The notes beneath the pieces were generated by a model. The model was not told the origin of the DNA. It saw only the letters and a program-made list of their open reading frames with translations, and did no database searches. From Flavihumibacter rivuli (GTDB taxonomy: Bacteria; Bacteroidota; Bacteroidia; Chitinophagales; Chitinophagaceae), in assembly GCF_018595685.2 (NCBI RefSeq), contig NZ_CP092334.1:2570001-2634000 (forward strand): a stretch of DNA of 64,000 nucleotides, in the 5' to 3' direction. This document shows positions 1-64,000 of this stretch, in pieces. Every line of letters starts with the position of its first letter. Within the stretch, counting starts at the first letter, position 1. The position numbers and the translations under genes are program-made.

Positions 1-1447
1 GGCTGAATGAAGTGATCTTGAATTTATGTTTGCCTTCAGAGAGGAAGGACACAAAGGCTTCTTCCAGTTTTTCCTTCTTGATCGAATGTGCTGAACTCAA
101 CAGGTATTCCTTGCTTTCCCCATTCCATGTTTGTTCAACAGCCCCGGCAATGTCTTCCCCTTCGATCTTCAATATCCTCTTTTCCCATTCCGTGTTCTGG
201 GCATAGGTCATCACCGGAATGCGTTCCAGGATATACTGGTCACCGTTCTCGATCAGTACCTGCCTCCCCTGGATACGCTCTGCATATTGTTCCAGGCCAA
301 TATAGGTTTCTGTGGCATCAAGGAAAACAAACTTGCCGTTATGCTTAACCGCACAGATCATGTGGTTATCAACTGCCAGGTTGGGGGTGGAATAATCGTA
401 GGCAATATGATTGGTTCCGATCCAGCAAAGCCTGGCATCAAAGCCAGTAGCGGCAAGCAACTCCTTGGTAAGGTTAGCCATACCTTTACAATCGCCATAC
501 TTTTTGCGCAGCACTTCATTGGCCTTATCCGGTTTAAAACCCGCGATCCCATCCTCAAATGCTATGTATCGGATATTTTCCTGTACCCAGTTATAGATAG
601 CGCGGATCTTATCTTCTTCTTTTGTCAATCCATTGGTGATCTCTGCCCCTTTATTCTTGAGTATCGCTTTATCGCTATCCACCTGCTTCACCAGGGATCG
701 ATACCAATTGTACTGGTCTTGCAGCGTGTTGAAATAGGTTTCCTGACCGGTAGTCGTATTGGCCTGCTTGCAGAGCACCAACAGATGGGGAAACAAATGG
801 GAGAAGCCAGGGCTCATGGATTCCTTTTCATAGCCTTCCATGTTCCGGATGGTATAAGTTATGATATCAGCATCGTTTTGGCTGTCATACTCAGTTTTCC
901 TTGTAATGGAATAACCGTTAAAGTTGAGTTCTTTTAATTCAGCCTTCATCCAACGGGGGATGCTCACCCTTACCTGCTTCTCAACAATATCATAAGGCTC
1001 CGGGAATTGGATTGAGGTAAAATACCTGGGATCAAGGATCACTTTATTAAAATCCACTTTGCTCTCTGTTCCCTGCTTTTGAAGCGGAAGGGTAAAGTGA
1101 CATATCCTGGCATCTGAATAGAAGACATTATCAATACTATAATAATCATATGAAGGCTCAATTGTCCATGAACGATCACCATTGACAAAAATCCTTACAT
1201 CCTCAATCTTGTTTTGGTCACTATAAAATTCAACAATGGGTATTTCGGTCCTGTAGGCATTACATCTATATGACGTTGAAGTTTTGTTCCTGACTACTAC
1301 TTTACCATTCGCTAATTCGAAATCGTAATTATCAGTTTGCCGGCTGATGGAAATATTCTTGCTGTCGTTGGCAATGATAGAAGATGACCAATAGAGTAGG
1401 CATACAAGCAATATTGGCTTGATAAGGTTTAAGCTGAAATTTTTCAT
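1..1447 (-). CDS. DUF3857/transglutaminase-like exported protein, 3' end outside window
   Basis: An open frame of 482 codons runs from the ATG at 1447 off the left edge, so the C-terminus is missing. Residues 1-25 are a hydrophobic signal peptide (MKNFSLNLIKPILLVCLLYW). The first half resembles the DUF3857 beta-sandwich domain. The second half is a transglutaminase-like core with a readable Cys-His-Asp triad: C320 in YGDCKG, H362 in DNHMIC and D377 in LDATE. Proteins of this layout are common in Bacteroidota and are probably periplasmic or surface proteins; whether they act as cross-linking enzymes, proteases or neither is generally unknown. The gene reads away from the RND operon upstream of it and is separated from it by a hairpin terminator, so it probably has its own promoter. 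Confidence 0.85.
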   Translation of the reverse strand, partial: MKNFSLNLIKPILLVCLLYWSSSIIANDSKNISISRQTDNYDFELANGKVVVRNKTSTSYRCNAYRTEIPIVEFYSDQNKIEDVRIFVNGDRSWTIEPSYDYYSIDNVFYSDARICHFTLPLQKQGTESKVDFNKVILDPRYFTSIQFPEPYDIVEKQVRVSIPRWMKAELKELNFNGYSITRKTEYDSQNDADIITYTIRNMEGYEKESMSPGFSHLFPHLLVLCKQANTTTGQETYFNTLQDQYNWYRSLVKQVDSDKAILKNKGAEITNGLTKEEDKIRAIYNWVQENIRYIAFEDGIAGFKPDKANEVLRKKYGDCKGMANLTKELLAATGFDARLCWIGTNHIAYDYSTPNLAVDNHMICAVKHNGKFVFLDATETYIGLEQYAERIQGRQVLIENGDQYILERIPVMTYAQNTEWEKRILKIEGEDIAGAVEQTWNGESKEYLLSSAHSIKKEKLEEAFVSFLSEGKHKFKITSFS

Positions 1448-1497
1448 TGGTTAGAAAGTGATGCGGCCAAAATAGAAAGAAAAAAATTGGTATCAAA

Positions 1498-1530
1498 GCA
1501 AAATGCCATCCCGAAAGATGGCATTCCGCT
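1498..1530 (-). terminator. Hairpin terminator after the RND operon
   Basis: Perfect 9-bp stem (1502-1510 pairing with 1517-1525) and a 6-nt loop. On the minus strand the stem is followed by TTTTGCTTT, and on the plus strand by CCGC and a T run. It lies just past the stop of the efflux permease gene at 1579, so it most likely ends that operon; it may act in both directions. Confidence 0.7.
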
Positions 1531-1578
1531 TTTTTAATTTCGGTTACTCAACTCCTGAGTAACGCATATTCATTTCTA

Positions 1579-4500
1579 TTAATACCAGCTGCCTGTCATA
1601 GCAGCATAACCTGGTGTTGAAGCGTTGGCCGCAAGCTTACGTTCCCTCCTGCGCACTGCTATCTTCTGTTTGAACATGGTCCAGAAGATCAATACCAGGA
1701 ATAACAGGGTCAGTGGCGGGATTCCCAACATACTGATCCATTTACCACCAAACTGCCTGCGCATAGGCCTGCGTAAACGTTCCGCGATCAGGTACATGGC
1801 TGGTACGATCACCAGGGTCATGAAGAAGGCAAAGGCCAGACCAAAGATGATGGTCCATGACAATGGCTTCCAGAATACCGCGTTATCGCCACCGAAGAAG
1901 ATATGAGGGTTCCATTCTGCAAAGAGGGTAATGAAGTTGATGTTGAAACCGATGGCCAGCGGGATCAACGCCAGGATGGCTGCCAATGCCGTTAACAGTA
2001 CAGGGATGATACGGGTCTTACCTGCCTGGATCACAGCTTCCCTTGTTTTCATACCCCTTGACCTTAGTTCATCAGCAAACTCGATCACCAGGATACCATT
2101 CTTCACCACAATACCGGCAAGTCCTACAATACCGATACCGGTCATTACGATACTCACTTCCATTCCGGTAATGGCAAAGCCAAGCAGTACACCGATCACA
2201 CTGAATATGATCTCGGTGAGGATGATCACCGGCTTACTTACAGAGTTGAACTGCAGTACCAGGATGAACAGGATCAACATCAGGGCGATCAGCAATGCTT
2301 TACCCAGGAAGGCTCCGGTTTCAGCCTGCTGCTCCCCTTCACCGGTTTGCCTGATGATCACTCCATCAGGCTTCTTCTGGAAATCATCAATGTAGCCCTT
2401 GATCTGTTGGTTTACTTCAGTTGGGGTGAACCCTGTCAATACATTGGAACGGAGGGTGATCACGCGCTTGTTGTTCTTCCTTTTCACGCTACCCAGTGTA
2501 CTGGTATAATCCACTCTCACCAATGAACTGATCGGGATGCGTTTGATGGCGCCACCACTGGCGAAATCACGGAACACGATATTCATATTCAGCAGGTCAA
2601 CCAGGTTCTTCCTTTGGAGCTCATCATTACGCAACTGGATCTTATACTCATCCTCACCATCCTTGATCTTGGAGACTTCCCTACCGAAGAGGGCGGTACG
2701 GATCTGCATCCCGATCTGCGCGGAAGAAACACCTTCCCTCAGTGCACGCTCACGGTCAATAGTAAGCGAAATTTCAGGGTTGCTCAGGTCCACATCCATC
2801 TTCAGTTCCTCCACCCCGGGAACCTGCAAGGAATCCAGGTAATTTTTCAAAGCCACTGAAGTCTTTGTAAGGTCATCGAAATCCTCACTGGCGATCTCGA
2901 TATTAACCGGGGGTTCGGTTGGGGGTCCGCCCTGCTCCTGGTCAACGCTCAATTCAGCTCCCGGTATGCCTTTCAGGGCTGCCCTGATAGAATCAAGGTA
3001 CGGACGGGTTGAAACCCCGTGGCGCTTTTCAAACTCCACGAAGGAAACTTGTACGCGACCCAGTTCCGGACGGGTGCTCCTGTCGCCACTCATGGGATCA
3101 CTGGCACCAAGGGCAACGTTAGAGATCACCGATTCCACGATCGGGTTCTCCTTGCCGTTCTCCATACCCAAAACCTTATACACCCGCTTTTCCAGTACAG
3201 TGGTCACCGAATCGGTATACTCTACTGCAGTACCAACCGGCAGTTTAAGGTAAACATATACATAGTTAGGATCCCCCTGCGGGAAGAACACCACCGGCAC
3301 TTTGCGGGCCATGAAGAATACCAGGGAGAATACCAGCAAACCAAATGTTGCCACCAGGAGGTAAACAGGTCTCCAACCCTTCAGCGCCCAACGCAGGAGT
3401 TTCTCATAATCGTTCATCAACTTGGGGAGGGCCTTTTCCTGGAAACCCTTGATCAGGTCACTCAGCACAAAACGGTTCAGCACCATCATGCCAACAAATA
3501 CCAGTAACAGGTTACCCCAGAAGTAATACATATTGGTGGCACCCGGAACAGATGGCCCGGCGAATGTTCCCAATAAGAGGAAGATCACGCCAAATGCCAC
3601 GGCAATCCAGAATCCTTTCTTCCTGAAGATGGCCGACTTGGCTTCCTCATGCTCTTCATGGTTCATGAAATCCACCGCAAATACGGGGTTCATGATGAAG
3701 GCCACCACCAGTGAAGCCGCAAGGGTGAAGATCAGCATCGCCGGCAGGTAAACCATGAACTTACCAATGATACCGGGCCAGAACAAGAGCGGAAAGAATG
3801 GCGCAAGGGTGGTGAGGGTACCCGCCAATACGGGGATGAAGACCTCACCAGCGGCCATCATGGCTGATGTTTCAGAATTTATCTTGCCGCGGCCTTCCAC
3901 GAAAATTCGGTGGGTATTCTCGATCACCACAATAGCATCATCCACAATGATACCCAGGCCGAAGAGGAGGGCAAAGAGCACAATAAAGTTCAGGGTTACA
4001 TGGCTGCCGATGATCAGGTCAGCGGCAGGCAGGAAGAGGAAGGCCACGAACATACTCAGCGGCACGGAAAGGGCCACGAAGAAGGCATTCACCACCCCCA
4101 TGAAGAACATCAGGATGATCAGTACCAGAAGGAAGCCGATCACGATAGAGTTCACGAGGTCATTAAAGGAAACCCTTGTCGCCTTGCTCTGGTCACCCGT
4201 GATCACTACGCTAAGGTCCTTGGGGAAAACGGTGGCCCGCATGTCTTCTGTTATCCGCTTCACATCATCAGAGGTCTCGATCAGGTTTTCACCCGCACGC
4301 TTGATGATATTCAGGGTAATGACGTTCTTGCCATTGAGACGGGCATAGCTTTCCTTCTCTTTCACGGTATCCTTGATCACAGCAATATCCTTAAGGTAGA
4401 TAGGCGCTCCGCTCGTATTTCGCACGATCACTTTCTCCAGGTCGAAGGCCGTTTTGAACTGCCCCTTCATCTGCAGGTTACGCTTCATGTTGCCTACTTC

Positions 4501-5199
4501 GAGCAAGCCGCCCGAGATATCCAGGTTTTCCCTCGCCACGGCGTTGGCAATATCGTCAAAAGTGATATTGGAAGCCTGCATCCGTGCATTGTCCACATTG
4601 ATCTGGAACTCTCGCTCAGGGGCACCAACGAGGTCAACCCTGTTGATCTGCGGCAATTCTTCCAGCCTGTCCTTCAGGTCATCAGCATATTTCTTCAAAC
4701 GCACCAGGTCGTAATCACCACTCACGTTCACGTACATGATCGGCTGCTCAGAGAAGCTTACTTCCAATACGGTAGGCTCCTGGGTAAGGTCGGTTGGCAG
4801 GTCCTTCTTGGCCTTGTCCACCGCATCCTTTACTTTCTGCAATGCCACATCGGTCTTTACATCCGTATCAAATTCAACCATGATGGCGCTGAAATCCTGT
4901 TGGGAAGTACTGGTGGTCTTCTTGATCTTCGCGCCGGTGATCCCCTTGATCTGCTTCTCGATGGGACGGCTCACCAGGTTCTCTATATCCTTGGGAGAAT
5001 TACCAACATATATCGTTTGGACATATATCGTAGGGATAACAATATCCGGGAATTGTTCCTTGGGGAGTGTCACGAACTGGAACACCCCGGCCAGGCTCAC
5101 GAAGATCATAAGCAGGTAGATGGAGGTCTTGTTCTTGATACTCCAGGTGGTAGGTTTGAAATGTTTAAACTTACCGGTAAAATTTTCTAAAGCACCCAT
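1579..5199 (-). CDS. RND-family efflux permease (AcrB/CusA superfamily)
   Basis: Inner-membrane proton-driven exporter of 1206 aa, a little longer than typical AcrB (about 1050). A first membrane helix near residues 20-45 is followed by a large porter loop, the helix 2-6 block, a second loop and helices 8-12. The proton-relay pair is D420-D421 in GIIVDDAIVVIENT. The C-terminal tail is a basic segment after the last helix. The substrate cannot be told from sequence. It is the last gene of a regulator-TolC-adaptor-permease operon, read leftwards, with a 119-bp gap after the adaptor gene and a terminator at 1498-1530. The whole tripartite pump is therefore encoded together. Confidence 0.93.
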   Translation of the reverse strand: MGALENFTGKFKHFKPTTWSIKNKTSIYLLMIFVSLAGVFQFVTLPKEQFPDIVIPTIYVQTIYVGNSPKDIENLVSRPIEKQIKGITGAKIKKTTSTSQQDFSAIMVEFDTDVKTDVALQKVKDAVDKAKKDLPTDLTQEPTVLEVSFSEQPIMYVNVSGDYDLVRLKKYADDLKDRLEELPQINRVDLVGAPEREFQINVDNARMQASNITFDDIANAVARENLDISGGLLEVGNMKRNLQMKGQFKTAFDLEKVIVRNTSGAPIYLKDIAVIKDTVKEKESYARLNGKNVITLNIIKRAGENLIETSDDVKRITEDMRATVFPKDLSVVITGDQSKATRVSFNDLVNSIVIGFLLVLIILMFFMGVVNAFFVALSVPLSMFVAFLFLPAADLIIGSHVTLNFIVLFALLFGLGIIVDDAIVVIENTHRIFVEGRGKINSETSAMMAAGEVFIPVLAGTLTTLAPFFPLLFWPGIIGKFMVYLPAMLIFTLAASLVVAFIMNPVFAVDFMNHEEHEEAKSAIFRKKGFWIAVAFGVIFLLLGTFAGPSVPGATNMYYFWGNLLLVFVGMMVLNRFVLSDLIKGFQEKALPKLMNDYEKLLRWALKGWRPVYLLVATFGLLVFSLVFFMARKVPVVFFPQGDPNYVYVYLKLPVGTAVEYTDSVTTVLEKRVYKVLGMENGKENPIVESVISNVALGASDPMSGDRSTRPELGRVQVSFVEFEKRHGVSTRPYLDSIRAALKGIPGAELSVDQEQGGPPTEPPVNIEIASEDFDDLTKTSVALKNYLDSLQVPGVEELKMDVDLSNPEISLTIDRERALREGVSSAQIGMQIRTALFGREVSKIKDGEDEYKIQLRNDELQRKNLVDLLNMNIVFRDFASGGAIKRIPISSLVRVDYTSTLGSVKRKNNKRVITLRSNVLTGFTPTEVNQQIKGYIDDFQKKPDGVIIRQTGEGEQQAETGAFLGKALLIALMLILFILVLQFNSVSKPVIILTEIIFSVIGVLLGFAITGMEVSIVMTGIGIVGLAGIVVKNGILVIEFADELRSRGMKTREAVIQAGKTRIIPVLLTALAAILALIPLAIGFNINFITLFAEWNPHIFFGGDNAVFWKPLSWTIIFGLAFAFFMTLVIVPAMYLIAERLRRPMRRQFGGKWISMLGIPPLTLLFLVLIFWTMFKQKIAVRRRERKLAANASTPGYAAMTGSWY

Positions 5200-5318
5200 A
5201 TAGTATTGGGATTATTGATTTTGGAAATGTGGGAGGGGTGTAAGACCTACGCGCAGGATCAAGAAACCGTTTATTATGCGCATATGCCAAACAGTTATAT
5301 TCCCCTGGCTCAAATACA

Positions 5319-6464
5319 CTATTTACCTTCACTGATCAACTGGCCATCATACAAGCCCTGAAACCCATCCGTGATCAGTTGGTCACCGGCCTGCAGGCCA
5401 CTATGGATCTCCAGCTTGTCGCCATACAACTCACCTACCGTCACTATTCTCTTCCTGGCCAACAGCTTTCCATTCTCCTTTACTGCCACCAGCACATACT
5501 TACCTTTCTCATCGTTCTGCAAAGTGTTCACGGGAATGGTAATGGCGCTTGGAACGGTATAGTCCTCGATCCGCACATTGGCGATCTGGTTAGGCCTGAA
5601 TTCCTTATCATAAGGCAATTTGGCTTCGATATAGAAAGAACGGCTATTGGGATCGATCAGCTTACCGGAAACACTTACCTTGGATGCTACCGTTCTATTG
5701 ATATCAGGCAGGTTTACCATCAGTTTGCTTCCCACCTTAACCCTGTCGAGGTAGTTCTCCGGAACCTGTGCCAATACTTTCAGGCTGCTGGTGTTAACGA
5801 TACGTATGCCTGCCATCGGTGAGCCTGTGAAGGTTTCACCCACCCTGATGTTCACTTCATCTGCAATGCCACCCTGCTCAGCATACACATTGGTCATGGC
5901 CAACTGCTCATTCAGGATGTCGATCTGGCGTTCTGCCTGGTCAACATTATTCTTGGCAGTGATCAGCTGTACTTCGGTACCGATATTCTGGTCCCAAAGG
6001 TTCTTCTGCCTGTTATAGAGGTTCTTCGCGTATTCCAGCTGGGTCCTGGCAGTAGCCAGTTGCTGGCGGATAACGGCATCATCGATTTTCAGCAGCAGCT
6101 TACCCTTTGCAACAACATCTCCCTTTTTTACATAGATCGCTTTAACCTGTCCACCCATACCACGAGGGGTCACATAGGAAATATTCTCTGCATCAACCTT
6201 TCCCTGCAGCTCAATATAGTGGGTGAAAGGTGCTGCTGATAATGCTGTGGTGGTGACCAGTTTTGGCTTCTCCTCCCTTGATTTTGGATCAATTGCAATG
6301 ATCTCCTTCTCCAGGTTGGCAATGGTCTCAGTAAGTTTGGTTTGGTCGGCTTTCAGCTTCGCCAATTCTTGCTTCTTCTTTTGCAGGACAGTATTGGTAT
6401 CCTGTTGATTGGAACCGCAGGCGGCGAGCAGCAGTACAAAGGCCCATAATGTAGTTTGTTTCAT
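5319..6464 (-). CDS. RND periplasmic adaptor (membrane fusion protein), lipoprotein
   Basis: 381 aa with the start at 6464, chosen because the peptide from there is a standard lipoprotein signal (lipobox LLLAACGS, Cys about residue 16); an ATG 12 bp earlier is possible. A coiled coil (KKKQELAKLKADQTKLTETI) follows the anchor, which is unusual because adaptors normally start their barrel and lipoyl region soon after the lipid. Then come the lipoyl half motifs (GQVKAIYVKKGDVVAKGKLL), an alpha-hairpin, and beta-barrel and membrane-proximal domains. It links the permease encoded by the next gene to the TolC protein encoded by the previous one. The family assignment is firm; the substrate is unknown. 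Confidence 0.9.
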   Translation of the reverse strand: MKQTTLWAFVLLLAACGSNQQDTNTVLQKKKQELAKLKADQTKLTETIANLEKEIIAIDPKSREEKPKLVTTTALSAAPFTHYIELQGKVDAENISYVTPRGMGGQVKAIYVKKGDVVAKGKLLLKIDDAVIRQQLATARTQLEYAKNLYNRQKNLWDQNIGTEVQLITAKNNVDQAERQIDILNEQLAMTNVYAEQGGIADEVNIRVGETFTGSPMAGIRIVNTSSLKVLAQVPENYLDRVKVGSKLMVNLPDINRTVASKVSVSGKLIDPNSRSFYIEAKLPYDKEFRPNQIANVRIEDYTVPSAITIPVNTLQNDEKGKYVLVAVKENGKLLARKRIVTVGELYGDKLEIHSGLQAGDQLITDGFQGLYDGQLISEGK

Positions 6465-6511
6465 GATCGCTTGCATATAATGCTATTTTCTTTTCGGATA
6501 ATGTTGAATGA

Positions 6512-7918
6512 TTAATAGAGTTTACCGATCGCCTTCAGGTAATCGATCTTGGCCACTGCCGCATCATACAATGCAGCAAACAAGTTTGTCTGGGCTGTCC
6601 GCAAGTCGGTTTGGGCAGTATTGATCTCTGTATTGGAACCAAGTCCCTGCTCGTATTTCTTCTTGGTTTGTTCATAAACAGCCTCAGCCAGTTTCATATT
6701 CTCCCGCTGGGCATCCACTGCCAGGATCGCATCGCGCATCCTATTGCTCGCATTGGCCACATCATTATCAATACTGCGCTTGAGCAATTCCATATTGTAC
6801 TCGGTCTTCTTCAGCTCGGACTTCGCCTGCTGGATCTGGGAACTCCTGCGGAAGCCATCGAAGATGGGAACAGATATGGAAAGGCCTATATTGCTGTTGG
6901 CAAACCATTGTCCACCCGGGTTAAAGAAGTCGAACTGGTTACGGAAAGTTGCGGTATTCAGCGCCCCTGAGAGGGTTACAGTAGGCAGGTAGGTCATTTT
7001 GTACCGCTTGACATTGTACTGGTTCAGTTCCTTGCCGATCTCCAGCAACTGGTATTCCCTCCTGTCCTTATAATCATAGGCTCCTTCCAGGATATCCTTT
7101 TTTACCAGTTCTTCGGTAAGCTCTTCGGTCAGTATCAAGCTGTCGGTAAGCGGCATCCCCATCAGCAACTTCAGTCCAAGGAAACCATTGTTCAATTGGG
7201 TCTTGAGTTTGATGGAATCGGTCCGGAGGTTGGTGAGGGTTACGCTCACACGGTCTACATCCAGCTTTTCACCGAAACCATTCTTATAGATCTCGCGGGT
7301 ATCGTGGTACAGCTTCTCAAAGCGCACGATATTGTCATGATACAGTTCTACCTGCTTTCCGGCAATCAGCAGCTGGTAATAGATCTTACTGATGTTCACG
7401 GCAATATCCTGTTCGGTCAGTTCAGCATTCTTCCTGGCAAAGGCCAGTGCCGCATCCCTTGCCTGCAGGCCTACGAATACCTGCCCATCAAACAAGATCT
7501 GCTGGAGGGATACCCCTATAGTAGAGTTCCACTTGGTACCGAAGGCAGCCTGCACAAAACCGAAATCGTTTGGCGACTTGATAGGGTTACCATTACCATC
7601 CCTCACCCCTTCGGCCTCCAGTACACCATATGTGGCGGCGGCAATGAAGTTGGGGAAGCTCTGCACGGCTACCCTCGGGAAATAATTCATGTTGGCGTTA
7701 CCATTGATCTGCGGCAGCGCACTGGCCGTTATTTCACGGTTCACCTGTTCCTGTATCCTGATATCTTCCAATACCTTCTTTACCTCGAAGTTGTTCTGCT
7801 TCGCATATTCAATACACTGTCTCGCAGTAAAAGCATGCACCTGCTTTTCCTGGGCTTGGGCCTGGACAAAGGATAAGATCGCGGATAAGATTAAGATCCA
7901 CCTACTTTGTTTTTCCAT
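6512..7918 (-). CDS. TolC-family outer membrane efflux protein
   Basis: 468 aa with an N-terminal signal peptide ending in AQAQ near residue 23. Two repeated OEP blocks contain long alpha-helical segments. Typical features are FTARQCIEYAKQNNFEVKKV near the start and an EQTKKKYEQGLGSNTEINTA stretch in the second repeat. It forms the outer-membrane channel of the pump encoded by the two genes downstream. Its start overlaps the end of the TetR gene by 17 bp, so the two are co-transcribed and probably translationally coupled. Confidence 0.92.
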   Translation of the reverse strand: MEKQSRWILILSAILSFVQAQAQEKQVHAFTARQCIEYAKQNNFEVKKVLEDIRIQEQVNREITASALPQINGNANMNYFPRVAVQSFPNFIAAATYGVLEAEGVRDGNGNPIKSPNDFGFVQAAFGTKWNSTIGVSLQQILFDGQVFVGLQARDAALAFARKNAELTEQDIAVNISKIYYQLLIAGKQVELYHDNIVRFEKLYHDTREIYKNGFGEKLDVDRVSVTLTNLRTDSIKLKTQLNNGFLGLKLLMGMPLTDSLILTEELTEELVKKDILEGAYDYKDRREYQLLEIGKELNQYNVKRYKMTYLPTVTLSGALNTATFRNQFDFFNPGGQWFANSNIGLSISVPIFDGFRRSSQIQQAKSELKKTEYNMELLKRSIDNDVANASNRMRDAILAVDAQRENMKLAEAVYEQTKKKYEQGLGSNTEINTAQTDLRTAQTNLFAALYDAAVAKIDYLKAIGKLY

Positions 7919-8546
7919 GTAGTGATGATTTATGTCGTTTTTCCTTGTATTTCAAAATGAGTTTGTGGCCTTTCAAAGTGGCAATACCGAACAGGTAGTG
8001 TTCGGTGATCTGTTGTTCAATGGCAGCCATGGATAATTTTTGTTTACCCATGAAGCTGGGGTCGAAGGGCAGGAGCATACAGGCAAGACGGTAGTTCGTA
8101 ATGATATCAACATCTATATCCGCACGGTAAAGCTCTTCCTTTATCCCCCATATAAGGTTTTCCCTGATCACATTGTAGATGTAGCTATACTTATGGCGGG
8201 TAAATAACCCGAAGGCCTTGGGATGGTACTTCTGCATATCGATCAGTACAGAAGGATTCATATTGGCGAACATCTCCTCCACCATCTCCATGGTCCTGAA
8301 CAGCTCTTCAATGGCATTGGCAGAAACCGACCTGAAACTGTCACAGGCCGACTCCGACCATTCGATCTGCCCTTTCATTACTTCAAATACCAGTTCCTCT
8401 TTATCAGCAAACCACTGGTAAAGGGTCTTCTTGCTCATGCCCATGGCGTTGGCAATATCATCCATGCTCACGGTCCTGATCCCGTACTGCATGAACAGGT
8501 CCCTTGCCTTGTCACGAATGCGTAATCTTTGGTCTAGTTCTGTCAT
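7902..8546 (-). CDS. TetR/AcrR-family repressor of the RND operon
   Basis: 214 aa, normal for TetR. The helix-turn-helix is at residues 25-46 (SMDDIANAMGMSKKTLYQWF), followed by KEEL at the start of helix 4; the C-terminal ligand and dimer domain is divergent as usual. It is the first gene of the efflux operon and overlaps the TolC gene by 17 bp. A 9-bp inverted repeat with a 10-bp spacer (8566-8593) lies 20 bp upstream of its start, next to a TAGTTTTG -7 box, so autorepression of the whole operon and release by an unknown ligand is the simplest reading. That last step is inference. Confidence 0.9.
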   Translation of the reverse strand: MTELDQRLRIRDKARDLFMQYGIRTVSMDDIANAMGMSKKTLYQWFADKEELVFEVMKGQIEWSESACDSFRSVSANAIEELFRTMEMVEEMFANMNPSVLIDMQKYHPKAFGLFTRHKYSYIYNVIRENLIWGIKEELYRADIDVDIITNYRLACMLLPFDPSFMGKQKLSMAAIEQQITEHYLFGIATLKGHKLILKYKEKRHKSSLHGKTK

Positions 8547-8556
8547 AATGGGAGGG

Positions 8557-8564
8557 CAAAACTA
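8557..8564 (-). promoter_or_regulatory. Putative -7 box of the tetR-RND operon
   Basis: Minus strand TAGTTTTG, an exact match to the Bacteroidota consensus TAnnTTTG, ending 10 nt before the ATG at 8546. The palindrome at 8566-8593 covers the adjoining upstream bases where the -33 element would be. Confidence 0.5.
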
Positions 8565-8565
8565 A

Positions 8566-8593
8566 GGAAACTTTTATCGTAACTAAAGTTTCC
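8566..8593. promoter_or_regulatory. Candidate TetR operator palindrome
   Basis: GGAAACTTT and AAAGTTTCC, perfect 9-bp arms around a 10-bp spacer. The site sits between the divergent tetR and DUF502 genes and abuts the tetR -7 box. Size and placement fit a TetR dimer site. Confidence 0.65.
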
Positions 8594-8706
8594 ATCCGTT
8601 TTTTTAACCGCACATAACAATTATTTCATATCCCAATCCCCAATTACCGTGAGAACACCCCCTGCAAAACCGTGAAATTATCTAGTGATGGTGCGCAGGC
8701 TTTTTG

Positions 8707-8714
8707 TAGGTTTG
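8707..8714 (+). promoter_or_regulatory. Putative -7 box of the DUF502 gene
   Basis: TAGGTTTG matches TAnnTTTG and ends 7 nt before the ATG at 8722, which would give an almost leaderless message. No convincing -33 TTG was found. Confidence 0.35.
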
Positions 8715-8721
8715 CGTTGCA

Positions 8722-9372
8722 ATGACAAACAAGGAAATTACACCGTTGCAGAAAGATGGCTGGCGCTGGAAAAAGGTTTTCCAGTATTTTTTACAGGGCC
8801 TGCTGGTTACTGCCCCGGTGGTCATCACCGGTTACCTGATCTATTGGTTCATCACCTCCATCGATAACCTGGTCCCCATTTTCCAGGTAGAGGACCCGAG
8901 TGGCAAGATCATGACCCGCAATTACGGGCTGGGCTTCATCGTGATCATCGCCGCCCTGATAGTGGTGGGCTACCTCAGCTCCAACTTCATCACCAGCCGC
9001 ATCTTCAGCCTTTTCGACAGCTGGCTGGAACGCGCGCCGGGCGTGAAATTCATCTATTCATCGGTAAAGGATTTCTTTGAAGCCTTTGCCGGCAACAAGC
9101 GCAAGTTCAATAAGCCGGTCGCTGTCAGCATCTTCCAGCCCGATGTATTCCAGATAGGGTTCATTACGGACGAGGATGCTTCCGAATTCGGCTTCCAGGA
9201 CCATATCACTGTTTATATCCCCTACTCCTACTCATTCGCCGGACAGATGTACATTGTACCACGCAGCAAGGTCAGGATCCTTGAAAAGGTGAGTGCCGCA
9301 GACGCCATGAAATATGTGATCTCAGGCGGAGTGGCCGAACCCGAAGAGGAAAAGGACCACGGCCATGGATGA
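8722..9372 (+). CDS. DUF502 family inner membrane protein
   Basis: 216 aa. Two membrane helices (residues about 20-45, LLVTAPVVITGYLIYWF, and 65-90, LGFIVIIAALIVVGYL) precede the DUF502 signature: PGVKFIYSSVKDFFEAF, then a soluble C-terminal part with YIPYSYSFAGQMYIVPRSKV. An acidic tail (EPEEEKDHGHG) ends the protein. The family is widespread in bacteria and of unknown function. The start at 8722 is used because it follows the -7 box and begins at the conserved region. Its stop overlaps the next ATG, so the two genes are coupled. Confidence 0.88.
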   Translation: MTNKEITPLQKDGWRWKKVFQYFLQGLLVTAPVVITGYLIYWFITSIDNLVPIFQVEDPSGKIMTRNYGLGFIVIIAALIVVGYLSSNFITSRIFSLFDSWLERAPGVKFIYSSVKDFFEAFAGNKRKFNKPVAVSIFQPDVFQIGFITDEDASEFGFQDHITVYIPYSYSFAGQMYIVPRSKVRILEKVSAADAMKYVISGGVAEPEEEKDHGHG

Positions 9373-10334
9373 GACAACTACTATTAATACTGTCCTGCCT
9401 TTGCTGGCAGCAACCTCTTTATTGCTGGGGCTTCTATGCCCACCGGGTGATCAATGAATATGCAGTGTACCTGCTTCCGCCCGAAATGCTGGCCCTCTAC
9501 CTGCCTATGGTGGGCTACCTGCGGGAGCATGCTACGGATGCGGACAAGCGGCGCTACATCGTAAAAGTGGAAGCACCCCGGCATTATATTGACATGGACC
9601 ATTATGGCAGCTATCCTTACCCGGAACTGCCCAGGAGATGGCAGGATGCCGTGGAGAAATACAGCATTGATTCCCTCTATGCGCATGGCATAGTACCCTG
9701 GCGCATCCTCGAGGTCCAGCGGTCGCTCACAGAGGCCTTCCAGCAAAAGAATGCCAGGGCCATATTGAAACTTTCGGCGGACCTGGGCCATTATATCGGC
9801 GATGCCCATGTACCCCTGCATACTTCCTCCAACCATAATGGCCAAAAGACCAACCAGCACGGGATCCATGGCTTCTGGGAAAGCAGGTTACCCGAATTGT
9901 ATGCCGAAAAGGAATGGGATTTCCTGATGGACAAGGCCGGCTATATCCGCAAGCCGGCGGATAGGGTCTGGAGGATCGTGCTGGAAAGCGCGCAGGCAGT
10001 CGATTCCGTCCTGGGTATAGAGGCGCGGTTGACCGCCCGGACCCCGGCAGACCAGAAGTTTGCCTATGAGTGGCGCAACCAGCAACTGTTGCGGCAGTAT
10101 TCCACCCTGTTCAGCGCCAGCTACAACAAAGCACTCAACGGGATGGTGGAGAGGAGGATGCGTGAAGCCATCCATACCGTGGCCTCCTTCTGGTACACGG
10201 CATGGGTAAATGCCGGCCAGCCCAGGCTGACCGGCCTTGCCAATGGATTGGGAACCGAAATGGATGGGGTACTTGACTCCCTTGATTTACAATGGAAAAA
10301 TGCCCATACCAATGGACGGATATGTGAGGATTAA
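9369..10334 (+). CDS. Zinc-dependent phospholipase C / S1-P1 nuclease-like protein
   Basis: 321 aa with a signal peptide (LLLILSCLCWQQPLYCWGF). After cleavage the chain would start at or near Trp-Gly, as in S1/P1 nucleases and zinc phospholipases C, where the N-terminal Trp binds metal. Further likely metal ligands are H in FYAHRVIN, H-Y-I-D-M-D-H near residues 74-80 and the DLGHYIGDAHVPLHTSSNH block near residues 138-156. This supports a trinuclear zinc site and an exported phosphodiesterase; nucleic acid versus lipid substrate cannot be decided. The ATG overlaps the DUF502 stop codon. Confidence 0.78.
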   Translation: MRQLLLILSCLCWQQPLYCWGFYAHRVINEYAVYLLPPEMLALYLPMVGYLREHATDADKRRYIVKVEAPRHYIDMDHYGSYPYPELPRRWQDAVEKYSIDSLYAHGIVPWRILEVQRSLTEAFQQKNARAILKLSADLGHYIGDAHVPLHTSSNHNGQKTNQHGIHGFWESRLPELYAEKEWDFLMDKAGYIRKPADRVWRIVLESAQAVDSVLGIEARLTARTPADQKFAYEWRNQQLLRQYSTLFSASYNKALNGMVERRMREAIHTVASFWYTAWVNAGQPRLTGLANGLGTEMDGVLDSLDLQWKNAHTNGRICED

Positions 10335-10431
10335 GGGGCACCGAAGTTTTCCAGATATCCCCATTCGAACCTTCCACCCCGGATTTCTCGTGGTTTTTAC
10401 GGAAATTGCGTACTCACCAAAAGCAAGCAAC

Positions 10432-11499
10432 GTGATCCATAATTTCAATGCCGGACCTTCCATCCTACCCAGGGAAGTGTTCCAGCAGGCCAGCGAGGCC
10501 ATCCTTAACTTCAACAATATGGGACTTTCCATCCTGGAGATCGGCCACCGTACCGATGCCTTCCAGGCGGTTATGGATGAAGCACAGTCGCTCGTGAAGG
10601 AACTGATGCAGCTCGACGCCAACAAGGAAGTGCTTTTCCTGCATGGGGGTGCTTCCACCCAGTTCTTCCAGGTACCCATGAACCTGCTGGACGAAAGCCA
10701 GACAGCCGCCTATCTCGATTGCGGGGTTTGGGGCTCCAAGGCCATCAAGGAAGCAAAGCTCTTCGGCAAGGTAAACGTGGTAGGCAGTTCCAAGGAGAAG
10801 GGCTATACCTATATACCCAAGGATTACACCATACCTGCATCGGTCGCCTATTTCCACTACACCACCAATAACACCGTGGAGGGAACAGAAATGCACGCCA
10901 TCCCTGAAACGAATGTACCACTGGTGGCTGACATGAGTTCGGATATCCTTAGCCGTGCGATGGATTTCAACCGTTTCGCCCTGATCTATGCCGGCGCGCA
11001 AAAAAACATTGGTGCCGCTGGGGTGAACCTGGTGATCGTAGACCCATCCATCCTTGGCAAAACCAACAGGACCATGCCCAGCATGATGGATTACCGCGAA
11101 CACATCAAGAACGGCTCCATGCTGAATACACCACCCGTATTTGCCGTGTATGTATGTATGCTCACCCTGCGCTGGCTGAAGCAACAGGGAGGGGTAAGCG
11201 CTATTGAAGCCATCAACAAAAAGAAAGCCTCCTTACTGTATGATACACTCGACAGCCTGCCCATCTTCAAACCCACGGTGGCAAAGGAAGACAGGAGCCT
11301 GATGAATGCGGTATTCGTAATGGACGATGCAGAACTGGAAAAGGAATTCCTGGCAACCTGCAAAGCCAATGGCATGTATGGCGTAAAAGGACACCGCTCT
11401 GTAGGGGGCTTTAGGGTGAGCCTGTACAATGCACTGCCTTACGAAAGCGTGGTTGTACTCACCGACCTGATGAAAGATTTCGCAAACAAGAAAGGATAA
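10432..11499 (+). CDS. serC: Phosphoserine aminotransferase
   Basis: PLP enzyme of serine (and pyridoxal phosphate) synthesis that converts 3-phosphohydroxypyruvate and glutamate to phosphoserine. The GTG at 10432 is chosen as start because it gives MIHNFNAGPSILP, the conserved N-terminus, and a 355-aa protein of family length. The in-frame ATG at 10237 would overlap the preceding gene by about 100 bp and add unrelated sequence. The PLP lysine is K191 in AGAQKNIGAAG. Other signatures are GGASTQF, YTTNNTVEGTE and GHRSVGGFRVSLYNALP. It is followed after 39 bp by a DUF1015 gene. Confidence 0.95.
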   Translation: MIHNFNAGPSILPREVFQQASEAILNFNNMGLSILEIGHRTDAFQAVMDEAQSLVKELMQLDANKEVLFLHGGASTQFFQVPMNLLDESQTAAYLDCGVWGSKAIKEAKLFGKVNVVGSSKEKGYTYIPKDYTIPASVAYFHYTTNNTVEGTEMHAIPETNVPLVADMSSDILSRAMDFNRFALIYAGAQKNIGAAGVNLVIVDPSILGKTNRTMPSMMDYREHIKNGSMLNTPPVFAVYVCMLTLRWLKQQGGVSAIEAINKKKASLLYDTLDSLPIFKPTVAKEDRSLMNAVFVMDDAELEKEFLATCKANGMYGVKGHRSVGGFRVSLYNALPYESVVVLTDLMKDFANKKG

Positions 11500-11538
11500 T
11501 ACCTTATCCACCTAACCAACTAACCAATCATAAAGACA

Positions 11539-12768
11539 ATGGCAAAAATTTCTCCATTCGCTGCATTACGCCCCGAGCCGGCACTGGCTGCTGCGGTAGC
11601 GGCACCACCATACGATGTATTGAACTCGGCCGAAGCTGCAGAGCAGGCAAAAGGCAACCCGCACAGTTTCCTGAGGGTGACCAAATCAGAGATCGACCTT
11701 CCCGGCATTGCCGATATCCATACTGCTGAGGTATATGAGAAGGCCAAGAGCAACCTGAAGGAACTGATCGGGAACGGCACCCTGTTGCGTGAAGCAAAGC
11801 CCTGTTATTATATCTATGAACTGGTGATGGGTGGCCGCCACCAGACCGGTTTGGTAGCCGCTTCTTCCGTTGATGACTATGAGAACGATATCATCAAGAA
11901 ACATGAGTTTACCCGCCCCGAAAAGGAGCAGGACCGCATCAACCATATCCGTACCTCCGGCGCGCAGACCGGTAATGTATTCCTGGCCTACCGTGATGTT
12001 GACGAGATCAACCAGTTGATCGAGGATTGGAAACAACGTACACCCTTATACGATTTTGAAGCAGCAGATGGCATCCACCACCGTATCTGGACAGTGGATG
12101 ATGACAATACCATAGCACGCATCAGTGCATTGTTTAGCGAGAAAGTACCCTACACCTATATCGCAGATGGCCACCACCGTGCCGCATCTGCCGCCAAGGT
12201 GAGAAAGTCGCTGGAAGCAGGATATCACGACCATGCCAATTATTTCCTTACTACCCTGTTCCCTGCCGGGCAGTTGCATATCATGGACTACAACAGGCTG
12301 GTTAAGGACCTCAATGGCATGGGCGAAGCGGACTTCCTTCGTGCGTTGTACAACGACTTCGAAGTGGAAAGGATGAGTGCAGCCTTCTCCCCCACCCGTT
12401 TGCATGAATTCGGGCTTTACCTGGGCGGGGAATGGTACAAGCTCACTGCGAAGGAAGGCACTTATACCGAAGACCCGATCGGTGTACTGGATGTAACCAT
12501 CCTGCAGAACAATGTCCTGGACAAATTGCTGGGCATTAAGGATCCGCGGACCGATAAGCGCATCGATTTTGTGGGCGGGATCCGTGGACTGGGTGAACTG
12601 GAGAAAAGGGTGAATAGTGGCGAAATGAAGGCCGCCTTCAGCCTGCATCCCGTAAGCATCCAGCAGCTCTTCGATATTGCTGACAGTGGCAATGTGATGC
12701 CCCCGAAAAGTACCTGGTTCGAGCCTAAGCTCAGGGACGGTTTGCTCACCCACCTGATCTACGAATAA
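11539..12768 (+). CDS. DUF1015 domain protein linked to serC
   Basis: 409 aa, full length for DUF1015. The start is the typical KISPFAALRPEPALA, followed by APPYDVL, and a conserved core YTYIADGHHRAASAAKVRKS near residue 215 (DGHHR signature). No signal peptide or membrane helix, so cytoplasmic. The family has no assigned reaction that I can state with confidence; the ParB-like GHHR motif suggests nucleotide or phosphoserine handling by analogy only. Adjacency to serC is common in Bacteroidota and points to serine metabolism. A hairpin terminator directly follows. Confidence 0.88.
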   Translation: MAKISPFAALRPEPALAAAVAAPPYDVLNSAEAAEQAKGNPHSFLRVTKSEIDLPGIADIHTAEVYEKAKSNLKELIGNGTLLREAKPCYYIYELVMGGRHQTGLVAASSVDDYENDIIKKHEFTRPEKEQDRINHIRTSGAQTGNVFLAYRDVDEINQLIEDWKQRTPLYDFEAADGIHHRIWTVDDDNTIARISALFSEKVPYTYIADGHHRAASAAKVRKSLEAGYHDHANYFLTTLFPAGQLHIMDYNRLVKDLNGMGEADFLRALYNDFEVERMSAAFSPTRLHEFGLYLGGEWYKLTAKEGTYTEDPIGVLDVTILQNNVLDKLLGIKDPRTDKRIDFVGGIRGLGELEKRVNSGEMKAAFSLHPVSIQQLFDIADSGNVMPPKSTWFEPKLRDGLLTHLIYE

Positions 12769-12774
12769 AATGGT

Positions 12775-12808
12775 GAAGGATGTACCGGTGGTGCATCCTT
12801 CTTTTTTT
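12775..12808 (+). terminator. Rho-independent terminator after serC-DUF1015
   Basis: Stem GAAGGATG / CATCCTTC (8 bp) with an 11-nt loop, then seven T. It begins 6 bp after the DUF1015 stop. Its presence argues that the next gene starts at 12867 rather than at an earlier in-frame ATG inside the hairpin. Confidence 0.85.
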
Positions 12809-12866
12809 AGCAGATGCCAGACCGACCTTACCTAGCTCAGGCAGCAAATTCCATTATCTTTATTTC

Positions 12867-13877
12867 ATGAAGCGACTCCTCATCCTTTTATTTTTGATCA
12901 ATGGCAGTTACCAGTTCGCAGCTGCCCAGCAGGATATCAAGACCCAACAAGCCAATGCCCGGAACTTCATGCAGCAGGGTGATTACAGCAATGCCATATT
13001 GGTATTGAACAAGGCGCTGGAACAAGATCCGGGGAATATTGAACTACAGAATGACCTGGTGTTCAGCCATTACCTGATGCGGAACCTGCCCAAGGCCATT
13101 GAGCTGGGCAAGAAGGTGGTAGAACAGGGCAATGCTGATATCCGCAGCTTCCAGCAATTGGGCATGTGTTATGAAGCCCTGGATGAGAAGAAGGATGCAG
13201 AACGCTTGTACAAGGAAGCCCTGAAAAAATTCCCTAACAGCGGTGTTTTCTATAGTGAATTGGGAGAAGTGCTTTGGGCAAAAAAGGATTTCCCCACCGC
13301 GGTACAATATTGGGAAAGGGGAATTGAGATCGATCCCAATTATTCAGGCAACTATTACAATGCCGCCAAACATTACTACCTCAGCACCGATAAGGTCTGG
13401 GCACTCATTTATGGCGAGATCTTCGTGAACCTCGAGAGTTACAGCAAGCGCACTGCCGAGATCAGGGAACTGCTGCTCAATAGTTACAAGAAGTATTTCT
13501 CGCAAGACAAGCTGCAGGCACCGGACCCGAAAAACCCATTTGCTACTGCCGTGGCAGCAACCCTCGACAAACACGCTTCCAGCGTGAACACAGGGGTCAC
13601 CACCGAAACCCTTACCATGCTGCGTACCCGGTTTATCCTGTCATGGTTCGAAAAAGAACCGGTCGCCCTGCCCTTCAGGTTGTTCGACTACCAACGCCAG
13701 CTCCTGAAGGAAGGTATGTTCGATGCTTATAACCAATGGCTATTCGGACCCGCCCAGAACCTCCAGGCCTTCCAGCAATGGACCAGTAACCATGCTGCGG
13801 CCTATAACCAGTTCCTCGACTACCAGAAAGGAAGGGTTTTCAAGGTCCCGGCCGGCCAATACTACCAATCCAAGTAG
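12867..13877 (+). CDS. Exported TPR-repeat protein
   Basis: 336 aa from the ATG at 12867, which begins a signal peptide (MKRLLILLFLINGSYQFA, cleavage after AAAQ). At least three tetratricopeptide repeats are visible: ARNFMQQGDYSNAILVLNKA, the following DLVFSHYLMRNLPKAIELG unit, and LYKEALKKFPNSGVFYSELG onward to IEIDPN. The C-terminal half is not repetitive. It is likely a periplasmic or outer-membrane-associated scaffold; no partner can be named. TATCTTTA at 12854-12861 just ahead of the start could be a -7 box. The gene is independent of the upstream serC unit because of the terminator. Confidence 0.82.
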   Translation: MKRLLILLFLINGSYQFAAAQQDIKTQQANARNFMQQGDYSNAILVLNKALEQDPGNIELQNDLVFSHYLMRNLPKAIELGKKVVEQGNADIRSFQQLGMCYEALDEKKDAERLYKEALKKFPNSGVFYSELGEVLWAKKDFPTAVQYWERGIEIDPNYSGNYYNAAKHYYLSTDKVWALIYGEIFVNLESYSKRTAEIRELLLNSYKKYFSQDKLQAPDPKNPFATAVAATLDKHASSVNTGVTTETLTMLRTRFILSWFEKEPVALPFRLFDYQRQLLKEGMFDAYNQWLFGPAQNLQAFQQWTSNHAAAYNQFLDYQKGRVFKVPAGQYYQSK

Positions 13878-13956
13878 GTTTCTTGATTTCTTCAGCATTG
13901 CGGTGATTTTAAGAATTCCTTAATCAATGTTTAAACATTATTATAGAATATCTCCC

Positions 13957-13964
13957 TATCTTTG
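13957..13964 (+). promoter_or_regulatory. Putative -7 box of the YceI-like gene
   Basis: TATCTTTG matches TAnnTTTG, 23 nt before the ATG at 13988. This leaves a short leader that contains the purine-rich AACGAGAAAAAG. Confidence 0.45.
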
Positions 13965-13987
13965 CCTTACAAAACGAGAAAAAGACA

Positions 13988-14632
13988 ATGAAGAAATTAA
14001 GTATCGCCATGATGGTATTGGCAGTTGCAGCAGTTGCCTGTACCGACGCCCCCAATGCCGACCAGGCAGCCACTGCCGAAAAGCAGGAAGCAGCTGCTGC
14101 GACCGGAGCCTCTTTCGCAATTGACACTACCAACAGTGTGGTAGAATGGCTGGGCACCAAGCCTATCGGACAACATAACGGTATCATGAAAATTGCCAAC
14201 GGAATTTTCAGCGTTGAAAACGGTACCATTACCGCCGGCAACTTCACTATTGACGTGAACACCCTGACCGACCTGGACCTGACCACTGAGACCGGTAAGG
14301 AAAAACTGGAAGGCCACCTGAAGAGTCCCGACTTCTTTGACGTAGCCAAATTCCCAACTGCCAAATTCGAGATCACTTCAGTGGAGCCCATCAGCAATGA
14401 TAGCCTGGCCACCCACAAGATCAGTGGTAACCTGACCCTGAAGGACAGCACCAAGAATGTTAGCTTCCCTGCTAAACTGACCATTGCTGAAAATGCAGTA
14501 AAGGCAGAAGCCAATTTCAATATCGACCGCACCCAGTGGGGCCTGCACTATGGTAACGACAAGAGCCTGGGCGACAAGTTCATCCGTCCGGAAGTAAATA
14601 TCAAGCTCAATATCAGCGCCAATAAATCTTAA
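13988..14632 (+). CDS. YceI-family lipoprotein
   Basis: 214 aa. A lipoprotein signal (AVAAVACTDAP) would anchor Cys at about residue 18. An Ala/Glu-rich linker leads to a YceI beta-barrel lipocalin-like domain from about residue 40: FAIDTTNSVVEWLGTKP, GTITAGNFTIDVNTL, KLEGHLKSPDFFDVAKFPTA and the C-terminal IDRTQWGLHYGNDK. YceI proteins bind isoprenoid-like lipids in other bacteria; the ligand here is unknown. It is a single-gene unit with its own -7 box and a strong terminator. Confidence 0.9.
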   Translation: MKKLSIAMMVLAVAAVACTDAPNADQAATAEKQEAAAATGASFAIDTTNSVVEWLGTKPIGQHNGIMKIANGIFSVENGTITAGNFTIDVNTLTDLDLTTETGKEKLEGHLKSPDFFDVAKFPTAKFEITSVEPISNDSLATHKISGNLTLKDSTKNVSFPAKLTIAENAVKAEANFNIDRTQWGLHYGNDKSLGDKFIRPEVNIKLNISANKS

Positions 14633-14668
14633 GGATGCCTTTTTTATTTTGATGTCAAGTTGGATAGA

Positions 14669-14699
14669 CCGGCAGGATCCCCTGCCGGTTTTCTTTTTT
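14669..14699 (+). terminator. Rho-independent terminator after the YceI-like gene
   Basis: Perfect stem CCGGCAGG / CCTGCCGG with loop ATCC followed by TTTTCTTTTTT, 36 bp after the stop codon. Confidence 0.9.
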
Positions 14700-14798
14700 A
14701 TAGCTGGAAGTTTGTACCAGAATCGCCCAATTTTCCCGAATTTGCTTTGCTACCTTTATTTTTGAGCGTATAGTAAGAACAACACTCATCGATTGCTT

Positions 14799-16589
14799 AT
14801 GGACCAACCGAAAAGACTATTCGATTGCCTTGCCATTAACCTGGCCAAACGTCCGTTACCCGACATGCTGGCATCCAAGGAAAACGGGCAATGGAGGGGC
14901 TTCAGTACCCAGGAAGTGACGGACCTGGTGAACCAACTCAGTACCGGATTGCTGGAACTGGGCATCAGCGGCGGCGATATGACCCCCGAGGGAAGGGATA
15001 AAGTAGCCATACTCTGCAAGAACAGGCCGGAATGGGTCATGCTGGACCTGGCCGTACAACAGATCGGGGCAGTACTGACACCCATTTATCCAACCATCAA
15101 TGTGAAGGAACTGGAATTCGTCCTGAACGATGCCCAGGTGAAAGTGGTGTTTGTCAACGATGAAGACCTCTACCATAAGGTTTTCAGCATCAAGCACAAT
15201 GTGCCTTCCCTGCAACATATCTTCACCTTCGAACATGTTACCAATGCCCGGTACTGGAAAGAAGCCTGCCTCCCGGTAACAGCGGAATCCAAAGCAAAAA
15301 TTGCCGAAGCATCTGCCAGGATCGGTTACAAAGACCTGGCCACCATCATTTATACTTCAGGTACCACGGGTACGCCCAAAGGTGTGATGCTGTCGCATGA
15401 GAACATCCTAAGCAATGTACTGGACAGCATAGAATCCGTATTCCTTGAAATTGGTGTGGAAGGCCAGCGCGCATTGAGCTTCCTTCCACTCAACCATATC
15501 TTCGAGAGGATGGTGACCTATATTTACCTCTTCTCCGGCACCTCCATATATTATGCTGAAAGCCTGGATACCATTGGGGAAAACCTGAAGGAGGTAAAAC
15601 CCACGCTGTTCACCACCGTTCCGCGACTCCTCGAGAAAGTGTATGAAAAGATCATGTTGAAGGGAATGGAACTCTCCGGCATCAAACGCAAACTCTTCTT
15701 CTGGGCCCATGACCTTGCAGAACAATTCGAGATCAATAAGGACCTTGGCATGGCCTATCGCTTGAAACTGGCCATTGCCCGCAAACTCATCTTCAGCAAA
15801 TGGAAGGAAGGATTGGGTGGGAATGTAAAAGCGATCATCACCGGTGGCGCCGCCTGCCAGGTTAAACTGATCAGGATATTCACTGCTGCACAGATCCCTA
15901 TTATGGAAGGATATGGCCTGACCGAAACATCACCGGTTATTGCGGTTAACCGTTACAGTGAGCAAGGCCGGATGTTTGGTACAGTTGGCCCCATGATTAA
16001 AAATGTAGAAGTGAAGATCGCAGAAGACGGTGAGATCCTTTGCAAGGGCCCCAATATTATGATGGGCTATTACAAACGTCCCGACCTTACTGCCGAAGTG
16101 ATCAAAGATGGATGGTTCCTGACCGGGGATATCGGTACTTTGGTCGGCAATAAATTCCTGAAGATCACCGACCGTAAAAAAGAATTGTTCAAGACCAGTG
16201 GCGGTAAATACGTAGCACCGCTTCCTATCGAGAACAAACTCAAGGAATCCCTTTTTGTAGAACAGGTAATGGTGATCGGCTCAGAGCGAAAATTCGTAGG
16301 GGCGCTGATCGTTCCTTCATTTGGCAACCTGATCGATTGGTGCAAACATAATAATGTACCACATGGATCCAATGAGGAAATGATCAACAATCCCAAGGTC
16401 CTGGCGATGTACAGGGACCTGGTGGAAAGTTTCAACAAGTATTTCAACCATGTTGAGCAGATCAAGAAATTTGAATTGCTGCCTGCCGACTGGACCATTG
16501 ATACCGGCGAAATGACACCTAAGCTCAGTTTGAAGCGAAAGGTGATCATGGAAAAATACAAGGATGCGATCGAAAGGATCTATGCCTAA
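14799..16589 (+). CDS. Long-chain fatty acid-CoA ligase (AMP-binding)
   Basis: 596 aa. Acyl-adenylate-forming enzyme that activates fatty acids with ATP and CoA. The AMP-binding P-loop is IIYTSGTTGTPKGVML near residue 185. Further motifs are LPLNHIFER, YGLTETSPVIAVN, GWFLTGDIG and the hinge ITDRKKELFKTSGGKYVAP, typical of the bacterial FadD/long-chain acyl-CoA synthetase group. There are no membrane helices; a peripheral membrane location is usual. ATG at 14799 is preferred over 14793. It is monocistronic, closed by a terminator 5 bp after the stop. Confidence 0.93.
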   Translation: MDQPKRLFDCLAINLAKRPLPDMLASKENGQWRGFSTQEVTDLVNQLSTGLLELGISGGDMTPEGRDKVAILCKNRPEWVMLDLAVQQIGAVLTPIYPTINVKELEFVLNDAQVKVVFVNDEDLYHKVFSIKHNVPSLQHIFTFEHVTNARYWKEACLPVTAESKAKIAEASARIGYKDLATIIYTSGTTGTPKGVMLSHENILSNVLDSIESVFLEIGVEGQRALSFLPLNHIFERMVTYIYLFSGTSIYYAESLDTIGENLKEVKPTLFTTVPRLLEKVYEKIMLKGMELSGIKRKLFFWAHDLAEQFEINKDLGMAYRLKLAIARKLIFSKWKEGLGGNVKAIITGGAACQVKLIRIFTAAQIPIMEGYGLTETSPVIAVNRYSEQGRMFGTVGPMIKNVEVKIAEDGEILCKGPNIMMGYYKRPDLTAEVIKDGWFLTGDIGTLVGNKFLKITDRKKELFKTSGGKYVAPLPIENKLKESLFVEQVMVIGSERKFVGALIVPSFGNLIDWCKHNNVPHGSNEEMINNPKVLAMYRDLVESFNKYFNHVEQIKKFELLPADWTIDTGEMTPKLSLKRKVIMEKYKDAIERIYA

Positions 16590-16594
16590 GCTAC

Positions 16595-16619
16595 AGCCCC
16601 TCTCTGGAGGGGCTTTTTT
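16595..16619 (+). terminator. Rho-independent terminator after the acyl-CoA ligase
   Basis: AGCCCCTC / GAGGGGCT, a perfect 8-bp stem with a 4-nt loop, then TTTTT. Confidence 0.93.
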
Positions 16620-16761
16620 CATCCCCCCTTAGGGAAGCCAACTATGGTAGATTGGCAAAATTCTTGAGTATTATCTACGGGATCCGGATAACTGGAACGA
16701 ATCTGGATACTACGCGGAAGCGATCAACGTTCTTATAGTTAACACTTTCAAAATATACCCT

Positions 16762-16947
16762 ATGACGATCCGAAAACTCCTGTTACTGAGTGTAGTAGTT
16801 TCAGCCATCATGGCGTCCTGCACCCATAAAACCGTAGTGGTTCGCAACCACCATCACCATCACCGGATGCCGCCCGGACAGGCCAAAAAATATTATGGCT
16901 CCAAATCGGCAAAACCCTATGCTCCCGGACAAAAGAAAAAAAGCTGA
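16762..16947 (+). CDS. Small His-rich lipoprotein
   Basis: 61 aa with a lipoprotein signal (SVVVSAIMASC, Cys about residue 20), then a run of six-residue His density (NHHHHHR) and a basic tail with PPGQAKKYYGSKSAKPYAPG. Small proteins of this make-up (HHHH, PPGQAKK, KPYAPGQ) recur in Chitinophagaceae; function unknown. The His cluster could bind metal, but that is inference. It is bounded by terminators on both sides, so expressed alone. Confidence 0.7.
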   Translation: MTIRKLLLLSVVVSAIMASCTHKTVVVRNHHHHHRMPPGQAKKYYGSKSAKPYAPGQKKKS

Positions 16948-16954
16948 TATAACT

Positions 16955-16977
16955 GAGCGCCTGAGTGGCGCTCTTTT
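16955..16977 (+). terminator. Terminator after the His-rich lipoprotein
   Basis: GAGCGCC / GGCGCTC 7-bp stem, 5-nt loop TGAGT, then TTTT, 7 bp past the stop. Confidence 0.85.
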
Positions 16978-17012
16978 CTTATCCATCAACTGAAAGTCCT
17001 TTCCAATAATCC

Positions 17013-17237
17013 TTAATGACGATGGGGAAGCCAATCGGACAGGTCATAGTTACCTGCTTGCTTAACTGCCGCTGCCAATACGCTTGTTTGGATATGACTG
17101 CTCATAGTGACTTTAGCCTGGGGTAATTCCACTTGCACCAAAACCGCAGTTACTCCCTGAACCCCTTCAAGGGCCTTCTTTACTTGATCAATGCTGGCAG
17201 CATCGGAAATTCCGCTAATGGCATACATATGTGTCAT
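17013..17237 (-). CDS. Small HMA-like (ferredoxin-fold) protein without CxxC
   Basis: 74 aa. The beta-alpha-beta-beta-alpha-beta pattern of heavy-metal-associated domains is readable (AISGISDAASIDQVKKALE, GVQGVTAVLVQVELPQAKVT, SVLAAAVKQAGNYDL). The usual metal loop GMxCxxC is replaced by GISDAAS, so both cysteines are absent. It probably does not chaperone copper the usual way. It stands alone between the His-rich lipoprotein and the oxidoreductase gene, 3 kb from the CopA-type ATPase. A TAGCTTTG box precedes it. Confidence 0.72.
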   Translation of the reverse strand: MTHMYAISGISDAASIDQVKKALEGVQGVTAVLVQVELPQAKVTMSSHIQTSVLAAAVKQAGNYDLSDWLPHRH

Positions 17238-17256
17238 GATCGTAAGTTTTAGGATA

Positions 17257-17264
17257 CAAAGCTA
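17257..17264 (-). promoter_or_regulatory. Putative -7 box of the HMA-like gene
   Basis: Minus strand TAGCTTTG, an exact TAnnTTTG match, 19 nt upstream of the ATG at 17237. Confidence 0.4.
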
Positions 17265-17323
17265 CCCATATGCCCTTCTTGGGTATTACACAGCTATGGG
17301 CAATAGTTTCAACTTTTGGGCCC

Positions 17324-18295
17324 TCACATCAATACAGACTTATAGCCGTGAAGCAAGTTTCCTTCCCTGAGCTGTGGTACATAATCCTCAAGGCTGATAA
17401 CCCTTGACTCCGGAATGACCAGTTCCCCTTCAATGATCCTATCCTGTAACCATTCATATACTGCGTCCAGTTTTTCAGTTCCCTGGTCAAGCATCCATTT
17501 ATCAATTCCAAATCCAGCAATGGACAGGTTCTTGAAAATGATATCGCGACTTGTAAGGCATAGGGAATCACCCGCGAGCAAGCCATAGACGATCAGTTTG
17601 GAATGGACTGCCATAACAGGTATCAATTCATTTACAATTGATCCGCCTACCGCATCGAGATAGGCATTTACCCCTTTTCCATTGGTACAATCCATGATCC
17701 GATCATTAAGTCCCTCTTCACCGGCAACCAATACCACATTAGCCCCTAAAGCCTTTAGTGCATCGCCCTGTGTATTCGATCTCACCAGCGCGATCACCCT
17801 GATATTACGCATCCGGGCCAATTGAATGACCAGTTTACCCAGGGCGGAATCTGCTGCATTCATCAACAGGTATCCTTCCTTGCCAATATTTGCTTCCGTC
17901 ACCAAGGCATAAGCCGTTAATGGATTCAGGGCCAGCTGTGCCGCATCCACCCAACTTAATGCAGCCTTGACCTTTATCAGCTTAGCGGAAGGCACAGTAA
18001 TCTTTTCGGCCCATGTTCCGGGATGCCTGAACGCAACCCTATCCCCTACTTCAACACCGGTTACCCCCTTACCTTTTTCCAGGATCAAGCCAGCCCCTTC
18101 CAGTCCCGCTACAGCAGGCAATGCCGGTTTAACACGATAGTTCCCATTGATGAATAAATGATCAGCCGGGTTCACCACCCTTGCCATCACTTTCACCACA
18201 ACACCGTCATCACCACAAACAGGTTCAGGCCAGGCTTGGGTATACCCTAAAACAGCCTCAGCCTTTCCTGTCCTTTCAAAATAGATCGCCTTCAT
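17324..18295 (-). CDS. MDR-family NAD(P)H-dependent oxidoreductase (quinone/enoyl reductase-like)
   Basis: 323 aa medium-chain dehydrogenase/reductase. The N-terminal GroES-like domain contains VMARVVNPADHLFINGNYR, the cofactor region has GYLLMNAADSALGKLVIQLA, and the second part has GANVVLVAGEE and YLDAVGG. The nucleotide loop is NAADSALGK rather than the classical GxGxxG, as in mitochondrial enoyl reductase (MECR/ETR) relatives, and structural-zinc cysteines are not evident. The likely reaction is NADPH-linked reduction of a quinone or enone; the substrate is unknown. It lies 35 bp after the metallo-hydrolase gene on the same strand, so the two probably form an operon controlled by the divergent AraC gene. 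Confidence 0.85.
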   Translation of the reverse strand: MKAIYFERTGKAEAVLGYTQAWPEPVCGDDGVVVKVMARVVNPADHLFINGNYRVKPALPAVAGLEGAGLILEKGKGVTGVEVGDRVAFRHPGTWAEKITVPSAKLIKVKAALSWVDAAQLALNPLTAYALVTEANIGKEGYLLMNAADSALGKLVIQLARMRNIRVIALVRSNTQGDALKALGANVVLVAGEEGLNDRIMDCTNGKGVNAYLDAVGGSIVNELIPVMAVHSKLIVYGLLAGDSLCLTSRDIIFKNLSIAGFGIDKWMLDQGTEKLDAVYEWLQDRIIEGELVIPESRVISLEDYVPQLREGNLLHGYKSVLM

Positions 18296-18330
18296 AAACC
18301 AATACCCTCATTCAATTTTTAGGTGTAAAA

Positions 18331-19191
18331 TCAGCCAATGAACCATTCCCCATCAGCCGGCACATTGACCCTTGCATCAAGACCCGCAGCACTGACCGCC
18401 TGCTTTAACCCGGCACGCGTCAGGTAACAATGGTTGATGGTTTCCATGTGCACCGCAAACAGCTTTGCAGCAGGACTATGTTTAGCTGTAGTGATCACAT
18501 CAGCGGCCGTCATGGTGATGGGGTCGCCTTGCAGGAACTGGGCGGCACCACTGTTCACCACCACCCAATCAGGCCGGTATGTATCCAGCACATCCGCAAC
18601 TTCTTCACACCAGATGGTATCACCCGCTATGTAAAGCTTCCTTTGGCCATCATCCAAAACAAAACCTGAAACAGGTGCCATCATCTTCCCTATCTCCCCC
18701 GTTCCATGCTGCCCACCAGTTCGGTGAATGGCGATTCGTTGCCACTCCACATGGTCAGCTACAGGCTGGAGGTTTGTGAATCCCTGTTCCCTTAGTTTGC
18801 CGGCATCTTCGGGTTGACAGAACAAGAGGATGTCCTTTGGCAGGAGATTCCTTGCCGCTTCATCCCAATGGTCGCGATGCATATGGGTAAGCATTACGGC
18901 ATCAATGGATTGTACCAACCCTCGTAATTCCTGTTCAGTAAGGGGCAGTTCAACCATTGGGATCCGGATGGCATTACTAGCCATTTCAATGGGCTTCATG
19001 GAATCCTTCTTCCCTAACATGGGATCCACCAATATCTTCTTTCCCGCCACCTCCACCACCAGAGTGGCATTCCTGAGTAACCTGACTTTCATACCGCGTT
19101 TCTTTTTATAGAAGGCACCCAAGCGGCCCGCGTTCAACAGACCACCGGCCAGCAGTGCCATATTTAGTAAAAATGTCCTTCTGCTAAACAT
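18331..19191 (-). CDS. Exported MBL-fold metal-dependent hydrolase (UlaG/RomA-like)
   Basis: 286 aa. It begins with a Tat-like signal (SRRTFLLNMALLAGGLLNAG, twin arginine at residues 4-5). The metallo-beta-lactamase signature HMHRDH is at residues 103-108, preceded by DAVMLT, with GGQHGTG, YIAGDTIW and a late HMETINH histidine motif completing the site. The family covers lactonases and phosphodiesterases, so the reaction is not fixed. It is divergent from the AraC gene (85-bp gap) and followed by an oxidoreductase gene. Confidence 0.85.
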   Translation of the reverse strand: MFSRRTFLLNMALLAGGLLNAGRLGAFYKKKRGMKVRLLRNATLVVEVAGKKILVDPMLGKKDSMKPIEMASNAIRIPMVELPLTEQELRGLVQSIDAVMLTHMHRDHWDEAARNLLPKDILLFCQPEDAGKLREQGFTNLQPVADHVEWQRIAIHRTGGQHGTGEIGKMMAPVSGFVLDDGQRKLYIAGDTIWCEEVADVLDTYRPDWVVVNSGAAQFLQGDPITMTAADVITTAKHSPAAKLFAVHMETINHCYLTRAGLKQAVSAAGLDARVNVPADGEWFIG

Positions 19192-19276
19192 TTCTATTCA
19201 TTTGCCCCACAAAGTTATCGTTGTACCTTGTGACAGGTTTATCCCGGCCTGACAAATACTTATCCCAATCGGACAG

Positions 19277-20071
19277 ATGGAATACCGTTATATTGAATGC
19301 GAAGCCTTCACCTCGATCATCGATAAAAAGGATTGTTCCTACCACCAGCGACTGGGCTGGTCCAGGACCGATTGGCATACCCATAACCGCGGACAATTGA
19401 TCTATGCCGAATATGGGATCATGAGGCTTTATGTAGGAGAAAAGATTTATTATGTCCCCTCCTGGCATGCCGCATGGATACCGCAAGGCATCCGGCACAA
19501 GGTGGTCACAGAGTCACAGGACCTCCTTTTCCATACCTTATACCTCGACCAAAGCATGCTGCAAGACCCCTTCTATAAGGAGATCAGTGTATTCCCTGTA
19601 AGCAATATGTTGCGGGAAATGATACTGTTCACGGAAAAATGGCCCATGCTGGGAGAGGCCAATGAACAGGAAAGCAGTTTCCTTCAATCGATCAAATACC
19701 TGCTGGCAGACCATTCAGCAGCAAGGATCCAATTGCATGTACCTGTACCGGGAAATGAGGTCCTTCAAAACATTATCCGGCAAATAGAATCAAAGCTGGA
19801 TGGGAAAATGAAAGCGGGCGAATTAGCCAGGCAATTTGGCCTTAGTGAAAGGACCATGCATCGTTTATTCCTGAAGGAGTTAGGGATGTCCTACACCCAA
19901 TACCTTCAACTAATGCGTATGGTGAAGGCAGCAGAACTGCTCTCCATCGCCGGGATGGGAGTAAGTGAAGCAGCCTATGCTGTGGGCTATGAAAGCATCC
20001 CGAGTTTCACAAGGAGCTTCAGGGAGGTCATGGGTAATGCCCCGGGAAGGATGTACCGCCAGGCAAACTAG
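19277..20071 (+). CDS. AraC-family transcriptional regulator
   Basis: 264 aa. The N-terminal cupin-like sensor contains RTDWHTHNRGQLIYAEYGIM and IPQGIRHKV. Two helix-turn-helix motifs at the C-terminus: MKAGELARQFGLSERTMHRL and VSEAAYAVGYESIPSFTRSF, then the family ending APGRMYR. The gene is divergent from the hydrolase-oxidoreductase pair, which is therefore its likely target. Its stop overlaps the end of the convergent copper regulator by 4 bp. Confidence 0.9.
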   Translation: MEYRYIECEAFTSIIDKKDCSYHQRLGWSRTDWHTHNRGQLIYAEYGIMRLYVGEKIYYVPSWHAAWIPQGIRHKVVTESQDLLFHTLYLDQSMLQDPFYKEISVFPVSNMLREMILFTEKWPMLGEANEQESSFLQSIKYLLADHSAARIQLHVPVPGNEVLQNIIRQIESKLDGKMKAGELARQFGLSERTMHRLFLKELGMSYTQYLQLMRMVKAAELLSIAGMGVSEAAYAVGYESIPSFTRSFREVMGNAPGRMYRQAN

Positions 20072-20631
20072 TGGATATTATCCAGGGTCTTCCTGGGCTT
20101 CTCCCTTAATTGTTTGAAATGACTGGGTGTAAGTCCGGTAACCTTCTTGAACTGGTTACTCAGGTGGGCCACGCTACTATAACCCAGGTCGAAGGCGATC
20201 TGCGTCAGGCTCTTCTCATCATATACCAGCAACTCCTTGACCTTCTCCACCTTCAGCAAAATAAAATATTGCTCAATGGTCACGCCTTCCACTTCAGAGA
20301 ACAGCTTGCTAAGGGAGGAATAATCCTTATGCAGGCGGTTGGCAAGGATATCAGAAAGGTTATACCGTTCCAGCTCTTCGGGTTCTTCAACAAGGCTGAT
20401 CATGATGGCCTTAATGCTTTCGATCAGCTGCGATGATTTATCATTGATCCATTCGAAACCAAGCTCATGCAAGGCCCTGTTGATCTCGTCCAGTTGTTCA
20501 GCCGTGGGAGCATCCTTCAACTCCACTTCACCAAGATTGACCATCAGCACCTGGTGGCCTAATTTCTCCAGCTCGGCTTTTACCGCCCATTTGCAGCGGT
20601 TGCATACCATATTTTTGATGTAGAACTTCAT
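20068..20631 (-). CDS. AraC-type regulator with N-terminal metal-binding-like domain
   Basis: 187 aa. Residues 1-70 look like a heavy-metal-associated fold with a CxxC loop (FYIKNMVCNRCKWAVKAELE; C10 and C13), ending GFEWIN. Residues about 75-187 hold an AraC DNA-binding domain (LTQIAFDLGYSSVAHLSNQF, then VTGLTPSHFKQLR). I infer a copper-responsive regulator that senses metal through the CxxC domain, since the gene lies 133 bp downstream of, and on the same strand as, the CopA-type ATPase. Such fusions occur in Bacteroidota. A terminator-like hairpin lies between the two genes and a TAACTTTG box precedes this one, so it may be transcribed separately. Confidence 0.85.
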   Translation of the reverse strand: MKFYIKNMVCNRCKWAVKAELEKLGHQVLMVNLGEVELKDAPTAEQLDEINRALHELGFEWINDKSSQLIESIKAIMISLVEEPEELERYNLSDILANRLHKDYSSLSKLFSEVEGVTIEQYFILLKVEKVKELLVYDEKSLTQIAFDLGYSSVAHLSNQFKKVTGLTPSHFKQLREKPRKTLDNIH

Positions 20632-20644
20632 ATCGGATATATTT

Positions 20645-20652
20645 CAAAGTTA
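20645..20652 (-). promoter_or_regulatory. Putative -7 box of the AraC/HMA regulator gene
   Basis: Minus strand TAACTTTG, exact TAnnTTTG, 13 nt upstream of the ATG at 20631. Confidence 0.45.
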
Positions 20653-20716
20653 ACCAATTCAATACAACGATAAGCCCGGGCCAGGGGTCCCAATCCATCC
20701 CCTGCGGGAAAAACAA

Positions 20717-20743
20717 AGGAAAAGGGGTTGTAACCAACCCCTT
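20717..20743 (-). terminator. Terminator after the copper ATPase
   Basis: AAGGGGTTG / CAACCCCTT, a perfect 9-bp stem with a 4-nt loop (20722-20743). On the minus strand it is followed by TTCCTTTG, a weak T tract, 21 bp past the ATPase stop. Confidence 0.7.
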
Positions 20744-20764
20744 CCCTACCAACTACACCTCACA

Positions 20765-23017
20765 TTAACCTATCAACTTGCTAAACCGTAAACGAAGACT
20801 ATTGCTCACCACACTTACTGAACTCAGTGCCATGGCAGCACCGGCGATCATAGGATTCAGCAGGAACCCATTTACCGGGTAAAGGATACCGGCCGCGATG
20901 GGTATGCCGATGATATTGTAGATGAAGGCCCAGAAAAGGTTCTGGCGGATAGCCTTCACTGTTTTCCTGGAAAGCATCAGCGCTTTAGGGATCTGGATCA
21001 GGTCAGATGACATCAGGGTCATCTTGGCCACATCAATAGCAATATCAGAGCCTTTACCCATGGCGATGCTGACATCGGCCTGCGCCAGGGCATGGGAATC
21101 ATTGATACCATCCCCAACCATCGCTACTACCTTTCCCTGTTGCTGCAATTCTTTAACGAATGCGGCCTTATCTGCAGGCAGTGCTTCTGCCTTATAATGC
21201 TTTATTCCAACCTGCCCGGCAACAGCGGCAGCGGTCTGTTCATTGTCACCGGTGAACATATATACTTCAATTCCCATTGCTTCCATAGCTTGAACCGCCT
21301 GGGCAGAACTAGCTTTCACCTGGTCGGCGATACCCACGATAGCGAGTACTTTGCGGTCCTGGCCAAAATAGATCACGGTTTGGGCGGCGGACTTTCCTTT
21401 TGCAGCGAGGGCAGCGAGGGCAGGTTCGATCTCAGCCTTATTCTCTTCAGCGAACTTGCCGCTACCCACCCAATACTGATTTCCATTTACAGAGGCACTT
21501 ACCCCTTTACCTGTAATGCTTTCAAACTTTCCTACCCCGGCAGCAGCAACGCCTTGTTCACGCAGGTAGCGTACCACGGCTTCCGCCAAGGGGTGTTCAG
21601 ATTGCAATTCCAAACCCAGCAATACGCCCAGCAGTTCCTTCTGGTAGGAAATGGTATGGGAAGCCCAGCCAATGTTAACCACTTCAGGTTTGCCTTCCGT
21701 GATGGTACCGGTCTTATCCAAAATGATCGCATTTACTTTATGTCCCAGTTCCAGGCTTTCGGCATCCTTGATCAGGATACCGTTCTCCGCTCCCTTACCT
21801 ACACCCACCATGATGGCAGTAGGCGTAGCCAGACCTAACGCACATGGACAAGCGATAACTAATACGGTAACAAGGGCCAGCAATCCATGGGTGAGGGCAT
21901 TATCACCACCAAGGATCATCCAGGCTGCAAAAGCCAGTAAAGCGATCCCGATAACGATGGGAACAAAGATCCCTGCGATCTTATCGACCAGCTTCTGCAC
22001 CGGCGCCTTGGAGCCCTGGGCTTCCTGCACCATCCTGATGATACCGGCCAGCATGGTGGCACCACCGACTTTTTCCGCTACGAAACGGAAACTGCCTTTC
22101 TGGTTAATGGTACCTGCAAAGACTGCGGAACCTGCAGTTTTGAATACCGGAACAGGTTCACCCGATAACATGGATTCATCGATATAACTTTCGCCGCCCT
22201 GGATCTTGCCATCCACCGGGATCTTCTCCCCGCTTCTCACCAGGATCAGGTCACCAACCTTCACCTGTGCAACAGGGATCTCCTGTTCCTTACCATCAAC
22301 GATGACCAGCACCGTCTTGGGTTGCAAACCGATCAGTTTCTTGATCGCAGAGGAAGTATTGGACTTGGCCTTTTCTTCAAGCAGTTTACCCAGCATGATG
22401 AAAACGATCACTACCGCTGCAGCTTCAAAATATACGTGGGCGTGGATACCCCTTTCATGCCAGAAATCGGGGAAGAGGGTATTGAATACGCTGAAGATAT
22501 AGGCGATACCTGTACTCAGTGCCACCAGCGTATCCATATTGGCCTTGCGGTGACGGGCCTGCTTCCAGGCGTTCACAAAGAAGTTCTGGCCAAAAACAAA
22601 TAATACCGGCGTGCTCAGCGCCCACATGATATAATTGCCATAAGGCATATCCATGAAGAACATCCCGATGATAAATACGGGGAAGGTCAGGATAGCGGCC
22701 CAAAGGGTCCTTTTCCTCAGGCTTTGGTAGTGCTCCTGCTGGATATTCTCCTGCTTTTCGGTGGCATTCTCTGTATCGATGATCAGGTCGTAACCGATGG
22801 ATTGCACCACCTGTTGCATCTGGGTCATATCGACCAGTGAAGGATCATATTCAACATTCAGTTGCTGGCCCGCAAAATTTACGGCGGCCTGTTTCACCCC
22901 ATCCAGGGAGGCAACCATGGATTCCACACTCACCGCACAGGCAGCACAACTCATGCCTGTAACCGGGATAGAAGCCTTGGTCGTCTTTCCATTTATGATC
23001 GTAGCTTGATTTTCCAT
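20765..23017 (-). CDS. copA: Copper-translocating P1B-type ATPase
   Basis: 750 aa from the ATG at 23017; the upstream in-frame ATG adds seven unrelated residues. Inner-membrane Cu(I) exporter. One N-terminal metal-binding domain has GMSCAAC (C24, C27). The membrane ion site is C390-P-C392 in ACPCALGLATPTA. The phosphorylated aspartate is D434 in DKTGTITEGKPEV. SEHPLAEAV gives the P1B HP motif, and VGDGINDSHALAQADVSIAM the hinge, where SH replaces the commoner AP/SP. The final helices carry the MSSVSVV-type end (ALSSVSVVSNSLRL), typical of Cu(I) pumps. The downstream CxxC regulator gene supports a copper role. Confidence 0.93.
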   Translation of the reverse strand: MENQATIINGKTTKASIPVTGMSCAACAVSVESMVASLDGVKQAAVNFAGQQLNVEYDPSLVDMTQMQQVVQSIGYDLIIDTENATEKQENIQQEHYQSLRKRTLWAAILTFPVFIIGMFFMDMPYGNYIMWALSTPVLFVFGQNFFVNAWKQARHRKANMDTLVALSTGIAYIFSVFNTLFPDFWHERGIHAHVYFEAAAVVIVFIMLGKLLEEKAKSNTSSAIKKLIGLQPKTVLVIVDGKEQEIPVAQVKVGDLILVRSGEKIPVDGKIQGGESYIDESMLSGEPVPVFKTAGSAVFAGTINQKGSFRFVAEKVGGATMLAGIIRMVQEAQGSKAPVQKLVDKIAGIFVPIVIGIALLAFAAWMILGGDNALTHGLLALVTVLVIACPCALGLATPTAIMVGVGKGAENGILIKDAESLELGHKVNAIILDKTGTITEGKPEVVNIGWASHTISYQKELLGVLLGLELQSEHPLAEAVVRYLREQGVAAAGVGKFESITGKGVSASVNGNQYWVGSGKFAEENKAEIEPALAALAAKGKSAAQTVIYFGQDRKVLAIVGIADQVKASSAQAVQAMEAMGIEVYMFTGDNEQTAAAVAGQVGIKHYKAEALPADKAAFVKELQQQGKVVAMVGDGINDSHALAQADVSIAMGKGSDIAIDVAKMTLMSSDLIQIPKALMLSRKTVKAIRQNLFWAFIYNIIGIPIAAGILYPVNGFLLNPMIAGAAMALSSVSVVSNSLRLRFSKLIG

Positions 23018-23190
23018 AACGCTAAATTGATACCACAAAGTTCCGTTACTATGGGACCCAAAGCGTTATACAATGATGGTTGATTGTTACAGGATTGCGA
23101 AAGGAAGCCGGTCATTCGTCCATTGAAAACAGGCTTTTATCAATCCAATTTTCCTGGTGAACACCGTTCATGGAATTTTGTCTCCTAAAA

Positions 23191-23376
23191 ATGGAAAGCA
23201 TGCAGGCAAAACTCATCTTTGTTGGGCTGGCAATTGGCAGTAGCCTTGTATTCGCAGATTTTTCAATTTACATACAGCCAAAGTCATTACCACTGAAACT
23301 ACATGCACCAAGGCCTGCTAAAACATTTACACCTGTACAATATGGACCAATTGGTGCATTTTTGGAACTAAACTGA
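23191..23376 (+). CDS. Possible small exported protein
   Basis: 61 aa if the ATG at 23191 is used (23170 and 23200 are also in frame). Residues 4-22 form a signal-like stretch (QAKLIFVGLAIGSSLVFA), followed by a proline-rich 35-residue mature part with KSLPLKLHAPRPAKTF. Not recognised. It ends 7 bp before the GNAT start, a spacing that fits a two-gene unit. Short length leaves chance possible. Confidence 0.35.
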   Translation: MESMQAKLIFVGLAIGSSLVFADFSIYIQPKSLPLKLHAPRPAKTFTPVQYGPIGAFLELN

Positions 23377-23383
23377 ATCAATC

Positions 23384-23878
23384 ATGATTAGCCCTGTTTC
23401 GATAGTTGATTACGAGGAAAAATATAAAGAATCCTTGATATCACTTATCCTGCATATCCAGCAGCAGGAATTCAATGTGCCGATCACCAGGGAAGACCAG
23501 CCCGACCTATTAGATATTAAAAAATATTACCAGCAGGAAAAAGGCAATTTTTGGCTGGCCTTATTCAATAATGAAGTCGTCGGGTCTATTGGCCTTCTTG
23601 ATATTGATAAGGAGTGTATGGCACTGAGGAAAATGTTTGTACATGAAGCACATAGGGGGAAATCAATCGGACTCGCCAAATTGCTGCTGGAAAAGGCTAT
23701 CCAATGGTCAGAACAAAATGGTAAACAATTCATTTACCTGGGAACCAACCCCAAATTACTTGCAGCCCATCGCTTTTATGAGAAGAATGGATTCATCCAG
23801 GTCCCGGAAAAAAGCCTTCCCCCCAGTTTTCCAAAAATGAAAGTGGATAGTATATTCTACAAGCTAGCATTATCCTGA
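23384..23878 (+). CDS. GNAT family N-acetyltransferase
   Basis: 164 aa, a single GNAT domain. The acetyl-CoA motif is FVHEAHRGKSIGLAKLLLEK (R-G-K-S-I-G), with GSIGLLDIDKECMALRKM before it and the terminal HRFYEKNGF. It transfers an acetyl group from acetyl-CoA to an unknown amine. Cytoplasmic, no signal. The weakly supported small ORF just upstream may be co-transcribed. Confidence 0.85.
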   Translation: MISPVSIVDYEEKYKESLISLILHIQQQEFNVPITREDQPDLLDIKKYYQQEKGNFWLALFNNEVVGSIGLLDIDKECMALRKMFVHEAHRGKSIGLAKLLLEKAIQWSEQNGKQFIYLGTNPKLLAAHRFYEKNGFIQVPEKSLPPSFPKMKVDSIFYKLALS

Positions 23879-24135
23879 TCAGTAGGTAAAGCCGGCACTC
23901 GTCAGCCGGATTCCGTCATTCATCTGTTATTGATTCCTGCCTAATACTTTATTCTTTCCCTTTGCATCGGTATTCCAACAAGTTGGCTATGATGTAATGT
24001 CCATTGCAGTCATTTCCTTATTGGGTCATTACTGAATAAAATGATTGCATACAAATCTGTACCAGCGCAAAAGAAAAACACCCGGAATAGCAACCGGGGA
24101 ATGGATGTAGGAGCTTAGGAAAAAACAACTATACT

Positions 24136-24978
24136 ATGAAAGGAATGAAAACGATGAAGTACAATGTAATTATCCTTATCTCGATGTTTATCTGTGGATA
24201 TGTGTCTGCCCAAAACGGGAACACCAAAACGGATAAACTCTACCTGATTACAGGTGAGGTAAAGGAAGGGAAGGTGACCAGTGTGGATGGGGATGCCATC
24301 CAGTTCACCTATGCCGGTGAAACCCTGTCCTATACCATCAGGAAGGCCCAGTTGAACAGGATCGAATTTGGCAGTGGCAGGACAGAATACCTGAATGAGA
24401 AAAGAAGTATCCCCATACCCATCAGGGAAAAAATGGAGAACCGCGTAGCCATCCTTCCCATGCAATACATCGCTGCATCGGCCACTACCAGTGAAGAAGG
24501 CATGCAACTGGTTTTGCAGCAACAGGCATTTGCCTACCTGAACCAAAACACCAGGGAGCTCAAAGTGCAGGACCCCACCGAAACCAATGCCCTCCTCCTC
24601 AAAAACGATATCAATGGCAAGAACATCATGAAGTATACCACTGCTGAACTGGCAGCTTTGTTACAGGTGGAATACCTGGTGGTCGGTACCGTTAACCAGG
24701 TAAACGGCGATATCAATACCAATAGCCATTCCAACAAGAAGGAGGAAACCAGCATTGGCCCGAAAGGACCTTCCAAGATCGGGGTGAAGGAAGAGACCCA
24801 ACAGAATGGTTTCTCCACCACTACCCAAAACGTCAACACCATGGTCAACCTGGCTGTGTACAATTATAAAGGCGACAACCTCTTTAACCAGTCCAGGAAA
24901 TCGATCCTCACTACGCCCACAGCATATAAGAATACATTGCAGTACCTGTTAAAAAGAACACCCATCTATAAACGCTAA
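24136..24978 (+). CDS. Exported protein with CsgG/TolB-N-like region, unknown function
   Basis: 280 aa; ATGs at 24136, 24145 and 24154 are all possible. Signal peptide to about residue 26 (IISMFICGYVSAQ region). An N-terminal beta-rich segment (KLYLITGEVKEGKVTSVDG, then IQFTYAGETLSYTIRKAQ) resembles domains that read a GEV-x-EGKV-x-V pattern in Bacteroidota secreted proteins. From RVAILPMQYI to LLQVEYLVVGTVNQVNGD it resembles the nucleotide-free TolB-N/CsgG-like fold (AVLP.....Y.V.G.V). The end, VNLAVYNYKGDNLFNQSRKS, fits the same fold. Role unknown; probably a periplasmic or outer-membrane factor. A strong terminator follows. Confidence 0.75.
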   Translation: MKGMKTMKYNVIILISMFICGYVSAQNGNTKTDKLYLITGEVKEGKVTSVDGDAIQFTYAGETLSYTIRKAQLNRIEFGSGRTEYLNEKRSIPIPIREKMENRVAILPMQYIAASATTSEEGMQLVLQQQAFAYLNQNTRELKVQDPTETNALLLKNDINGKNIMKYTTAELAALLQVEYLVVGTVNQVNGDINTNSHSNKKEETSIGPKGPSKIGVKEETQQNGFSTTTQNVNTMVNLAVYNYKGDNLFNQSRKSILTTPTAYKNTLQYLLKRTPIYKR

Positions 24979-25017
24979 ATATTTTCATTGATAAGGTTAG
25001 CATGAATCCTACCCTGG

Positions 25018-25046
25018 GGCGCGGTATTGATTACCGCGCCATTTTT
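25018..25046 (+). terminator. Rho-independent terminator
   Basis: GGCGCGGTA / TACCGCGCC perfect 9-bp stem, loop TTGAT, then ATTTTTG. It lies between the CsgG/TolB-like gene and the DUF2568 gene and rules out the upstream start at 25027 for the latter. Confidence 0.9.
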
Positions 25047-25107
25047 GAATACTTTAATTTTATGCAACTTCTCTATTAAAATTACTGTCAACGATTTTTT
25101 AACCATC

Positions 25108-25467
25108 ATGAACAACCACCCGATCAATCTAACCCTACGCTTCCTGCTGGAATTGTTTGCCCTTTATAGCATGGGCAGATGGGCCTGGGTAACCCAGGAA
25201 GGCATTTCCAAATACCTGTTGGCCATTGGGCTACCCCTGGTAGCAGCGGCGGCCTGGGGGATCTTCAGGGTTCCCAATGATCCGGGTAATGCCATGGTGG
25301 CTATTCCTGGCTGGAGCAGGTTGCTGTTGGAAACAGTGTTCTTTGGGCTGGCCATCCTGCTACTATGGAGATCAGGCGCCATAACGCCCGCCAAATACTT
25401 CCTGTTCATTACCCTTTTGCACTATATCGTTTCCTACGACCGTATTGCCTGGATCATCAGGCAATAA
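25108..25467 (+). CDS. YrdB/DUF2568 family membrane protein
   Basis: 119 aa from the ATG at 25108; earlier in-frame starts lie within the terminator. Four predicted membrane helices with the DUF2568 pattern: LTLRFLLELFALYSMGRWAW, then LLAIGLPLVAAAAWGIFRVP, FFGLAILLLWRSG and the last helix. The family is of unknown function. The next gene starts 23 bp later on the same strand. Confidence 0.85.
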   Translation: MNNHPINLTLRFLLELFALYSMGRWAWVTQEGISKYLLAIGLPLVAAAAWGIFRVPNDPGNAMVAIPGWSRLLLETVFFGLAILLLWRSGAITPAKYFLFITLLHYIVSYDRIAWIIRQ

Positions 25468-25490
25468 CATGTTCACACTATTCTACAACC

Positions 25491-26339
25491 ATGTTTACCA
25501 TCCAGACACTAGAAAATTCTACCCTCGCTGAGATCGCCGGTTGTTTCAATGCAGCATTTGCCGATTACCTCGTTCCCATCCATGTTGATGAGGCAAAACT
25601 CACCACTAAGTTCCGCCAGGAAAACATACTGCCGGAATGGTCTGCCGGCGTAATCCATAAAGGCCAATTGGTGGGCTTTATCCTGAACGGTTACCGGGTG
25701 GTCGATGGAAGGGGTGTACTCTACAATGGTGGCACGGGAGTTATACCGGAATACCGCGGGCAGAAGCTGACCGGGAAAATGTATGCCTTCCTAAAAGAAC
25801 GAGGAGAAGCAGCAGGGATAAGGCATTTCGTGCTGGAGTTCATCAAGGGAAACGACAGGGCAAGAAAGGTGTATGAGAATATTGGGTTTTCAGTTAGCCG
25901 GGAATTCAACCTGTACAAAGGAGGAAGGCCTGAAGAGGCGGTATCCCAGACAACCATTACCATCCAACAAATTAAGCAGGCCAACTGGGCAGCATGGGAT
26001 AACTGGAGGGAGATGGTACCCTGTTGGTCGGGAGCCAACGAATCGGTTGATGCCCTTGGCGATGAAGCATTTGTAGCAGTTGCCATGGCCGGAACTGAAA
26101 CCATAGGTTATATCGCGCTCAACCGGCCCACTGCCCGCCTGCTTCAACTTGCAGTAGCACCCGCATTCAGGCGGCAAAAGGTCGCCACCCGATTATTGCA
26201 GTTTGCTTTTGATGCCATAAATGCCGACCAGATGCTGGTCCTCAATGTAGACGCCGGAACTGAAAGCCTTAATGCTTTCTTCCATGCAATTGGGTGGCCC
26301 GTTGCCCTGCAACAGTTTGAAATGGTAATGCAAGGATGA
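25491..26339 (+). CDS. Tandem-GNAT N-acetyltransferase
   Basis: 282 aa from the ATG at 25491; the longer frame starts inside the DUF2568 gene. Two GNAT-like units are seen. The first has VIPEYRGQKLTGKMYAFLKE (R-G-Q-K-L-T) and NDRARKVYENIGF, residues about 80-140. The second has LAVAPAFRRQKVATRLLQFA (R-R-Q-K-V-A) near residues 220-240 and ends with NAFFHAIGW. Paired GNAT proteins usually have one active and one structural half. The substrate is unknown. Confidence 0.85.
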   Translation: MFTIQTLENSTLAEIAGCFNAAFADYLVPIHVDEAKLTTKFRQENILPEWSAGVIHKGQLVGFILNGYRVVDGRGVLYNGGTGVIPEYRGQKLTGKMYAFLKERGEAAGIRHFVLEFIKGNDRARKVYENIGFSVSREFNLYKGGRPEEAVSQTTITIQQIKQANWAAWDNWREMVPCWSGANESVDALGDEAFVAVAMAGTETIGYIALNRPTARLLQLAVAPAFRRQKVATRLLQFAFDAINADQMLVLNVDAGTESLNAFFHAIGWPVALQQFEMVMQG

Positions 26340-26443
26340 CCATCAGGCCAGGTCCCTGATCATCCCCCGAAATGTGTCATTCGTCGGGAATGAATTGTCG
26401 TGGCAGGAAGGATTTCGTCACTTTGCTTCATCAAACCGCAACA

Positions 26444-27364
26444 ATGAAGCAAATCATCCTGTTCCTGACCACCATACTAATCGCCGGCTTTAGCCAAGGC
26501 CAGGACAGTAGTTTCAGTTTTCTCACCTCCGACAGCGTTAGCCTGTATGTGAGGATCGCTGGCAAGGGAGCACCCTGTTTATTCGTACATGGTGGCCCCG
26601 GTTCTACCAGCAATTATTTTGAAGCAGTAGATGCATCACGCCTGATGGAACAGCACTACCGCATGATCTATTTCGACCAGCGGGGATCGGGAAGATCCGG
26701 TTCAGCAAGTAATGGCGATTATTCAACCGGCAGGGTGCTGAAGGACATGGAAGAACTAAGGCAGGCACTGAATATCCGGCAATGGACCGTAATGGGTCAC
26801 TCCTTTGCCGGCCTGATCGTAACACCTTACGCATACCAATACCCGAAATCCATCAGTGCGCTTATCCTGCTGCATGGCACCCTCGACCTGAAAGCATCCA
26901 TCAACAGCCATATCAGCAATGGTAAGATGCTCCTTCAACAGGAAAAAAGAAGTTTTTCCATCCCGGATACCCTTCCCATGATGGAGCAATTATCAGCCGT
27001 TCACAATAAACTGCATGAAGAAGGCATCTGGTACAAGCTGATGTTCAGGAGCCAGCGTGAAAAGGACATCAATGATTCGGTAACCGCTATCATAGGCAAC
27101 CCCAACCGTGAATTTTCCAATAAGGTGTGGGGCTACCCTGAATACTGGGAAGACCTGACAGTCATTACCCCCAGGATAGAATGCCCCGTATTGGTGATAA
27201 CCGGATCCAGGGACTATGCCATTGGCCCGGAACAATACACCCGATTCCTGTTTCCAAGGAAAAAGATCTCCGTTTACCAGGGAGGCCATGCTTCCTACCA
27301 GGAAGATCCCAAATGGTTCTTCTACCAGGTAATGGCATTCCGGAAACAATACCCAATGGATTGA
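26444..27364 (+). CDS. Exported alpha/beta hydrolase (proline iminopeptidase-like)
   Basis: 306 aa from the ATG at 26444, which starts a signal peptide (QIILFLTTILIAGFSQGQ). Alpha/beta-hydrolase fold: oxyanion loop FVHGGPGSTSNYF, YFDQRGSGRS, nucleophile S120 in VMGHSFAG (the second small residue is Ala rather than Gly), acid Asp in VITGSRDYAIGP and His in GGHASYQEDP. HGGPG and DQRGSGRS are typical of S33 proline iminopeptidases, but many relatives are esterases. Location periplasmic by signal. Confidence 0.87.
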   Translation: MKQIILFLTTILIAGFSQGQDSSFSFLTSDSVSLYVRIAGKGAPCLFVHGGPGSTSNYFEAVDASRLMEQHYRMIYFDQRGSGRSGSASNGDYSTGRVLKDMEELRQALNIRQWTVMGHSFAGLIVTPYAYQYPKSISALILLHGTLDLKASINSHISNGKMLLQQEKRSFSIPDTLPMMEQLSAVHNKLHEEGIWYKLMFRSQREKDINDSVTAIIGNPNREFSNKVWGYPEYWEDLTVITPRIECPVLVITGSRDYAIGPEQYTRFLFPRKKISVYQGGHASYQEDPKWFFYQVMAFRKQYPMD

Positions 27365-27460
27365 ACATTGACCATTTAAACCTCTATCCAACATTTCCCA
27401 ACAACCTTATCCACCTTATCTAAGATTGGTTAATGGACACTGTGTGTAGGTTAAGGCTCG

Positions 27461-27487
27461 CAGCCATCCCCGGAAGGAGGATGGCTG
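27461..27487 (+). terminator. Hairpin after the hydrolase gene, possible terminator
   Basis: CAGCCATCC / GGATGGCTG 9-bp perfect stem with a 9-nt loop about 100 bp after the stop. The following TTATGTTATG is only weakly T-rich, so termination is uncertain. Confidence 0.45.
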
Positions 27488-27508
27488 TTATGTTATGGTG
27501 GGGAAGGG

Positions 27509-27556
27509 ATGTGGAAATGTGAAAATGTGGACATGTGAAAATGTGGACATGTGGAT
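27509..27556 (+). repeat. 8-bp tandem repeat, six units
   Basis: Six consecutive 8-mers all beginning ATGTG (ATGTGGAA, ATGTGAAA, ATGTGGAC, ATGTGAAA, ATGTGGAC, ATGTGGAT). Not inside a gene. Confidence 0.85.
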
Positions 27557-27599
27557 CTTGCGCTAACCATTAGGGTGGTATCCCATACTCTTTTATCAC

Positions 27600-27722
27600 C
27601 CCATCCGGGGCTACCGAAGGGGCTACCGTGTACCCACAACTATTTATACCCCCATCGGGGTTTCCCGAAGGGGACCCCGATGAACTTCAATACTATTATT
27701 CATCAGGGCCCCTTTCAGGAGC
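27600..27722. repeat. REP-like hairpin cluster 1
   Basis: Family-1 element: a hairpin whose arms are GGGG followed by TTTCC and GGGGACCCC around CGAA (27657-27679), next to a partly decayed copy (CATCAGGGCCCCTTTC) and a variant CCGGGGCTACCGAAGGGGCTACC-like arm at 27604. It opens the 875-bp gene-free stretch 27365-28239. Confidence 0.75.
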
Positions 27723-27877
27723 TAAGATACACTCCCATCTTTCGATACCATTTCCCTGTTTTGAATGAGAAGCAATCTAGCAATAGTAGCCTATTGCACT
27801 GAATAATGGTTGGCGTTTTGAGACCCGGAGGATATCCTTAATTGTAGCATGTCGGAGGATTTTGGTTAGGCACCCCG

Positions 27878-27951
27878 AGCCCCGTAGGGCGCTCTTTATT
27901 TGTATTCAATCACGCTGCTGCCGATACAAATAATCAGCGCCCTACGGGGCT
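27878..27951. repeat. Inverted repeat with 28-bp arms (AGCCCCGTAGGGCGCT type)
   Basis: Arms 27878-27905 and 27924-27951 match at 26 of 28 positions as inverted copies with an 18-nt loop. Both arms combine AGCCCCGTAGGGCGCT with TTATTTGTAT. A third, diverged direct copy of the right arm follows at about 27973-28001 (CTACAAATAAGCAGC, then CCGCTGGGGCTGG). Confidence 0.85.
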
Positions 27952-28074
27952 GGATTACATCACCACTGCGTTGCTACAAATAAGCAGCTCCGCTGGGGCT
28001 GGGTAGCATCACCAACTCGTTTACACATTCGGCAGACCACGCAGTGGTGTTAAGTAAGTAAAAAGATGTAGGTA

Positions 28075-28172
28075 CACGGTAGCACCCGAAGAGGCCCCCG
28101 ATGAATTACCATACAAGCACTCCCATTCTACCCCATCGGGGTCTCCCGAAGGGGACCCCGATGAACCTAGTG
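28075..28172. repeat. REP-like hairpin cluster 2
   Basis: Family-1 element with an intact hairpin at 28138-28159 (arms GGGGTCTCC and GGGGACCCC, loop CGAA) and a decayed one at 28083-28100. The last 68 bp before the Crp/Fnr start hold TACCTTTA (about 28190), a possible -7 box. Confidence 0.8.
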
Positions 28173-28239
28173 ATTCCCTTTCAAATGCTACCTTTACACA
28201 TCATTAGCACTAACAAAGAACCTTATCAAACCCGTCCAC

Positions 28240-28803
28240 ATGCACATCCTGGACACCTTGAACCAAATTCACTCCCTTTGCCCGCAGTCAAACCAATTGC
28301 TCGGAGAACTGGTGCAGGAACAGGAATTACCAAAGGGATATCCGCTACTGCATTTCGGCCAGGTCGACCTGCACCTCCATTATATCGTAAAAGGATCGGG
28401 CAGGGTGTACTACCTGCGCGATGGACAGGATATCACCGACTATATCGCCATAGAAGGACAATTCCTTGGAGGGGTGGAAAGCCTTTTTACCAGGAAGCCC
28501 TCCCATAAGGCCATGGAGATCACGGAAGACTCCATTGTGCAATCCATTGTGTACGATGCATTCGAAAGGCTTTGCCAGCAACACCTCGACATTGCCCAAC
28601 TGGGAAGGAAGATCGCTGTATTCGCCTTCCTGGAATGCCAGCGAAGGATCGAGGATATCCGCTTCCTGCCTGCGGCTGAGCGTTACCGTGAGCTGGAGAA
28701 AAAATATCCCGGTATCTCCAACCGTATCCCCCTGAAACACCTTGCCAGCTACCTGGGCATCACACAGGTTAGCCTGAGCCGTATCCGCAGCGGACAGCAA
28801 TAA
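28240..28803 (+). CDS. Crp/Fnr-family transcriptional regulator
   Basis: 187 aa. Cyclic-nucleotide-binding-like domain at residues 10-120 (YPLLHFGQVDLHLHYIVKGS, then GRVYYLRDGQ) and a C-terminal winged helix with IPLKHLASYLGITQVSLSRI. The PRGE-type phosphate cassette residues for cAMP are not seen, so a different or no ligand is likely, as for most Bacteroidota members. The FAD monooxygenase gene follows on the same strand 96 bp on and may be its target. Confidence 0.87.
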   Translation: MHILDTLNQIHSLCPQSNQLLGELVQEQELPKGYPLLHFGQVDLHLHYIVKGSGRVYYLRDGQDITDYIAIEGQFLGGVESLFTRKPSHKAMEITEDSIVQSIVYDAFERLCQQHLDIAQLGRKIAVFAFLECQRRIEDIRFLPAAERYRELEKKYPGISNRIPLKHLASYLGITQVSLSRIRSGQQ

Positions 28804-28899
28804 AAGCAGGACCATTTTACAAATGTTAATTGTGTTTTTAACTTATGTAAAAAGTCAATTGCCGATCCGACCTGAAATTTGCACCCACAAAATGGATCT

Positions 28900-30042
28900 A
28901 TGACGGAAACCTATACTATTGTCGGAGGCGGGATAGCTGGTCTATGTGCGGCTATCGCGTTAAGGCGGATCGGGTTAGACCCGTTGGTGGTGGAAGCGGC
29001 TCCCGCATTCAAACCTATCGGGGCCGGTCTCACCCTTGCAGCCAACGCCATGCAGGCCCTGCGCCACCTGGGCATTGCCGAACAGGTGAAGGAAAGGGGA
29101 AGGATAATGAACGCCTTCACCATCTATGACGAAAAAGGGAAAGTGATCAAACGGGTGAATACCGATCCACATACCTCCCGTTATGGCATCAGCAATTTCA
29201 ATATCCATCGCGCCGACCTTCACGAAGTGCTTTTCTCTTTCCTGCCCAAAGACAGGGTGCTGACCGGCAAGCGTACGGTTGACCTGCAAGCAACGGATGG
29301 AGGATACAGGCTTCAGTTTGAAGATGGCAGCCAATTGGAAACAACTTACCTGATAGTAGCGGAAGGCATCCATTCACCCATCCGGTCGAAGCTGGTACCC
29401 GACAGCCACCTGCGTTATGCCGGCTATACCTGTTGGAGGGGAATTGCCGATAATAGTCGTTTACAAGTGAATGAAACATCCGAGACCTGGGGAAGCAATG
29501 GACGTTTCGGCATCGTGCCGCTCAATAACCACCAGATCTATTGGTTTGCCACCAAGAACAGCGAGCCGATGAACTTTACCTACCAGCATTATACTATTGA
29601 ACAGCTGATGGAACATTACCAGGACTACCATGCACCAATCCGCGAAGTGCTATCCTCCACCCCGGCCAATGGTATCATTTGGGATGACCTGTATGATCTT
29701 GCTCCGCTGGAGCAATATGCCTTCGGCCATATCCTGCTGATGGGCGATGCAGCGCATGCCACTACCCCCAATATGGGCCAGGGTGCCTGTATGGCCATTG
29801 AAGACGCGGTCGTGTTAGGGGAATGCCTGAAGCAACACAACAACGTTGCCCATGCCTTCAACCAGTTTGAAAAGCAACGCAAGGAACGCACCCAATGGGT
29901 AGTGAAACAATCACGCAGCATCGGTGCCATGGCACAGGTGGAGAATAAATTGTTGGCCGGCTGCCGGGATATGGTTTTCAGGATGATGCCGGATGGGATG
30001 TACAGGAGGCAGCTGGAGAAGGTGTATGAGTTTAAAGTTTGA
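28900..30042 (+). CDS. FAD-dependent monooxygenase (PheA/TfdB-type hydroxylase)
   Basis: 380 aa from the ATG at 28900. The FAD dinucleotide motif is IVGGGIAGLCAAIALRRIGL at the N-terminus, then IGAGLTLAANAMQALRHLGI. The central GIHSPIR and the second FAD motif GDAAHATTPNMGQGACMAIE, near residues 284-303, are those of class A flavin hydroxylases (salicylate/6-hydroxynicotinate/urate type). It would use NAD(P)H and O2 on an aromatic or related substrate that is not identifiable. No signal. Possibly regulated by the Crp/Fnr protein upstream. Confidence 0.9.
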   Translation: MTETYTIVGGGIAGLCAAIALRRIGLDPLVVEAAPAFKPIGAGLTLAANAMQALRHLGIAEQVKERGRIMNAFTIYDEKGKVIKRVNTDPHTSRYGISNFNIHRADLHEVLFSFLPKDRVLTGKRTVDLQATDGGYRLQFEDGSQLETTYLIVAEGIHSPIRSKLVPDSHLRYAGYTCWRGIADNSRLQVNETSETWGSNGRFGIVPLNNHQIYWFATKNSEPMNFTYQHYTIEQLMEHYQDYHAPIREVLSSTPANGIIWDDLYDLAPLEQYAFGHILLMGDAAHATTPNMGQGACMAIEDAVVLGECLKQHNNVAHAFNQFEKQRKERTQWVVKQSRSIGAMAQVENKLLAGCRDMVFRMMPDGMYRRQLEKVYEFKV

Positions 30043-30045
30043 TCC

Positions 30046-30169
30046 GCCTGCGCTGAAGCTACGGCGGACGAAGACCTACCTTCGCTAAAGCTTCGGCGGA
30101 CGAAGACCTGACTAGGCTGAAGCTTCGGTGGACGAAGACCTGCCTACGCTAAAGCTTCGGCAGGCGAAG
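30046..30169 (+). repeat. 32-bp tandem repeat, about 3.8 units
   Basis: Starting at 30052, three full 32-bp units and a 22-bp partial unit follow the monooxygenase stop. Each unit begins GCTGAAGCT or GCTAAAGCT and continues through the core CTTCGGCGGACGAAGAC, where CTTCG and CGAAG can pair as a small hairpin. Units differ by a few bases. Confidence 0.85.
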
Positions 30170-30222
30170 TGTGAAGATGTGACTTTTGCGCAAACCATTG
30201 GGGAGTAGTCCTATTCTTATAA

Positions 30223-30325
30223 CCCCAGCGGGGTCTCCCGAAGGGGACCCCGCTGAATTACGATACAAGCACTCGCCATTGCTTAGCATCAGGGTCCCCT
30301 TCGGGAGACCCTGCTGAGGTTAACG
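30223..30325. repeat. REP-like inverted hairpin pair, copy A
   Basis: Hairpin 1 has arms GGGGTCTCC / GGGGACCCC with loop CGAA. Hairpin 2 has arms CAGGGTCCCC / GGGAGACCCTG with loop TTCG. They are joined by a 45-bp spacer (ATTACGATACAAGCACTCGC onward). Copy B lies 242 bp further right. Confidence 0.9.
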
Positions 30326-30430
30326 ACAATTAATCATTCTGCGCCATTGATTGAATCGATGTGATTAATTTCTGCGCCGCTGTTGTGTGTTATCACCAAC
30401 AGCTCAATAACGAAGGCTATTAACCATGCT

Positions 30431-30450
30431 ATTCTATTCTATTCTATTCT
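30431..30450 (+). repeat. (ATTCT)4 simple repeat
   Basis: Four perfect ATTCT units in the gap before REP copy B; not in a gene. Confidence 0.85.
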
Positions 30451-30464
30451 ATAGAATTCTCTCA

Positions 30465-30566
30465 CCCCAGCGGGGTCTCCCGAAGGGGACCCCGATGAAT
30501 TACGATACAAGCACTCGCCATTGCTTAGCATCAGGGTCCCCTTCGGGAGACCCTGCTGAGGTAAAC
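30465..30566. repeat. REP-like inverted hairpin pair, copy B
   Basis: Same as copy A at 30223-30325, differing at one base inside the first hairpin region (CCCCGATG against CCCCGCTG). The 30043-30680 gap otherwise holds only the tandem repeats, a CTTTGC-type fragment at about 30580-30625 and the leader of the next gene. Confidence 0.9.
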
Positions 30567-30680
30567 CAAACCATCCTTTGCTCTCTTTGCACCGTCTCTG
30601 GCCCTTTGCGTTATCTCGTCCTTCCCATCGCAACGAATACAAAGAATCCCTATTTTAGGTAATTCATTAACCAACTAACC

Positions 30681-31409
30681 ATGCGATTACTAACCATCCT
30701 GCTGCTTACCCTCTTTTTGCAAACTGCCCATGCCCAGGACACCACCTACCTGGATATAAATGGCGAAAAAGTAATTCCCCCTAAACCCTATCACTGGAAA
30801 AAGGTAACCAAACGCTCCGCCTCCAATCCCAAAGAAGCAGAGGTATTCTACTATATCCAGAACGGCGAGTTGGAACGGAAGTTCTTTTATGAGAACCTGG
30901 ACAGCAATATCCTCGGCGGAAAGTACCTCCAATATTATCCGGGTGGCCAGATCTATATGGAGCAGGACATCCGCCATAACCAAGTGGAAGGCAACTTCAT
31001 AGTTTACTATAAAAACGGTAAGGTCCGCCGGAGCGAGTCCTACAAAAACGGAAAGATGATCACCGGTACCTGCTACGACAGTACAGGAAAGGAGATCGCC
31101 TACTTCCCCCATGAAACCCTCCCCTCCTTCCCCGGCGGCAACAGCGCGTTGGCAGCTTTCCTGGGCCGGGAATTAAAGTACCCCAACAACGCAAGAAGGG
31201 CAGGCATAGAAGAAAGGATACTGGTAAGGTTCGAAGTGGACAAAGAAGGCAATATCAAAAATCCCCGGATCTACAAAGGCGTCGATCCCGAGCTCAGCGC
31301 CGAAGCCCTGAGGGTCGTAAACAAAATGCCCCAATGGATACCGGGTCAACAGGATGGACAACCGAAGATCGTTACCTACCAGTTACCAGTTGTATTTAAA
31401 CTGCAGTAA
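30681..31409 (+). CDS. MORN/YwqK-like repeat protein with TonB C-terminal domain
   Basis: 242 aa with a signal peptide (LLTILLLTLFLQTAHAQ). Residues about 60-135 contain YwqK/MORN-type repeats (GKYLQYYPGGQIYMEQDIRH, VEGNFIVYYKNGKVRRSESY). Residues 150-242 are a TonB C-terminal domain (FPGGNSALAAFLGRELKYPN, VRFEVDKEGNIKNPRIYKG, MPQWIPGQQDGQP). Proteins of this build are frequent in Bacteroidota, where they are named energy transducer TonB, but this one has a cleavable signal and no membrane helix, so it may act as a soluble periplasmic partner. Function inferred only. Confidence 0.85.
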   Translation: MRLLTILLLTLFLQTAHAQDTTYLDINGEKVIPPKPYHWKKVTKRSASNPKEAEVFYYIQNGELERKFFYENLDSNILGGKYLQYYPGGQIYMEQDIRHNQVEGNFIVYYKNGKVRRSESYKNGKMITGTCYDSTGKEIAYFPHETLPSFPGGNSALAAFLGRELKYPNNARRAGIEERILVRFEVDKEGNIKNPRIYKGVDPELSAEALRVVNKMPQWIPGQQDGQPKIVTYQLPVVFKLQ

Positions 31410-31442
31410 AAATTTATTGGGAATAATTGTATAAATAAACCC

Positions 31443-31490
31443 CACCGCCTTCGTGCCCCTTCGTGTCTTCGCGCCTTCGTGGCCCAAAAA
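31443..31490. repeat. Family-2 intergenic repeat (CCTTCGTGGC type)
   Basis: Four imperfect CTTCGTGCC-like units at the convergent end of the TonB-domain gene and the SMI1 gene. Confidence 0.7.
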
Positions 31491-31528
31491 ACATGTCACT
31501 CTCTCGCTACCCAACAGGGGATTAGCCA

Positions 31529-32458
31529 TTAACGAAGCTCCTTCAACGCTTCATGGGGGTGCATGCTCCCCTCCCTGAGCTTGCTACCGGGTCGCTGCAG
31601 TTCGGCTATCACCTTATCCAACAAGCCATCCAGGCTATTGGCATAGACCACCATGTCCTCCTCATCCCTGCCGAAATTGATGACCTGTCCCTTGACCCCT
31701 TCCTTATCAGGGTCAAGGTCTATCCCAATATAACTGCCCCCTCCATCGGAAAACAGCGGCAACCATTTGTGGTGAAAATATTTCATGCGGATGGCATTGG
31801 CCGGTGTGGAGCTAAAAGGGATATCCTTGTCGAAATCATAAAAGGAGCGCTGCAGTTCAAAAGAGCCATCGGCATAGACTACAAAATGCAACTCGTCCCA
31901 GTTATAGGTTTCCCTTTCCAGGGCATGAAGCGCACCAACCAGATCGAGGATGGGCTCGCCTTTTTTGGAATCAACATTCAGGATCTCCCGTTGGTTGTCG
32001 GCCGTCTTTTCGGATCTATAGAGATAAGGTCCACCCCAACTATTTACACCACAGGTAACGGCGAACTTATACCAGCGCTTGCCCAAGCCCAGGAAACCCG
32101 GTTTAGGAGCCAGTTTGAACCAGGCATCAGCGATCTGCCTGGCCAAGTCCTCCGAACGGGCAGCATCAGCCACAAAAGGATTTTCGGGCTTGATCATGGA
32201 ACGACTTATTTCCAGTTCCTGGATAATTTCAGCGGAAGTACAGAACCTATCCTGTAAGAAAAGTCCCGGACCATTATCCTTCTCCCCATTAGCAAAAGCA
32301 TAGAGCTGTTTCACTGCTTCAGGCAGTGGTTCTCCCAACAGCGCTTCAATGGCCCTGACCTCCATCTCCGTGATCGGGTCATGCAAAACAGACTGGAACT
32401 CCTCCGGCTGAATTCCCTGCAGGGAAAGCAGGTGCTGAAACTTGGTTACGATATCCAT
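31529..32458 (-). CDS. SMI1/KNR4 (SUKH)-family protein
   Basis: 309 aa from the ATG at 32458. An N-terminal SMI1/KNR4 domain: ITEMEVRAIEALLGEPLPEA, then VKQLYAFANGEKDNGPGLF and later WYKFAVTCGVNSWGGPYLY. No signal or membrane helix. SUKH domains often act as immunity proteins of polymorphic toxins or as cell-wall-linked regulators; no toxin gene lies next to it, so the role is open. Downstream is the stress- or NTF2-like lipoprotein gene's opposite side; both genes read leftwards with a family-2 repeat between them. Confidence 0.82.
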   Translation of the reverse strand: MDIVTKFQHLLSLQGIQPEEFQSVLHDPITEMEVRAIEALLGEPLPEAVKQLYAFANGEKDNGPGLFLQDRFCTSAEIIQELEISRSMIKPENPFVADAARSEDLARQIADAWFKLAPKPGFLGLGKRWYKFAVTCGVNSWGGPYLYRSEKTADNQREILNVDSKKGEPILDLVGALHALERETYNWDELHFVVYADGSFELQRSFYDFDKDIPFSSTPANAIRMKYFHHKWLPLFSDGGGSYIGIDLDPDKEGVKGQVINFGRDEEDMVVYANSLDGLLDKVIAELQRPGSKLREGSMHPHEALKELR

Positions 32459-32477
32459 AAGCAATTACAATAAATAT

Positions 32478-32531
32478 GGCCTTAACGCCTTCGTGTTACT
32501 TCGTGGCTTCGAGGCTTCGTGGCCCCAAGCC
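32478..32531. repeat. Family-2 intergenic repeat
   Basis: Repeated CGCCTTCGTG, ACTTCGTGGCTTCG and GGCTTCGTGGC units fill the 78-bp gap between the NTF2-like gene stop and the SMI1 gene start. It therefore lies between two same-strand genes, not only at convergent ends. Confidence 0.7.
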
Positions 32532-32536
32532 ACACA

Positions 32537-33055
32537 TCACTTCCCCCAAGCCTTCACCAGCGAATCCTCGATTGGCGCTTTCATCGGAATGATGGAATCC
32601 AGTATCGTGTTCGGTGCCGTGATGGACAACACATATTGCTGCACCTTCCACTCATTTCCCACCTTCACCATCACCCCTGATCCCCTGCAGATCTTCATCT
32701 GGGTAGACAACAATTCATCAAACCAGGCCATATCGGGATGCTTCCCGAAATAGATATTGCGCTTAATGGCCGTAAAACTCCAGGCCTTTCCCTTATCGAA
32801 AATGGGTTTGGACCATGCCATGAAAGCCGCCTTATCCCAGTTCTCCGTAGCATCCGTTCCGTTGAAGGTGGCATTATCGGTATAGAAACCAAAATACCGG
32901 TCATAATCGGCGCGTGCCGCAGCCACATTGAAAGAGTCCAGAGTAGCGGCAATCAGCGCTTTCTCTATATCCTTATCAAAGGAGGTGGAAGGATCATTTG
33001 TTTCCTGGCAACCGAAGGCCGAATACATACAAAGAAGAATCAATAAATATCTCAT
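32537..33055 (-). CDS. SnoaL/NTF2-like lipoprotein
   Basis: 172 aa from the ATG at 33055. Lipoprotein signal (LLILLCMYSAFGCQE, Cys about residue 16). The rest is an NTF2-like cone (DUF4440/SnoaL_3 type): AAARADYDRYFGFYTDNATF, NWDKAAFMAWSKPIFDKGKA, GVMVKVGNEWKVQQYVLS. In other bacteria such domains bind small ligands or act in enzymes; no catalytic set can be named. The start is chosen for the lipobox; a longer N-terminus from 33073 lacks one. Confidence 0.83.
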   Translation of the reverse strand: MRYLLILLCMYSAFGCQETNDPSTSFDKDIEKALIAATLDSFNVAAARADYDRYFGFYTDNATFNGTDATENWDKAAFMAWSKPIFDKGKAWSFTAIKRNIYFGKHPDMAWFDELLSTQMKICRGSGVMVKVGNEWKVQQYVLSITAPNTILDSIIPMKAPIEDSLVKAWGK

Positions 33056-33263
33056 AAGTCTCAATATAGTCAATTCAGGGGACCCATAAAAAATTCAACA
33101 GGCCTATTGATGCAGCAATTCTTAAGGCAAGATTGCACAAGGGAAATAAGCTATTGACCTTCATTAAGATTTAGGAATCTAGTACCACAAAAGAAAAACC
33201 AAGACTCATCTTATAAAAACAGGCATTCAGCAAAGTTTGCCCTGGGAAGGATCAACGACCCGA

Positions 33264-33271
33264 TAGTTTTG
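33264..33271 (+). promoter_or_regulatory. Putative -7 box of the LytS/LytR operon
   Basis: TAGTTTTG, exact TAnnTTTG, ending 5 nt before the ATG at 33277, which implies a leaderless message. A TTTG at 33236-33239 is a possible -33 element but about 3 bp further away than usual. Confidence 0.4.
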
Positions 33272-33276
33272 CGTAA

Positions 33277-34350
33277 ATGGGCAAGCAGTTCAACATAGCC
33301 AGGAAGGAATGCCGGCAAGCGAACAAAACTCGCCAATCTGCACCATACTTTCTATGCATAAGCCTGGCCATCCTGTTTGCCATGGCCTTAACCTATACCA
33401 ACCATGGTGGTATTGATCAATCGGTCATGAGCCTTAATTCCGGAGCAGAAATTGTCCTGACTATGCTCCAGTTGTTCTTTTTGATCAAAACAAATCCATT
33501 TATCATTGAAAAAGTAGTCAAAGGAAGCAGAAGCAGTTTGAGTCCTGGTTACCTAATGGTATTGGAAACCACAATAACCATCATTTATAGTTTCCTATCC
33601 TTATGGATCTTCAGGATCACCATTAACCACCTGCCTGTCGGGGAGGCCCTCCATGAGCAATTTCGTAGCGGAAGCGGAAGGAACCAGGTTCTTGTAATGC
33701 TTTACGCCATCCTTAGCCAATGGATCAAGACATTTGAATCGATCCTTGCTAACCTCAGGAAGCAAAGGATGGAACTATCCTTGCTGCAAACCCATTACAC
33801 TTCAGCACAGTTTGAAACAGTAAAGAGTGATCTGAATCCAAACTTCCTATACAGTTGCCTCGACGCTTTAAAAAACATTATCAATACTGAAGCCCAAAAT
33901 GCGGACAAATTCATTACCCGGCTTTCAAAAACCTATCGCTACTTCCTTGATCAAAGATCCAAGCACCGTGTTCCTTTAGCCAACGAAATCCAATTCATGG
34001 AAAATTACCTTCACCTTGTCAATGTTCAACATCACCAGGCCATCAAACTATCCATACAAGTCAACAAGTATGGGAATTCGACGCTAATTACCCATACCGG
34101 TAAGATCCTGATGGACTATATCCTTGACTCCTGCCATTACTCAACTAAAGAACCACTGTATATCCGGGTAAGCAACAAGGCCAACCAAATCACTATTGCG
34201 TATAAATCAACAAAAGGCTACCAGGCATCCACTATGAGTAATGCCCAAATGCAGGAACTGATTACAATCTACAAGAACCAAAACCAGGATATAAGCCTTA
34301 TCGATCCACAGGATGAGCATCTTCCCAAACAAATTGTAATCCATACCTGA
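33277..34350 (+). CDS. LytS-like sensor pseudokinase (phospho-His replaced by Asn)
   Basis: 357 aa. Four predicted membrane helices in residues 25-150 (LCISLAILFAMALTY and further). The His_kinase domain follows the pattern of the LytS family, but the acceptor motif reads LNPNFLYSCLDAL with Asn at residue 189 in place of His. The kinase ATP-binding N box is also gone: the expected LVENAIKHN region reads LMDYILDSCHYSTKEPLY, and no GxGL glycine box follows. It therefore looks unable to autophosphorylate. It lies 3 bp ahead of an intact kinase of equal length and the two proteins probably form a heteromer. A recent duplicate with lost activity is the alternative. Confidence 0.82.
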   Translation: MGKQFNIARKECRQANKTRQSAPYFLCISLAILFAMALTYTNHGGIDQSVMSLNSGAEIVLTMLQLFFLIKTNPFIIEKVVKGSRSSLSPGYLMVLETTITIIYSFLSLWIFRITINHLPVGEALHEQFRSGSGRNQVLVMLYAILSQWIKTFESILANLRKQRMELSLLQTHYTSAQFETVKSDLNPNFLYSCLDALKNIINTEAQNADKFITRLSKTYRYFLDQRSKHRVPLANEIQFMENYLHLVNVQHHQAIKLSIQVNKYGNSTLITHTGKILMDYILDSCHYSTKEPLYIRVSNKANQITIAYKSTKGYQASTMSNAQMQELITIYKNQNQDISLIDPQDEHLPKQIVIHT

Positions 34351-34353
34351 CCT

Positions 34354-35427
34354 ATGAATATTGACCATCCAATATATGAAAGGCATAGCCTCCTGAAGAC
34401 CTATATCGCGACTATCCTGGTCATGAGTATTACGGTAACCATAGCTATTTCCATCCTGAATGATGTATACGCTCAGGCAGGCATACTGGCCATAATAATC
34501 CATGCCCTTCTAAACTCCGCTATTACCGCTACATTACTGGCCATTGAATCGGTAATAATCTATATGACCATCAGGCATACCAGGAAACTGTTGCCCCTTT
34601 CCTTACCTGACTGGTTTGTAATCCTGGCAGAGATTCTATTAAGCACGGCATTAACACTGATCCTCCTGTGGGGCGTATTTCATTTGTCAATCAATGCTCC
34701 CGGCACCCATCCAACTACATCAACAGCTAATATTGGGTTGCGGATATTCCTCACTTATAATCTATCCGGCATGTTGACCCTGTACTTCATCCAATCAGCC
34801 ATGAATGCTTACGCATCATCTGCAGACCATGAAAGGAAGTTACAGGAATGGGAGTTAGCCTATCATAATGTAAAGCTTCAAGCTCTTCAAAACCAAATAA
34901 ACCCGCACTTCCTGTTCAACAGTTTCAATGTGCTTAGTACACTGGTAGGGGTGGACAAACCAAAATCCTTATCATTCATTGACCACCTGAAGCAAACCTT
35001 CCAATACATTCTTGGGATGCAGGATAAGCAACTGGTTTCCCTCAGTACGGAGCTCAGCTTCCTGAGGAAATATTTCTTCCTGCTACAAATACGATTTGAT
35101 AAAAAAGTAAAACTATCCATAGCAGCAACCGTCAATTGGGAGGAATGGCAGATCCCTCCCCTTACATTACAGATACTGGTAGAGAACGCTGTCAAGCACA
35201 ACAGGATGTCTGCAGCTTGCCCCCTGGTCATCGAAATCAAAACCAACGGGAACCGTCTACTGGTGATCAACAATCTTGATAAAAGAGAAACGGAAACTGC
35301 ATCGGCTGGCATTGGTCTTAACAACATAATCAACAGGTATCAGCTTTTCACTAAGGAGGAGGTATCCATTTACCAGGACGCCAGGATGTTTGAAGTATCA
35401 ATTCCTTTATTAAAAACAGGGATATGA
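34354..35427 (+). CDS. LytS-family sensor histidine kinase
   Basis: 357 aa. About four membrane helices in residues 15-150, then a coiled linker and a His_kinase domain: acceptor H185 in QINPHFLFNSFNVLS, YRYILGMQDKQLVSLSTELS-like spacing, N box ILVENAVKHNRM and glycine box SAGIGLNNIINRY. All catalytic motifs are present, in contrast to the preceding gene product. Its last codons overlap the response-regulator ATG (ATGA), so the pair is translationally coupled. The signal is unknown. Confidence 0.93.
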   Translation: MNIDHPIYERHSLLKTYIATILVMSITVTIAISILNDVYAQAGILAIIIHALLNSAITATLLAIESVIIYMTIRHTRKLLPLSLPDWFVILAEILLSTALTLILLWGVFHLSINAPGTHPTTSTANIGLRIFLTYNLSGMLTLYFIQSAMNAYASSADHERKLQEWELAYHNVKLQALQNQINPHFLFNSFNVLSTLVGVDKPKSLSFIDHLKQTFQYILGMQDKQLVSLSTELSFLRKYFFLLQIRFDKKVKLSIAATVNWEEWQIPPLTLQILVENAVKHNRMSAACPLVIEIKTNGNRLLVINNLDKRETETASAGIGLNNIINRYQLFTKEEVSIYQDARMFEVSIPLLKTGI

Positions 35428-36176
35428 ATGTTCTGATCATAGAAGATGAAAAGTTAAGCGCCCAAAAACTTGGGCATATGTTAACCGCATATGATCATCA
35501 GATCAATATCGTGGCGGTCATCCCTTCGGCAAAAAAAGCGATTCAATTCTTATCAACCCAACCGGCACCGGACCTCTTGTTCATGGATGTTGAACTGGAG
35601 GATGATAACTGCTTTACCATCTTCCAATCAATATCTATCGATATACCTGTGATCTTTACAACTGCTTACCATTCCTATATGATGCATGCCTTCAAGGTCA
35701 ATAGCATTGACTACTTATTGAAGCCTATAGATGAGGATGAGTTAATCGCCGCCTTGAATAAATTCAAGAGGACCAGCAAGCCTATAATCGATCTCAGGAA
35801 AATTGCAGATAGGTTGGCGGAAAGGGAATCCAAACGATATAGGGATCGCTTCATGGTCAATGCCGGGTCGAGGCTGAAGACAATTGAACAACACCAGGTC
35901 AGTTATTTTTACTATCGGGATTATACCACATTCCTGGTCATGAACAACCATCAGCAATACCCGGTGGAATACAGTTTAGACCGGCTATGTACCCAACTCG
36001 ATCCTGGCCTTTTCTTCCGCATCAACAGGAAGATGATTATATCCCATCAATCCATCGCTACTATACTCGTTTTACCCAAAGGAAGGATAAAGCTCGAACT
36101 CATTCCGGCACACAATGAAGAGGTCCTGGTGAGTCTTGACAGGATAACCCCATTCAAAGAATGGCTGGGGAAATAA
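35424..36176 (+). CDS. LytR/AlgR-family response regulator
   Basis: 250 aa. Receiver domain residues 3-115: acidic pocket E7-D8, phospho-acceptor D55 in LLFMDVEL, T79/T80 and K100 in DYLLKPID. LytTR DNA-binding domain residues about 145-250: FMVNAGSRLKTIEQHQVSYF, LDRLCTQLDPGLFFRINRKM (the conserved FxRxHRS-like element), ending FKEWLGK. It is the output of the two sensors encoded just upstream. Its target cannot be assigned; the 11-bp repeats at 40408-40458 are one candidate site, by inference only. Confidence 0.94.
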   Translation: MNVLIIEDEKLSAQKLGHMLTAYDHQINIVAVIPSAKKAIQFLSTQPAPDLLFMDVELEDDNCFTIFQSISIDIPVIFTTAYHSYMMHAFKVNSIDYLLKPIDEDELIAALNKFKRTSKPIIDLRKIADRLAERESKRYRDRFMVNAGSRLKTIEQHQVSYFYYRDYTTFLVMNNHQQYPVEYSLDRLCTQLDPGLFFRINRKMIISHQSIATILVLPKGRIKLELIPAHNEEVLVSLDRITPFKEWLGK

Positions 36177-36250
36177 CAAGTGATCGCCGATCATCCATAG
36201 GTGGATTGTCCGTTGAAGCAAGCTTTTCAATGATTCCGTCCTAACTGGCC

Positions 36251-37384
36251 CTACTGTTCCCCTGCTGCATCGACCTGCATCAATTCAAGGAACCTGGGCA
36301 AATCAGGGTGATGAAGGATCTTGCATCGGCGAACCAGTTCCAGTGTATAGGCTCTTCCACCGAACCACTCGGGACTGGGCGTATCAGTTTGGGTCAACCT
36401 ATCCAATGGTGCTAACCAAAGTAAGGCATCTACGACCTGACCAACCGGCGCTTCCACGTATTTGCCGGATTCCAATGGCAACCGCTTACCGTCCTTCTCA
36501 TAGAATCGGGGAACCTGGAAATCCAGCAGCCGGGAAAAAGGAATGGTATCAATGGCAGGGGTGCGGGTCAGCATGCATTGTGGCTGGGCCCCATTGAATA
36601 CTTTATTCACCAGGGAATCCTTTTCATTGATCCTTGTCCAAACAACGGCATAGTTCACAGGAATCCGACGTGCCAACAATACTCCTAACTTCTCTTTACT
36701 GGAATCAACAGCCTGGAAGTTATACATGATATCCTTCCGGTAAAGGTGAAAGCCGCCATAAATGACAAGGGCTTTCCTTTTCCTTTGTAGCACATGGTTC
36801 ACGATCAGGTCATAAGGGAACCTATCCCTGGGGGAACTGCTGACCCAGTCCTGGGTTGTATGTACTTTTGTCCAATCGATCGGAGGATCGCCCAACAATA
36901 CGCGAATACGCCTATTTGCAGGAAGTCCTTTATTCAAGTCCCTTATGCTTTTGAAGAATCCCGCATAAACAGGGTTATCCCATACCAGGACCTGTGTGGT
37001 CTCGCGCCAGCAGGCAGCAAGTAAGGTATCGGGCACCAACTTACCGGCAAGATAGTCGTCCATGACAGGCTGGTACCTGGCATTCCCGAACTCCACCACC
37101 ACATCATTAACGCGCCTGGGAAAATCCCGGTGAGCGATCAGCACCTGCAGGAACTCATGAAAGACTTTACTCTGATGATGGCCCTCATCAATAGCCACGA
37201 TGTCCCTGTTTTTAAACAGGTCAAGCACCTGGCCTGCTACCGTGTAAAAGCCGGAAGGGGATCCCCCTTCCTGTGGAATACCGGATTGTGCTTTTGCAAA
37301 GTGCAATGACAATACCTGCAATAGCAGGGAAAGAACACCTGCAACAATTACTTTTCTTCCAAAGCGAATTCCTTGATGCATCAT
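36251..37384 (-). CDS. Exported EreA/ChaN-like protein, unknown substrate
   Basis: 377 aa with a signal peptide (VIVAGVLSLLLQVLSLHFAKAQ). The region RDIVAIDEGHHQSKVFHEFL, then VNDVVVEFGNARYQPVMDDY, resembles the start of erythromycin-esterase-like and ChaN/TIKI-type domains, where GE.HG and an E/H pair bind the active site; here the motif is DEGHHQS. A later block with LVIYGGFHLYRKDI (GxxH) fits the same fold. The reaction is unknown, and drug resistance should not be inferred. It stands alone on its strand between the response regulator and the SusC-like gene. Confidence 0.65.
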   Translation of the reverse strand: MMHQGIRFGRKVIVAGVLSLLLQVLSLHFAKAQSGIPQEGGSPSGFYTVAGQVLDLFKNRDIVAIDEGHHQSKVFHEFLQVLIAHRDFPRRVNDVVVEFGNARYQPVMDDYLAGKLVPDTLLAACWRETTQVLVWDNPVYAGFFKSIRDLNKGLPANRRIRVLLGDPPIDWTKVHTTQDWVSSSPRDRFPYDLIVNHVLQRKRKALVIYGGFHLYRKDIMYNFQAVDSSKEKLGVLLARRIPVNYAVVWTRINEKDSLVNKVFNGAQPQCMLTRTPAIDTIPFSRLLDFQVPRFYEKDGKRLPLESGKYVEAPVGQVVDALLWLAPLDRLTQTDTPSPEWFGGRAYTLELVRRCKILHHPDLPRFLELMQVDAAGEQ

Positions 37385-37671
37385 ATGGCAATGTTTGAAT
37401 GGGTACCCAAAATGAATATGCTGTTATAGGGCTTGCCTGCGTATGTCGAAAGAGCAGGCGAACCAACCATCCTTCCAACCCATGTCCATACACGTGGTTA
37501 GCTTTGAAGCACCTATTGAAAGCCCCTTTTCAAATCTCGGGAACAGCGCATTGGAAAGAAAAATTATGCTTGTCAATGCCGAAAAGGGACCTGCAAATGA
37601 CGGATACCGGACCATGAATGCGAGGAAGAAGGGGTTTGTACCCCATCCGGAAAATTTAAAGTAGCCGCCAA

Positions 37672-37695
37672 CAAAAAGCCCTCCTTGCGGAGGGC
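37672..37695 (-). terminator. Terminator after the SusC-like gene
   Basis: Stem GCCCTCC / GGAGGGC with loop GCAA (minus strand reading), then TTTTTG. It lies 35 bp past the stop at 37730. Confidence 0.85.
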
Positions 37696-37729
37696 CTTCC
37701 TTTGTCCAAATCTGCCATAAACTACCCAG

Positions 37730-40171
37730 CTACTGCAGATCCTTCTTTAACCGGCCTTGTTCTGTATCCATGCCGGTATTTCTATTTCGCGAAGCCTTAA
37801 CATTAGTATTTCCGAACCTGTAAGCAAAGTTTATCCTGAATACCCTGGTCTCCAGTTTCTGGACCAGTCTGTAATCAAAGCCCGGGTAAACACTGTTGAC
37901 GTCCTGCCTGATGGTATTGAAAACATCCGCAATTGCAAACTTGAGCGTACCCTTATCCTTCAGGATGGTTTTGGAAAGCCCGATATCCATTGAATAAATT
38001 GGGGCTATCATGACCGTACTGTAGACAAGCTTACCCGTGAACTTATTATTGAGTTCTGCTGTAAGCCCTTTTGCCAGGTGAAAACTATTGCTATTATTGA
38101 CCAGTAGGAAAAACCTTCCGGCATTGAGGTCCTTGCCATTCAGGTTTTCGGATCTTGTTTCCAGGTAAATGGCATTGGCATTGATATTGCTCCTTAGCCA
38201 TTTTCCAACAGTAATGGGCGCGCTTGCACTTATCCGGAAGATCTGCTGTTTATTCAGGTTGGCATAAGTGGAATAAATGGCCTTGGCACTGGTATCCGGC
38301 AGGAGTACTTCAGAGATCATATCCTCCGTAAAGCTGGCCGCGCCCTGCAGGATATACTTTCCTTTCACTACCAGGGTCATTTCAAATTGATGCATGCGTT
38401 GGGGATCCAGGAATGGATTACCTACCCGGTAACCATATTGGTCAAGGAAGTAGATAAACGGATTCAGCGATTGATAGTTTGGTCTTTGGATGCGTTTGGA
38501 ATAGGAGAATCCCAATCGATATTCCTTGTTGATGGCATAAGATAGCTGAAGGAAAGGGAAATAATCCACATAACTACGGTTCACCGTTTTGTTGGTAGTA
38601 GGTGATATCCCTTCAGAGTTGGTTTTCTCGACCCTGATTCCCCATTGGTATTGCCATTTCCTGAGATTATAGGAGCCATTCAGGTAACCGGCCCAGACCG
38701 TTTCATCGTAGTTGAAGGAATTGGTACGAAGCGGATCATTCTGCCATTCTTCCCCAGCCTTCTTTTCGAAAATCATGGTATTATCAGACAGCACATTGGA
38801 AACCTTGAAACCGGCATCGAGTTTCATCCATTTGGGATGAAAGGTATAATCCATCCTGGCCGACCTGATCTCAATGCCTGTATTGTTGGCACTCCTTAGC
38901 AATTGGGCAGGCTTCCACAGGGAACCATCCGGAAATGAAAAGGTATTGTTGTAATTAACATCCTCATCACTGGTAAACCTTCCCCAATCCACATCAACAT
39001 TGATCTCGTGCAGGCCGGAATCAAACTGCTGCTTGTAGTTGACGTTGTAGGTATAGTTGGACAAATTTGACCTGCTTCCCGTACTTGAAGCCAGCAGGGA
39101 ATCTACTATTACAGAGGTTCCCATTTGGGTAGTTCCGTTTACACATTGATCTTCCCTGTTGAGCGTTCCATTGAACAGGAAGCCAACAACAGCGTTCTTA
39201 CCAATGGACCAATCGACCCCTGCCCTTAGCGAATGGTTAAGGTTATTGTTCTTTTCAAAATTGGCTTGCCTAAAATCGGTTATCGTTCCATTGGACTCAG
39301 CCTTACGGGAGATATCGAGCTCCTTGAAAGATTCATTGTGCTGAAGGTTGTAGCTTCCAAAAATGTTCAAGGCCCTGGTCCGGTAATTCAACTGCCATCC
39401 GGCATTAGCCTTGCTGTATTGACCCATTCCGCCGCCCAGGGTGACCATACCATTCGCACCATATCCCTTCATTCGTTTTGTCCGGATATTGATCACCCCA
39501 CCGTTACCAGCTGCATCATACTTTGCAGAAGGGGAGGATACCAGCTCAATGGACCTTACCTCATCCCCTTGCATGGATTTAAGCATGGCATGAAGATCCG
39601 CATTACTTAAGTAGGTAGGTTTACCATCGATCAAAACCTGGACACCAGATTTACCATTCAAATTGATGTTGCCGTCCTTGTCGACAATAACCCCTGGGGA
39701 CTTTTCCAAAAGCTCCAGGACAGTAGAGCCGGCTGCGCTGATACCAGCCTCCACGTTTACCACCGTCATCCCCATTTTATACTCAACCAGGGGCTTTTTG
39801 GCAGTCACGGCCACTGCTTGCAAAACATCACTTGACTGCCTAAGGGTGAGCCTACCAAGGGATATTGACAATTGACCATCCTTAAGGGAATAGGGCCCAA
39901 CCGTAAGCGGGCTATGGCCAACAGCGGAAATCCGGATGAGGAATTGGCCAGGTGCGGACGACAGGTTAACCATAAAGGAGCCATCGGAGCCGGATACGGT
40001 TGAAACAAGCACACCATTATCCTTTTCCCTGGTGACAACTACCGTGGCGGCACTGATCGCATTGCCGGCAGAATCCGTGACCATGCCGGAAACACTCCTG
40101 TTTTGCTGCGCCGATACCTGATCGGCAACACAAAAGACCAGCAACTGAAACAGCAAAAAAAATCCCTTCAT
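37730..40171 (-). CDS. TonB-dependent receptor-like outer membrane beta-barrel protein
   Basis: 813 aa from the ATG at 40171, which begins a signal peptide (GFFLLFQLLVFCVADQVSAQ). Residues 20-100 are a carboxypeptidase-regulatory-like beta-sandwich (GMVTDSAGNAISAATVVVTR). A plug domain follows with EYKMGMTVVNVEAGISAAG and DGNINLNGKSGVQVLIDGKP, and from about residue 230 to the end a 22-strand-type barrel with many aromatic beta-strands, ending FRINFAYRFG. It belongs to the outer-membrane-beta-barrel group related to TonB-dependent receptors; no SusD partner is next to it, so a carbohydrate role is not supported. Upstream it has 11-bp repeats. Confidence 0.88.
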   Translation of the reverse strand: MKGFFLLFQLLVFCVADQVSAQQNRSVSGMVTDSAGNAISAATVVVTREKDNGVLVSTVSGSDGSFMVNLSSAPGQFLIRISAVGHSPLTVGPYSLKDGQLSISLGRLTLRQSSDVLQAVAVTAKKPLVEYKMGMTVVNVEAGISAAGSTVLELLEKSPGVIVDKDGNINLNGKSGVQVLIDGKPTYLSNADLHAMLKSMQGDEVRSIELVSSPSAKYDAAGNGGVINIRTKRMKGYGANGMVTLGGGMGQYSKANAGWQLNYRTRALNIFGSYNLQHNESFKELDISRKAESNGTITDFRQANFEKNNNLNHSLRAGVDWSIGKNAVVGFLFNGTLNREDQCVNGTTQMGTSVIVDSLLASSTGSRSNLSNYTYNVNYKQQFDSGLHEINVDVDWGRFTSDEDVNYNNTFSFPDGSLWKPAQLLRSANNTGIEIRSARMDYTFHPKWMKLDAGFKVSNVLSDNTMIFEKKAGEEWQNDPLRTNSFNYDETVWAGYLNGSYNLRKWQYQWGIRVEKTNSEGISPTTNKTVNRSYVDYFPFLQLSYAINKEYRLGFSYSKRIQRPNYQSLNPFIYFLDQYGYRVGNPFLDPQRMHQFEMTLVVKGKYILQGAASFTEDMISEVLLPDTSAKAIYSTYANLNKQQIFRISASAPITVGKWLRSNINANAIYLETRSENLNGKDLNAGRFFLLVNNSNSFHLAKGLTAELNNKFTGKLVYSTVMIAPIYSMDIGLSKTILKDKGTLKFAIADVFNTIRQDVNSVYPGFDYRLVQKLETRVFRINFAYRFGNTNVKASRNRNTGMDTEQGRLKKDLQ

Positions 40172-40407
40172 TGTTTTGCACTTAAGATTAAGGGTGCAAA
40201 AAGAAGGGATTATCATATTCAGGGCAAAGCAGTCCTGTTGAATGACGGAAAAGTATAGACGAATACCCTAAAGCTATCAAGTAGAAAATCCTTAAACTAC
40301 GCAAGAATGGAATGTTATACAGTAATCAGGGCATTCCATGCTCAGGTCAAAAAGGGTCATTAACTGTGGTAATAAATACAGCTTTGTAGTATTTTTTGCC
40401 CCAAACC

Positions 40408-40458
40408 TATACTCATCCTTCGCTCATCCTATACTCATCGTATACTCATCCTATACTT
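40408..40458 (+). repeat. 11-bp direct repeats (TATACTCATCC), four full units
   Basis: Units at 40408, 40419, 40430 and 40441 (TATACTCATCC, TTCGCTCATCC, TATACTCATCG, TATACTCATCC) and a broken fifth (TATACTTAATG). They lie 237-287 bp upstream of the receptor start and just past the end of the DUF2625 gene. The 367-bp gap 40172-40538 has no other gene. A helical-turn period suggests a protein-binding array. Confidence 0.85.
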
Positions 40459-40538
40459 AATGGATAAGTTAAACTTATCAAGTAAGGCACCCTGCGGGTG
40501 AATAAACCAGCAACAATAAAATCATGTAAACAATCCGT

Positions 40539-41285
40539 TTAATGCCCCAATTGTTTTCGCATATCCAGGTTGAATTGAAACTGTTCTTCAACCGGCACCA
40601 CCTTACGGACCGATTTGGTGATATCCTTACCCTCTTTGGTCCACAAAAAGGGATAGAAACTAAAGACACTGTCACCATTTAACAGGCGAAGGTCTTCCTT
40701 CCATTGGGGCCATCGGAGCCCCCTATAGAACTCATCCAGGTTCCCATTAAAGCAAAAATCCAAAAACTCGGTATAGGTCAGGTCCAGTGGCTCATAGTTC
40801 AGGTTATCAGGCGAAAAATAATAGATCTTCCCAGGATCATTGCCTAAACCTCCACCATTCAATAGAAAAAAGCCACCAATAGCATCATCGGCGATCAATA
40901 AAAATGGAGGCGGCTCACCGTACTCCTTGAAAGCCTTACCCCGGTTCCAATCCGGCAGGCATCTTGGGAGTTTCGGATGCCCCGACCCTAGTATCCTGAT
41001 CCAGCCGCTATCGATCAAGATGCCACCCGTCCTAAAGACGATTGTCCCCATTGGGGACCTGGTGGTTACCTGGGCATTAAATAATGCGGTTCGGGCGTTA
41101 GCAGGATTGGCAGGAAGCACTTCAATGTAATTACTGGCCGAATCGATCCATTGATTCACAATCGGCCAAGCGGGTTCAAGGGTATCGATCAGGAGATCTA
41201 GTGATCGCATTTTTCCTTGTGAAAAAGCATTAAAGGAGATTAGATACAATATGAATAGAAGGATAAATTTGATCAATTTTCGCAT
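40539..41285 (-). CDS. DUF2625 family protein
   Basis: 248 aa from the ATG at 41285. A signal-like hydrophobic start (FILLFILYLISFNAFSQG) is followed by the full DUF2625 pattern: MRSLDLLIDTLEPAWPIVNQ, EVLPANPANARTALFNAQVT, TRSPMGTIVFRTGGILID, GWIRILGSGHPKLPR and the later YFSPDNLNYEPLDLTYTEFL. DUF2625 is usually cytoplasmic, so the signal is a point of difference. Function unknown. It is the leftmost of seven same-strand genes in the AT-rich island. Confidence 0.87.
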   Translation of the reverse strand: MRKLIKFILLFILYLISFNAFSQGKMRSLDLLIDTLEPAWPIVNQWIDSASNYIEVLPANPANARTALFNAQVTTRSPMGTIVFRTGGILIDSGWIRILGSGHPKLPRCLPDWNRGKAFKEYGEPPPFLLIADDAIGGFFLLNGGGLGNDPGKIYYFSPDNLNYEPLDLTYTEFLDFCFNGNLDEFYRGLRWPQWKEDLRLLNGDSVFSFYPFLWTKEGKDITKSVRKVVPVEEQFQFNLDMRKQLGH

Positions 41286-41536
41286 AAGGAATGAAACTAT
41301 CAATTCTTTGCTACCCTACACTCATTAATAAAAAATAATGCCATTGAAACTTTGGCAGATTTAAGCTTAAATGGCACCTATTAACCTTTTACAATAATAT
41401 TCTATGATAATAGAATGATTTACAGAAAGCAATCGCTTTTCTTAATAACCATTATCAATATAATTTCAATGGGAATCACTTACCTATCAGCAGACTGATA
41501 AGAAATGAAAAATTCTCCACAGAAAATATGGTTCAA

Positions 41537-42214
41537 TTACTCCATCCACAAAAGGAAATAAATAATCCGGTACTTCTTTAACTCGGATTGGCTTTGGGAT
41601 CCCTGAAATAGGGGAGAAAATCCTTCGTTTAGCAATGCGTCATTCTCAGTAGCAAAGGAATTGGTAATATGTTCCAAGCGCAGTTTAAGAGCTGATGGAA
41701 TAGAATCATAAATACCATCTACTAGCATTGAATATTTCATCATTTCAGCATTGGGAGTCTTTGGATTCAATTGCAAATGGATATCATTAAGCAGCATGGC
41801 ATAGACATCTGGATAAAACTTAAAGGTTTGAAAGGAAAGCAGCGAGGATACATAAGCCTTCGGCTGTACATATTTCTGATTTTTATCCATATCAACCAGA
41901 CAGGTCGAAATTTTGCGATCCAATACCGAGTCATAGATTACCCTAAGCGACCGTAAAGCATTCTGGAGTTCAGCGGTAAGAATCAGGTCCTTCCTGATGG
42001 TGCGATACTTTGGCAGCAATTCTGTCTTTAAACCAGTGATATAGTTTACTTTGATATTTATATCAGTGCTCCAGACAGAATCCGTTATGCACTTTTTATA
42101 TTCTTCTATTGTAAGCTTTGCGCTGTCACAAGAGTTTGGCTGGAAACTTTGCCCGTAAGCTTCAGTATAAAATAAACCGAAAAGAAACGGAATACTAATC
42201 AACGAAGATCTCAT
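41537..42214 (-). CDS. Exported protein of unknown function
   Basis: 225 aa from the ATG at 42214; a longer start at 42241 adds nine residues and a poorer signal. Signal peptide to about residue 22 (LISIPFLFGLFYTEAYGQ). The mature part is mostly helical with no recognised motif (CDSAKLTIEEYKKCITDS, then LLNDIHLQLNPKTPNAEMMK). AT-rich. No partner can be named from its neighbours, which are the DUF2625 gene and a broken membrane-protein gene. Confidence 0.7.
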   Translation of the reverse strand: MRSSLISIPFLFGLFYTEAYGQSFQPNSCDSAKLTIEEYKKCITDSVWSTDINIKVNYITGLKTELLPKYRTIRKDLILTAELQNALRSLRVIYDSVLDRKISTCLVDMDKNQKYVQPKAYVSSLLSFQTFKFYPDVYAMLLNDIHLQLNPKTPNAEMMKYSMLVDGIYDSIPSALKLRLEHITNSFATENDALLNEGFSPLFQGSQSQSELKKYRIIYFLLWME

Positions 42215-42516
42215 AAGGTTGTAGGTATTACTTAAATACAAAAACTACTCAGAACTAATCCAAAATAGAGTAAATGATACTATGGTAGAAGGATATCTCA
42301 TCCTAATAGCAGCCAAAATCCATTTACTTCCCGTTCGATAGGCTACTATTTGATTACCAGCCTATATCAGGTTTATTATAATTATTGTCGTTGAAATTGA
42401 GAACCAATACTGCCTGTTGAACCTCTTGCTGGAAATGCTTCGTCTAGATGCAAACTGCCAAAGATCTAATTACCAATTTACACTGACACCAAACCACTGT
42501 CACCTTCTTTTATGTG
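42215..42516. other. Gene-free AT-rich gap
   Basis: 302 bp with no supported gene, terminator or strong repeat. GTTGAAATTGAGAACCAATAC near 42390 resembles the centre of the ~170-bp elements further right at 16 of 21 positions, but no inverted arms accompany it. Confidence 0.5.
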
Positions 42517-43078
42517 TCACAGGAAAGGAAGGTCAAAATAATAGCATTTAGGGTTATTAGGATCTATGTACAAGTCAATTCCTTTCCGTTTATCAATGTA
42601 CATTTTTACAGCTTCCGGATTCTGTGACGTTGCCTGGCTAACGAATTTGTAGGTCTTACCTCCGTATTGCCTAAATAGAACAATGTAAGTCTGCTGAATT
42701 TCATCCGATTTGTAATTACGATTACTTTCATAGAGAGCATCAAGCATTTCAATACGGGAAGGAAGATCATCGCTTATGACTTCCTCTTGGAAGCTTCTAC
42801 TCTTTACTTCGGAATTGTCCAATGTAACTTTAATCCTGTCACCTGTACGTTTAAGTCGTTCAATCTCTGCCAATCGGTCACTGCTGCTGTCGTTCCGATG
42901 AATACTAAGCCCTTGAAGTTTGGTTTTAGCAAAGAAATACCCCCCCTACAATCAGGATGAAAATACTCAATACAAACCAAAGTTCTTTACCCGGAATAGC
43001 CGTCCCTTTGTAGTTCAAGAAGAAAAAGAAGCCCAGAAGGCCAACACTTATTAAACTATATCCTAAAAGCTTGTTCAT
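42517..43078 (-). pseudogene. Two-helix membrane protein broken by a homopolymer frameshift
   Basis: The ATG at 43078 starts MNKLLGYSLISVGLLGFFFF, a first membrane helix, then ELWFVLSIFILIVGG, a second. In this frame the gene stops 30 bp... after the G7 run (C7 on the plus strand, 42940-42946), at 42926-42928. Removing one G joins the frame to GYFFAKTKLQGLSIHRNDSS and on to the 118-residue open segment that ends at 42517, giving 186 residues. The C-terminal part (YKFVSQATSQNPEAVKMYID, then KGIDLYIDPNNPKCYYFDL) is a DUF3592-like layout. It is either a sequencing slip, a true loss, or a slippery tract. Confidence 0.75.
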
Positions 43079-43353
43079 TGAAATGGAATATACCAGTTTA
43101 CTTATTGGTGACGGTAATTCATTTTAAAAGATCAACCCATCAACTGCACAAATGTCCAATGGAATTACAAATTTCAAATACTTAATGTCTGCCCAATAAT
43201 TGTCAATATGATGTTGGTGCCAGATTTCTGTTTGCCCTGTTCTTGTAACGTACTATCACTTGCTTAACTTCCGGTAAGGAACATAGCATTTCTAAAAAGC
43301 TCGGTTTTTAACTCCTATACGCAACTTTTATACATGACTTTTGCAGTATGTCA

Positions 43354-43953
43354 CTAATTTCTATTGATATCAAGAATTTCTCCTTTACTAAACATTTCCT
43401 TTAATTCAATCTTTGAAAATCCATATACATCGCTCGAATACTCTTTCAATCGCACATCTTTCAAGCCTTTTAATCTGTTTACTTCATAGGTACTTGCTTG
43501 AATAAACACAGAATCACCCTTCACCTGGTCCACTCTATAAAGGGTGTAATTATTATTCCTTGTCTTAACTTCAAAAATGTCACCAACCTGGGGTGACAAA
43601 ATAAGCTTGGCATTCCTTTCGTCTTTCTTTTTGTCACTTACAACACTGGTCATAATTAGAACTGCCACTACAGCCAAACCAGAAAACATCCAAATTGGTG
43701 CCTTGGTTTGAGCTTTTAAATTGTCATAAGAAGCCTTCAAAGATGCTGGCATTTCTTTTACCTTCAAAACTTGCTTACAATGGTCGCATTGGCTGAGTCC
43801 TATCTTACCCATTGGGAAAAATGGTATCCAAAAAATGTGGGCATATTTCTGAAATACGTGCATGTCAATGCAGTTCTGAGTCCCACAATTTTGGCATTTG
43901 TCAGTTAATACCTCCTTTGCAAGTTCTGTGCTTCTAGTTCCGTAAATAATCAT
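43354..43953 (-). CDS. Zinc-ribbon membrane protein, unknown function
   Basis: 199 aa. Residues 15-70 carry two CxxC pairs (CQNCGTQNCIDMHVF and QCDHCKQVLKV), a zinc-ribbon_15-like start with the common FFPMGK motif between them (WIPFFPMGKIGLSQCDHC). A membrane helix at about 90-108 (FSGLAVVAVLIMTSVVS) is followed by a soluble domain (VGDIFEVKTRNNNYTLYRVD). Topology suggests a cytoplasmic ribbon and a periplasmic tail. Function unknown. Same strand as its island neighbours. Confidence 0.8.
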   Translation of the reverse strand: MIIYGTRSTELAKEVLTDKCQNCGTQNCIDMHVFQKYAHIFWIPFFPMGKIGLSQCDHCKQVLKVKEMPASLKASYDNLKAQTKAPIWMFSGLAVVAVLIMTSVVSDKKKDERNAKLILSPQVGDIFEVKTRNNNYTLYRVDQVKGDSVFIQASTYEVNRLKGLKDVRLKEYSSDVYGFSKIELKEMFSKGEILDINRN

Positions 43954-44136
43954 ATTGTCTTATTTTTTGGTGAAGGATTTAGATTGCGAAATGGCATACT
44001 AGGTTCCGAGTCATTAATGCAATAGAGTAAATAGTCTACCACTAACATAAATGATAATATCAGCGACCTATTAATTCAAATGATTGGATTAATCACTTGA
44101 AGCCACAATCGTACAAAACCAGTATTATCGGCTCAT

Positions 44137-44655
44137 TTAACTAAATTTGGATAGTTCAATCCGTTTTTCAAATGCTTTTATTTCATTGATCTGTTCATCC
44201 GTCAACTGTTTTAAAGTCAGTGTTGACGTAATGTGATTGTATTGCAAGCCTATAAGTTGAATTTGAACTTCCTTCCTTCTTTGATCCCAGTAAATAAACT
44301 TTACCGGGGTTAAACTTTCAACAGCAGATCCTAACTTATGGATCCAATTTTTACCCGAGATAACAACTGGTTTAAGGTAAGTCACCATAAGTAAATTTTG
44401 TTTCCGGATTACAAGGATAAAGTCTTCAAAAATGAATATCTCAGCCGTGTTGGTAATTGAGGGATAATGTTTGTTCCCGTTAGAAACCAAATACTCTATC
44501 CGAACATCTCTGAAGTAAAGAAACAATTTGTTCCCTGCGGATGTAGCTTTGTCTACTACATTCATTATGTTCTTTTTGTTAGTTCCTGTCACCCGAAGGA
44601 TCAAAATATACAACACAACAAAGAAGCATGAAGAAGCTATTAAAAATATTGCCAT
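44137..44655 (-). CDS. Single-helix membrane protein of unknown function
   Basis: 172 aa. An N-terminal membrane helix (FLIASSCFFVVLYILILRV) is followed by a PH-like beta-rich soluble part (IFIFEDFILVIRKQNLLMVT, FIYWDQRRKEVQIQLIGLQ) and a helical end. Not recognised. An AACGTGA-type element end lies 30 bp upstream of its start at about 44685-44693. Confidence 0.72.
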   Translation of the reverse strand: MAIFLIASSCFFVVLYILILRVTGTNKKNIMNVVDKATSAGNKLFLYFRDVRIEYLVSNGNKHYPSITNTAEIFIFEDFILVIRKQNLLMVTYLKPVVISGKNWIHKLGSAVESLTPVKFIYWDQRRKEVQIQLIGLQYNHITSTLTLKQLTDEQINEIKAFEKRIELSKFS

Positions 44656-44684
44656 AGAGCTTGTTGGCTGTATTTAGCAAAAAA

Positions 44685-44877
44685 GCTAACGTGAAAAAGG
44701 CTAGCTGCTTTGGCGGCACCAATTGAAAGTCCATCACCAAATCGTTGCCCGGATTTATTTTACTGTTGAAGATAAGAACTGATACATAGCGTGGTTTGTC
44801 ACGCCTAAACTGCTACCGAATAGCAAGCTCTTGATAAATTGTTTTGGGTCACCCTACCAAAGCAGCAATCCCTGTTA
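44685..44877. repeat. Inverted-repeat element B between orphan genes
   Basis: Inner arms 44704-44713 (GCTGCTTTGG) and 44857-44866 (CCAAAGCAGC) are perfect, and the homology of the arms extends to 44699 and 44871 with mismatches. TTGAAGATA sits 67 bp in from 44699; in element A the same word is 66 bp in. CTAACGTGA flanks the left end and GTTAAT the right, overlapping the TAA of the next gene. Confidence 0.7.
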
Positions 44878-45471
44878 ATATCTCCAACTATTAATTATCC
44901 CAAATTCCTTCCAAGTATTGTCACTTTGCAATTGATAAAGAATAATTCCACCGCCCCCACCAAGGTAGCTATGTCCATTATCCCATTGAATTATTGCAAA
45001 TGTTTTTGAATTATCAAACACTGGTCTTGAAAAGTAATACAAGTCTCTGTCATTAGTTTCTGTTGAATTGAATTTGTTAATTAGTTTAGCATAATACTTT
45101 ATTTGCTTATTGTCTGCCAACTCAAGTTTCTTTAAAGCATACTTCTTTGAAACGCTTTCGCTTCTCTCATTGACAAGCAAAACATCCGGCAATTCTTTAT
45201 CAGTCCAAAGGGTGATATCCGCAAATTTGGAATTATGGATAATTTGCGAAAACATAACTGTGTCAAGAATTTGATTTGATCGTTCTTTTATATTTTCGAA
45301 ATACCACCACATCTCTTTTAGTTCAAGACTATTGATTTTTATCGGTTTTGAATGAACAAATAAACAACCGTGTCCGTTTAAAGCAGTATCAAGGAGGTTT
45401 TGATATTGCTTTATTTGTCCAAAAGAAGTTGAATAGAATAAAAATAGTAAAGCAATAAGTGAAAGTCTCAT
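44875..45471 (-). CDS. Exported protein of unknown function
   Basis: 198 aa. Signal peptide (LSLIALLFLFYSTSFGQ). The mature protein has no match I recognise; visible patterns are ELKEMWWYFENIKERSNQIL and, near the end, IIQWDNGHSYLGGGGGIILY, a glycine run. The stop codon lies in the right end of element B, and element A lies directly upstream of its start. Very AT-rich. Confidence 0.72.
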   Translation of the reverse strand: MRLSLIALLFLFYSTSFGQIKQYQNLLDTALNGHGCLFVHSKPIKINSLELKEMWWYFENIKERSNQILDTVMFSQIIHNSKFADITLWTDKELPDVLLVNERSESVSKKYALKKLELADNKQIKYYAKLINKFNSTETNDRDLYYFSRPVFDNSKTFAIIQWDNGHSYLGGGGGIILYQLQSDNTWKEFGIINSWRY

Positions 45472-45535
45472 ACACTATTTTAACAGAGATGCAAATTTGT
45501 CCAACTTTGCATTTTAGGGAGTGTCAAGTTTATAT

Positions 45536-45744
45536 GCCCCCCCAACGTTGACGTATTTGCGATGGCATGGCATTAAAAACCCGTCTGCCGGATCAAATGT
45601 TAAATTGAAAAACTGAAATTGAAGATAGTAACTAATGACCAACAGTGTAATGTATGCCGAAATTAATGCTGAAAAATGATTGACAACCGAAAGTTCCAAT
45701 GTCTAGCCATGCTATTGCAAATGCACTTGCTAGCGGCGGTTATT
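45536..45744. repeat. Inverted-repeat element A between orphan genes
   Basis: Arms 45553-45571 and 45706-45724 match as inverted copies at 16 of 19 positions, and all three differences are of the kind that still allow G-U pairing. TTGAAGATA is 66 bp in from the left arm start. CAACGTTGA precedes the left arm; TAGCGGCGGTTAT follows the right arm and overlaps the end of the neighbouring gene. Confidence 0.72.
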
Positions 45745-46269
45745 TTGTTTCATGAAGTCAGCCAAAAACTTCAAGCCGTCGTCATAAAGTGAAAAGTTTG
45801 TTTTGTCAATATATCTGTTCGCTTTTTTTTCTTTTTGTGTTATCGTCCAAATAATTTTGCTTTCGGCATATATTTCTTCCTTGTGATAAATACTTTTCAT
45901 GTTTTCTCTTCCGTCTTGCAATTCTACTGTCGCAAAAATTAGTTTGTTGTTTCTGAAATAGTAGGTCTTGTATATGTTAATGTCAAGGTTGTCATGATAT
46001 TCTATTCTTAAAGCTGTGTCGCCTTTTATGTTTGACAGTGTATAAACTCCAAAGCCGCCAACTACGATATCGTCTCTCTTGATTATGCCGTCTGCTATAG
46101 AAGTCATAAAGCCGAAGTTTTGCGGATGTGGAAGTTTGTCAAGAGAGTCAAGCTGCTTTGCATAAAACTTTGTTTCTAATACAATTGATGTGTCAACCTG
46201 CGCAAACAAAAAATTGTGAGAACAGATTGTCAAAATTGTCGCTGATATGACGTTTAGGAAGTGTCGCAT
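45730..46269 (-). CDS. Exported protein in a cassette-like setting, unknown function
   Basis: 179 aa from the ATG at 46269, which begins a signal peptide (NVISATILTICSHNFLFAQ); a longer start at 46344 would run through the flanking repeat. The mature protein is not recognised (KQLDSLDKLPHPQNFGFMTS, VVGGFGVYTLSNIKGDTALR, YHKEEIYAESKIIWTITQ). The ORF is bracketed by 13-bp inverted repeats, 45731-45743 inside its last codons and 46271-46283 one base before its ATG (12 of 13 match). This tight fit suggests that the gene moved as a unit. Confidence 0.72.
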   Translation of the reverse strand: MRHFLNVISATILTICSHNFLFAQVDTSIVLETKFYAKQLDSLDKLPHPQNFGFMTSIADGIIKRDDIVVGGFGVYTLSNIKGDTALRIEYHDNLDINIYKTYYFRNNKLIFATVELQDGRENMKSIYHKEEIYAESKIIWTITQKEKKANRYIDKTNFSLYDDGLKFLADFMKQNNRR

Positions 46270-46270
46270 T

Positions 46271-46283
46271 ATAATCGCCGCTA
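46271..46283. repeat. Outer inverted repeat of the cassette-like gene
   Basis: ATAATCGCCGCTA, the inverted partner of TAGCGGCGGTTAT at 45731-45743 (12 of 13). ACGCGTTAAT follows directly. The rest of the 46270-46751 gap has no gene; its right part is REP cluster 5. Confidence 0.75.
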
Positions 46284-46552
46284 ACGCGTTAATAATTGAT
46301 ATCATCAATACTCTAAAAAAATTTTCGAACCTCCTGGTATTCAATAGAACTGGTATATCCTATCCAAATATTACCTTATTTGTTCCCATTTCTACTAAAT
46401 GCTATGTGCCCGGTTCTACCCATAGCTTCGCCTCCTCAGTCACATGGACCAAGTGGCAGAATTTGGTCAACAATATATAAAGGGATTGATGGGTTTGCAA
46501 GTGGGGTGGGGAAATAGAAAGGTAGGGTAAATGGTAGTGTTCATCGGGTACT

Positions 46553-46722
46553 CAATTTTGGCATACGATGAATTTTACTCTTACTATTCATCAGGGTCTC
46601 CTGCGGGAGACCCTGATGGGGTTCGGAAGACATTGTTCATCGGGCATTCTATCAGAAGCATCCGATGAGTTTCATTCCTGCTATTCATCAGGGTCCCCTT
46701 CGGGAGACCCTGCTGGGGGGGG
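46553..46722. repeat. REP-like hairpin cluster
   Basis: Two family-1 hairpins in the same orientation: 46592-46615 with a TGC-type loop (GGGTCTCC / GGGAGACCC) and 46689-46712 with a TTCG loop. They are separated by a diverged CATCGGGCATTCTATC segment. They mark the right edge of the AT-rich gene run. Confidence 0.85.
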
Positions 46723-46751
46723 TAGAATATTTTCCTATTTCAATCTTTCGA

Positions 46752-48905
46752 TCACTCTCCGAGGGCGAAGGCTACATAGCTGTCGCCGGAGGGGGTTTTG
46801 AGTTTGCCGCCGCCGCAGGCGATGACGAGGTATTGCTTGCCGCCGGCCTCGTAGATGGAGGGGGTGGCGAAGCCTGGCGCGGGCAGGTCGGCTTCCCAGA
46901 GCAGCTTGCCGCTTTGCTTATGGAAGGCGCGGATCTTGCTGTCCTTTGCAGCCGCTATGAAGACCAGTCCACCGGCTGTTACGACCGGACCGCCATAGTT
47001 CTCCGTGCCCGTTGCCGGGATGCCCTTCGCCTTCAACTCCGGGTACTCACCCAGCGGCTGCTTCCAGGCGATCTTGCCCGTATTCAGATCGATGGCATTG
47101 AGCGTTCCCCAGGGCGGTGCCACCGCAGGATACCCCTCCTTTGTCAGGAACTTGATATAACCGGTCGCGCGGTAAGGCACATCATAGTAGGGATCCAATG
47201 CCTGGCGGGGTCCCTTGTATGCTTCCTGTTGCTTCTTTTTCAGGTCCAGCACATAGGCTGCGATCGCCTGCTTCTCTTCCTGCTTCAACTGGCTGAAGGC
47301 CGGCATCATGCGCCTGCCCGTATGGATCAGCTGCACCAGGGTATTGGTATCATATTTTAGTCTCGCTGCTAACAGTGATGGATAGTTGCCGCCACCTTCC
47401 ATCTTTGGTCCATGGCAGCTCAGGCAGTTGGAGGCATAGAGGCGCTTCCCGGCCTGGCCAATGCTCTCCACCCCTATCACGTCTTCCCAGCTTTTCTCGA
47501 TCATGGTCAGCACCCAGGGCATCTCATTGGCATTCACATAAAGCCAGCCCGACTGCGGATCATAGGCCGGTCCACCCCACTCCGCCCCGCCATCAAAGCC
47601 GGGGAAGATCACCGTGCCCTGCGGGGAAGGCGGATGGAACATATTGCCCGACAAATAACCCGATAATTGCTTCCTGATCTCCTGGTAAGAAGAATCCGGC
47701 ACCAGGGTATTGAGATCCTTCTCCGTCAATTGCTGTCGTACAAATGGCTCCGGAAAGGTTGGGACGGGCTGCGTGGGTGATAAACGCTCACCCTTCAGCA
47801 GGCTCTCTTTCGGAACGGCTACTTCATTGATGGGATAGATGGGCTGCCCTGTCTCGCGGTCGAGCAGGAAGATGAACCCATGCTTAGTAGGCTGCGCTAC
47901 CGCATCGATCGCCTTTCCATCCTTCTTCACCGTCACCAGCGCCGGCGGTGTAGGCAGGTCGCGGTCCCACACATCATGGTGCACCACCTGGTAATGCCAG
48001 CGGCGCTTGCCGGTATTGGCATCTAAGGCCAGCACACAATTCGCAAAGAGGTTATTGCCGAGTCGCTTGCCGCCATAAAAATCATATGCCGCCGAACCCG
48101 TGCCGGCAAACACGATGCCCCTTTCCTCGTCCAGGCTGAAACCGGACCAGGCATTGGCACCGCCGATATGTTCCCAGGCCTTGGGATCATCCCAGGATTC
48201 GAAACCGTATTCCCCGGGCTGGGAGATGGTATGGAAGATCCAGCGCAACTTACCCGTATGCACATCATAAGCGCGGATATGTCCCGGGGCCGAGGCCGGC
48301 TCTTCTGCAACCCGCGTGCCCACAATGATCATGTCCTTGTACACGATACCGGGAGAAGTAGCTGCCACGTAAAGGTCCTTCGCCCTTGGGCCAAGGTCAT
48401 TGTGCAGGTCAATATAGCCGCCGTCCCCGAAATCGCGGATGGGCTTGCCGGTCTTAGCATCTATACAGAAGAGGCGGGAGCCCGCGCCATAGAATAATCG
48501 ATTATCGTTTGTCCCTCCCTGGTAGATGGCCAGTCCCCTGCAGACGTTCATGCTGAAATACCAGGCCCCCTTCGCTTCGATAAGCGTATCGGTAGCGGGA
48601 TCGAAGCGCCAGATCTCCTTGCCGCTCGCAGCTTCCAGGGCAAAGAGCTTGAGCTTGGGCGATACACCGTAGAGGATGCCATCGATGATGAGGGGGTTCA
48701 CCTGGATCTGCGTGGTGCTATCAGCATCGCCGGTATGGTAGGTCCAGGCGGGTTGCAGTTTGGTGACGTTGGTAGTGTCAATCTGGGTGAGTGGGGAATA
48801 ACGGGTATTGGCCTTGGAACCGCCGTACACGGACCAGTTGGGATCGGGTTGGGTGGTGCAGGAAAGACAATAGGCCGCCAGCAAGGCCAGGAGGGTATAC
48901 CGCAT
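46752..48905 (-). CDS. PQQ-dependent dehydrogenase with embedded cytochrome c domain
   Basis: 717 aa with a signal peptide that also fits a lipoprotein (LLALLAAYCLSCTTQP). Eight-bladed quinoprotein propeller with ARYSPLTQIDTTNVTKLQPA, YDVHTGKLRWIFHT, WHYQVVHHDVWDRDLPTPPA and GATGTENYGGPVVTAGGL-like final blades. A cytochrome c heme site lies inside the chain, not at an end: C494, C497 and H498 in YASNCLSCHGPKMEGG, with MMPAFSQ giving the axial Met. Such fusions pass electrons from PQQ to heme within one chain. The substrate (sugar or alcohol) is unknown, and no PQQ synthesis genes are in view. GC-rich compared with the island to its left. Confidence 0.9.
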   Translation of the reverse strand: MRYTLLALLAAYCLSCTTQPDPNWSVYGGSKANTRYSPLTQIDTTNVTKLQPAWTYHTGDADSTTQIQVNPLIIDGILYGVSPKLKLFALEAASGKEIWRFDPATDTLIEAKGAWYFSMNVCRGLAIYQGGTNDNRLFYGAGSRLFCIDAKTGKPIRDFGDGGYIDLHNDLGPRAKDLYVAATSPGIVYKDMIIVGTRVAEEPASAPGHIRAYDVHTGKLRWIFHTISQPGEYGFESWDDPKAWEHIGGANAWSGFSLDEERGIVFAGTGSAAYDFYGGKRLGNNLFANCVLALDANTGKRRWHYQVVHHDVWDRDLPTPPALVTVKKDGKAIDAVAQPTKHGFIFLLDRETGQPIYPINEVAVPKESLLKGERLSPTQPVPTFPEPFVRQQLTEKDLNTLVPDSSYQEIRKQLSGYLSGNMFHPPSPQGTVIFPGFDGGAEWGGPAYDPQSGWLYVNANEMPWVLTMIEKSWEDVIGVESIGQAGKRLYASNCLSCHGPKMEGGGNYPSLLAARLKYDTNTLVQLIHTGRRMMPAFSQLKQEEKQAIAAYVLDLKKKQQEAYKGPRQALDPYYDVPYRATGYIKFLTKEGYPAVAPPWGTLNAIDLNTGKIAWKQPLGEYPELKAKGIPATGTENYGGPVVTAGGLVFIAAAKDSKIRAFHKQSGKLLWEADLPAPGFATPSIYEAGGKQYLVIACGGGKLKTPSGDSYVAFALGE

Positions 48906-48941
48906 CGAAAGGGGGCTTTTGATACTAATATACTGAATTGG

Positions 48942-49024
48942 CCACGAAGGCGCGAAGGTACTAAGGCTTCACTAAGGTTCTAACGCCTTCGTGCCACTTC
49001 GTTTCTTTTAGCCTTTGAGGCAAA
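48942..49024. repeat. Family-2 intergenic palindrome
   Basis: GGCCACGAAGGCGCGAAGG at one end and CGCCTTCGTGCC, then AGCCTTTGAGGC at the other, with ACTAAGG units between. It lies between two same-strand genes and could fold as a long imperfect hairpin. Confidence 0.7.
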
Positions 49025-49028
49025 AAAC

Positions 49029-49862
49029 CTATTCTTCCATCAACTTGATCCCCGTTTGGGTCAATTCGATCTTGCGTTCCTTATACAATTTTCCCACGGT
49101 CATTTTGAAGGTCTTCTTGCTCATGCCGAAGAAGTCATAGATCTCCTCCGGATCGGATTTATCATGGTAAGGCAGGTAGCCATCATTCTCGCGCAGCAGG
49201 CGCAGGATCTTCTCCGATTCGCCTTCCACGCGCTGGTAGCCCTTCTCGCCCAGGGCCACATCGATCTTGTTCTCCTCGCGGATGGCCTTGATGAATCCCT
49301 TCACCTTATCCCCCACCGAGAGGTTGCGGTAAATATCATTGAAGTGCAGCACACCCGTATGGCGGTTGTTGATGATCACCACATAACCGATATCGGTCCG
49401 GCGGTACACCAGCAGGTCCACCGCATCATGCTCTTTCACCGTGAGCTCATCATTGCTTAGGAAGGGCTCGATCTTTTCCGTAGCCGCCACCCTGCCGGTC
49501 TGTTCATCGATATAGATCTTCACGATATAGTTCGCACCCTCGCGCATGCCCATCAGCTGCTTCGACTTGGGCACGAAGATATCCTTCATCAATCCCCAGT
49601 CGAGGAAGGCACCTTGTTTGGTAACGGTCACGGCACGCAGGGAAACGATATCCCCCACTACACCTTTCGGTTGTTGGGTAGTGGCGATCAGCCGGTCCTC
49701 GGAATCATGGTACACGAATACCCTCAACTCATCGCCCACCTTCGCATCCTGCGGGACAAAACGTTTGGGCAGCAGGATGCCTTCGCCACCGTCATCGAGG
49801 TAGAGACCGAAAGCGACTGCGCGCATCACCTTGAGCGTATTGTATTCGCCAACTTTTACCAT
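49029..49862 (-). CDS. CvfB-like S1-domain RNA-binding protein
   Basis: 277 aa. Three S1-like units: GEYNTLKVMRAVAFGLYLDD near the N-terminus, VVGDIVSLRAVTVTKQGAFL DWG around residue 75, and VSVGDKVKGFIKAIREENKI-type text near residue 195. A C-terminal winged helix ends the protein (IYDFFGMSKKTFKMTVGKLY). This matches the CvfB/YitL group, which acts in RNA-linked regulation in Firmicutes. Cytoplasmic. Divergent from purU with a 93-bp gap. Confidence 0.9.
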   Translation of the reverse strand: MVKVGEYNTLKVMRAVAFGLYLDDGGEGILLPKRFVPQDAKVGDELRVFVYHDSEDRLIATTQQPKGVVGDIVSLRAVTVTKQGAFLDWGLMKDIFVPKSKQLMGMREGANYIVKIYIDEQTGRVAATEKIEPFLSNDELTVKEHDAVDLLVYRRTDIGYVVIINNRHTGVLHFNDIYRNLSVGDKVKGFIKAIREENKIDVALGEKGYQRVEGESEKILRLLRENDGYLPYHDKSDPEEIYDFFGMSKKTFKMTVGKLYKERKIELTQTGIKLMEE

Positions 49863-49955
49863 GGTATTCTATTTGGGTCTGCAATGATTGCGGTGGAAAA
49901 GTACAAAGGATAGGGCATTCGGCACAAAAAACCACCCAATGGCTATATTTACCCT

Positions 49956-50795
49956 ATGGAAAAGCATCATGTGATCAGGATCAAATGCCGCGACAGGAAA
50001 GGGTTGATCGCTGGCATTACGGGCGTACTCTACCAGCACGACCATAACATTATGGTGATGAAGGAATATGTGGAAGACGAGACCGGCACCTTCTTCGCGC
50101 GACTGGAAATAGCCGGGGAACTGAATGAGACCAGGCTGCAGCAGGGCTTGCAGGCCGTGTTGCCGGAGGATTCCATCATCAGCATCATCCCGAGGCGGAA
50201 GAAGAATATTGTGATCCTGGTGACCAAAGAGCACCATTGCCTGAGCGACCTGCTGGTAAGGCATCATTTCAACGAACTGCATGCGAATATCCAGGCGGTG
50301 ATCGGAAACTACGACCTGCTGGGAGATTTCTGTTCGAAGTTCGCCATCCCCTTCCACCATATTTCGCATGAGGGTAGCAGTAAGGAAGCCTTTGAGCAGG
50401 CGATTCTGGAACAGCTGCAGGCTTACCAACCCGATTACCTGGTGCTGGCCAAGTTCATGCGGATCCTATCACCGGAATTTGTGCAGGCCTATAATGAGCG
50501 GATCATCAATATCCATCACTCCTTCCTTCCAGCTTTTATTGGGGCGAACCCGTATAAGAAAGCGTTTGAACGCGGGGTGAAGCTGATCGGGGCCACGGCG
50601 CATATCGTGAACAACGACCTGGATGAGGGGCCGATCATCACCCAGCAGATCATCCCTGTGAAGCATGATGATGGGTTGAGGGATATGGTGGAAGCGGGAC
50701 ATGAAGTGGAAAAAGCGGTATTGGCGGAAGCACTGAAAATGGTCTTGGAGGACCGGGTGTTTGTGTCGGGGAATAAGACGATAGTATTTGCGTAA
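49956..50795 (+). CDS. purU: Formyltetrahydrofolate deformylase
   Basis: 279 aa. N-terminal ACT domain (HVIRIKCRDRKGLIAGITGV, residues 4-75) and a formyl-transferase-like hydrolase domain: LSDLLVRHHFNELHANIQAV, YLVLAKFMRILSPEFV, the active-site NIHHSFLPAFIGANPYKKAF and GATAHIVNNDLDEGPIITQQ. It releases formate from 10-formyl-THF and balances one-carbon and purine pools. Length and motifs are standard. TATATTTA at 49944-49951 just before the ATG may be its -7 box. Confidence 0.95.
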   Translation: MEKHHVIRIKCRDRKGLIAGITGVLYQHDHNIMVMKEYVEDETGTFFARLEIAGELNETRLQQGLQAVLPEDSIISIIPRRKKNIVILVTKEHHCLSDLLVRHHFNELHANIQAVIGNYDLLGDFCSKFAIPFHHISHEGSSKEAFEQAILEQLQAYQPDYLVLAKFMRILSPEFVQAYNERIINIHHSFLPAFIGANPYKKAFERGVKLIGATAHIVNNDLDEGPIITQQIIPVKHDDGLRDMVEAGHEVEKAVLAEALKMVLEDRVFVSGNKTIVFA

Positions 50796-50803
50796 GGTTT
50801 TTT

Positions 50804-50891
50804 GCCACGAAGGCTCGAAGGCACGAAGAGGCACGAAGGCGTTAATAATTATCGTCTTAGTGTGTACTTAGTGCCTTCGAGCCTTTGTGGC
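50804..50891. repeat. Long family-2 palindrome after purU
   Basis: Arms 50804-50824 and 50871-50891 are inverted copies at 20 of 21 positions with a 46-bp centre that has further CACGAAG units. Six T precede it. It starts 9 bp after the purU stop and may act as its terminator. Confidence 0.8.
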
Positions 50892-51044
50892 CTGTGGCCT
50901 TTGGCCTTTTTGCCCCCTCTTCATGATAACTTCCTTCACATCGATGCAGTTCATAGCCCATTTCAATCAATTCAGACACAAAACACTGGTCTTGCAGGCC
51001 GATAGGTGAGAGATTTGTTCCCCGAAACAATTAAACCTATCAAC

Positions 51045-51812
51045 ATGAAAAAGATCCTCCTGGCCGCAGTAGTAGCGGCAACTGTGCTGACCGCGTGCGA
51101 GAAAGACAAAGACAAGACCGCCAACCTTTACAAAGGTCCCGAGCAGGCCTTCCACAATGGTAAATCCTACGCCTGGATCCAGACCGACAAACAAGGCAAT
51201 CCAGAGAAACTCGGACTCACCATCGATGCAGCAGCCTACAACAGCCTGCCAGCTGAGGGCGAAGGCCATAACCATTCCAATAGCCTTTCCCTGAAGTTCG
51301 CGCAGAATGGTCCTTCTACCCTGTTCACCCATGTGTTGCTTGACTGGAATCCCGAAGGTCATGAACCAGAAGGTGTGTATGACCTGCCCCACTTCGATTT
51401 CCATTTCTACCTGCAGAGCGAAGCCGAGCGCCAGGCCATCCCGGTATATGAGCAGGCTGCTGCAAAGTTTGATAACCATCCCGAAGCCGGTTATACCCCT
51501 GATTCCTATATCGCTATCCCAGGCGGTGTTCCCCAGATGGGTGTGCATTGGGTAGACCTGAACAGTCCCGAAATGAAGGGAGAGGACTTCACCCAGACCT
51601 TCCTGTATGGTTCCTATGATGGTAAAGTAACCTTCTATGAGCCGATGATCACCAAGGCCTTTATTGACCAGAACCCCAGCTTCGAGCGCAGCTTCCCGCT
51701 TCCTGCCAAGTTCAAGGCTACCGGATACTATCCTACCAAGATGAAGATCCGTAAGGAAAATGGCAGCGTTCATATTACCTTGGAAAACTTCGTATTGAAG
51801 CAAGCTTCTTAA
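51045..51812 (+). CDS. TTHB210-like (DUF5602) lipoprotein
   Basis: 255 aa from the ATG at 51045. Lipoprotein signal (LLAAVVAATVLTACEKDKDK, Cys about residue 18). The mature part has GNGKSYAWIQTDKQGNPEKL-like text, FTHVLLDWNPEGHEPEGVYD and the PHFDFHFY block, then HPEAGYTPDSYIAIPGGVPQ MGVHW. This fits the TTHB210-like/DUF5602 family of uncharacterised exported proteins; the His-rich HFDFHFY and MGVHW patterns suggest a metal site. The hemerythrin-like gene follows 25 bp on, so co-expression is likely. Confidence 0.75.
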   Translation: MKKILLAAVVAATVLTACEKDKDKTANLYKGPEQAFHNGKSYAWIQTDKQGNPEKLGLTIDAAAYNSLPAEGEGHNHSNSLSLKFAQNGPSTLFTHVLLDWNPEGHEPEGVYDLPHFDFHFYLQSEAERQAIPVYEQAAAKFDNHPEAGYTPDSYIAIPGGVPQMGVHWVDLNSPEMKGEDFTQTFLYGSYDGKVTFYEPMITKAFIDQNPSFERSFPLPAKFKATGYYPTKMKIRKENGSVHITLENFVLKQAS

Positions 51813-51837
51813 TACTCGAATTTTAAAACCTTATCAA

Positions 51838-52518
51838 ATGAGCCGTTACAATATCTTCTACCAGATCCACAAGGCCTTGCGTGCCATGCTGTATGAAACA
51901 TCCATCCAGTTGCAGCAAACCGATTTTAGCAATGCTGAACAAACTGCGCAAACACTGGCACAGGTAACAGAAGTGGCAGAGCTGTTTGAAAAACATGCCG
52001 CAACAGAAGATCATTTCATCCTGGGCACCATTGAACAGTTCGAGCCACAGGCAGCTGAGTTGTTTGAAGCAGAGCACGAAGAGGATCATATCCTCGGGGA
52101 GAAGCTGGTCTCAAAGATCCAGAACTTCCATTCCCGTGAACTGCCTGTTTCCAAACAGCAACTGGGCCTTGACCTGACCATTGCCTTTACCGAGTTCATG
52201 GTCTTCAACCTGAACCATATGGCGAAGGAGGAAAAGGAACTCAATGAATTGCTGTGGAAGCATTTCAGCGATGAGGACCTTGGCGGTATCACCCAGCAGA
52301 TCCTGGCTTACCTGCCGCACGATTTCCATGCGCGTTACAACAAGTGGATGATGCGCGGGCTGAGTAATAATGAGATCAGTCAATGGCTGAAGATGGTGGG
52401 CGCTTCTGCTCCACAATTTGTGTTCGACGGACTGGTGGCCACCATGGAAGCAGAGCTGCCGAAAGAAAGGAGCCATGCCATCAGGCAGTCCCTGGCAGAT
52501 ACCAGCGTATATGCATAA
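51838..52518 (+). CDS. Hemerythrin-like HHE domain protein
   Basis: 226 aa, all helical. Metal-ligand-like residues occur in the order expected for an HHE domain: H in FYQIHKALR, H-x3-E in FEKHAATEDHF, H-E-E-D-H in EAEHEEDHILGE, and a late FNLNHMAKEEKELNELLW. The C-terminal half is an uncommon extension with PHDFHARYNKWMMRGLSNNE. Likely binds a di-iron site and senses or stores O2 or NO. It follows the TTHB210-like gene by 25 bp and ends at a terminator. Confidence 0.83.
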   Translation: MSRYNIFYQIHKALRAMLYETSIQLQQTDFSNAEQTAQTLAQVTEVAELFEKHAATEDHFILGTIEQFEPQAAELFEAEHEEDHILGEKLVSKIQNFHSRELPVSKQQLGLDLTIAFTEFMVFNLNHMAKEEKELNELLWKHFSDEDLGGITQQILAYLPHDFHARYNKWMMRGLSNNEISQWLKMVGASAPQFVFDGLVATMEAELPKERSHAIRQSLADTSVYA

Positions 52519-52548
52519 GCGATTTCTTCATATGTCTCTTTCATCAAG

Positions 52549-52580
52549 ATCCCCGGCTATCTAGTCGGGGATTGTTTTTA
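52549..52580 (+). terminator. Terminator after the hemerythrin-like gene
   Basis: ATCCCCG / CGGGGAT 7-bp stem, 10-nt loop, then TGTTTTTATTTT. Confidence 0.88.
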
Positions 52581-52631
52581 TTTTATTGCTGATCGGGATT
52601 TCCTGGTTCTGAAATAGAGATAAGAAGACAG

Positions 52632-53024
52632 TAACGCAAAGTGCGCAGAGGACCGCGAAGTTCGCAAAGGGTAACTATCTCTTTGCACTCCTGTTACCTC
52701 AGCGGGGTCTCTCGCAGAGGACCCCGATGGACTCACCACTTTCCATTCATCAGGGTCTCCTTCGGGAGACCCTGATGGGGAATAAAGGCAACTATGTTAC
52801 CTCAGCGGGGTCTCTCGCAGAGGACCCCGATGAACTCACCTCCTTCTATTCATCAGGGTCCCCTTCGGGAGACCCTGCTGGGGGAATAAAGGGCAACTAT
52901 GTTACCTCAGCGGGGTCTCTCGCAGAGGACCCCGATGAACTCACCACTTCCCATTCATCAGGGTCCCCTTCGGGAGACCCTGCTGGGGAATAAAAGTTAG
53001 CAGAGGACCGCACACTTTGCGTTA
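52632..53024. repeat. Nested repeats: REP cluster inside a family-3 palindrome
   Basis: TAACGCAAAGTGCGC at 52632-52646 and GCACACTTTGCGTTA at about 53009-53023 are inverted at 14 of 15. Between them (52697-52987) are six family-1 hairpins, three of the type AGCGGGGTCTCTCGCAGAGG and three of the TTCG type, in alternating orientation. The 88-residue frame across this block is repeat sequence, not a gene. Confidence 0.8.
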
Positions 53025-53066
53025 TAAAAATTTACAGCTATCACAAACAAAACCCTACCTATTTGG

Positions 53067-54743
53067 CTACTTCCAAATGGGGATATTGATAAAACTATCA
53101 TTATACCACTTAATCTGCAATGGCTCACCTGCATCCTTAATGGTTTCATCCGAAACGGGTTTCCCCGAACCATAATTGATGATCTCAAACGGATGCTTAT
53201 TGATATTCAGCAAGATCACCAAGCGGCTTCCCTTGTTGATCTTCTTGCTTACAAACCGGGTGTTATCAAAGGGAATACTTTCTCTTTTGTTGGGCTTTAG
53301 CAACTGCCGTTTAGCATTGTCTTTGGCATAGCTTGCCCGGCCAACATAGCGGGTCATGAAAAAATATTTACCATCTGGCAGGAGTTCATACAATGCCAAC
53401 GATACATCCATGTCTTTTTTGTTGATGCTGGCAAACAGGTTACCGGTGAATGAGCCATTGATCGAAAATTCGTACTCAAATGGCGCTGTTGTAAAAACCA
53501 ATCCATTGCTTTGGTCAAGGGAATCAAAAATAATCTCAGGCGTGTAATAAGCATTTTGGTTTTCCCTGTCCCTGAAATCGACCGTTTGACTTTCAAAACC
53601 ATCTTTCTTTGGCTTTGAAAATGACAATGATTTCTTATCCAGGAAGAATCTCAGTGTATCATTATTAATACTTTCAAAGGACGATGAATGTTTCCATTGA
53701 TTAGTTCCCATTACCTGGTAGTTTACTTTGTCTTGGAGCAGCTGTGGTTTTGACTTCCCCTTTAAAACATACTCAAGCCATTGGTAGGCCAGCTCCATCA
53801 TATTGACATTAGCTACACTGTCAATTTCATACCCCATCAGGTTCTTTGCCGGTTTGCGTTGGCCGCCCCAATGGTCGTATGGACCAATTACCAAATAATG
53901 ATTCGCATTGCTATTGTATTGATAATGTTGTTTAAAATACCGGATAGCACCAATCTGGGAACCATCATAATAACCTGTTGTTGTCAAAACAGGAATATTG
54001 ATTCTTTCAAATTCAACAGGAGTTGGAACCATAGATTGCCAATAATTGTCATAAGCGGGATGATTTAACCATTTTTGAAAAATCGGGTTTGTCTTTCCCG
54101 CCAGGCTATCCATTTTGTTGTAGGCCGTTCCATTGTTGAAATAATCAAAGACCAATTCCCTCGGCAGTGGTTTATTCTTGTAGATATCATTACTCCAACC
54201 TAACATATGGGATAGCGGAACATTGTTTTCCATTGGGAAGTCATACCCGGGCATTACAGCCACCTGGGGAACAATGGTCTTTAAAGCAGGATGAATGTTT
54301 TTCACAGCGGCCCATTGAGCATATCCTGTGTAACTTCCGCCAAACATGCCAACACTACCATCACACCATCCTTGTTTGCTTATCCAGTCAATGATGTCAT
54401 AAATATCCGTTCCTTCATGCTCAAAAGGAAAATAGTTTCCTAAATCAGTCCTGATTCCTCGGGCGTAAGCCACAATGCCAACAAAATCCCGGTCGGCTGA
54501 ACGCTTTCCAAAAATATTATCCCCTGTCCCTTGATGGTAAGTGGTATAAAACAGGATGGCAGGTAATGGGCTGATGTTTGTCTTCTTGCGAACAATTGTT
54601 GCAGAAATTCCAATGCCACTGCGTGTTGGAATGAATACACTGTCTTGAATTAAATATGCACTGTCGGACGCTGGGGATTGTTGGGCAAATAATGTTGCTG
54701 ATACTGTAACCAGAAAAAATAGGGAGAAAAAAAGTTGCTTCAT
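53067..54743 (-). CDS. CocE/NonD-type (S15) exported hydrolase
   Basis: 558 aa from the ATG at 54743, which begins a signal peptide (QLFFSLFFLVTVSATLFA). Alpha/beta-hydrolase of the X-Pro dipeptidyl-peptidase/cocaine-esterase group: the nucleophile is S137 in GMFGGSYTGYAQW, with DIIDWISKQGWCDGSVG before it, PYDHWGGQRKPAKNLMGYE with the late acid and His, and a C-terminal jelly-roll (DVSLALYELLPDGKYFFMTR). The substrate, an ester or an acylated peptide, is unknown. Earlier in-frame starts add unrelated sequence. Confidence 0.9.
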   Translation of the reverse strand: MKQLFFSLFFLVTVSATLFAQQSPASDSAYLIQDSVFIPTRSGIGISATIVRKKTNISPLPAILFYTTYHQGTGDNIFGKRSADRDFVGIVAYARGIRTDLGNYFPFEHEGTDIYDIIDWISKQGWCDGSVGMFGGSYTGYAQWAAVKNIHPALKTIVPQVAVMPGYDFPMENNVPLSHMLGWSNDIYKNKPLPRELVFDYFNNGTAYNKMDSLAGKTNPIFQKWLNHPAYDNYWQSMVPTPVEFERINIPVLTTTGYYDGSQIGAIRYFKQHYQYNSNANHYLVIGPYDHWGGQRKPAKNLMGYEIDSVANVNMMELAYQWLEYVLKGKSKPQLLQDKVNYQVMGTNQWKHSSSFESINNDTLRFFLDKKSLSFSKPKKDGFESQTVDFRDRENQNAYYTPEIIFDSLDQSNGLVFTTAPFEYEFSINGSFTGNLFASINKKDMDVSLALYELLPDGKYFFMTRYVGRASYAKDNAKRQLLKPNKRESIPFDNTRFVSKKINKGSRLVILLNINKHPFEIINYGSGKPVSDETIKDAGEPLQIKWYNDSFINIPIWK

Positions 54744-54843
54744 GATTTTGGGAATTGTTTGGCTGCCCATTTCCTTAGTGTTTTCCATTACGCTTGACTG
54801 TAACATTAGGATTAGTTGGTGATACCACCAAGGCCGGCACAGT

Positions 54844-54962
54844 TTAACCGTACCGCAATTCAAACAGCTCCACATAAATACACGACAGGATATACCAGAC
54901 CAGGTAATGATCCAGTCGCAGTAAAAGGGAAGCCAGGAAACCGGCCTTACGGAAATGCTCGC
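54844..54962 (-). pseudogene. Remnant of a CPBP-like gene (3' end copy)
   Basis: The minus strand reads FRKAGFLASLLLRLDHYLVW, then YILSCIYVELFELRYG and stop, closely matching the end of the complete gene at 56562-57269 (FRKAGFLASLFLRLGHYLVW). DNA similarity continues past the stop, to about 54818, and matches about 56500-56540. The 5' part of the gene is missing; REP-type repeats start at 54977. Confidence 0.75.
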
Positions 54963-54976
54963 CTGCAGGGAATTTT

Positions 54977-55690
54977 GTTACCTCAATGGGGTCTTAGGTA
55001 AAGGCCCTGGATGAACCCTATCACATTATTCATCAGGGTCCCCTTCGGGAGACCCTGCTGGGGGAAAAGGATGATTTAGTTAACCTCATCGGAATCTCCC
55101 GAAGGGGAGCCCGCTGTACAAAAGGCGAAATATTTATGCATCCAACAGCTAATCTCATCTTCCAACTACCCGTTGGTCATAAGACACAACGGGGGCGACG
55201 GGAAGTGAATCGTTTCACCCCTTTCTGGTAGTCTTCAAGAGTCCCCGATGTACATCTATCCTTCTACTCATCAGGGTCCCTTCGGGAGACCCTGCTGGGG
55301 GAAAAGGATGATTTAGTTAACCTCATCGGAATCTCCCGAAGGGGAGCCCGCTGTACAAAAGGCGAAATATTTATGCATCCAACAGCTAATCTCATCTTCC
55401 AACTACCCGTTGGTCATAAGACACAACGGGGGCGACGGGAAGTGAATCGTTTCACCCCTTTCTGGTAGTCTTCAAGAGTCCCCGATGTACATCTATCCTT
55501 CTACTCATCAGGGTCCCCTTCGGGAGACGCTGCTGGGGGATAAGAGTCCCCGATGGATCTCCATCCTACCATTCATCAGGGTCCCCTGCGGGAGACCCTG
55601 CTGAGGTGAAGAGGTGGGTACACGGGAGACCCTGATGGAGGATAATATTCAGGTTCTATTTTAACCACATCGGGGTCTCCCGAAGGGGCA
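54977..55690. repeat. REP-type repeat block with a 237-bp tandem duplication
   Basis: Several family-1 hairpins in both orientations. The segment from about 55030 is repeated with period 237 bp to about 55510 (for example, AAAAGGATGATTTAGTTAAC at 55065 and again at 55302); differences are confined to one C in a CCCC run and one base in ACCCTG/ACGCTG. The stretch 54963-55714 contains no gene. Confidence 0.9.
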
Positions 55691-55714
55691 AACATTTTCT
55701 AACAATAATGGCCA

Positions 55715-56242
55715 TTACAATTTCCTGCTCACGTTAAGGGCGGTTGCAATTTCATCGAACAAGTTGATTTCGCCTTCACTCACCTGGGTACCGCCAAAGC
55801 CAAGGAAACCGCCTTCTGATGCTGCCTTGGCAACATTCTCAGCAATATTCAGGGTCCACTTCTTATACTCTTCTGCTTCCTGTAAATTGGCTTTCTGGGA
55901 AAGGATCTCATTCACCTTTCGGCAGTCGTCCAATACATGCTGCCTTAATTCTTCCTTTGATTTCGCTTCATAGCCCTTAAAGTGCGATTGGATCTTGGCC
56001 TTGAGGTCGCGGGCTTCCTGCATGGCCCCATCACGGTCATTCATATTGGGAAGGATTCCCGTGATGATCTCATTACCGGAAAAATCGGCGGCACCTGCCA
56101 TATAGGATTTTGCACTGGAGAACATCTCCTTGATGGTGCCCAGTCCGCTGCCGGCGGCAAAGGACATGACAGAGCCCACCAGTGTTGGGAGGCTGCTTAG
56201 CAATACTTGTTCCTCTTCGGAAAATCGGTTTTCGAACGCCAT
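55715..56242 (-). CDS. Protein of unknown function, possible TerB-like fold
   Basis: 175 aa, no signal or clear membrane helix, although a GSVMSFAAGSGLGTIKEMF region near residue 22 is hydrophobic. The C-terminal part (WTLNIAENVAKAASEGGFL, then VSEGEINLFDEIATALNV) has the look of TerB-like helical proteins, where S..E...L.EIA..L recurs. Not otherwise recognised. Isolated between the repeat block and the CPBP-like gene. Confidence 0.72.
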   Translation of the reverse strand: MAFENRFSEEEQVLLSSLPTLVGSVMSFAAGSGLGTIKEMFSSAKSYMAGAADFSGNEIITGILPNMNDRDGAMQEARDLKAKIQSHFKGYEAKSKEELRQHVLDDCRKVNEILSQKANLQEAEEYKKWTLNIAENVAKAASEGGFLGFGGTQVSEGEINLFDEIATALNVSRKL

Positions 56243-56561
56243 AGTACCAGGTTTAAATGATTAATAGGGCGACCAAAATAACCCATCATGGAAGATTATT
56301 GCTCTTTTATATGTTATATTATTTTAATATTTTAGGAGGGTTTGATGCGAAAGAAGGCAGCAATGAAAAGGGGAAGAAATAGAGTCATCCTTTCGAACAT
56401 TGCGGTCCACACCTGCCCCAATAGCATTGTTGAGGGCGTCCTTTGCGTTCAAAAAATGTAAAGGGTAAAAATGAAGGAATTAATTTAGGAGTTCTTGGGG
56501 ATCACACCAACTGCGGCGCAGGTTACCATCACTTCACCTTCAATAGCAGCACAGCTAAAAC
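56243..56561. other. Gene-free gap with copied 3' flank
   Basis: 319 bp. No gene. The left part is AT-rich (TTATATTATTTTAATATTTT). The last 60 bp, downstream of the CPBP-like stop, resemble the flank of the remnant at 54818-54846 (CACCAA followed by GGCGCAGGTTACC), so the duplicated unit includes non-coding sequence. Confidence 0.55.
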
Positions 56562-57269
56562 TCATGGTAATTCAAACTGCTCCACATAAATACCCAGCAG
56601 GATATGCCAGACCAGGTAATGACCCAGTCGCAGGAATAGGGATGCGAGGAAACCGGCCTTACGGAAATACAAGGCTTGCAGGAAGTTCATTAGGAAGCCA
56701 CTCAGGAAGGCATAGAGGATAAAGGCGACTGATCCCGAAGGGAACTGCTCGAGGGGTTCACACAAGGCAGTAAGGCAGGCCATCACCCAAAAGATGGTCT
56801 CCCAATGCCGGCCATTCTTATACCTGCTGGCCAGCCACATGACCAGGGTAAGGGGGATGAGGCGATAAAATACTTCTATCTCAAAAGCGCCGGATACATA
56901 GAGGAAAATTGAATAGGGGAAGGGCTGAAGAAAGGGTGGCAGGCTGGTATAAGGCTCGGGATGCATCATCACTTTCACTACCAATAGATCCAACAGCCCG
57001 AAGATAACACCGATCAAAACAGGCTGGATGATCCGCTGCCGGTTGGAAACCTTTGGTGCCCATAACTCCGGAAAACCCGCTTCGGGCTGGAAAAGAATGA
57101 AAGGGATACCGACCAGCATCAATAATATATTGGACCAGTCCCAAACCCGCAGGAACTCATGCTGTCCGGTGATGGACCTGCCATAGAACAGGCCAATGAT
57201 GGTGAGGGCAACCAGCACCAAATATGTAATAAGCGATAATTGTTTATCACGATTCCAACTAAATGCCAT
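56562..57269 (-). CDS. CPBP-like intramembrane protein
   Basis: 235 aa with about six to seven membrane helices. Motif 1 of the CPBP glutamic protease/metalloprotease family is FEIEVFYRLIPL (E-x-E-x2-Y-R, a little off EExxxR). The late motif is RLGHYLVWHILLG, with H-x3-W-H. This supports a CPBP assignment without proving activity. A partial copy of its 3' end lies at 54844-54962. The gene reads away from the ABC exporter gene. Confidence 0.78.
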   Translation of the reverse strand: MAFSWNRDKQLSLITYLVLVALTIIGLFYGRSITGQHEFLRVWDWSNILLMLVGIPFILFQPEAGFPELWAPKVSNRQRIIQPVLIGVIFGLLDLLVVKVMMHPEPYTSLPPFLQPFPYSIFLYVSGAFEIEVFYRLIPLTLVMWLASRYKNGRHWETIFWVMACLTALCEPLEQFPSGSVAFILYAFLSGFLMNFLQALYFRKAGFLASLFLRLGHYLVWHILLGIYVEQFELP

Positions 57270-57576
57270 GGGATCAAATTTTCATATAGCCCAAATCTAT
57301 CAATTGATCGCAATAGGAAAAAACCGCATCAATCAGCGGCTTTACTGCTCCACCAGATGTACAGGGGCGTTACCGATGGAATGCGACAACAAACATTAGG
57401 AAACAATTACTCCCGGTACCAACCGATCAATACTGGATCAAAATCCAAGGAAAAATACCCCATCGAGGGAATAGTTTTCCAAAAGACAGCAGCAGATAAT
57501 AATCTTGGAAACCCCACAAATATTTGGCAGATTTGGGATAACAAGGAACCCAGGCCATCCTTAAAACAGATTGTCC
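57270..57576. other. Divergent intergenic region before the ABC exporter
   Basis: 307 bp with no supported gene. It must carry the promoters of the CPBP-like and ABC genes; no clean TAnnTTTG box stands out. Confidence 0.5.
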
Positions 57577-59412
57577 ATGTCAAAGGCTTTCTCCCTTGTA
57601 GAGGTTCAACCCGATAAGCCGGCAGGTATCAGGCATTCCTACCAGACCCTGTTCCCTTTGGTCTTAGGCCTGTTGCGCCCCTACTGGAAATGGTTGCTGG
57701 TGATCCTCCTCTGCATGCTGCTGGAAACAGCCATGGGACTTGCTTCGCCCTGGCCACTTAAAGTGATCATCGATAACGTGATCGGTAACCGGCCATTGCC
57801 GGAATGGCTGGACTGGATCAAGGATCCTGTTGGCGAAAGCGCCCTGGGCATCGCGGCCTTTGCCGCCATCACCATGATCATCATCACGGCCATTGACGGG
57901 GTTGCCAGTTACTTCGACAGTTATTTTACCGAAAGCCTGGCCCAGTACATGGCCAATGATCTCCGGCGCAAGATCTACCACCACCTGCAACAACTCTCCC
58001 TCTCCTATTACGATACCCACCGGGTCGGTAAGCTCCTGAGCACGATCACAACAGATGTGAATACCATCCAGGATTTTGCAGCATCCACCGTACTGACCAT
58101 TATCATAGATGGCTTGACCATCGTGGGCATGCTGGGGTTGATGTTCTACCTCAACTGGGACTTTAGCCTTATTACCATTGGCGTAGCGCCCTTCCTGCTG
58201 CTCTTTGTAGTACGTTTCCGCAAGGCGGTGAAAAAGGCTACCCACCAGGTAAGGCGCGACCAGAGCGAGATGGTGAGCATCATCCAGAATGGGTTAGAAT
58301 CCATCCGTACGGTCAATGCCTATGGCCGGCAGGACCTGGAAGAAGAACGCCTGCAGAAGATCAGCATGGAAACCGTTGATGCTGCCTTGAAGGCCAGAAG
58401 GATCAAGTCAATGATCTCGCCAATCGTTACCCTCACCATCTCCTGTTGTACGGCATTCGTGCTCTGGCGCGGGGCAGGGTTGGTGTTAAAGGATGCCATG
58501 ACCATTGGTTCACTCACGGTCTTCCTCTCCTACCTCAATAAATTCTTCTCCCCTGTAAAGGACCTGGCCAAGATGACCGGTACCATTGCGCAGGCCACGG
58601 TGGCCATGGAAAGGATCAAGGATATCCTCGATGCCGACCAGGTGATACCTGAGAAAGAAGGGGCTACAACACCGGCAGGCTTCAGGGGGGAGATCAAAAT
58701 GGAAGCCATCAGGTTTTCCTATCGGGAAGGCCAGCCCGTATTGAAGGATATCAACCTTAGTATTGCTCCCGGACAACGGATCGGCATCTGTGGACCTACC
58801 GGCGGGGGCAAATCCACCCTGGCCGCATTGATCCCGCGATTCTATGACCCCCAGCAAGGAAGCATCAGCATTGATGGAACTAACGTAAAAAATTATACGC
58901 TAAAAGGCCTGCGCAGCCAGATCGGTTTCGTGTTGCAGGATACGCTGCTGTTCTATGGTACCATCTACGACAATATCGCTTATGGAAGGCCGGATGCCAC
59001 GCAACAGGAGATCATGGAAGCGGCAAGGCTGGGGCTGGCGCATGATTTCATCATGAAGCTTCCTGACGGTTACCAGACCATGGTGGGTGAGAAAGGATAC
59101 ACACTGTCTGGGGGCGAGCGTCACCGCATTGGTATTGCAAGGGCCCTGGTGCGCAATGCTCCGATACTGATCCTGGATGAACCAACCGCCGCCCTTGACG
59201 CGGAATCAGAGAAAGTGATCATGGAGGCTTTGGAGAACCTGATGAAGAGAAGGACGGTGATCATCATCTCGCATCGCTTGAATACCATTACGAACTGTGA
59301 TAAGATCATTGTGGTTAATGAAGGACGGATCGTGGAAGAAGGGAAGCATGGGGAATTGATCAAGCGGGGTGGGTTGTATGCAGAGTTGTATACGTTGGTT
59401 GATAATGAATAA
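57577..59412 (+). CDS. ABC exporter, fused permease and ATPase (type IV)
   Basis: 611 aa from the ATG at 57577; a TTG 6 bp earlier is possible. Six-helix ABC_membrane domain in residues 35-330, then a full ATPase: Walker A GPTGGGKSTLAAL at about residue 406, Q loop GFVLQDTLLFYGTIYDNIAY, signature LSGGERHRIGIARALVRN, Walker B ILILDEPTAAL, H loop ISHRLNTI. It works as a homodimer or with another half. The cargo is unknown; the closest readable type is a lipid A/multidrug exporter group. Confidence 0.93.
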   Translation: MSKAFSLVEVQPDKPAGIRHSYQTLFPLVLGLLRPYWKWLLVILLCMLLETAMGLASPWPLKVIIDNVIGNRPLPEWLDWIKDPVGESALGIAAFAAITMIIITAIDGVASYFDSYFTESLAQYMANDLRRKIYHHLQQLSLSYYDTHRVGKLLSTITTDVNTIQDFAASTVLTIIIDGLTIVGMLGLMFYLNWDFSLITIGVAPFLLLFVVRFRKAVKKATHQVRRDQSEMVSIIQNGLESIRTVNAYGRQDLEEERLQKISMETVDAALKARRIKSMISPIVTLTISCCTAFVLWRGAGLVLKDAMTIGSLTVFLSYLNKFFSPVKDLAKMTGTIAQATVAMERIKDILDADQVIPEKEGATTPAGFRGEIKMEAIRFSYREGQPVLKDINLSIAPGQRIGICGPTGGGKSTLAALIPRFYDPQQGSISIDGTNVKNYTLKGLRSQIGFVLQDTLLFYGTIYDNIAYGRPDATQQEIMEAARLGLAHDFIMKLPDGYQTMVGEKGYTLSGGERHRIGIARALVRNAPILILDEPTAALDAESEKVIMEALENLMKRRTVIIISHRLNTITNCDKIIVVNEGRIVEEGKHGELIKRGGLYAELYTLVDNE

Positions 59413-59460
59413 TAACGCCATTGCCCGCCGTAGCGCAGCGAAGGAGGGAATAGCCTAGCG

Positions 59461-59548
59461 TATAACTTCAGCGGGCGCGGTCGAAGAGGACCCCGATGAA
59501 CCTAATCGTACCATTCATCAGGGTCCCTTTTAGGAGACCCTGCTGGGG
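59461..59548. repeat. REP-like hairpin pair
   Basis: AGCGGGCGCGGTCGAAGAGG, a decayed family-1 arm, followed by CCCCGATGAACC and the inverted CATCAGGGTCCCTTTTAGG arm. It lies 3' of the ABC gene. Confidence 0.7.
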
Positions 59549-59563
59549 TGAAATAATGAATAA

Positions 59564-59644
59564 TAACGCAAAGTTCGCAAAGGATACGCAAAGAACGCGA
59601 AGGTGCTTTGCGCTCTCTGCGGGCACTTTGCGAACTTTGCGTTA
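59564..59644. repeat. Perfect 19-bp inverted repeat (family 3)
   Basis: Arms 59564-59582 and 59626-59644 (TAACGCAAAGTTCGCAAAG and its exact reverse complement) with a 43-bp centre of further GCAAAG / CTTTGC units. It lies between the convergent ABC and pseudouridine synthase genes and may terminate both. Confidence 0.88.
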
Positions 59645-59658
59645 CTCCAAACGACTCC

Positions 59659-60261
59659 TTAAGGTAAAATCTTCAACTTCCTGAAAAACTCCTCCCCTTC
59701 CACCTCCCTAACCGCACCGGGTTCCATACCATCCAGGCTAAGTTCCTCAATAGAAGTACGGATGAGCCGGACACAACGGTGACCAATAGCCGCTACCATC
59801 TTGCGTACCTGGTGGTACTTGCCTTCGGTGAGGGTGATAGATAACCAGGTATACTCGCAATGCGGGTTTAATTCATACCAGGAATCCAGCAGGTAAGCAG
59901 GCGGCTCCACAATAGCTGCCGATACCGGTTTGGCATGGTAATATTCCTCCCCGCTGAACCGGAGCATGGGACCTTCCTGCAATTGTTGCAAGGCAGCAGG
60001 TCCAACCTTCTTCTTCACCAGGACCAGGTAGGTCCGTTCGTGCCTGACCGGCCCTTCAAACAATAAGCGGGTCACCCGCTTGTCGGTGGTCAGGATCAGC
60101 AAGCCCTCGGAATGGTTATCCAGCCGGCCTACCGCATGGGTCCCCTCCGGGAAATCGAATCCCAGCTCGCCCAATAAGCGCACCTGGTGGGGGCTCACGA
60201 ACTGTGAGACCATATTGTATGGCTTATGGATAATGAAATATCGTAATGCAGGATCCGTCAT
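59659..60261 (-). CDS. rRNA pseudouridine synthase, RsuA/RluE type
   Basis: 200 aa from the ATG at 60261. The catalytic aspartate is D48 in AVGRLDNHSEGLLILT. RYFIIHKPYNMVSQF opens the domain, and KEGKYHQVRKMVAAIGH-like text (TLTEGKYHQVRKMVAAI) closes it. There is no N-terminal S4 domain, as in RluE. It would convert a single uridine in 23S or 16S rRNA; which one is not decided here, so no symbol is given. Confidence 0.88.
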   Translation of the reverse strand: MTDPALRYFIIHKPYNMVSQFVSPHQVRLLGELGFDFPEGTHAVGRLDNHSEGLLILTTDKRVTRLLFEGPVRHERTYLVLVKKKVGPAALQQLQEGPMLRFSGEEYYHAKPVSAAIVEPPAYLLDSWYELNPHCEYTWLSITLTEGKYHQVRKMVAAIGHRCVRLIRTSIEELSLDGMEPGAVREVEGEEFFRKLKILP

Positions 60262-60348
60262 GGATAGAAGCCGCAAAAATAAACCAGTCTGCCTACAGCA
60301 GCATGAAAAACAACAAATGCCTATCTTGCCGCCTGTTCCAACAAAATA

Positions 60349-61623
60349 GTGGGCTTGAAAAAGAAGATCTCCCCCTTTACCGCATCTTCCATAGTGGTCG
60401 CCAATATGATTGGCACAGGCGTTTTCACCAGCGTGGGCTTCCAGCTGAATGCCGTTCAGAACAGCTGGAGCATCCTGCTCCTCTGGATCCTGGGTGGTAT
60501 CCTGTCATTGATCGGCGCCTTTGCCTATGCTGAACTGGGAACCCGCTTTCCCCAATCGGGCGGGGATTATATCTTCCTCTCCAGGGTATTCCATCCCTTG
60601 TTGGGCTTTCTCTCTGCCTGGGCCGGTCTCATCGTGGGCTTTTCAGCTCCGGTAAGCCTGGCAGCCATCGCTTTCATCAAATACCTTTCACCCTTCGGGT
60701 TACAGAACAGTTCATGGCTGGCCATAGCCGCCATCATTGGCATCGGGCTGGTACATAGTTTTACCCTTACCCATAGCAGCCGGTTCCAGAATGCTTCCAC
60801 CATCATCAAGATCGCTTTTATCGCCGTCCTCATTGGGCTTGGACTACTCCTGGATTACGATGGGGAGAACGCGATCAGCTTCACGGAAAGCTGGAAGCAG
60901 GAGATCCTCACCCCCGGCTTTGCAGTATCCATGGTCTATGTGGCCTTTGCCTATACAGGATGGAATTCCGCGGCCTATGTTTCGGAAGAAATTGAAAACC
61001 CGGTGAAGAACCTGCCCAAGATCCTGATCGGCAGTACACTGTTTGTTTCCGTGCTCTATGTTTTGTTCCAGGTAGCATTGTTGCGCAATGGCAGTGTGGC
61101 CGACCTGGCAGGCAAGGAAGAAGTTACCTTCGTTTCCTACCAGAACCTGCTGGGCGAATCCGGCGCGAAATGGGTGAGCATTTTCATTGCCATCCAGTTA
61201 CTGGCCACTATCAGTTCCTATTTATGGGTGGGACCAAGGGTTACCTGGGCCATGGCAAAGGAACATGCCCTCTGGAAGGCACTGGCAAAAACCAACGGGC
61301 ATGGTATCCCGGTGGCGGCTGTATGGGCGCATGTGGCCATCAGTATTGTATTGATGGTAACGGGAACTTTTGAGAAGATCATCCTCTATGCCGGTTTCGT
61401 ATTGCAACTCATGTCCTCGCTTACGGTAGCAACCAGCTTATTCATTAACCGTAAAGAGCAATCCACTTATATCACACCTTTCAAACCCTGGCTGCAGATC
61501 ATCTTTCTGCTTTTCAACCTTTGGGTATTGGTGTTCACCCTCATCAACAGGCCGGTGGAAAGCCTGGCTGGATTGGGTATCCTCGCGATTGGCGTGGTGG
61601 TTTATTTTTTTAAGAGAAGGTGA
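60349..61623 (+). CDS. APC-family amino acid permease
   Basis: 424 aa with a GTG start at 60349, chosen because the first helix and conserved start (PFTASSIVVANMIGTGVFTS) follow at once. About twelve membrane helices; GAFAYAELGTRFPQSGGDYI is typical of helix 3 in APC transporters. Imports or exchanges amino acids across the inner membrane; the specificity is unknown. It is convergent with the fucosidase gene, with a family-2 repeat between. Confidence 0.92.
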   Translation: MGLKKKISPFTASSIVVANMIGTGVFTSVGFQLNAVQNSWSILLLWILGGILSLIGAFAYAELGTRFPQSGGDYIFLSRVFHPLLGFLSAWAGLIVGFSAPVSLAAIAFIKYLSPFGLQNSSWLAIAAIIGIGLVHSFTLTHSSRFQNASTIIKIAFIAVLIGLGLLLDYDGENAISFTESWKQEILTPGFAVSMVYVAFAYTGWNSAAYVSEEIENPVKNLPKILIGSTLFVSVLYVLFQVALLRNGSVADLAGKEEVTFVSYQNLLGESGAKWVSIFIAIQLLATISSYLWVGPRVTWAMAKEHALWKALAKTNGHGIPVAAVWAHVAISIVLMVTGTFEKIILYAGFVLQLMSSLTVATSLFINRKEQSTYITPFKPWLQIIFLLFNLWVLVFTLINRPVESLAGLGILAIGVVVYFFKRR

Positions 61624-61626
61624 TTC

Positions 61627-61722
61627 GTTTTTTGCCACGAAGAAGCGAAGGCACGAAGTACACACGAAGGCATTATGACCTTTGTGAATCCTTAGTGTCT
61701 TGGTGCCTTGGTGGCCTTTTAC
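61627..61722. repeat. Family-2 intergenic repeat
   Basis: TTTTTTGCCACGAAGAAGCG, then AAGGCACGAAG units, and at the other end GGTGCCTTGGTGGCC, facing inverted. It begins 4 bp past the permease stop. Confidence 0.75.
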
Positions 61723-61724
61723 CG

Positions 61725-63065
61725 TCAATTAAACCCACCCTGTCCGCGGTAGAGTTTAACAGGCTTATCCAGTTTCACCCGCAGGACCGTTACATACTGG
61801 TCCAATGCCGCCGCGGGAACATCAATGTATACCAGGCCCGGAACATGGCTCCAGGAGATCTTCCCTACGACCTTATGGTCAAGCTTTTTTCCACTACCCA
61901 GCACCGTTATATCCGTGATCCTGTTATCCAGTCCCTTGATCATGACCGGTCCATCTGTTTTCCCATGAAGGAACAAATACAACGTGGTGGAGTCCTTTGA
62001 TAGCGTCGTAGGCCCATAGAAATGTCCCTGTGGAATACCCGCAATGGTATTAAAGATAGCCTCGCCATTGCGTTTGTTCCAGGCACCCAGTTCTTTCAAT
62101 ACCTTGACCTGCTCATCAGGAATAGTACCATCGGCCATAGGCCCAATATCCAATAAGAGGTTCCCGCCATTGGCCACCGCATCCACAAAAATGGTGATGA
62201 TCTCATAAGGCGTTTTCCAATTGGTATCAGTCGGCTGGTATCCCCAGTTATTGTTGATGGTCATGCACAACTCCCACCAATTGTACTTAGGCCTGGACAC
62301 CGGGAAGTTCTGTTCCGGCGTCTCATAATCCCCATAGCCCTGCAAGCGGCCATTGATGATGGCGTTTGGGTTACGGGACAATATGATCTGCCTTACCTTC
62401 TCCGATTCCCAGCGTTCTGCGCTATGTTCCCAATCGCCATCGAACCACCAGAGATCGGGTTGGTATTGGGTAGCGATCTCCCTGATCTGCCCCTGGAAGA
62501 AATTGCGGAACCTGTTCCAACGCTCATAGTCCTGCTCTACCTTGTATCGAAAACTATCCTTCAGGAATCCCGGATAGTCAGGATAGCTCCAATCGATCAG
62601 GGAATAATAAGCACCGCATTTTACCTGGCGCTTCCTTAATTCATCAAACAAGGGCTTCACCATGTCCTTGCGGGCAGGGGTTGCCTTAACACTGCTGAGT
62701 TCATTCATGCGGGTATCATACATGGCTACCCCGTCATGGTGCTTGGTGATGATCACCGCATAGCGTGCCCCTGATTCCTGTATCAGGTCGGCCCACTGTG
62801 CCGGATCATAGCGCTGGAGGTTGAAGCCCTTCAGCTGCTTCATATAATCCGCATAACTGATCTTCTTGTTATAGAAACTCCAGGATTCATCCACCCCATT
62901 CACGGCATAAATACCGGCATGGATGAATATGCCCAGCTTGGCATCGGCAAACCATTGCATCTTATCGCGGATGGCATCTGCGCTGACCCTGGATTGGGCA
63001 GTAACCCTTCCGGCAACGACCAGGAGCAATAGGCAGGACAAGCGTTTGAAAGCAGTTGTATTCAT
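61725..63065 (-). CDS. GH29 alpha-L-fucosidase, exported
   Basis: 446 aa with a signal peptide (LSCLLLLVVAGRVTAQ). The GH29 barrel is clear: KLGIFIHAGIYAVNGVDESW, ARYAVIITKHHDGVAMYDTR, the nucleophile D209 in LWWFDGDWEHS, later NGGNLLLDIGPMADGTIPDE. The C-terminal beta-sandwich is from about residue 355. It hydrolyses terminal alpha-L-fucose from glycans in the periplasm or outside. It lies 52 bp after the next gene in the same direction, so the two probably form one glycan-use operon. Confidence 0.93.
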   Translation of the reverse strand: MNTTAFKRLSCLLLLVVAGRVTAQSRVSADAIRDKMQWFADAKLGIFIHAGIYAVNGVDESWSFYNKKISYADYMKQLKGFNLQRYDPAQWADLIQESGARYAVIITKHHDGVAMYDTRMNELSSVKATPARKDMVKPLFDELRKRQVKCGAYYSLIDWSYPDYPGFLKDSFRYKVEQDYERWNRFRNFFQGQIREIATQYQPDLWWFDGDWEHSAERWESEKVRQIILSRNPNAIINGRLQGYGDYETPEQNFPVSRPKYNWWELCMTINNNWGYQPTDTNWKTPYEIITIFVDAVANGGNLLLDIGPMADGTIPDEQVKVLKELGAWNKRNGEAIFNTIAGIPQGHFYGPTTLSKDSTTLYLFLHGKTDGPVMIKGLDNRITDITVLGSGKKLDHKVVGKISWSHVPGLVYIDVPAAALDQYVTVLRVKLDKPVKLYRGQGGFN

Positions 63066-63117
63066 GATGAAATGAGATTAGAGGAATTAAAACATTAAAG
63101 ATCAGTTGCTCCCGTTC

Positions 63118-64000
63118 TTACTCGATCACCAACCAGGTGTAGGTATCAGGTGGCAGGGTAATGGTCAGTTTCACATCGTTGTTGCGGTCAAGGATATGGG
63201 GCATGGGCTGGCCATCCTTCTCGCGGATCATCGCCTTTACGGATATCCCCGTATAATACAGTGGCAGTGTGATGGTGCGCGTGATGGCTGTAGCCGTTGG
63301 GTTGAACAACATCACCAGTCCCTTTTGCTTCAATGCCGGGTTTACATGCATCCAGCCATCCCAATCCCTTCCATCGGCGCGCCGCAGATGGATGATATCC
63401 GAATTCAGGATATCCCTGTAGCGCTTGTACCAGCTGATGGTATTGGCAACCAGCTTACGCGTGGCCTCGGTATCATACAATCTGGGTCCGCGGTAACAGG
63501 CCTGGATGCCTGCGCCATAGTATTGCATCATCAGTTGCTCATAATCCTTCAGGTGCTCACTGAGTGGTTCCAGGATGGCTTCGGGTCCACCGCCCTGGTA
63601 ACGCGTGAGGGGAACAAAGCCCCAGCCCATGGAAGGTGTTTTCTCGAAGGTGCCATCATAAATGTTCTGGCGGTTCAGGACCTTCTGTTGTTCCCTCGAT
63701 AGGGAGAAATTCACTTCACGGTAACCCAGTGCGATCTTATGGGTGCCGTCAAGGAAATACCAATCCGGTGCATTGATGTACACGCCTCGCTCATTCAGCC
63801 AACGATAAAGTTCCTTCTGGATCTCCATCTGCCGCCATTGAGAATCCTCCAGTCCATGATGGCCCGGATGCGTAGTGGAGCCACAAACATCACCCGGATA
63901 GGGACCATCATTCTCCCAGATATCAAAACCAGTCCTGGCAAAGAAATACTTGATCTTATCGCGGTAGGCCAATCCCCACTTACTACCGAAACAGGGGGCA
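63118..64000 (-). CDS. Glycoside-hydrolase-like protein, 5' end outside window
   Basis: The frame is open from the stop at 63118 to the right edge, so only the last 294 codons are seen. Text such as GFDIWENDGPYPGDVCGSTT, THPGHHGLEDSQWRQMEIQ and PDWYFLDG suggests the end of a TIM-barrel glycosidase, and GWMHVNPALKQKGLVMLFNP, then LPLYYTGI, suggests a C-terminal beta-sandwich. An alpha-galactosidase-like (GH36/GH27 clan) enzyme is the best guess, but the family is not fixed. Upstream of the fucosidase gene on the same strand by 52 bp. Confidence 0.65.
   Translation of the reverse strand, partial: APCFGSKWGLAYRDKIKYFFARTGFDIWENDGPYPGDVCGSTTHPGHHGLEDSQWRQMEIQKELYRWLNERGVYINAPDWYFLDGTHKIALGYREVNFSLSREQQKVLNRQNIYDGTFEKTPSMGWGFVPLTRYQGGGPEAILEPLSEHLKDYEQLMMQYYGAGIQACYRGPRLYDTEATRKLVANTISWYKRYRDILNSDIIHLRRADGRDWDGWMHVNPALKQKGLVMLFNPTATAITRTITLPLYYTGISVKAMIREKDGQPMPHILDRNNDVKLTITLPPDTYTWLVIE

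Follow-up and report, generated by a model that had tools for sequence, protein, structure and literature searches.

Two attC-like elements of Flavihumibacter rivuli and a probable integron-type system of Bacteroidota

In an integron cassette, the bases after the 5' G^TT pair with the bases before the AAC at the cassette's own 3' end, and they do so because the complete site exists only in the excised circle; RYYYAAC is the partner half of the classical attC core. The core itself is given as GTTRRRY in the consulted part of PMC8876359, and the consulted part of PMC2727003 describes extrahelical bases and bottom-strand recombination for attC, as well as a self-pairing that in most cassettes can be extended past R' and R'' to 9-11 nt. 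IntegronFinder calls IntI by the overlap of PF00589 with a profile of the IntI-specific domain, an additional domain that lies around patch III (both from an extract of PMC9668308), and clusters of attC sites without an integrase go by the term CALIN (PMC9024848, in extract). Bacteroidota are listed among the phyla with integrons in the part of PMC8618304 used here; the extract of PMC9024848 reports integrons as rare in this phylum and names one complete Bacteroidetes integron found with IntegronFinder 2.0, that of Salinibacter ruber M1, and the 11 taxon models of attC given in the extract of PMC8352920 do not include Bacteroidota. The literature that we searched on the subject holds no description of the system presented below, which does not in itself prove its absence from print. 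We argue here, from sequence comparison, that two inverted-repeat elements of Flavihumibacter rivuli very probably serve as the attC analogues in a Bacteroidota system of integron type.

Both elements lie on the minus strand of the window, the whole 64,000-nt stretch analysed, which is part of a 4.30-Mb single-contig genome. Element A (45531-45745), an attC-like site with its G^TT at 45546 and AGC at 45731, consists of an R''-like CGCCGCTAGCA, two-part inverted arms, a conserved centre and an R'-like AACGTTG, whilst element B (44675-44890), a degenerate attC-like site, has its G^TT at 44690 and AAC at 44876; the spans from G^TT to AGC or AAC are 185 nt in A and 186 nt in B. The arms are as the original prediction had described them, with 16 of 19 complementary positions in A (at 45553-45571 and from 45706) and a 10 of 10 core in B, set within a 20-nt, 80% inverted repeat (44694-44713/44857-44876). 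The word that had been singled out as common to both, TTGAAGATA (at 45619 in A and 44766 in B), occupies homologous positions in the family model, and the CAACGTTGA/CTAACGTGA noted beyond the left arm corresponds to the R'-like end, as the elements are read on the minus strand. When the 64-kb window was searched with a covariance model of the family, A, itself one of the 73 sequences in the model, scored 155.4 bits (E 1.5e-34), and B, which is absent from the model, scored 32.4 bits (E 1.8e-6). Because a model built without B still finds B at this E-value, chance resemblance between the two is excluded, and they belong, as proposed, to one structural family. The difference between their arm sequences, also remarked upon at the outset, is real; it is nothing unusual, since arms co-vary throughout the family and differing arm sequences are therefore normal for it. 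B is far more worn than A, and a possible third element, a remnant with the central part only (42344-42434, minus strand; 15.4 bits, E 0.013, model positions 84-176), is insecure.

Cassette 1 carries an orphan gene for a protein of 179 aa (45730-46269, minus strand, from the sequence and a homologue look-up), the TAG stop of which falls within the R''-like box of element A; a Pfam domain is precomputed for none of the 35 proteins homologous to its product (query 45730-46272). The R'' of this cassette is complementary at 7 of 8 positions to the cassette's own start, 553 nt upstream, and at 4 of 8 to the other end of element A. Cassette 2, likewise with an orphan gene (198 aa; 44875-45471, minus strand, from the ORF and the boundaries), has ends without complementarity (1/8), for which reason we regard it as worn or rearranged, in agreement with the decay of B. 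Directly after B lies a further ORF (44137-44655, minus strand), possibly a third cassette gene, with no covariance-model match directly 3' of it, its own site being undetectable. At the start of cassette 1 we place an attI-like junction (46260-46311, minus strand; G of G^TT at 46285, ...CAATTATTAACGC^GTTAGCGGCG), which ranks second among the 1994 GTT sites of the window on the attI matrix introduced below (13.6, the training range being 10.9-30.3); from this rank, the array probably sits on a weak or worn attI-like site. The window carries a worn mini-array, and its two cassettes were probably captured at an attI-like sequence apart from the main arrays and have decayed since. Elsewhere in the window, 50-nt inverted repeats (48981-49030 and 50795-50844), 86% complementary and 1.76 kb apart, come with CACGAAGGC words.

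BLAST of element A against 59 genomes, its own included, returned seven more matches below E 1e-17, including one from its own genome, and iterated nhmmer over the gathered stretches returned 96 rows at E<=1e-3, overlapping loci being counted twice. The copies follow one another head to tail, in most places with a single gene between them. Seventy-three of them were aligned, after removal of matches weaker than 1e-15, copies truncated at a contig end and copies from loci that overlap, and the consensus has 21 pairs in stems of 4, 9, 2 and 6, with a two-sided compensatory change in at least one sequence at 13 of the 21. The result is an imperfect palindrome with the R''-L''...L'-R' order and the unpaired spacer by which integron sites are recognised. 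Sites measure about 120 or about 185 nt, with a conserved centre and an AACA...CGTT frame, and the shorter subtype of about 120 nt follows the same plan. In the own genome, where 150 of 637 candidates were scored, the covariance model gives at least 67 matches (E<=0.1). Those listed form six clusters: the largest holds 30 (634-666 kb), followed by clusters of 18 (3379-3405 kb), 13 (3546-3562 kb) and 3 (2884-2888 kb), with a single match at 2418 kb and the 2 of the window. With 39 candidates per genome scored, matches at E<=1e-5 occur in at least 36 of the 59 genomes, the own one included; further copies in Bacteroidota genomes stand in arrays, one gene per unit.

Some of these arrays also hold, adjoining sites, a tyrosine recombinase and a second ORF (loci L029:7590-9683, L052:8837-10930 and L021:4020-6141). 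The second ORF in L029 is an IS91-family transposase, and genome G011 has five copies, with equal scores, of that array-internal tyrosine recombinase; the pair may target these sites. Other ORFs within arrays resemble IS110-family transposases (L021:816-1871, L024:4598-5668 and L056:11556-12620), as assigned by Pfam for L024 and by their start for L021 and L056. They are reminiscent of the IS1111 relatives that insert in attC.

In relatives, a tyrosine recombinase and an attI-like site precede the arrays. With respect to this integrase, 148 elements lie downstream on its strand, none upstream on that strand and one on the other strand, and of 44 named loci for which 1.5 kb or more of downstream sequence was available, 10 showed no element. 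R248, K273, H340, R343, H366 and Y375 are invariant in 11 integrases and presumably fill the conserved R, K, HxxR, H/W and Y roles of tyrosine recombinases; PF00589 is present in all six array-type proteins scanned. Could these, then, be canonical attC sites of a canonical IntI integron, listed as such by current tools? The overall plan is alike, the integron-integrase profile TIGR02249 matches six array-type recombinases at 171-191 bits, and IntI4 (2a3v) is among the nearest solved structures, the best PDB sequence matches being 4a8e and 5hxy. Yet these scores are below the cut-off of 265, and between the two aligned halves the array integrase has 20 residues against 60 in IntI4, with no IntI-specific region. 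The KDR-to-HxxRHS spacing is 61-65 in 41 of 42 array integrases (the remaining value, 12, is probably a misreading), and among 16 IntI measured it is 103 in 11 and 76 in 5. In a tree, 18 IntI form one clade holding no array integrase, and array integrases and IntI stand together on one side and XerC/XerD on the other (support 100/100). Array integrases carry, moreover, an extra N-terminal domain. The sites speak against a canonical integron as well, as GTTRRRY occurs in only 20 of 281 and RYYYAAC in 20 of 281, both together in 2; GTTRnnnGY is present in 231 of 281, and the family core is CGTTRnnnGY. This agrees with the original prediction, which had found neither the length nor the core words classical, and we consider a canonical integron very unlikely. 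What emerges is an integron-like working in which two defining features of the canonical family, the IntI-specific domain and GTTRRRY, nevertheless fail.

As first noted, no integrase is present in the window, and in its genome a search that included the array regions found no array integrase; two XerC/XerD-like proteins are present, whereas relatives have an array integrase upstream of their arrays. Across the 59 genomes (own included), elements occur in 20 of 26 with the integrase (E<=1e-45) and also in 16 of 33 without it, so that the two are only loosely associated. As a relocated cassette of 100% identity was found in this genome, in which the search found no array integrase, either the loss is recent or the enzyme acts from a place unseen. 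A canonical integron integrase, above the TIGR02249 cut-off, occurs in a genome of the same order (L037, G052:C40).

For attI, the partner of the first element's R'' was sought between the integrase stop and the element. A match of at least 6/7 is found in 42 of 48 pairs of integrase and first element, one of which, L021, has an IS91-type recombinase; of the 44 testable pairs, the other four being without a located AACA, 42 have the expected R', and 200 partner shuffles among loci gave 3.7 on average and never more than 10 of 44. The 36 attI-like sites within 700 bp have the consensus taAttgCGTAaATttA.GtGTT, with A at -8 in all and C at -13 in 97%. On the array stretches of the own genome, a matrix trained on 36 loci, none from this genome, gives five scores of at least 20, four of them (20.2-25.3) just upstream of element runs and the fifth (21.4, L075:3466) at the end of an array, not its start. 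The exact attI pattern occurs three times in the genome, each time at one of the four run-start sites. With one mismatch allowed it is no commoner there than a reversed control (5 vs 9), and the evidence for attI therefore lies in positions and not in the count.

Three attI-like sites of this genome (L075:17270-17657, L076:9218-9611 and L077:13988-14380) have about 390-530 bp upstream in common at 80-86% identity. This stretch, in which no convincing integrase match was found, appears from its alignment to be a duplicated platform. A palindromic repeat in the window (46589-46715; CATCAGGGTCTCC...GGAGACCCTGATG, two copies) has a closely similar word in the L075 platform.

An ORF of at least 60 aa is present in 230 of 239 units and lies on the array strand in 212 of these 230; the median coding share is 92% and the median length 197 aa. 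A scan of 109 selected cassette proteins gave 31 Pfam families at E<=1e-5, and among the 25 families listed two have two members and the others one each. Eleven homologous cassette pairs provided 15 neighbour comparisons, with different neighbours in all 15; homologous genes in a fixed order, which would have told against the original prediction, were not encountered. Blocks of 702, 792 and 842 bp recur in different arrays of the own genome at 99.4, 98.1 and 100% identity. At the left edge of all three, identity begins at CGTT, or a base earlier at ACGTT for the 842-bp block, and the sequences beyond differ; at the right edge, the 702- and 842-bp blocks end at the next CGTT and the 792-bp block diverges a few bases earlier. 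Such repeats are the very trace expected of cassette relocation. A fourth block, of 1,442 bp and 100% identical in two own-genome arrays (L074:10889-12330 and L077:18210-19651), was rejected as a relocated cassette on account of its insertion-sequence-like ends (TGTCTTA...TAAGACA). Homologous recombination or Xer/dif-type exchange between repeats might likewise shuffle genes, with the integrase incidental, given that the elements are mutually related and that the genome encodes two XerC/XerD-like proteins. However, the left flanks of the three relocated cassettes differ right up to CGTT and not inside a shared repeat, and an attI-like sequence stands at the integrase-proximal start; exchange of this kind is, to our mind, extremely improbable.

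The nature of the mobile unit is best seen in the complementarity of its ends, compared over 8 bases per side, with elements without a locatable AACA or CGTT not counted. The mean is 6.44/8 in a first set that combines relatives with the window and two stretches of its genome (of 103 units, 95 reach 6 or more), 6.28/8 in the own-genome arrays (33 of 40) and 6.46/8 in named GTDB loci (89 of 96), from which five duplicates recognised by contig had been removed. Shuffled partners gave 3.28, 3.23 and 3.30 for the three sets (SD 0.13-0.19; maximum of 2000 shuffles 3.76-4.00), and the two ends of one element 3.29 (116), 3.34 (47) and 3.49 (118), near the shuffled level. As ends match across the unit and not across the element, the mobile unit is gene plus element, from G^TT to G^TT as in integrons, and these boundaries suggest cleavage at or next to G^TT. 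Own-cassette complementarity, the array structure and the presence of cassettes in more than one array lend support to the attC-like reading first put forward for A and B. Inverted arms, many copies and the IS91- and IS110-family elements beside some of them would also suit MITE- or REP-like repeats, mobile but non-autonomous, that an IS transposase spreads and that lie between genes by accident. A repeat that moves alone, though, leaves unexplained why the far ends of gene plus element are complementary, the relocated blocks include the gene besides the element, and the elements are oriented behind one recombinase, all of which makes such repeats scarcely conceivable as an explanation.

Folding of each strand gave a bias for the arms. 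Joined with an equal linker and folded with DNA parameters, they are more stable as the bottom strand in 233 of 281 sites, less stable in 42 and equal in 6, with a mean gain of 1.48 kcal/mol (unequal linkers gave 234); whole elements show little strand preference, the bottom strand being favoured in 162 of 281. An A invariant in 73 of 73 copies faces C in 65 of the 73, and in the bottom strand this becomes a G-T pair; no conserved single extrahelical base was identified in the elements. The arm-strand bias and the A/C position would fit, without proving it, a recombination of the bottom strand. RNA elements kept for expression, such as terminators or 3' UTR structures, can be dismissed as next to impossible: they would account for the position 3' of genes, the folding ability and the compensatory changes, but Rfam has no match at E<=1 in window positions 42000-46500 and none at gathering score in L065, L074 and L031, the ends pair across the whole cassette, and the arms are stabler on the strand complementary to the transcript.

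The system extends beyond the bacterial family of the host. An integrase relative at E<=1e-70 is present in 83 of 296 Bacteroidota genomes, and we examined 20 of these loci, 19 outside the family and one, G205, inside. In 11 of the 20, a descriptor of structure alone, which gives 0 or 1 matches in shuffles, places elements downstream of the integrase and on its strand (in 12 when L169, in which the integrase reading contains stops, is positioned by its integrase-search match); five have none, and in L164, L168 and L178 the site plan is kept with the elements divergent from the integrase, as in classical integrons. Over 25 units of the 19 loci outside the family, complementarity averages 6.16/7, with 22 of 25 at 6 or more, against 2.68 for shuffled partners (SD 0.30, maximum 3.84); when the two ends of a single element are compared, the value is 2.95. 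As both the site plan and the complementarity are found outside the family, the system is probably older than the family.

How might such a system work? The bottom strand of the site would fold into a hairpin, its paired ends forming the core site, and the putative recombinase would cut at or beside G^TT, excising the cassette as a circle that brings R' and R'' of one cassette together; the circle could then be inserted at attI or another site, as IntI does. As the enzyme is without the IntI-specific region, we propose, speculatively, that the folded strand may instead be recognised by its extra N-terminal domain. Going further, one can imagine a phylum-wide integron class of Bacteroidota, the integrase of which reads a folded single-stranded site via a HARP/XPB-type N-terminal domain, cassette capture having been reinvented or predating IntI; this wider proposal is tentative, and we stop somewhat short of calling it probable. 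Such a class could have gone unrecognised because it lacks both the IntI-specific domain and the GTTRRRY core, the markers normally relied upon. Should these arrays prove to be integrons built differently, the phylum would harbour a large stock of mobile orphan genes that has so far gone uncounted. The IntI-specific domain would then be dispensable for integron-type recombination, making a central mechanistic assumption directly testable, and a new recombinase would be at hand for comparison with IntI.

Set beside described systems, the arrays are closest to integrons (IntI, attI and attC, as in the chromosomal integrons of Vibrio), with which they have in common an integrase, attI and single-gene cassettes placed head to tail; in both, the sites are palindromic and end in AAC/GTT, unit edges fall at or next to G^TT, R' and R'' of a cassette are complementary, and the arms favour the bottom strand. 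They differ in the enzyme, which is without the IntI-specific region and has an extra N-terminal domain, in a core of CGTTRnnnGY instead of GTTRRRY, in the length of the sites (about 120 or 185 nt) and their conserved centre, and in an integrase that is usually upstream of the cassettes on the same strand, though divergent in L061, L164, L168 and L178. The own-genome arrays, in which no array integrase was detected, are reminiscent of CALIN, although some of their runs begin at attI-like sites and the core is non-classical. With XerC, XerD and XerA the array integrases have the catalytic fold in common, differing by the extra N-terminal domain and their position in the tree; and whereas dif is a XerC/XerD site of about 28 bp, the conserved site here, in contrast to Xer/dif modules, spans 120-190 nt and has covarying arms.
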